Below are positions 1-17,878 of a DNA stretch of 17,878 nucleotides, one piece after another. The notes beneath the pieces were generated by a model. That model ran no database searches, had not been told where the DNA came from, and saw only the letters and a program-made list of their open reading frames with translations. Position 1 is the first letter of the stretch. Every line of letters begins with the position of its first letter. Position numbers and translations under genes: made by a program. The DNA comes from an uncultured Hungatella sp. Lineage in GTDB: Bacteria; Bacillota; Clostridia; Lachnospirales; Lachnospiraceae. The DNA is taken from NCBI GenBank assembly GCA_959018155.1, contig CAUEKH010000014.1, positions 1 to 17,878 of the forward strand, read 5' to 3'.

Positions 1-473
1 TGATTGCGCTTTCCGATTACTCTGCAGGAGGGAACCATTTATTCGGAGATGTGCTGGCGCTGGCGGCGGCCATGTTTTCTGCCGTGTATACCTTAATCGG
101 GCGCGAGGCGAGAAAATATATGTCAACTACCGCGTATACCTATATTGTTTACGTGTTCTGCGCACTGGTGCTGTGCATCGCAACAGCTGCCAGCGGTTAC
201 TCCTTTACCGGGTACGGGATGGCTTCTGTGGTGGTGGGCCTGCTTTTGGCTGTATTTTCCACGATTCTGGGGCACAGTATTTTCAGCTGGTGCTTAAAAT
301 TCTTATCGCCCTCTTTTGTGTCGGCTTCCAAGCTGTGCGAGCCGGTGGCTGCGGCTGTGTTTGCCGCGATCCTTTTTGCGGAGATTCCGGTGGCGCTGCA
401 GATTGTGGGAGGGATTGTTACGATTGGAGGCGTGTTGCTTTACTCCAGAGTGGAGGCGGGGAAGGGGGCGTGA
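1..473 (+). CDS. DMT superfamily (EamA) permease, 3' fragment
   Basis: The reading frame is already open at base 3, so the 5' part of the gene lies outside the window; the ATG at 51 is internal. About 156 residues remain. They contain four to five hydrophobic helices and match the second EamA repeat: a helix ending in a short basic loop, then GHSIFSWCLKFLSPSFVS, then a helix with the acidic SKLCEPVAAAVFA turn, and a final glycine-rich helix before a short cytoplasmic tail. Family members are inner-membrane exporters or importers of metabolites such as amino acids, sugars or nucleosides. The substrate cannot be read from this fragment. The stop codon lies only 8 bp before the long palindrome at 482-783, so that structure may act at the 3' end of this transcript. 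Confidence 0.85.
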   Translation, partial: IALSDYSAGGNHLFGDVLALAAAMFSAVYTLIGREARKYMSTTAYTYIVYVFCALVLCIATAASGYSFTGYGMASVVVGLLLAVFSTILGHSIFSWCLKFLSPSFVSASKLCEPVAAAVFAAILFAEIPVALQIVGGIVTIGGVLLYSRVEAGKGA

Positions 474-605
474 GGGGCTACGGCCCTGCGTCAGGGGAGA
501 CCCGGGAGGAGAGACGGCAGAGTCCCCACGGTTTTGACTCATAGTTCCGGGTGCAGGCTGTTCTAAGGCCGGCATGGCACGGACAGGAGGGCACCGCTGG
601 CATTC

Positions 606-633
606 ATCGGATTTTCCTGAAGGAAAATCCGAT
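606..633. other. Inner hairpin 1 of the nested palindrome
   Basis: A 12-bp perfect stem pairs 606-617 with 622-633 around a TGAA tetraloop. Its left arm carries CGGATTTTC, which is also complementary to the left arm of the second inner hairpin (GAAAATCCG at 645-653). The two inner hairpins could therefore swap partners. Confidence 0.85.
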
Positions 634-644
634 TCAGGCCTGCT

Positions 645-672
645 GAAAATCCGGCTTTGAGGCCGGATTTTC
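645..672. other. Inner hairpin 2 of the nested palindrome
   Basis: An 11-bp perfect stem pairs 645-655 (GAAAATCCGGC) with 662-672 (GCCGGATTTTC) around a 6-nt loop. It ends one base before the outer right arm begins. The stem shares the GAAAATCCG/CGGATTTTC core with inner hairpin 1, which suggests that one was duplicated from the other. Confidence 0.85.
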
Positions 673-963
673 TCCCTCCTGTCCGTACCATGCCAGCCTA
701 AGAACAGTCAGCACCCGGAACAAATCGTCAAAACCGTGGGGACTCTGCCGCCTTTCCTCCCGGGCCTCCCCTGACGCAGGGCCTGGGGGTTCTGAAATGT
801 GAAATGTGATGATACTTTAGGCTGGGAATACGGGTAAAAATGTGGTAAGATGGTGGTGATAAGCATAAGCCGGTTTCTGGAATATCTGATGAGCAGATGG
901 AATTTTGAAAGTCAGAAAGGGACGGTGCGGCGGGTAGATAAGAGTGAAAGGGGAAGAAATATA

Positions 964-1986
964 ATGAGTGAGGTAACGCTGGGAAAGACTGGGATTACAG
1001 TGAATAAGAACGGATTTGGCGCGCTTCCGGTTCAGAGGGTGGCCATGGGGGAAGCGGTGAAGCTGCTTCGGAAGGCTTATGAAAATGGGATTACATTTTT
1101 TGATACGGCGCGTGCTTACAGTGACAGTGAGGAGAAGCTGGGGGAAGCGTTGGAGGGAGTGCGCGGTAATGTTGTTATTGCAACGAAAACTACGGCTGTG
1201 ACGGCTGAGGGATTCTGGAAGGATTTGGAGACGAGTCTTTCTGTGCTCAGAACGGATTACATAGATATTTACCAGTTCCATAATGCCATGGCGTGTCCGA
1301 AGCCGGGGGATGGAACCGGACTTTATGAAGCTATGGTGGAGGCGAAGCGGCAGGGGAAGATTCGCCATATTGGTATTACGAGCCACCGCTTGAATGTGGC
1401 GAAGGAGGCTGTGGAATCGGGGCTTTATGAGACGCTCCAGTTTCCGTTCAGCTATCTGGCGTCGGAACCAGATCTGGAACTGGTGGAGTCGTGTGGGAAG
1501 GCAGGCATGGGATTTATCGCCATGAAGGCGCTTTCGGGAGGGCTGATTACCAATTCCGCAGCGGCCTACGCCTATTTGGACCAGTTTGCTCACGTCCTTC
1601 CTATCTGGGGCGTTCAGAGGGAGAAGGAACTGGATGAATTTCTCTCTTACATTACGAACCCTCCGGCTATGACACCGGAACTTCAGGCGGTCATTGACCA
1701 TGACAGAGAGGAACTGTCAGGAGAATTCTGCCGGGGCTGCGGCTACTGTATGCCGTGTCCGGCAGGGATCGAGATCAATACGTGCGCGCGGATGTCCCTG
1801 CTGATCCGCCGTTCCCCGTCGGCAGGCCATTTGACGGAAGAGTCCCAGGCGATGATGAGGAAGATCAAAGACTGCTTAAACTGCGGCCGGTGCAGCGGGA
1901 AATGTCCTTACGGCCTCGATACGCCGTCGCTGTTAAAACGGAATCTGAAGGATTATGAGGAGATTCTGGCCGGAAAACCATTTTAA
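964..1986 (+). CDS. Aldo/keto reductase with C-terminal ferredoxin-type 4Fe-4S domain
   Basis: This is a 340-aa cytoplasmic oxidoreductase. Residues 1-235 form an AKR TIM barrel whose catalytic tetrad is visible as D47 (FFDTARAYS), Y52, K75 (ATKT) and H106 (QFHNAM). Residues 250-320 carry two cysteine clusters: CRGCGYCMPCP (C256, C259, C262, C265) and CLNCGRCSGKCP (C304, C307, C310, C314). These are expected to bind two 4Fe-4S clusters and to pass electrons between the barrel and a ferredoxin-like partner. The family is common in anaerobic Firmicutes and archaea; its substrate is not known from sequence. I chose the ATG at 964 because it has a GGGGAAG ribosome site just upstream and begins the barrel (MSEVTLGKTGITV). 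The longer frame from 850 adds 38 residues with no family likeness. It is probably monocistronic, with a terminator at 2045-2099. Confidence 0.92.
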   Translation: MSEVTLGKTGITVNKNGFGALPVQRVAMGEAVKLLRKAYENGITFFDTARAYSDSEEKLGEALEGVRGNVVIATKTTAVTAEGFWKDLETSLSVLRTDYIDIYQFHNAMACPKPGDGTGLYEAMVEAKRQGKIRHIGITSHRLNVAKEAVESGLYETLQFPFSYLASEPDLELVESCGKAGMGFIAMKALSGGLITNSAAAYAYLDQFAHVLPIWGVQREKELDEFLSYITNPPAMTPELQAVIDHDREELSGEFCRGCGYCMPCPAGIEINTCARMSLLIRRSPSAGHLTEESQAMMRKIKDCLNCGRCSGKCPYGLDTPSLLKRNLKDYEEILAGKPF

Positions 1987-2015
1987 GGAAATGCTCAATG
2001 TTTATGAGCGTTTCC
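1987..2015. other. Stem-loop directly after the reductase stop codon
   Basis: An 11-bp stem with one G-U pair joins 1987-1997 (GGAAATGCTCA) and 2005-2015 (TGAGCGTTTCC), with a 7-nt loop. It begins at the base after the stop codon. No T-run follows, so it is more likely an mRNA 3'-end stabiliser or an operator-like palindrome than a terminator. A CGTTCATAAAAA sequence at 2015-2026 abuts it and resembles the ula operator repeats further downstream. Confidence 0.5.
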
Positions 2016-2044
2016 GTTCATAAAAAGATACTGTAAAAATATGG

Positions 2045-2099
2045 AAAAACATCGAAACTGTCAGAAGAATAAGGACTCTCTGACGGCTTCGATGTTTTT
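2045..2099 (+). terminator. Intrinsic terminator after the aldo/keto reductase
   Basis: An AAAAACATCGAA...CTGTCAG arm (from 2045) pairs with CTGACGGCTTCGATGTTTTT (2080-2099), with one mismatch and one G-U pair. The right arm ends in a run of T. The A-run on the left makes the structure usable from the opposite strand too. It separates the reductase transcript from the ula promoter region. Confidence 0.8.
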
Positions 2100-2154
2100 A
2101 CTTTATTCAACTTGACCTAAAGACAGCCTTGCAGACGTGTAAAAACAAGGGGAA

Positions 2155-2290
2155 TTGTCATTTTTTTAGAAAACAGTCGATAATCGGTCATAAAAATGCA
2201 CAATCGTTCATATAATACCCTTGTAATCATTCATAAAATGTGGTAAATTATGAATATAAGAAAAAGAGATTCTTAAATATATGAACGAAT
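2155..2290 (+). promoter_or_regulatory. ula promoter region with repeated TTCATA-type operators
   Basis: Three direct copies of a 12-14 bp element, consensus AATCRNTCATAWAA, have cores at 2184 (TCGGTCATAAAA), 2204 (TCGTTCATATAA) and 2227 (TCATTCATAAAA), spaced 20 and 23 bp, about two helical turns. Two inverted copies follow, at about 2247-2256 (TTATGAATA) and 2277-2290 (ATATGAACGAAT). DeoR-family repressors bind repeated short elements of this kind, and a DeoR-type gene lies in the operon, so these are probably its operators. Promoter choices inside the array are TTGTAA (2221-2226), 17 bp, TAAATT (2244-2249, with TG extension), and TTGTCA (2155-2160), 18 bp, GATAAT (2179-2184). A perfect TATAAT at 2211-2216 has no good -35. 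Which start is used cannot be decided by eye. The remainder of this 324-bp gap holds the stem-loop and terminator listed separately. Confidence 0.65.
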
Positions 2291-2310
2291 AAACAAATAG
2301 GAGGACTTAT

Positions 2311-3414
2311 ATGAGCAAAGTATCTGAAATGACAAGAGAATCCTGGATCATGAGCACTTTCCCGGAGTGGGGCACATGGCTGAACGAAGAAATTGAAAAT
2401 GAGGAGGTGAAGCCGGGAACAGTAGCGATGTGGTGGCTCGGATGTACAGGAATCTGGTTCAAGACGCCAGGCGGCTGCAATTTAACCATTGACTTATGGT
2501 GCGGCAACGGCAAGAGAACCCATGGAAACGGCAAGATGGCGGTCGGTCATCAGATGGCAAATATGTGCGGCGCCCGCAACATGCAGCCGAACTTAAGAGC
2601 AGTTCCATTTGTCATTGACCCATTTGCAATCAAGCAGGTGGATGCGGTTTTGGCAACTCATTACCACCAGGATCATATGAGCGCTGAGTATGCGGCTCAT
2701 GTTCTTCAGACCGGTATGACAACCGTGGATGAGAACGGAAAAGAGATTCCGGTACCATTTATCGGCCCGAAGAAATCTGTTGAGACCTGGATTAAGTGGG
2801 GCGTTCCGGAAGACCGCTGCATCACAGTAAGACCTGGCGACACAATCAAGATTAAAGACGTGGAGATTGTCGTACTCGATTCCTTCGACCGTACGTGTCT
2901 CGTGACGACTGATTCCACAGGCCCTGACAGAGAAGAACTGACAGGCGTATGCCCGACCGATATGGACGATAAGGCTGTCAACTATCTTGTAAAGACTCCG
3001 GGCGGGAACATTTACCACAGCGGTGATTCCCACTACTCCATCTACTATGCGAAACACGGGAAGGATCACGATATTGATGTTGCGTTCGGTTCCTACGGCG
3101 AGAACCCGGTCGGTATGGCCGACAAGATGACTTCCTGCGATATTCTCCGTATGGCAGAAGCTTTAAGATGTAAGGTAGTAGTTCCGATTCATTACGACGT
3201 ATGGACGAATTTCATGGCTGATGTCAATGAAATCAGAGTGCTTTACGATATGAAGAAAGATCGTCTCGACTATCAGTTCCACCCGTTCTTCTGGGAAGTA
3301 GGCGGCAAGTACGTATATCCGACTGACAAGGATAAGAGAGCATACCATCACCGCAGAGGATTTGAGGACTGTTTCGAGGCTCCGCAGAACATTCCGTTCC
3401 GGTCCTGTCTGTAA
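2311..3414 (+). CDS. ulaG: L-ascorbate-6-phosphate lactonase UlaG
   Basis: This 367-aa metallo-beta-lactamase-fold hydrolase is close to the usual UlaG length (about 355 aa). The metal site is visible as THYHQDH (H117, H119, D121, H122), then HSGDSHY (H236, D239) and a late histidine in PIHYD (H294). In the known pathway UlaG opens the lactone of L-ascorbate 6-phosphate, delivered by the PTS, to 3-keto-L-gulonate 6-phosphate in the cytoplasm. It is the first gene of the operon, with an AGGAGG site at about 2301-2306 in front of the ATG. The ulaC start follows 26 bp after its stop. Codon use here and in the next three genes is strongly biased, with many TTC, GGC and TTA codons, in keeping with high expression. 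UlaG-like proteins acting on other sugar lactones exist, so the exact substrate is inferred from the neighbours. Confidence 0.93.
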
Positions 3415-3440
3415 TCTGAATAAATTGGGGGAATAGGAAA

Positions 3441-3896
3441 ATGTTAAGAGATTTTGTAGAGCAGAAACACTATAAATTTGCCAAGGAGGCTCCCAACTGG
3501 GAGGAGGCAATCCGCATGAGTTGTGAATCCTTAGAAGCGGATGGTACGGTAGAGGCAAATTATAAAGAGGACATCATCGCGTGTGTCAAGAAGTACGGTC
3601 CCTATATCGTCATCATGCCGAATGTGGCGATGCCGCATTCCCAGGAGGGGGCAAAAGGGGTACATAAAACGACGATAGGATTTATGAAACTGGAGAAGCC
3701 GGTAAGCTTTGAACCGGGCAATCCCGATATGGATGCCAGACTTTTCTTTACACTGGCGTCCTGTAATTCCGACCAGCATCTTGAAAATATGACAAAGCTG
3801 TCGGAACTTTTGATGAATGAAGAGGTAGTGGGAGAACTGTTAAAGGCAGAGACGCCGGAAGACTTAATTAGGATTCAGGAGGCGTATCTCGACTAA
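3441..3896 (+). CDS. ulaC: PTS ascorbate-type EIIA component
   Basis: This 151-aa cytoplasmic phosphocarrier belongs to the mannitol/fructose/ascorbate type EIIA family (PTS_EIIA_2). The phosphorylated histidine is H66 in the signature NVAMPHSQEGAKGV, after the IVIMP strand. It accepts phosphate from HPr and passes it to the EIIB encoded at 5436. The length fits a free-standing EIIA domain without a fused regulator. It lies between ulaG and ulaA, and only 20 bp separate it from ulaA. The ribosome site is a GGGGGAATAGGAAA stretch before the ATG. Assignment to the ascorbate system rather than another sugar rests on the flanking UlaA and UlaG. Confidence 0.9.
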   Translation: MLRDFVEQKHYKFAKEAPNWEEAIRMSCESLEADGTVEANYKEDIIACVKKYGPYIVIMPNVAMPHSQEGAKGVHKTTIGFMKLEKPVSFEPGNPDMDARLFFTLASCNSDQHLENMTKLSELLMNEEVVGELLKAETPEDLIRIQEAYLD

Positions 3897-3916
3897 AAAC
3901 TTATGGGGGTAACTTT

Positions 3917-5398
3917 ATGGATTTTTTGATGAAAATATGGTCTTATTTTGCAGTCAATGTTTTACAGCAGCCGGCGTTTATGATTGGTCTTATCGTTATG
4001 CTCGGTTACATTCTCTTAAAGAAACCGTGGTATGACGTACTGGCAGGGGTTATCAAGGCAATTGTCGGTTACTTAATTCTTTCCGTTGGTTCCGGCGGAC
4101 TGGTCAGCAACTTCCGTCCGGTGCTGGTAGGTTTAAAAGATCGTTTCAATATGGACGCCATGGTTATTGACCCGTATTTCGGGCAGAACGCAGTAACCGC
4201 AGGCGTGGAAGAAGTATTCGGCAAGGCCTTCGGCGATGTTATGATTCTTCTTCTGATTGCATTTATTGTCAATATCTTACTGGTGCGTTTCCGTAAAGTC
4301 ACAAAGCTTCGCGCTTTATTTACAACGGGCCACGTACAGGTACAGCAGGCAGCTACCGCATACTGGTTAATCCTGTTTGCATGTCCGTTCTTAATCAACA
4401 ACAGTATCGGCCTTATCGTTGTTATGGCTCTGATCCTCGGCGCTTACTGGGCAGTTGGTTCCAACTTAACCATTAAACCGTGTCAGGATCTGACAGACGG
4501 CGCAGGCTTCTGTCTCGCTCATCAGCAGATGTTCGGTGTTGCCATCAACACCTGGATCGCTGAGAAGTTCTTCGGCAAGAAGAAAGACGGAAAAGACGTT
4601 AAGAAGATTGATGATATCGAATTACCGGGCTTTATGTCCATTTTCAATGAGAACATGGTATGTACATCCCTCCTGATGATTATTTTCTTCGGTGCAATTC
4701 TCTGTATCCTGGGACGTGATTATCTGGTAGAGCAGGGCTTCTTAAAAGAAGGCGCCAGCATGTTATTCTACGTAATCCAGACCTGTTTATATTTCGCAGT
4801 TTATCTGGCAATCTTACAGCTGGGCGTCAGAACGTTCGTAACAGAGCTGACCGCTTCCTTCCAGGGTATTGCTGACAAGTTACTTCCTGGTTCCTTACCA
4901 GGCGTTGACTGTGCAGTTGTATTCGGTTTCGGAGCAGCCAATGCGGTTCCGTTAGGCTTCTTAGCCGGTTTCGCAGGACAGATTTTAGCTATCATCGCAC
5001 TGATCGTATTAAAGAGCCCGGTTCTTGTTATCTGTGGATTCGTTCCTGTATTCTTCGATAACGCGACCATCGCTATTTTCGCCAATGAGAAGGGCGGTAT
5101 CAAGGCTGCTTTAATCCTTCCGTTTATCTCCGGTTTATGCCAGGTATTCGGTTCTGCCATCATCGCGGGCTGGGTCGGCATGGCAGCTTACGGCGGATAC
5201 TTGGGTATGTGGGACTGGGCCGTTATCTGGCCGGTTATGACAGCCGTTATGAAGTTCTTAAGCTACGCAGGTATCGCAGTCGTTGTTATTGCACTGCTTG
5301 CAATCCCGCAGATTCAGTATCGTCTGGATAAGAAGGGTTACTTCCTGATGGCTGAGGATTATGAGGCTTACAAAGAGTTAAAAGAAAAAGAAGCGTAA
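3917..5398 (+). CDS. ulaA: PTS ascorbate-type EIIC permease UlaA
   Basis: This 493-aa integral membrane protein has about 10-12 hydrophobic segments and matches UlaA over its length. Visible signatures include GYLILSVGSGGLVSNFRPV near residue 55, FTTGHVQVQQAA near residue 138, and PCQDLTDGAGFCLAHQQM near residue 190. UlaA transports the vitamin-C-type substrate across the cytoplasmic membrane while EIIB phosphorylates it. A polar insert near residues 220-235 (KKKDGKDVKKIDD) sits between membrane halves and should be cytoplasmic. The C-terminus is a short charged tail (KELKEKEA). The start has a GGGGGT site upstream, weaker than those of its neighbours, which may tune the permease level. The next gene, EIIB, follows after a 37-bp gap. 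Confidence 0.95.
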   Translation: MDFLMKIWSYFAVNVLQQPAFMIGLIVMLGYILLKKPWYDVLAGVIKAIVGYLILSVGSGGLVSNFRPVLVGLKDRFNMDAMVIDPYFGQNAVTAGVEEVFGKAFGDVMILLLIAFIVNILLVRFRKVTKLRALFTTGHVQVQQAATAYWLILFACPFLINNSIGLIVVMALILGAYWAVGSNLTIKPCQDLTDGAGFCLAHQQMFGVAINTWIAEKFFGKKKDGKDVKKIDDIELPGFMSIFNENMVCTSLLMIIFFGAILCILGRDYLVEQGFLKEGASMLFYVIQTCLYFAVYLAILQLGVRTFVTELTASFQGIADKLLPGSLPGVDCAVVFGFGAANAVPLGFLAGFAGQILAIIALIVLKSPVLVICGFVPVFFDNATIAIFANEKGGIKAALILPFISGLCQVFGSAIIAGWVGMAAYGGYLGMWDWAVIWPVMTAVMKFLSYAGIAVVVIALLAIPQIQYRLDKKGYFLMAEDYEAYKELKEKEA

Positions 5399-5435
5399 AC
5401 AGTCGTAATTATTAATAATATTGGAGGAAAAAACA

Positions 5436-5738
5436 ATGGCAAAGGAAAATATGAGCTTTCTGGTCTGCTGTGCCAATGGTGCAGGTTCCAGTCTGATGAT
5501 GAAAATGACACTGGAGAAGGTTTTAAAGAAGGTAGGCATCAAGCCAGGAAAAATCCATCACTGTGCACTCTCAGAAGGAAAGAGCGCGGCGCCTCAGTTT
5601 GATATCGTATTCTGCGCACAGAACTTTGTCTCCATGTTCAAGGATGCTGAGAAGAAAGGGACCAAGGTAATCGGTTTAAAGAATATCATGTCCGCTCAGG
5701 AAATTGAAGAGAAAATGAAAGAGAACGAGATAATCTGA
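5436..5738 (+). CDS. ulaB: PTS ascorbate-type EIIB component
   Basis: This 100-aa cytoplasmic EIIB protein of the lactose/ascorbate type has the phosphocysteine loop FLVCCANGAGSSLMMKM. C12 is the expected phosphorylated residue, by alignment with the CGNGQGSS loop of E. coli UlaB; C11 is an extra cysteine next to it. It takes phosphate from EIIA and hands it to the incoming substrate at UlaA. I chose the ATG at 5436 because a GGAGGA site lies 7 bp upstream; a TTG at 5421 in the same frame would include that ribosome site in the coding sequence. It completes the IIA-IIC-IIB set and is followed 28 bp later by the regulator gene. Confidence 0.92.
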   Translation: MAKENMSFLVCCANGAGSSLMMKMTLEKVLKKVGIKPGKIHHCALSEGKSAAPQFDIVFCAQNFVSMFKDAEKKGTKVIGLKNIMSAQEIEEKMKENEII

Positions 5739-5766
5739 CAGTTTACTTAGACTGGAGGGCAGCCTT

Positions 5767-6537
5767 ATGAAGAGAGAGAAAGCATGTGTCGACAGCCGCA
5801 GGGAAAAGGTCTTAAGCATGATACAGAGAGACCCGGAACTTCGGGTGAACCAGCTGGCTGAAATCCTGGAGGTGTCACTTGTGACCATCAGGAGAGACTT
5901 GCGTTTCCTGGAAGAAGAAGGGCTTTTGACACGTACTTACGGCGGGGCAATCCCGATAGAAGTGACGAAGGACGATATGGACGAGATCCGGCTGTATCGG
6001 ACCCTGATTGCAAAGTATGCTGCCCGATTTGTGTCTGACGGGGATACCCTGTTTATCAATACCAGCAGAAATGCCCTTTCGGTGCTTCAGTATATTGATA
6101 AAGATAATGTGACGGTGATCACGAACAACGGCAAGGCAATCCACAGTGAGCACGGGCGCGGTGTCAGCGTCGTGCTCACCGGCGGGGAGCTGCGCAATCC
6201 CAAGGACGCCATGGTAGGAGATTTCGCGGTCCGCAATCTCCAGACGGTCTTTGCGAAGAAGGCATTTGTCGGCTGTTCCGGTGTCTCTGCGGAGGCGGGG
6301 ATGACGACGGAACTGTTTTCCGAGGTCAGCATCAATGAGCTGATGATTGATCATACGACACAGGATGTTTACCTTTTGGCGGACCACACAAAGATTGGCA
6401 TGAACAGCAGTTTTACCAGCAGTCCAATCGAGAAAATCAAGTATCTGATCACAGACGGGGAAGCGCCGGAGGAGGCACTGGAGGAGATCCGCGCCCGGGG
6501 CGTGACGGTCTATCAGGTACACAAATCAGACTTTTAG
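5767..6537 (+). CDS. DeoR/GlpR-family transcriptional regulator, UlaR-like
   Basis: This 256-aa protein has an N-terminal DeoR winged helix-turn-helix (residues about 10-65) with the recognition helix VSLVTIRRDLRFLEEEGLL and the family wing TRTYGGA. The C-terminal sugar-phosphate sensor domain (about 75-235) shows DGDTLFINTS, VTVITNNGKAI and the conserved ADHTKIG loop. The usual GTT of the phosphate loop is replaced by SRN (residues 100-102), similar to the altered loop I recall in E. coli UlaR. Lying inside the operon, between the transport and catabolic genes, it probably represses the operon through the repeats at 2184-2290 and is released by a pathway phosphate ester. Both points are inferred from context. 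A GGAGG site precedes the ATG. Confidence 0.9.
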   Translation: MKREKACVDSRREKVLSMIQRDPELRVNQLAEILEVSLVTIRRDLRFLEEEGLLTRTYGGAIPIEVTKDDMDEIRLYRTLIAKYAARFVSDGDTLFINTSRNALSVLQYIDKDNVTVITNNGKAIHSEHGRGVSVVLTGGELRNPKDAMVGDFAVRNLQTVFAKKAFVGCSGVSAEAGMTTELFSEVSINELMIDHTTQDVYLLADHTKIGMNSSFTSSPIEKIKYLITDGEAPEEALEEIRARGVTVYQVHKSDF

Positions 6538-6543
6538 CAGAAT

Positions 6544-6569
6544 GTGGGGAAGGGTTCATACTTCCCCAC
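6544..6569 (+). other. Intergenic hairpin between regulator and ulaE
   Basis: A perfect 9-bp stem GTGGGGAAG/CTTCCCCAC (6544-6552 with 6561-6569) has an 8-nt loop GGTTCATA. It lies 6 bp after the regulator stop and ends about 13 bp before the ulaE ribosome site. Only a short TTTT follows after 7 bases, so full termination is unlikely. It may be an RNA processing or stabilising stem, or a weak attenuator separating PTS/regulator expression from the catabolic genes. Confidence 0.6.
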
Positions 6570-6595
6570 GACTGCGGTTTTGGAGGAAATGACAG

Positions 6596-7441
6596 ATGGA
6601 TAGAGCATATACCCTGGGGTTATACGAGAAGGCCATGCCCTCTGATTTAAGCTGGAAGGAGAAGCTGGAAGCCGCAAAGGCGGCCGGTTTTGACTTTGTG
6701 GAAATCAGCATTGATGAGACGGATGCAAAGCTTGGCAGACTCGATATGACGAGAGAAGAGCGTTTGGAACTGGTCCGCCTTATGAGTGAGACGGGAGTTC
6801 CCATCCGGACCATGTGCTTGAGCGGCCACCGGAAATATCCCCTTGGAAGCCATGACAAAGCGGTCAGGGACAGAGGCATGGAGATTATGGAAAAGGCCAT
6901 TCGCTTAGCCGATGATCTGGGAATCCGGATTATCCAGCTGGCCGGATACGATGTCTACTACGAGGAATCCGACGATGAGACGAAACGGCTTTTTGGCGAG
7001 AATTTAAAGAAAGCTGTGGAGATGGCGGCAAGAGCCGGTGTCGTGATGGGATTCGAGACGATGGAGACGGAATTCATGAATACGGTGGAGAAGTCCGTGA
7101 AGTACGTGGATTTGATTTCTTCCATGTATTTAAATGTCTATCCCGATATCGGCAATATTACCAACGCCGCTAAGACGTACGGCACGGATGTGCTGGACGA
7201 CTTAAGGAAGGGAAAAGGTCATCTCGTAGCCATGCACTTGAAGGAGACGGTTCCGGGCGTGTTCCGCGAGGTGCCGTTTGGAACTGGCCACGTTGATTTT
7301 AAGGGAGCCATCAAGACGGCCTGGGAGCTGGGAATCCGCAAGTTTGTGACGGAATTCTGGTATACGGGGAATCCGGAGTGGCGTAAGGATCTCGATTTCG
7401 CCCATTCGATGATGGCGGGAATTCTGGATTCACAGGAATAG
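6596..7441 (+). CDS. ulaE: L-ribulose-5-phosphate 3-epimerase UlaE
   Basis: This 281-aa TIM-barrel sugar-phosphate epimerase of the AP-endonuclease 2/xylose isomerase-like fold has the usual UlaE length. The expected metal tetrad is visible: E154 (GFETMETEF), D184 (VYPDIGNI), H214 (AMHLKET) and E253 (TEFWYTG). It interconverts L-xylulose 5-phosphate and L-ribulose 5-phosphate in the cytoplasm. The N-terminus (LGLYEKAMPSDLSW) is typical of UlaE/SgbU. The ATG at 6596 follows a GGAGGA site at correct spacing; the nearby ATG at 6589 is out of frame. It belongs to the ula operon downstream of the regulator and is followed after 16 bp by the 349-aa unknown gene. The E. coli partner gene ulaD, normally just upstream, is absent. 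Confidence 0.93.
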   Translation: MDRAYTLGLYEKAMPSDLSWKEKLEAAKAAGFDFVEISIDETDAKLGRLDMTREERLELVRLMSETGVPIRTMCLSGHRKYPLGSHDKAVRDRGMEIMEKAIRLADDLGIRIIQLAGYDVYYEESDDETKRLFGENLKKAVEMAARAGVVMGFETMETEFMNTVEKSVKYVDLISSMYLNVYPDIGNITNAAKTYGTDVLDDLRKGKGHLVAMHLKETVPGVFREVPFGTGHVDFKGAIKTAWELGIRKFVTEFWYTGNPEWRKDLDFAHSMMAGILDSQE

Positions 7442-7457
7442 AGGAGAGGATAGTAAG

Positions 7458-8507
7458 ATGAAGGTTGAGAAGAAAGTAATAGAGAATCTGACAAAATGTT
7501 ATTCTATCGCACCGCTTCACTACAATGGCGGCGACCATTTCCTTGTGGCAGCGGAAAAAGTGGACCGCTGCCTTCTGTTTGACTTGGATGGCAATGTGGA
7601 GGACACAGTCTGGAGCGAACCGGGCGGAGTTATGACCATGGTTCAGGTTCCGGGTACCAACGGCCAGTTTCTGGCAACTCATAAGTTCTACTCCCCCAAC
7701 GATTCCAAGGAAGCGAAGATCGTGATTGTGACTCCGGTGGAGAAGGGAAACTGGGAGGTGAGGACACTCGTTGATCTGCCTCACGTGCACCGGTTCGACA
7801 TCGTGGAGAGAAATGGCGTCCGCTACCTGATTGCCTGTGCCTTAAAATCAGGCCATGAGTTCAAGGACGACTGGTCCATGCCGGGGAAGGTCTACGCGGC
7901 CGAACTTCCGGAGGATTTAAGCGGATTTGACGAGGAACATCAGCTGGAACTTCAGGTGATCAAAGATAATATGTTAAAGAACCACGGTTACTACCGGGTG
8001 GAAGACGGAGGCGTCACCACCAGTGTCATTTCCGCGGACTGCGGCGTCTTCCAGTTTATTCCTCCGGCCGAGAGGGGCGGAGAATGGGAGATCCGCGAAC
8101 TTCTGTCCACACCGGCCAGCGACGCGGTTTTAGTCGATATGGATGAGGACGGAGAGATGGAACTGGCAGTTTTAGCCCCGTTCCATGGCGAGAGCATCAG
8201 CTTCTATAAGAAGAAAGACGGCGTTTTCGAGAAGGTCTATGATTACGGCCAGCCGGCGGAATTTACCCATGCGATCTTCGGCGGTATGCTCTGTGGAAAA
8301 CCTGCTGTCGTGATCGGACACAGGAAGGGCCCGAGAAATTTACTGGCATTTACTTATAATCAGGCGGCGAAGGTCTATGAGTTCCAGGTTCTCGATACGG
8401 ACTGTGGGCCGGCCAATGTCTATAAGTATTCCCACAACGGGAAGGACGTCATCATTTCCACAAACAGGGAGATTGATGAAGTGGCAATGTATTTACTGGA
8501 AGCGTAA
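7458..8507 (+). CDS. Unassigned cytoplasmic propeller-like (FG-GAP/VCBS-type) protein in ula operon
   Basis: I do not recognise a characterised family for this 349-aa protein. It has no signal peptide or membrane segment. It is rich in short alternating beta-strand blocks of 40-50 residues (for example [53 protein letters not shown]), as in a beta-propeller. One FG-GAP-like acidic loop, [10 protein letters not shown] at residues 227-236, could bind calcium. Several histidines lie in otherwise well-formed turns (LPHVHRFD near 108-114, H133, H176, H271, H288) and could form a metal or substrate site. It sits between ulaE and ulaF with 16- and 14-bp gaps and a good GGAGAGGA ribosome site, so it is surely co-expressed with the pathway. 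An enzyme or sensor for a pathway sugar is plausible but unproven. Confidence 0.75.
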
Positions 8508-8521
8508 GGAGGAAAATCAGA

Positions 8522-9211
8522 ATGCTGGAAGAACTGAAAAAGGTAGTCTATGAGGCAAATATGGATCTGCCCAGATACGGGCTGGTTACATTTACCTGGG
8601 GAAATGTGAGCGCTATTGACCGGGAGAGCGGCTTATTCGTGATCAAGCCCAGCGGCGTCGATTACGATAAGCTGTCTCCGGAGGATATGGTGGTGATGGA
8701 TTTGGAAGGCAACCGGGTGGAAGGAAGATACAATCCGTCTTCTGATACGGCGACCCATCTGGAGATGTACAAGGCATTCCCGGAAATCGGGGGAATTGTG
8801 CACACCCATTCTTCCTGGGCGACAAGCTGGGCTCAGGCCGGAAGAGGAATCCCGTGCTACGGGACGACCCACGCCGATTATATGTACGGGGAAATCCCGT
8901 GCCTGCGCTGCCTGACGAAGGAAGAGATTGACGGCGCTTACGAGAAGAATACAGGGCTTCTGATTGTCGATTACTTTAAGGATAAGGAATATATGGCGGT
9001 TCCGGCCTGCCTCTGCAAGAACCACGGTCCGTTTGCCTGGGGCAAGGACGCGAAGGAAGCGGTTCACAATGCCGTTGTCTTAGAGGAAGTGGCGAAAATG
9101 GCTGCCAGGACGGAACTTATCAATCCGGAAGTGAAGCCGGCGCCGCAGGAGCTGCAGGATAAGCATTATCTGAGAAAACACGGAGCGAACGCTTACTACG
9201 GACAGAAATAG
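8522..9211 (+). CDS. ulaF: L-ribulose-5-phosphate 4-epimerase (UlaF/AraD family)
   Basis: This 229-aa class II aldolase/adducin-fold enzyme matches the AraD/UlaF length (about 228-231 aa). The zinc site is visible as D75 (NPSSDTATH), H94 and H96 (IVHTHSSWA), and H168 (CKNHGPF). The catalytic aspartate D119 (THADY) and the C-terminal tyrosines (Y225/Y226 in NAYYGQK) are also present. It converts L-ribulose 5-phosphate to D-xylulose 5-phosphate by retro-aldol chemistry, feeding the pentose phosphate pathway. AraD and UlaF cannot be told apart by sequence alone; the ula neighbours favour UlaF. An AGGAGG site lies in front of the ATG. The HAD gene follows 38 bp later. Confidence 0.93.
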
Positions 9212-9249
9212 CGTGGCGGAGACAGAGCGACAGAGATGGGAGAGATAAC

Positions 9250-9963
9250 GTGATAAAGACGGTAATCTTTGATATCGACGATACCATGTACGACTATACA
9301 CGCGGTAACCGCCTGGCTTTGGAGGCGCTTAAGGACTACTGTGTCCTGCATCTGGAGATCACGGGGACCACGTTCCACCGGACGCTTAAGGAAGCCAATG
9401 AGCGGATGGTTGCGAAGCTGGGGAGCAACAATGCTGCCATCCATAACCGGCTTCTCCGGTATCAGACCATGCTGGAAATCCTCGATAAGCCGCTTTTCCC
9501 TCATGCTGTGAGGATGGCGGAGTTATACTGGAAGACGATGATCGACTGCATGGAACCGGAGCCCGGGCTGGCGGATTTCATCCGTTCACTGAAGGAAAAT
9601 GGGGTCAGAGTGGGAGTAGGGACGAATATGACGGCATACGTCCAGTATAAAAAGCTGGAACGGCTTGGCATTACGCCCATGATTGATTTTCTGGTGACGA
9701 GTGAAGAGGCGGGTGTGGAGAAGCCGGATGCGGTATTTTATCAGCACTGTCTTTTAAAAGCAGGCTGTAAGCCGGAGGAATGCTTATTTATCGGAGACGG
9801 ATTAAAGGGCGATGTGCTGGCGCCGCAGCAGGCGGGGATGCACAGTCTCTGGTATCAGCCTTCCGGAAGGCCGGATGGAGAAAAAGAGTATGTACCGGGA
9901 ATACAGAAAATCACATCATTTTCTGAGTGCCTGGAAGAGGGATTTTTGGGGAGCTTTTCATAA
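9250..9963 (+). CDS. HAD-superfamily hydrolase (phosphatase-like), GTG start
   Basis: This 237-aa cytoplasmic HAD protein has all four motifs: DIDDT (D8, D10) at the nucleophile loop, T125 in VGTNMT, K158 in GVEKPD, and the acidic pair in FIGDGLKGD (D183, D188). An alpha-helical cap (residues about 15-95) is inserted after motif I, so it is a subfamily I, YjjG/phosphoglycolate-phosphatase-like enzyme. The start is GTG at 9250 with a GGGAGAG site about 9 bp upstream. It is the last gene of the ula operon, before a strong terminator. Its position suggests that it dephosphorylates a toxic or side-product sugar phosphate of the pathway; the substrate cannot be read from the sequence. Confidence 0.88.
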   Translation: MIKTVIFDIDDTMYDYTRGNRLALEALKDYCVLHLEITGTTFHRTLKEANERMVAKLGSNNAAIHNRLLRYQTMLEILDKPLFPHAVRMAELYWKTMIDCMEPEPGLADFIRSLKENGVRVGVGTNMTAYVQYKKLERLGITPMIDFLVTSEEAGVEKPDAVFYQHCLLKAGCKPEECLFIGDGLKGDVLAPQQAGMHSLWYQPSGRPDGEKEYVPGIQKITSFSECLEEGFLGSFS

Positions 9964-9971
9964 ATCGAATG

Positions 9972-10033
9972 CCCCGGGCGGCAAAAATAGGCGGTGAACA
10001 GCCGATCTTTTTTGCCGCCCGGGGTATTTTTTT
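9972..10033 (+). terminator. Strong intrinsic terminator of the ula operon
   Basis: The arm CCCCGGGCGGCAAAAA (from 9972) pairs with TTTTTGCCGCCCGGGG (ending 10024), followed by TA and seven T. A smaller hairpin (CGG...CCG) can form within the loop. The structure starts 8 bp after the HAD stop codon and closes the nine-gene transcript. Confidence 0.93.
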
Positions 10034-10066
10034 AACTTATTCTTACACTTTAAAAAAATGGTTGCA

Positions 10067-10118
10067 TTACAGCCGGAGATAGTGTTAAGGTATAAAGGCA
10101 TGGCAGATTCTTCCATGC
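10067..10118 (+). promoter_or_regulatory. Probable promoter of the L,D-transpeptidase gene with adjacent inverted repeat
   Basis: TTACAG at 10067-10072 and TATAAA at 10091-10096 are separated by 18 bp, an acceptable sigma-A-type pair. Just downstream is an inverted repeat GCATGG (10098-10103)/CCATGC (10113-10118), 9 bp apart, placed where a repressor could block the start. Assignment is by eye only. Confidence 0.45.
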
Positions 10119-10147
10119 AAATATGAATAATTTAGAAGGTAAAGAGA

Positions 10148-11566
10148 ATGAATCGTAGGAAGGCAGAGTTGAAAATGAGACTGTTGCGAAAGGGCGCGGT
10201 GGCTGTGGTACTGTTTGTGCTGGCTGCGGCGCAGACGGTACTGGCAGATGACGCGTCCTGCTTTGTTTCGGGAACGAAGGTGAACGGAGTAGGGATCGGC
10301 GGATTGACGGTGGAAGAGGCGAAGGTACGGATCGAGGGCTTTTATGCTTCAGAATACAATCTGACGGTATCGGAAAAAGACGGAAAGACGGAGACGATAA
10401 AGGGAAGCGCAATCGGGTATCACGCCTCGGCGCCGGATGGACTTCAGACGATTCTTGATGAACAGAATGCAACAGGGCGGGTGACGGGACCGGCCGCGGA
10501 CCATTCCCACACCATGCCTGTGACTGCCGGGTTTGATGAGGGGGCGCTTGATGCGGCGATCCAGGCGCTTTCCTGTATCAGCGGAAGCGGGATAACCGTG
10601 ACGGCCGACGCGCACATTTCCCCTTATCAGGAGGGAGCGCCATTTACGATTATTCCGGAGGTATATGGCAATAACGTGGATCCGGAGAAGACGGCCGCGG
10701 TGGTTAAAGATGCCGTTAAAAACGGAAATCGAAGTGTGGATTTAGAGGCGGCGGGCTGCTACTGCGGCGTCTCGGTGAAATCGGATGACCCTGGTTTAAA
10801 GGCGCTCTGCGACGTCATGAATCAGTGTAAGGATATGGTGATTGTGTACCAGTTTGGAGAACAGACGGTGGAACTGAAAGGGGATACCATCTGTACGTGG
10901 CTGAAGGGAAGCACGCCGGAGGGACTGATTGATGTGGACTGGAACATGGCGGCGGCCTGGGTGAAGTCTCTGGCGGACCAGTTTGATACCGCGGATAAGG
11001 CCAGGATTTTCCATACGTCCACAGGGAAGGACGCAGAACTGACAGGGCCTTACGGCTGGCAGATGGACCAGGAGGGGGAGACGGCGGCGCTGATAGCCAT
11101 GATCCGCACCGGCCAGAGCCAGGTCAGGGAGCCGCTTTATAAAAAGAAGGCCCAGGACAGAACGAACGACTGGGGCGGCACGTATGTGGAGATTGATTTG
11201 ACCGGGCAGCACGTTTATATGTACCAGGAGGGGGCTCTCGTCTGGGAGGCGCCCTGCGTGACGGGGAATGTGTCGAAGGATTACACGACGCCGGAGGGGA
11301 TTTACAGCCTGACCTATAAGGAAAAGGACAGGATTCTCCGCGGTAAGAAGAAGGAAGATGGCACGTACGAGTACGAGAGCCATGTCGATTACTGGATGCC
11401 GTTTAATGGCGGGATAGGACTCCACGACGCCAGCTGGCGGAGCAAATTTGGCGGGACTATTTACCAGTACAGCGGAAGCCATGGCTGTATCAACCTTCCA
11501 CCGGATAAGGCACAGACCCTATATGATCTGGTTTATACTGGGATTCCGGTCATCTGCTATAACTGA
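10148..11566 (+). CDS. Secreted L,D-transpeptidase with peptidoglycan-binding-4-type region
   Basis: This 472-aa protein starts with a signal peptide: a basic N-terminus (MNRRKAELKMRLLRK), a hydrophobic core at residues 15-30, and a likely cut after TVLA near residue 33. The middle (about 40-340) resembles the peptidoglycan-binding type 4 repeats of Gram-positive YkuD proteins, including VNGVGIGGLTVEEAK. The C-terminal YkuD domain (about 345-472) has H426 (GLHDASW) and the catalytic SHGCINLP motif with H445 and C447. It would form 3-3 peptide cross-links or anchor molecules in the cell wall, outside the membrane. The ATG at 10148 follows an AAGGTAAAGAG site. It lies 25 bp before the NiaR-type gene, so the two are probably co-transcribed despite unrelated roles. 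Confidence 0.92.
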   Translation: MNRRKAELKMRLLRKGAVAVVLFVLAAAQTVLADDASCFVSGTKVNGVGIGGLTVEEAKVRIEGFYASEYNLTVSEKDGKTETIKGSAIGYHASAPDGLQTILDEQNATGRVTGPAADHSHTMPVTAGFDEGALDAAIQALSCISGSGITVTADAHISPYQEGAPFTIIPEVYGNNVDPEKTAAVVKDAVKNGNRSVDLEAAGCYCGVSVKSDDPGLKALCDVMNQCKDMVIVYQFGEQTVELKGDTICTWLKGSTPEGLIDVDWNMAAAWVKSLADQFDTADKARIFHTSTGKDAELTGPYGWQMDQEGETAALIAMIRTGQSQVREPLYKKKAQDRTNDWGGTYVEIDLTGQHVYMYQEGALVWEAPCVTGNVSKDYTTPEGIYSLTYKEKDRILRGKKKEDGTYEYESHVDYWMPFNGGIGLHDASWRSKFGGTIYQYSGSHGCINLPPDKAQTLYDLVYTGIPVICYN

Positions 11567-11591
11567 TGAGAGAAAGCCGGGGGATTGAAAT

Positions 11592-12110
11592 ATGGATGGA
11601 GATTTGAGAAGAACGCGGATTGAAGAGATTTTAAAGCGGGAGAAGACACCTGTCTCGGGAACCGAACTGGCCAGGCGTTTAGGAGTCAGCAGGCAGGTGA
11701 TCGTCCAGGATATCGCGCTTTTAAGAGCCGAGAATAAGGAAATTATGTCCACGAATAAGGGGTATCTGATGTATCAGGCGGACACGGAAGGGGAGCGCGC
11801 CCATATCAGGGTATTCCGGATGAACCACAGAAATGAGGATACGCTCGATGAACTCCAGACGATTGTGGACTACGGCGGAAGAGTTCTGAATGTGTCCATA
11901 GAACACGCGCTGTACGGGCAGATCTGTGTGGATTTAATCATCAATAACAGACTCGATGCGGAGGAATTCGTAAAGCAGATGGATGAGACGGGGGATCAGC
12001 CGCTGAAGGCGCTGACGGGCGGCTGCCATTACCATACGGTCACGGCGGATTCAGAGAAGAATCTGGACCGGATCGAGGCGGAACTGAGGAAGAAAGGATA
12101 TCTGGAATAA
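11592..12110 (+). CDS. niaR: NiaR-type (HTH plus 3H domain) transcriptional repressor
   Basis: This 172-aa cytoplasmic regulator has a winged helix-turn-helix at residues about 7-60 (SGTELARRLGVSRQVIVQDI) and a C-terminal 3H domain with its conserved histidines H79, H146 and H148 (GGCHYHTV) and E87. These residues match the metal-binding set I recall for the Thermotoga homologue. Proteins of this family bind nicotinic acid and repress niacin uptake or NAD synthesis genes in Firmicutes. No niacin gene is in the window, so the targets must lie elsewhere. The length is typical. The ribosome site is a GGGGG stretch. It follows the L,D-transpeptidase by 25 bp, and a long stem-loop lies after its stop. 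Confidence 0.9.
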   Translation: MDGDLRRTRIEEILKREKTPVSGTELARRLGVSRQVIVQDIALLRAENKEIMSTNKGYLMYQADTEGERAHIRVFRMNHRNEDTLDELQTIVDYGGRVLNVSIEHALYGQICVDLIINNRLDAEEFVKQMDETGDQPLKALTGGCHYHTVTADSEKNLDRIEAELRKKGYLE

Positions 12111-12129
12111 GGCATTCAAGTTCATACGG

Positions 12130-12193
12130 TTCAAACGATGTGAGGCCTGTGAGGCGGGAACTGTCCCGTTTTACAGGCCTCACACCGTTTGAA
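12130..12193. terminator. Long branched stem-loop after niaR, terminator without T-run
   Basis: TTCAAACGATGTGAGGCCTGT (12130-12150) pairs with ACAGGCCTCACACCGTTTGAA (12173-12193), with one mismatch. Within the loop a second stem CGGGA/TCCCG forms. The + strand continues with AATAATAATAATTAG rather than a T-run, so it is not a standard intrinsic terminator on this strand. It may stabilise the 3' end of the niaR transcript, act with Rho, or be a palindromic protein site upstream of degV. Confidence 0.55.
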
Positions 12194-12238
12194 TAATAAT
12201 AATTAGTAAAAAATACCAGTTATCTGTAAAATAATGAA

Positions 12239-12267
12239 TAGACATGCAGTTTCCTATCTTGTATAAT
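12239..12267 (+). promoter_or_regulatory. Consensus-like promoter of the degV operon
   Basis: TAGACA (12239-12244) is followed after exactly 17 bp by TATAAT (12262-12267). This is an 11 of 12 match to the sigma-A consensus. The expected start is near 12274, which leaves a leader of about 35 nt before the degV ATG. Confidence 0.8.
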
Positions 12268-12308
12268 AGAGGGATAGCATCTTGTATACGAAAGAGAGGA
12301 GTACGGAC

Positions 12309-13220
12309 ATGGGTTGTGGCAGATTTGCGATAATTAGCGACAGTTCCTGTGATTTACCGAAAGAAGTAACGGATAAGAATGAGATAACAGTCGTTCCGTT
12401 TTACGTGTCTTTTGATGGGAATAAGTATGAAAAAGAGGGCGTAGAGATTGGAGTGCGCGATTTTTATAAGAAGATGGTGGACCATCCGGATGTGTATCCG
12501 ATGTCTTCCATGCCTTCGATTCAGGATTACACGGATGTATTCCTTCCGTTTGCCAGACAGCAGATTCCGGTATTGTGTATCTGTATTACTACGAAGTTCA
12601 GCGGATCCATGCAGTCGGCTCTCAATGCGAAGGCGCTGGTGCAGGAGCAGTTTGAGGATGCGGAGATTGAAGTGGTTGACGCAACGGTGAATACGGTGCT
12701 TCAGGGGCTTCTCGTCTTAGAGGCGGCGGCTCTGCGGGATGAAGGGCTGACGCTTTCGGAGGCGGTCCAAGCGATTGACGCCATAAAAGGGACGGGACGC
12801 ATTTTCTTTACCGTGGGCAGTATGGATTATTTACAGCATGGCGGGCGGATCGGCAAGGTGGCGGGAGCGGCGGCTTCCGTGCTGGGAATCAGGCCGATCA
12901 TCACATTGAAGGAGGGGGAGATTTTCCCCAGCGGGATTTCCAGGAGCAGGAGGAAATCCATAGATAAAGTAGTTGCGCTTCTGATTGAATATTTGAAGGA
13001 GAATGGCCGGCCTTTTCAGGATTACCGGTTTACCATAGGATTCGGCTATGACTATGAGGAAGCGGATAAGTTCCGGGAACAGCTGATGGAGATTCTCCGG
13101 CGGGAAGGATTTGGGACGGATAAAATCCTGATCAATCAGATCGGGGCCACGATTGGGGTACATACGGGGCCGCATCCGATTGGGGTGGGAATTATCAGAC
13201 GTTACAGCAGCGTAAAGTAG
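12309..13220 (+). CDS. DegV family fatty-acid-binding protein
   Basis: This 303-aa protein has the DegV fold from end to end. Motifs are IISDSSCDLP (residues 8-17), SSMPS (66-70), TTKFSGS (94-100), HGGRIG (177-182) and IRPII (194-198). Known DegV/FakB proteins hold a fatty acid in a buried pocket and present it, for example to the FakA kinase, for phosphorylation. No FakA is in the window, so the partner may be elsewhere, or the protein may supply an acyl group to the downstream GH3 protein; the latter is inference. The ATG at 12309 has a GAGGAG site 7 bp upstream; the upstream TTG at 12282 in frame would add nine residues unlike the family. It is the first gene of an operon, with the next start 9 bp after its stop. 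Confidence 0.93.
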   Translation: MGCGRFAIISDSSCDLPKEVTDKNEITVVPFYVSFDGNKYEKEGVEIGVRDFYKKMVDHPDVYPMSSMPSIQDYTDVFLPFARQQIPVLCICITTKFSGSMQSALNAKALVQEQFEDAEIEVVDATVNTVLQGLLVLEAAALRDEGLTLSEAVQAIDAIKGTGRIFFTVGSMDYLQHGGRIGKVAGAAASVLGIRPIITLKEGEIFPSGISRSRRKSIDKVVALLIEYLKENGRPFQDYRFTIGFGYDYEEADKFREQLMEILRREGFGTDKILINQIGATIGVHTGPHPIGVGIIRRYSSVK

Positions 13221-13229
13221 GGGGATTAT

Positions 13230-13814
13230 ATGGGATACCTTGTGGCCGGTCTGATTGCCTTTGGAATGTATCTGATCTATGATATTAACAGTTTTACCTG
13301 GAAAAACCGATTTTTGCACAGCTTTTTTATGGCGGGCAGTATTTTGCTTGCTGCGGCAACAGCCGGATGTGTTGTCACATCTTTGAGGGAGCAGACGCTT
13401 CCTCTCTGGTGGAGGGTGGTGTGCGGACTTCTGGCAGTTTCCCAGGTGGGGCTTCTTGTATACACACTGTTCTTTGCACTGCCGTTTGGGGAAACGTATG
13501 TGCGGGCAGATGGGAAAATTCCTGTATACAAAGAAGGTGTTTACGCTCTTTGCAGACATCCGGGGGTTTTATGGTTTATTCTTCTGTATACGTTTCTGGC
13601 GCTGATGACGGGGACAGCGCTGATGGCGGCGGCAGGGGTGGAGTACAGTGTACTGAATGTACTGTATATATGGTTTCAGGACAGGGTTACATTTAAACAG
13701 ACTCTTTACGGGTATGAGAATTATCAGAAGGAGACGCCATTTCTGATACCTGACAGAAAGAGTATCTTAACATGCATCCGATATTTACGGACGACGGAGG
13801 ACAAACGCGGATGA
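13230..13814 (+). CDS. ICMT/PEMT-like membrane methyltransferase family protein
   Basis: This 194-aa protein has four to five membrane helices (about 1-18, 32-50, 62-84, 113-135 and 136-150). After the third helix comes the family signature VYALCRHPGVLWF, with the RHP triad at residues 109-111. Near the C-terminus is the matching FKQTLYGYENYQKETPFLIP block. This two-part signature is shared by isoprenylcysteine carboxyl methyltransferases, phospholipid N-methyltransferases and NnrU-like proteins, which bind S-adenosylmethionine at the cytoplasmic face of the membrane. The substrate is unknown; a lipid or a lipid-linked acid is the family expectation. A GGGGG site precedes the ATG. Its TGA stop overlaps the next ATG (ATGA, 13811-13814), so it is translationally coupled to the GH3 gene. 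Confidence 0.8.
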   Translation: MGYLVAGLIAFGMYLIYDINSFTWKNRFLHSFFMAGSILLAAATAGCVVTSLREQTLPLWWRVVCGLLAVSQVGLLVYTLFFALPFGETYVRADGKIPVYKEGVYALCRHPGVLWFILLYTFLALMTGTALMAAAGVEYSVLNVLYIWFQDRVTFKQTLYGYENYQKETPFLIPDRKSILTCIRYLRTTEDKRG

Positions 13815-15460
13815 AGTTCGAGGAGAAGCTGAAAGAATATAAAGACTGGGATTTGTGGAAAGAATACTGTGGATTTCTGGAATTGACAACAGAAGAATTT
13901 ATGGCAATCCAGAACCGGCTGATGCTGGAACAGCTGAGAATCTGGGAAAAGAGCGGGATCGGAAAACGTCTTCTGAAAGGAAAGCAGCCGAAGACGATAG
14001 AAGAGTTCAGAAAGGTGATGCCTTTGACCTCCTATGAGGATTATGCCGATGTCCTTTCTCTCAAGGATAAGACCATGCTGCCCGATGACCCGGTCATCTG
14101 GATTCAGACTACGTGGGAGGGCGGACGCCATACGATCAAGCTGGCGCCGTATACCAGAGGTATGCTGGAGACGTATCAGAATAATATGCTGGGGTGTCTC
14201 ATGCTGTCCACCAGCGACGGGCGGGGAAATTTTGACGTGAGCCCCAAAGATACGATTCTGTATGCGCTGGCGCCGCTTCCATACGCCACAGGAATTTTTC
14301 CGATGCTTCTCAACGATGCTATCAGCATCGAGTTCCTTCCGCCGGTGAAGGAGGCGCAGAAGCTTTCTTTCAGCGAGCGGAATAAAAAAGGATTTAAGAT
14401 GGGGCTTAAGAAGGGGATTGATTTCTTCTTCGGTGTGGGGAGTGTCACGTATTACGTCAGTTTAAGCATCGCTTCCCTCGGTTCCGGCCATAAGGGCGGG
14501 AAAAAGAGCGGTGACGAGAAGGGGACGGGCATGTCTGTCAGCCCGTTTATGCTGGCGCGTTTTCTGAGGGCAAAGAAGCGGTGTCAGAAGGAAGGCAGGG
14601 AACTGCTTCCGAAAGATATTTTCCGGTTGAAGGGGTTCATGTGCGCGGGGACGGATAACCGCCTCTACCGGGATGATTTGGAAAAAATGTGGGGAATCCG
14701 CCCCATGGAAATCTTTGCGGGGACGGAACCGACGTGTATCGGTACGGAGATCTGGAGCCGGGACGGGATGTATTTCTTCCCGGACGCCTGCTTTTATGAA
14801 TTTATACCGGAAAAAGAGATGGAGCGGAGCTTGTCGGACCCGTCTTATCAGCCGAGAACGTGCCTGATGAATGAGGTGGAGGAAGGCGAGAAGTATGAGC
14901 TTGTGATCTCCGTGTTCAAGGGCGGTGTGTTTATGCGCTACCGCGTGGGCGATGTGTACCGCTGTCTGGCTCTGGAAAGCGATCGGGACAACGTCCGTTT
15001 TCCGCGTTTTGAGTACATAGACAGAATTCCCACGGTCATTGATATTGCAGGCTTTACGCGGATTACGGAGAACTCGGTGGAACGGGTTATCACCCTCTCC
15101 GGCCTTGCGGTGGAGGACTGGGTGGCGGCCAAGGAAGTGACGGAGAATAAGCGGCCATTTCTTCACATGTATGTGGAAATGAAGCCGGAGTGCCTGTTCT
15201 CCTCCGCTGTGACCGTTTCTATTCTGAAGGAACACATGGGCGTCTATTTTAAATACGTGGATGAGGATTACAAGGATTTAAAGAAGATTCTCGGAATTGA
15301 TCCGCTGGAAATCACCATACTCCGGTGCGGGACATTTCAGACGTATTACGAGACGGGGCGGGAGAAGATGCGGCGGATTAATCCGACCCAGTATGAGCTT
15401 GGCGAACTGTTAAAAAGCCAGGAGCGCGTTTCCGATAAGGGAAGGAGGTATAAAGTATAA
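13811..15460 (+). CDS. GH3-family acyl-adenylating (acid-amido synthetase-like) protein
   Basis: This 549-aa protein resembles GH3 auxin-responsive proteins. In plants these activate a carboxylic acid with ATP and join it to an amino acid. Visible motifs are IFAGTEPTCIG (301-311, the ATP motif near the adenine), FMRYRVGDVYRC (375-386) and the following FPRFEYIDRIPTVIDIAGFTRITEN segment. The first ATP loop, usually SSGTTxGxxK, is diverged here to QTTWEGGRHTIK (99-110). A GK-rich insert (GSGHKGGKKSGDEKGTG, 224-240) interrupts the middle. The ATG at 13811 has GGAGG 10 bp upstream and the ATGA overlap with the methyltransferase; the in-frame ATG at 13772 would lie deep inside that gene. It is probably cytoplasmic, and the substrate is unknown. 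Its stop overlaps the next ATG by one base. Confidence 0.87.
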   Translation: MKFEEKLKEYKDWDLWKEYCGFLELTTEEFMAIQNRLMLEQLRIWEKSGIGKRLLKGKQPKTIEEFRKVMPLTSYEDYADVLSLKDKTMLPDDPVIWIQTTWEGGRHTIKLAPYTRGMLETYQNNMLGCLMLSTSDGRGNFDVSPKDTILYALAPLPYATGIFPMLLNDAISIEFLPPVKEAQKLSFSERNKKGFKMGLKKGIDFFFGVGSVTYYVSLSIASLGSGHKGGKKSGDEKGTGMSVSPFMLARFLRAKKRCQKEGRELLPKDIFRLKGFMCAGTDNRLYRDDLEKMWGIRPMEIFAGTEPTCIGTEIWSRDGMYFFPDACFYEFIPEKEMERSLSDPSYQPRTCLMNEVEEGEKYELVISVFKGGVFMRYRVGDVYRCLALESDRDNVRFPRFEYIDRIPTVIDIAGFTRITENSVERVITLSGLAVEDWVAAKEVTENKRPFLHMYVEMKPECLFSSAVTVSILKEHMGVYFKYVDEDYKDLKKILGIDPLEITILRCGTFQTYYETGREKMRRINPTQYELGELLKSQERVSDKGRRYKV

Positions 15461-17878
15461 TGTATAATTATTCTTTTATCTCTATCATAGCCCTGTTCTG
15501 TTATATGCTTCTGTTTGTCGCGTTTATGGCGGCTCACAAGAATAAGATTATTAACTCGTTTCTCATGGTGCTGGCCGGCTTTGTGCTCTGGACGGGCGGC
15601 TCTCTTGCCATGAGAATGGAACTGTGGCCGGGGGTCGCGTTCTGGTTCCATTTGTCGATAGTGGGACTCAGCTTCCTGCCGTTTACATTTTTTAATTTTA
15701 TCCACTCCATGGCAGATTCTGACGATTATACGCTGTGGTGGGTCTGGTTAATTATGGCGGCCGTCAACAATATCCTGAATATCAGGTTTGGACTCTATAT
15801 TCCGTGCCCGGAGGTGATACGGCTTTCCAGCGGCGCGGCGGGGTTCGTCTACCATATTGGCTGGCCGGTTATTATCCTGTTTATAGCGAATTCCTGTCCT
15901 GTCGTCCACATGATTTATCTGGTGAAGAAGACGTACCGGAAGAATACGCTGGAGCGCAATCAGCTGAAGCCGATTTTTATCGGAATCATCATTCTGTTTA
16001 TCGGCCATGCGGGGACGTTAGTGCCTGCTTTTAAGGGATTTCCGACGGACGTGCTCTCGGGAGTCATCAACGCCGGATTTATGTTTTACGCACTGTACAA
16101 GAAGCATCTATTCCGATTGACGCTTCTGGTGTCGAGAGGGGTGGTTTATGGCGCCAGCACTCTGCTGGTTGCGCTTCTCTTTGCCAACTGTATTAACCCG
16201 CTGGAAGAATTTATCCAGCTGAAAATGCCGGCCTTCACCGAGAACAGTCTTCTGATTGTGGCAGTCTGTTTTACGCTGGTAACATTTTTCGTTTCGTCTG
16301 TGGTGAAGACGTTCATCGACATTTTATTTGCCAAGGGGGAAATGATTCAGACGGAGAATTTAAAGAAGTTCAGCACGGCGGTATCCAAGAGCCTGAATGT
16401 GGAGAATATTGTGGAGGAAATCTCCGCGGTGATCCAGGAGACGCTGGACGTGGGCGCCATTTACGTCTGTCTTGCGGACCAGTCGGGAGAAAGCTACGAG
16501 ACGGTCCATCAGACCAGCCCGGTCAGCGGGATCCGGTTCTCAATCCGCTGGGATAATCCGGCGGCGGAGTGGATGCGTCAGAACAGAAAATGTATGCTGG
16601 TGAGTGAGTTTAAGCGGACGGTGCTTTTCAAATCCATGTGGGAGGAGGAGAAGCGGCTGATACGCGATCTGGGGGTTCAGTGCCTGCTTCCGTTGCTGGA
16701 TGATGAGGGGCTTGCGGGGATTGTCCTTTTGACCCAGCGGAAAAGAGGGAAAGCCTACGGATACGACGATTTGAGTTTCCTGGAATCCGTCAGTTCGGTG
16801 GCGTCCATAGCGGTCCGCAATTCACGGCTGTATGAGAAGGCGTGCACGGAGGCGAGGGCGGATGAACTGACCGGACTTTTGAACCGGAGGTATTTCTCGG
16901 AAGTGCTGAATCAGATTTTCGAGAAGAATCCGGACAGGGAGCTGGCTCTGATTATCATTAACATGGATGATTTTAAGCTGTATAATCAGCTTTACGGCCT
17001 GAAGGAAGGCGATATGGCCCTGTTTCATGTGGCAAAGATTATCAGTGCCACAATCGGCGAACTGGGGTACGTCTGCCGGTACAGCGGAAAGGAATTTGCG
17101 GTCGCCCTTCCGGGAGTCGATGTGCTTGCGGCCAAAAATATCGCGGAGTCCATCCGGCTGCAGATTCTCAACATGAACAAGAGAGCCACGGACTATGCGC
17201 TGAAGGTGCTGACAGTCAGCTGTGGAATCTGTGCCATTCCATACGCGGCCAGCAATATTAAGCAGCTTGTGGAGAATGCCGATATGGCGGTCTATTCGGT
17301 GAAGCGAAAAGGGAAAAACGGTGTCATGGTTTACGATATCGGTTCTCATATTGAGGAGAAGAGCCAGGGCAGCAAGCCGATCGCCAGTGAGGAAATCTAT
17401 TCTTCCTACAGTTCTACCATCTATGCGCTGACTGCGGCCATAGACGCGAAAGACCACTATACCTTCAGCCACTCCCGCAATGTAGCGGATTACGCGGGCC
17501 TCCTGGCGCAGGAGTACGGGATGAGTGAGGATTTCGTGGAACTGGTGAAAGAGGCGGGACTTCTCCACGATATCGGTAAGATTGGGATTCCGGAACATAT
17601 TCTGAATAAGCCAGGAAAGCTGGAGCCGGAGGAATATGAGATTATGAAGGGGCATGTGGAGGCGTCGATCGGAATTATCAGAAATCTGCCGTCTCTGGAT
17701 TACGTAATCCCTGCGGTGATCGGCCATCATGAGCGGTATGACGGAAGAGGCTATCCGAGAGGGATTGAGGGGGAGGACATTCCGCTTTCTGCCAGGATCC
17801 TGTGCATTGCGGATTCTTTTGACGCGATGATTTCGAAACGATCCTATAAGGAGGCGTGCCCGCTGGATTTTGCATTAA
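15460..17878 (+). CDS. 7TM-GAF-GGDEF-HD-GYP signalling protein (3' end beyond window)
   Basis: This frame is open from the ATG at 15460 to the window end, at least 806 residues. Residues about 4-285 hold eight or nine membrane helices, as in 7TM-type sensor domains. Residues about 311-460 resemble a GAF domain. From about 465 comes a GGDEF domain (ADELTGLLNRRYF), whose active-site loop is SGKEF (542-546) instead of GG(D/E)EF, so diguanylate cyclase activity is doubtful. From about 640 comes an HD-GYP domain with intact HDIGKIGIP (H703, D704), HHERYDGRGYP (756-766) and the start of the next helix. HD-GYP domains hydrolyse c-di-GMP. The start codon overlaps the GH3 stop (TAATG), and AGGAGG lies 11 bp upstream, so it is coupled to the GH3 gene. 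A minus-strand frame at 16822-17730 is its shadow. Confidence 0.92.
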   Translation, partial: MYNYSFISIIALFCYMLLFVAFMAAHKNKIINSFLMVLAGFVLWTGGSLAMRMELWPGVAFWFHLSIVGLSFLPFTFFNFIHSMADSDDYTLWWVWLIMAAVNNILNIRFGLYIPCPEVIRLSSGAAGFVYHIGWPVIILFIANSCPVVHMIYLVKKTYRKNTLERNQLKPIFIGIIILFIGHAGTLVPAFKGFPTDVLSGVINAGFMFYALYKKHLFRLTLLVSRGVVYGASTLLVALLFANCINPLEEFIQLKMPAFTENSLLIVAVCFTLVTFFVSSVVKTFIDILFAKGEMIQTENLKKFSTAVSKSLNVENIVEEISAVIQETLDVGAIYVCLADQSGESYETVHQTSPVSGIRFSIRWDNPAAEWMRQNRKCMLVSEFKRTVLFKSMWEEEKRLIRDLGVQCLLPLLDDEGLAGIVLLTQRKRGKAYGYDDLSFLESVSSVASIAVRNSRLYEKACTEARADELTGLLNRRYFSEVLNQIFEKNPDRELALIIINMDDFKLYNQLYGLKEGDMALFHVAKIISATIGELGYVCRYSGKEFAVALPGVDVLAAKNIAESIRLQILNMNKRATDYALKVLTVSCGICAIPYAASNIKQLVENADMAVYSVKRKGKNGVMVYDIGSHIEEKSQGSKPIASEEIYSSYSSTIYALTAAIDAKDHYTFSHSRNVADYAGLLAQEYGMSEDFVELVKEAGLLHDIGKIGIPEHILNKPGKLEPEEYEIMKGHVEASIGIIRNLPSLDYVIPAVIGHHERYDGRGYPRGIEGEDIPLSARILCIADSFDAMISKRSYKEACPLDFAL

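Follow-up and report, generated by a model that had tools for sequence, protein, structure and literature searches.

Do the four genes at the end of this stretch of Hungatella DNA belong together, and if so, what might they do? The window, meaning the whole 17,878-nucleotide stretch analysed here, is filled from position 12309 to 17878 by four co-directional open reading frames, which encode a DegV family protein, a small membrane protein of the ICMT/PEMT fold (a putative methyltransferase, abbreviated here as MT), a GH3-like protein, and a 7TM-GAF-GGDEF-HD-GYP protein. An earlier note on this DNA had read them as one operon with coupled translation and a shared task, in which a carboxylic acid could be bound by DegV, activated or amidated by GH3, methylated at the membrane, and sensed or controlled through c-di-GMP.

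Architecture of the Locus

The operon and the promoter-like site upstream of it comprise the following features:

12239..12267, + strand: promoter-like site TAGACA-17-TATAAT upstream of the operon, a consensus match only
12309..13220, + strand: DegV family (fatty-acid-binding type) protein, accessory member (PF02645, 6.4e-63)
13230..13814, + strand: MT (core gene 1), a putative methyltransferase, integral to the membrane and with the ICMT/PEMT/SRD5A fold
13811..15460, + strand: GH3-like putative acyl-adenylating enzyme of the TTWEGG subfamily, core gene 2
15460..17878, + strand: 7TM-GAF-degenerate GGDEF-HD-GYP protein, predicted c-di-GMP phosphodiesterase, core gene 3

The open reading frames bear out the head-to-tail arrangement and the junctions described in the earlier note: DegV and MT are separated by a 9-base gap, MT and GH3 overlap by ATGA, and GH3 and the HD-GYP gene overlap by TAATG; the 3' end of the latter gene is cut off by the window end (17878). 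Pfam searches confirmed DegV, GH3 and the signalling domains, the last as matches to HisKA_7TM, GAF, GGDEF and HD_5. The promoter-like site agrees with the consensus at 11 of 12 positions, and an equally good match occurs elsewhere in the region; the DegV frame is already open from a TTG at 12282, and the ATG at 12309 has, by eye, the better ribosome-binding context. Elsewhere in the window, inspection of the open reading frames suggests a PTS operon for sugar acids (ascorbate-type) at 2311-9211; position 5767 would mark a DeoR-type regulator, and the 349-aa product of 7458-8507 is unexplained.

Conservation and Exclusivity of a Three-Gene Unit

A GH3 search of a genome collection with one genome per species (84,980 species) yielded 115 relatives, the nearest named ones in Hungatella (86%), and the best 80 of the 115 were analysed. 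MT lies directly upstream of GH3 in 79 of these 80 loci, and the HD-GYP gene directly downstream in 79; both misses (one MT, one HD-GYP) are contigs that begin or end beside GH3. Many Clostridia from the gut and from the environment keep the three genes as neighbours, including the cultured gut species Hungatella hathewayi, [Clostridium] clostridioforme, [Clostridium] citroniae, Coprococcus comes and Eubacterium ramulus. Median identities to the window are 59% for GH3, 49% for HD-GYP and 39% for MT; the GH3 of locus L106 (genome G088) is 88% identical to that of L023 and 62% to that of the window. With start codons picked by script, and counted over 79 loci plus the window, the MT-GH3 gap is -4 in 27/80 and at most 33 bases in 79/80 (the exception being L041, with 252 bases), and the GH3-HD-GYP gap is -4 in 15/80 and -1 in 9/80. 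Two seeming GH3-HD-GYP gaps of more than 1 kb are HD-GYP genes split into two open reading frames, the first half being in place; the HD-GYP gene appears as two frames in L017, L029 and L047, through frameshifts, stops or sequence errors.

Around this unit little is fixed. Gene clustering over the 80 loci found no further gene at any constant position, the genes flanking the module on either side vary in most loci, and 56 of the 80 units have no same-strand open reading frame of at least 60 aa ending within 150 bases upstream, contig ends counted in.

The same association was found when genomes were sampled by taxonomy. For the Hungatella family, 150 genomes were sampled: members of the GH3 subfamily (>850 bits) occurred in six and those of the MT subfamily (>230 bits) in the same six, adjacent; the sensor N-terminus was present in those six and in one further genome, in which the contig breaks off right at this gene. 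Distant GH3s below 51 bits in nine more of these genomes, and MT-like proteins below 39 bits in 19 more, were taken for other superfamily members. Among 243 class genomes, GH3 (>600 bits) and MT (>140 bits) again coincided, adjacent, in six genomes. Three of these, with a fourth, form a sister clade in which the MT-GH3-HD-GYP order is the same in all four; in the first three, GH3 is 44-46% and HD-GYP 31-33% identical to the best queries. As controls, 19 distant clostridial GH3 loci, chosen from the GH3 matches in the family and class genomes, were inspected with their flanks; two came from module-bearing genomes. MT stood beside GH3 in none of the 19, and a single locus had a GGDEF/HD-type match, about 5 kb off. 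The exception to the association is a second copy in Fusibacter that keeps GH3 and HD-GYP with another gene in the place of MT, and this pair without MT counts against the signalling reading preferred below. The diverged pair (L104:4751-9790, minus strand) has motif I TTRDGARG, and the 309-aa protein that replaces MT looks, by eye, like a degenerate regulator.

Since the unit is conserved, co-directional and often overlapping across Clostridia and in the sister clade, it is very likely that MT, GH3 and HD-GYP have a shared task. Chance neighbourhood or ordinary operon drift without a common function would fit the variable DegV and flanking genes, and for DegV alone it is possible; for the three core genes it is refuted by linkage across clades whose GH3 proteins share only about 45% identity; moreover, none of the sampled genomes has a GH3 subfamily member without MT or the reverse at the bit thresholds applied. 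As an account of the locus, drift is barely credible.

DegV as an Accessory Gene

The earlier note had extended the shared task to DegV, and on this point the survey corrects it: a gene similar to the window DegV (E 1e-6) lies upstream of MT in 10 of the 80 loci and in the window, a count in which loci with short upstream sequence were scored as lacking DegV and which could miss more diverged versions. Eleven of the 80 loci lack MT or have at most 1.3 kb of sequence before it, and two of these eleven do carry DegV. The neighbourhood survey that the note had called for supports conservation of three genes instead of four; a four-gene module with DegV as a core member was rejected on this count, and DegV is an accessory gene.

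DegV nevertheless offers a hint, since the upstream genes fall into three distinct types, only 20-28% alike, in three separate clades, none of the types straying beyond one portion of the GH3 tree; its presence maps as five changes on that tree. Such repeated recruitment hints at fatty acids as the substrate. The window DegV passed the general DegV model, and its score against the FakB1 model NF038249 (113.9 bits) lies below the cut-off of 350.

A Possible Signalling Module

The three-gene linkage suggests an undescribed lipid-derived signalling system. Two enzyme-like proteins fixed beside one sensor phosphodiesterase form a layout of the RpfF-RpfR type, though assembled from unrelated components, and for this reason a synthase-receptor reading is preferred: MT, GH3 and HD-GYP would act as a single module linking a small molecule of acyl origin to c-di-GMP, a reading held tentatively and with somewhat less than even confidence. 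It builds on the observed anatomy, linkage and co-occurrence in the sampled genomes, and on the kept HD-GYP and lost GGDEF residues. GH3 would activate a carboxylic acid (a fatty acid being the likeliest) and would probably join it to an amine or amino acid; MT would modify the GH3 product at the membrane, probably by methylation; and the 7TM sensor would respond to the GH3/MT product, or to the synthase, and so alter c-di-GMP hydrolysis by HD-GYP. The identity of the product, its being the sensor ligand, and its being exported are guesses. Against the preferred reading counts that no exporter or further biosynthetic gene is conserved beside the module in the 80 loci.

The GH3-Like Protein

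The structure model of the window GH3 (pLDDT 85) has the GH3 fold and matches plant GH3 enzymes, which conjugate hormones, and PaaK-type ligases; going by fold and family, the protein would activate acyl groups. Motif I, however, departs from [ST]SG[TS]: 80 of 81 sequences read TTWEGG and the remaining one TTWECG, as against SG[TS] or TG[TS] in all 18 distant clostridial GH3s that cover this segment. Three sister sequences have TTWKGG, and the Fusibacter paralogue has TTRDGA. Motif II reads FxGTEP in 78/81, its glutamate kept within TE; motif III is exactly RYRVGD in 62/81, with R376, Y377, R378, G380 and D381 each conserved in at least 97%. Because invariant residues are concentrated in motifs I-III (34/63 positions vs. 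121/486 elsewhere; Fisher p 4e-6), the nucleotide site is probably in use, and its chemistry may differ. In OlsH, a bacterial GH3 enzyme, the motif I serine is reported to be required (PMC12493201); since motif I is TTWEGG here, adenylation may have been lost or changed, a point that counts against the preferred reading.

The rewritten motif leads to an alternative in which neither GH3 nor MT would be catalytic: both would be altered partner proteins, and GH3, with a nucleotide or an acyl ligand bound, would serve HD-GYP as a co-receptor. The near-invariance of the altered P-loop argues for it, as do the rewritten MT signature and the degenerate GGDEF domain described below and the Fusibacter paralogue, in which GH3 and HD-GYP are still paired after motif I has changed further and MT has gone. 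Yet of the three proteins GH3 shows the highest conservation, its invariant residues gather in motifs I-III, and the motif II glutamate and the motif III arginine, glycine and aspartate are kept; we regard this alternative as unlikely. With their altered P-loop, the GH3 proteins of the module make up a subfamily of their own, which poses a question for enzymologists. Named proteins among the 120 matches listed go by "GH3 auxin-responsive promoter family protein", "GH3 family domain-containing protein" or "hypothetical protein".

The MT Membrane Protein

In family-model searches the window MT alone gave no significant match; its relatives matched the Pfam families PEMT and ICMT (17/33 each), PEMT being the best. 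In a structure-model search with the window model (pLDDT 94), ICMT and steroid reductases were tied, and the best solved relative by sequence was Ma-ICMT, at a weak E of 0.056. The signature consensus of ICMT is RHPxY ... EE. RHP is present in 79 of 80 MT sequences, the tyrosine of RHPxY in one, RHPG[V/I] being the usual form, and by a simple pattern QD replaces EE in 67. Methylation by MT would follow from fold and family; the changed tyrosine and EE residues, and a fold that is equally that of steroid reductases, count against the preferred reading. Because the signature motifs are rewritten in both proteins (the P-loop in GH3; RHPxY and EE of ICMT in MT), the chemistry of GH3 and MT is not readable from their family names. 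MT could instead be a reductase of the SRD5A/DUF1295 kind, with a reduced rather than methylated lipid as the product; the more frequent PEMT and ICMT matches and the weak sequence match to Ma-ICMT make it quite improbable.

A different alternative keeps the methylation and drops the signal: a membrane-lipid pathway under c-di-GMP control, in which GH3 would make an N-acyl amino acid lipid, MT would methylate the headgroup, and HD-GYP would only adjust the pathway to the state of the membrane. It has a precedent in OlsH, which makes N-acyl ornithine, and whose deletion abolishes trimethyl ornithine lipid (PMC12493201); the PEMT matches of MT and a fatty-acid supply through recruited DegV proteins would fit as well. 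However, GH3 motif I is unlike that of OlsH, neither a further acyltransferase nor another lipid gene is a conserved neighbour, and for all observed copies to include a 7TM phosphodiesterase of their own would, in our judgement, be unusual for such a pathway, which we consider possible though rather unlikely.

The Sensor Phosphodiesterase

The catalytic HD and HHExxDGxGYP residues are conserved in at least 97% of 77 aligned rows, and the HHExxDGxGYP pattern was found in 76 of 80 translated stretches, several of them truncated. The GGDEF motif is mostly SGKEF (RYSGKEF in the window), with K for D/E in at least 97% of the 77 rows. Measured against the canonical metal-binding residues of GGDEF domains, the first aspartate is N in 66 of 80, S in 8, D in 1 and unread in 5, and thus not aspartate in 74 of the 75 read; neither GG[DE]EF nor this aspartate of diguanylate cyclases is kept in this clade. 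The sister locus L101 carries GGEEF. Going by fold and family, the protein would act as an HD-GYP phosphodiesterase, and the window protein is predicted from its sequence to hydrolyse c-di-GMP, not to make it. Since GGDEF is degenerate in this clade, breakdown of c-di-GMP and not synthesis is the likely output.

HisKA_7TM was matched in 23 of 28 members (E 1e-3), and R52 and D197 are invariant in 17 sensor N-terminal domains, that of L101 among them. Sequence searches found no solved relative of this 7TM domain, so no ligand can be proposed, a further point against the preferred reading.

Relation to Known Systems

Each part of the module comes from a known superfamily, and by their sequences the MT and GH3 subfamilies carry rewritten motifs. 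The earlier note knew of no described system with its set of genes, and none turned up among the titles and abstracts listed, which cover open-licence papers.

RpfF is a crotonase-type enzyme and RpfR an FI-PAS-GGDEF-EAL protein of Proteobacteria, in contrast to the GH3, ICMT-fold and 7TM HD-GYP proteins of Clostridia. The likeness to the Burkholderia and Cronobacter pair, drawn here from gene linkage and domain logic, is that of an acyl-signal synthase (for DSF in RpfF) with a partner receptor acting on c-di-GMP. In the Phc system of Ralstonia, which resembles the proposed layout in combining a lipid-derived signal (a methyl 3-hydroxyester), a methyltransferase and a dedicated sensor, PhcB is not of the ICMT fold and the sensor is a histidine kinase. 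MT shares its fold (ICMT being tied with steroid reductases) and the RHP motif with ICMT/Ste14 and PEMT, but mostly has RHPG[V/I] for RHPxY and QD for EE; we know of no prenylated-protein substrate in module-bearing bacteria. RpfR is reported to bind both its fatty-acid signal and the synthase RpfF (PMC6361424), and the RpfF-RpfR pair is conserved in Cronobacter (PMC4698668). The planctomycete N-acyl ornithine synthase OlsH resembles the present protein in its GH3 family and acyl activation, and the lipid product of its organism is methylated; its motif I is TSGTTQGATK instead of TTWEGG, and it works with the acyltransferase OlsI, the accessible part of the paper mentioning no ICMT-fold or c-di-GMP partner (PMC12493201).

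The small-molecule inputs to c-di-GMP enzymes are mostly unknown; with two synthesis-type proteins fixed beside one c-di-GMP phosphodiesterase, the ligand becomes directly testable. As cultured gut species carry the module, bacteria of the human gut may possess a lipid signal that is new to science.

Riboswitches and Feedback

With Rfam models, which also cover the c-di-GMP-II class, 54 of the 80 loci were scanned together with the window and L101; in the window no known RNA element scored above threshold. In Parasporobacterium paucivorans, a c-di-GMP-I riboswitch (L020:9265-9349, 60.6 bits) lies directly before MT, which begins at 9419. A home-made model, R1, built from four c-di-GMP-I elements including this one, found no other riboswitch directly before the module in the 80 loci; general riboswitch control was rejected on this count of 1/80, which also weighs against the preferred reading. 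The single case is suggestive of c-di-GMP feedback on the operon. The fullest version of the synthase-receptor reading, a self-contained clostridial system in which GH3 and MT would make a new class of acyl signal, the 7TM-HD-GYP receptor would convert it directly into c-di-GMP breakdown, and a riboswitch would provide feedback in at least one species, is possible but doubtful. In L038, a riboswitch lies about 2 kb upstream of the module, before another gene. In a Sinanaerobacter locus, three c-di-GMP-I riboswitches (L004:677-770, 3324-3413 and 3558-3651), two of them close together, are located about 6-9 kb upstream.
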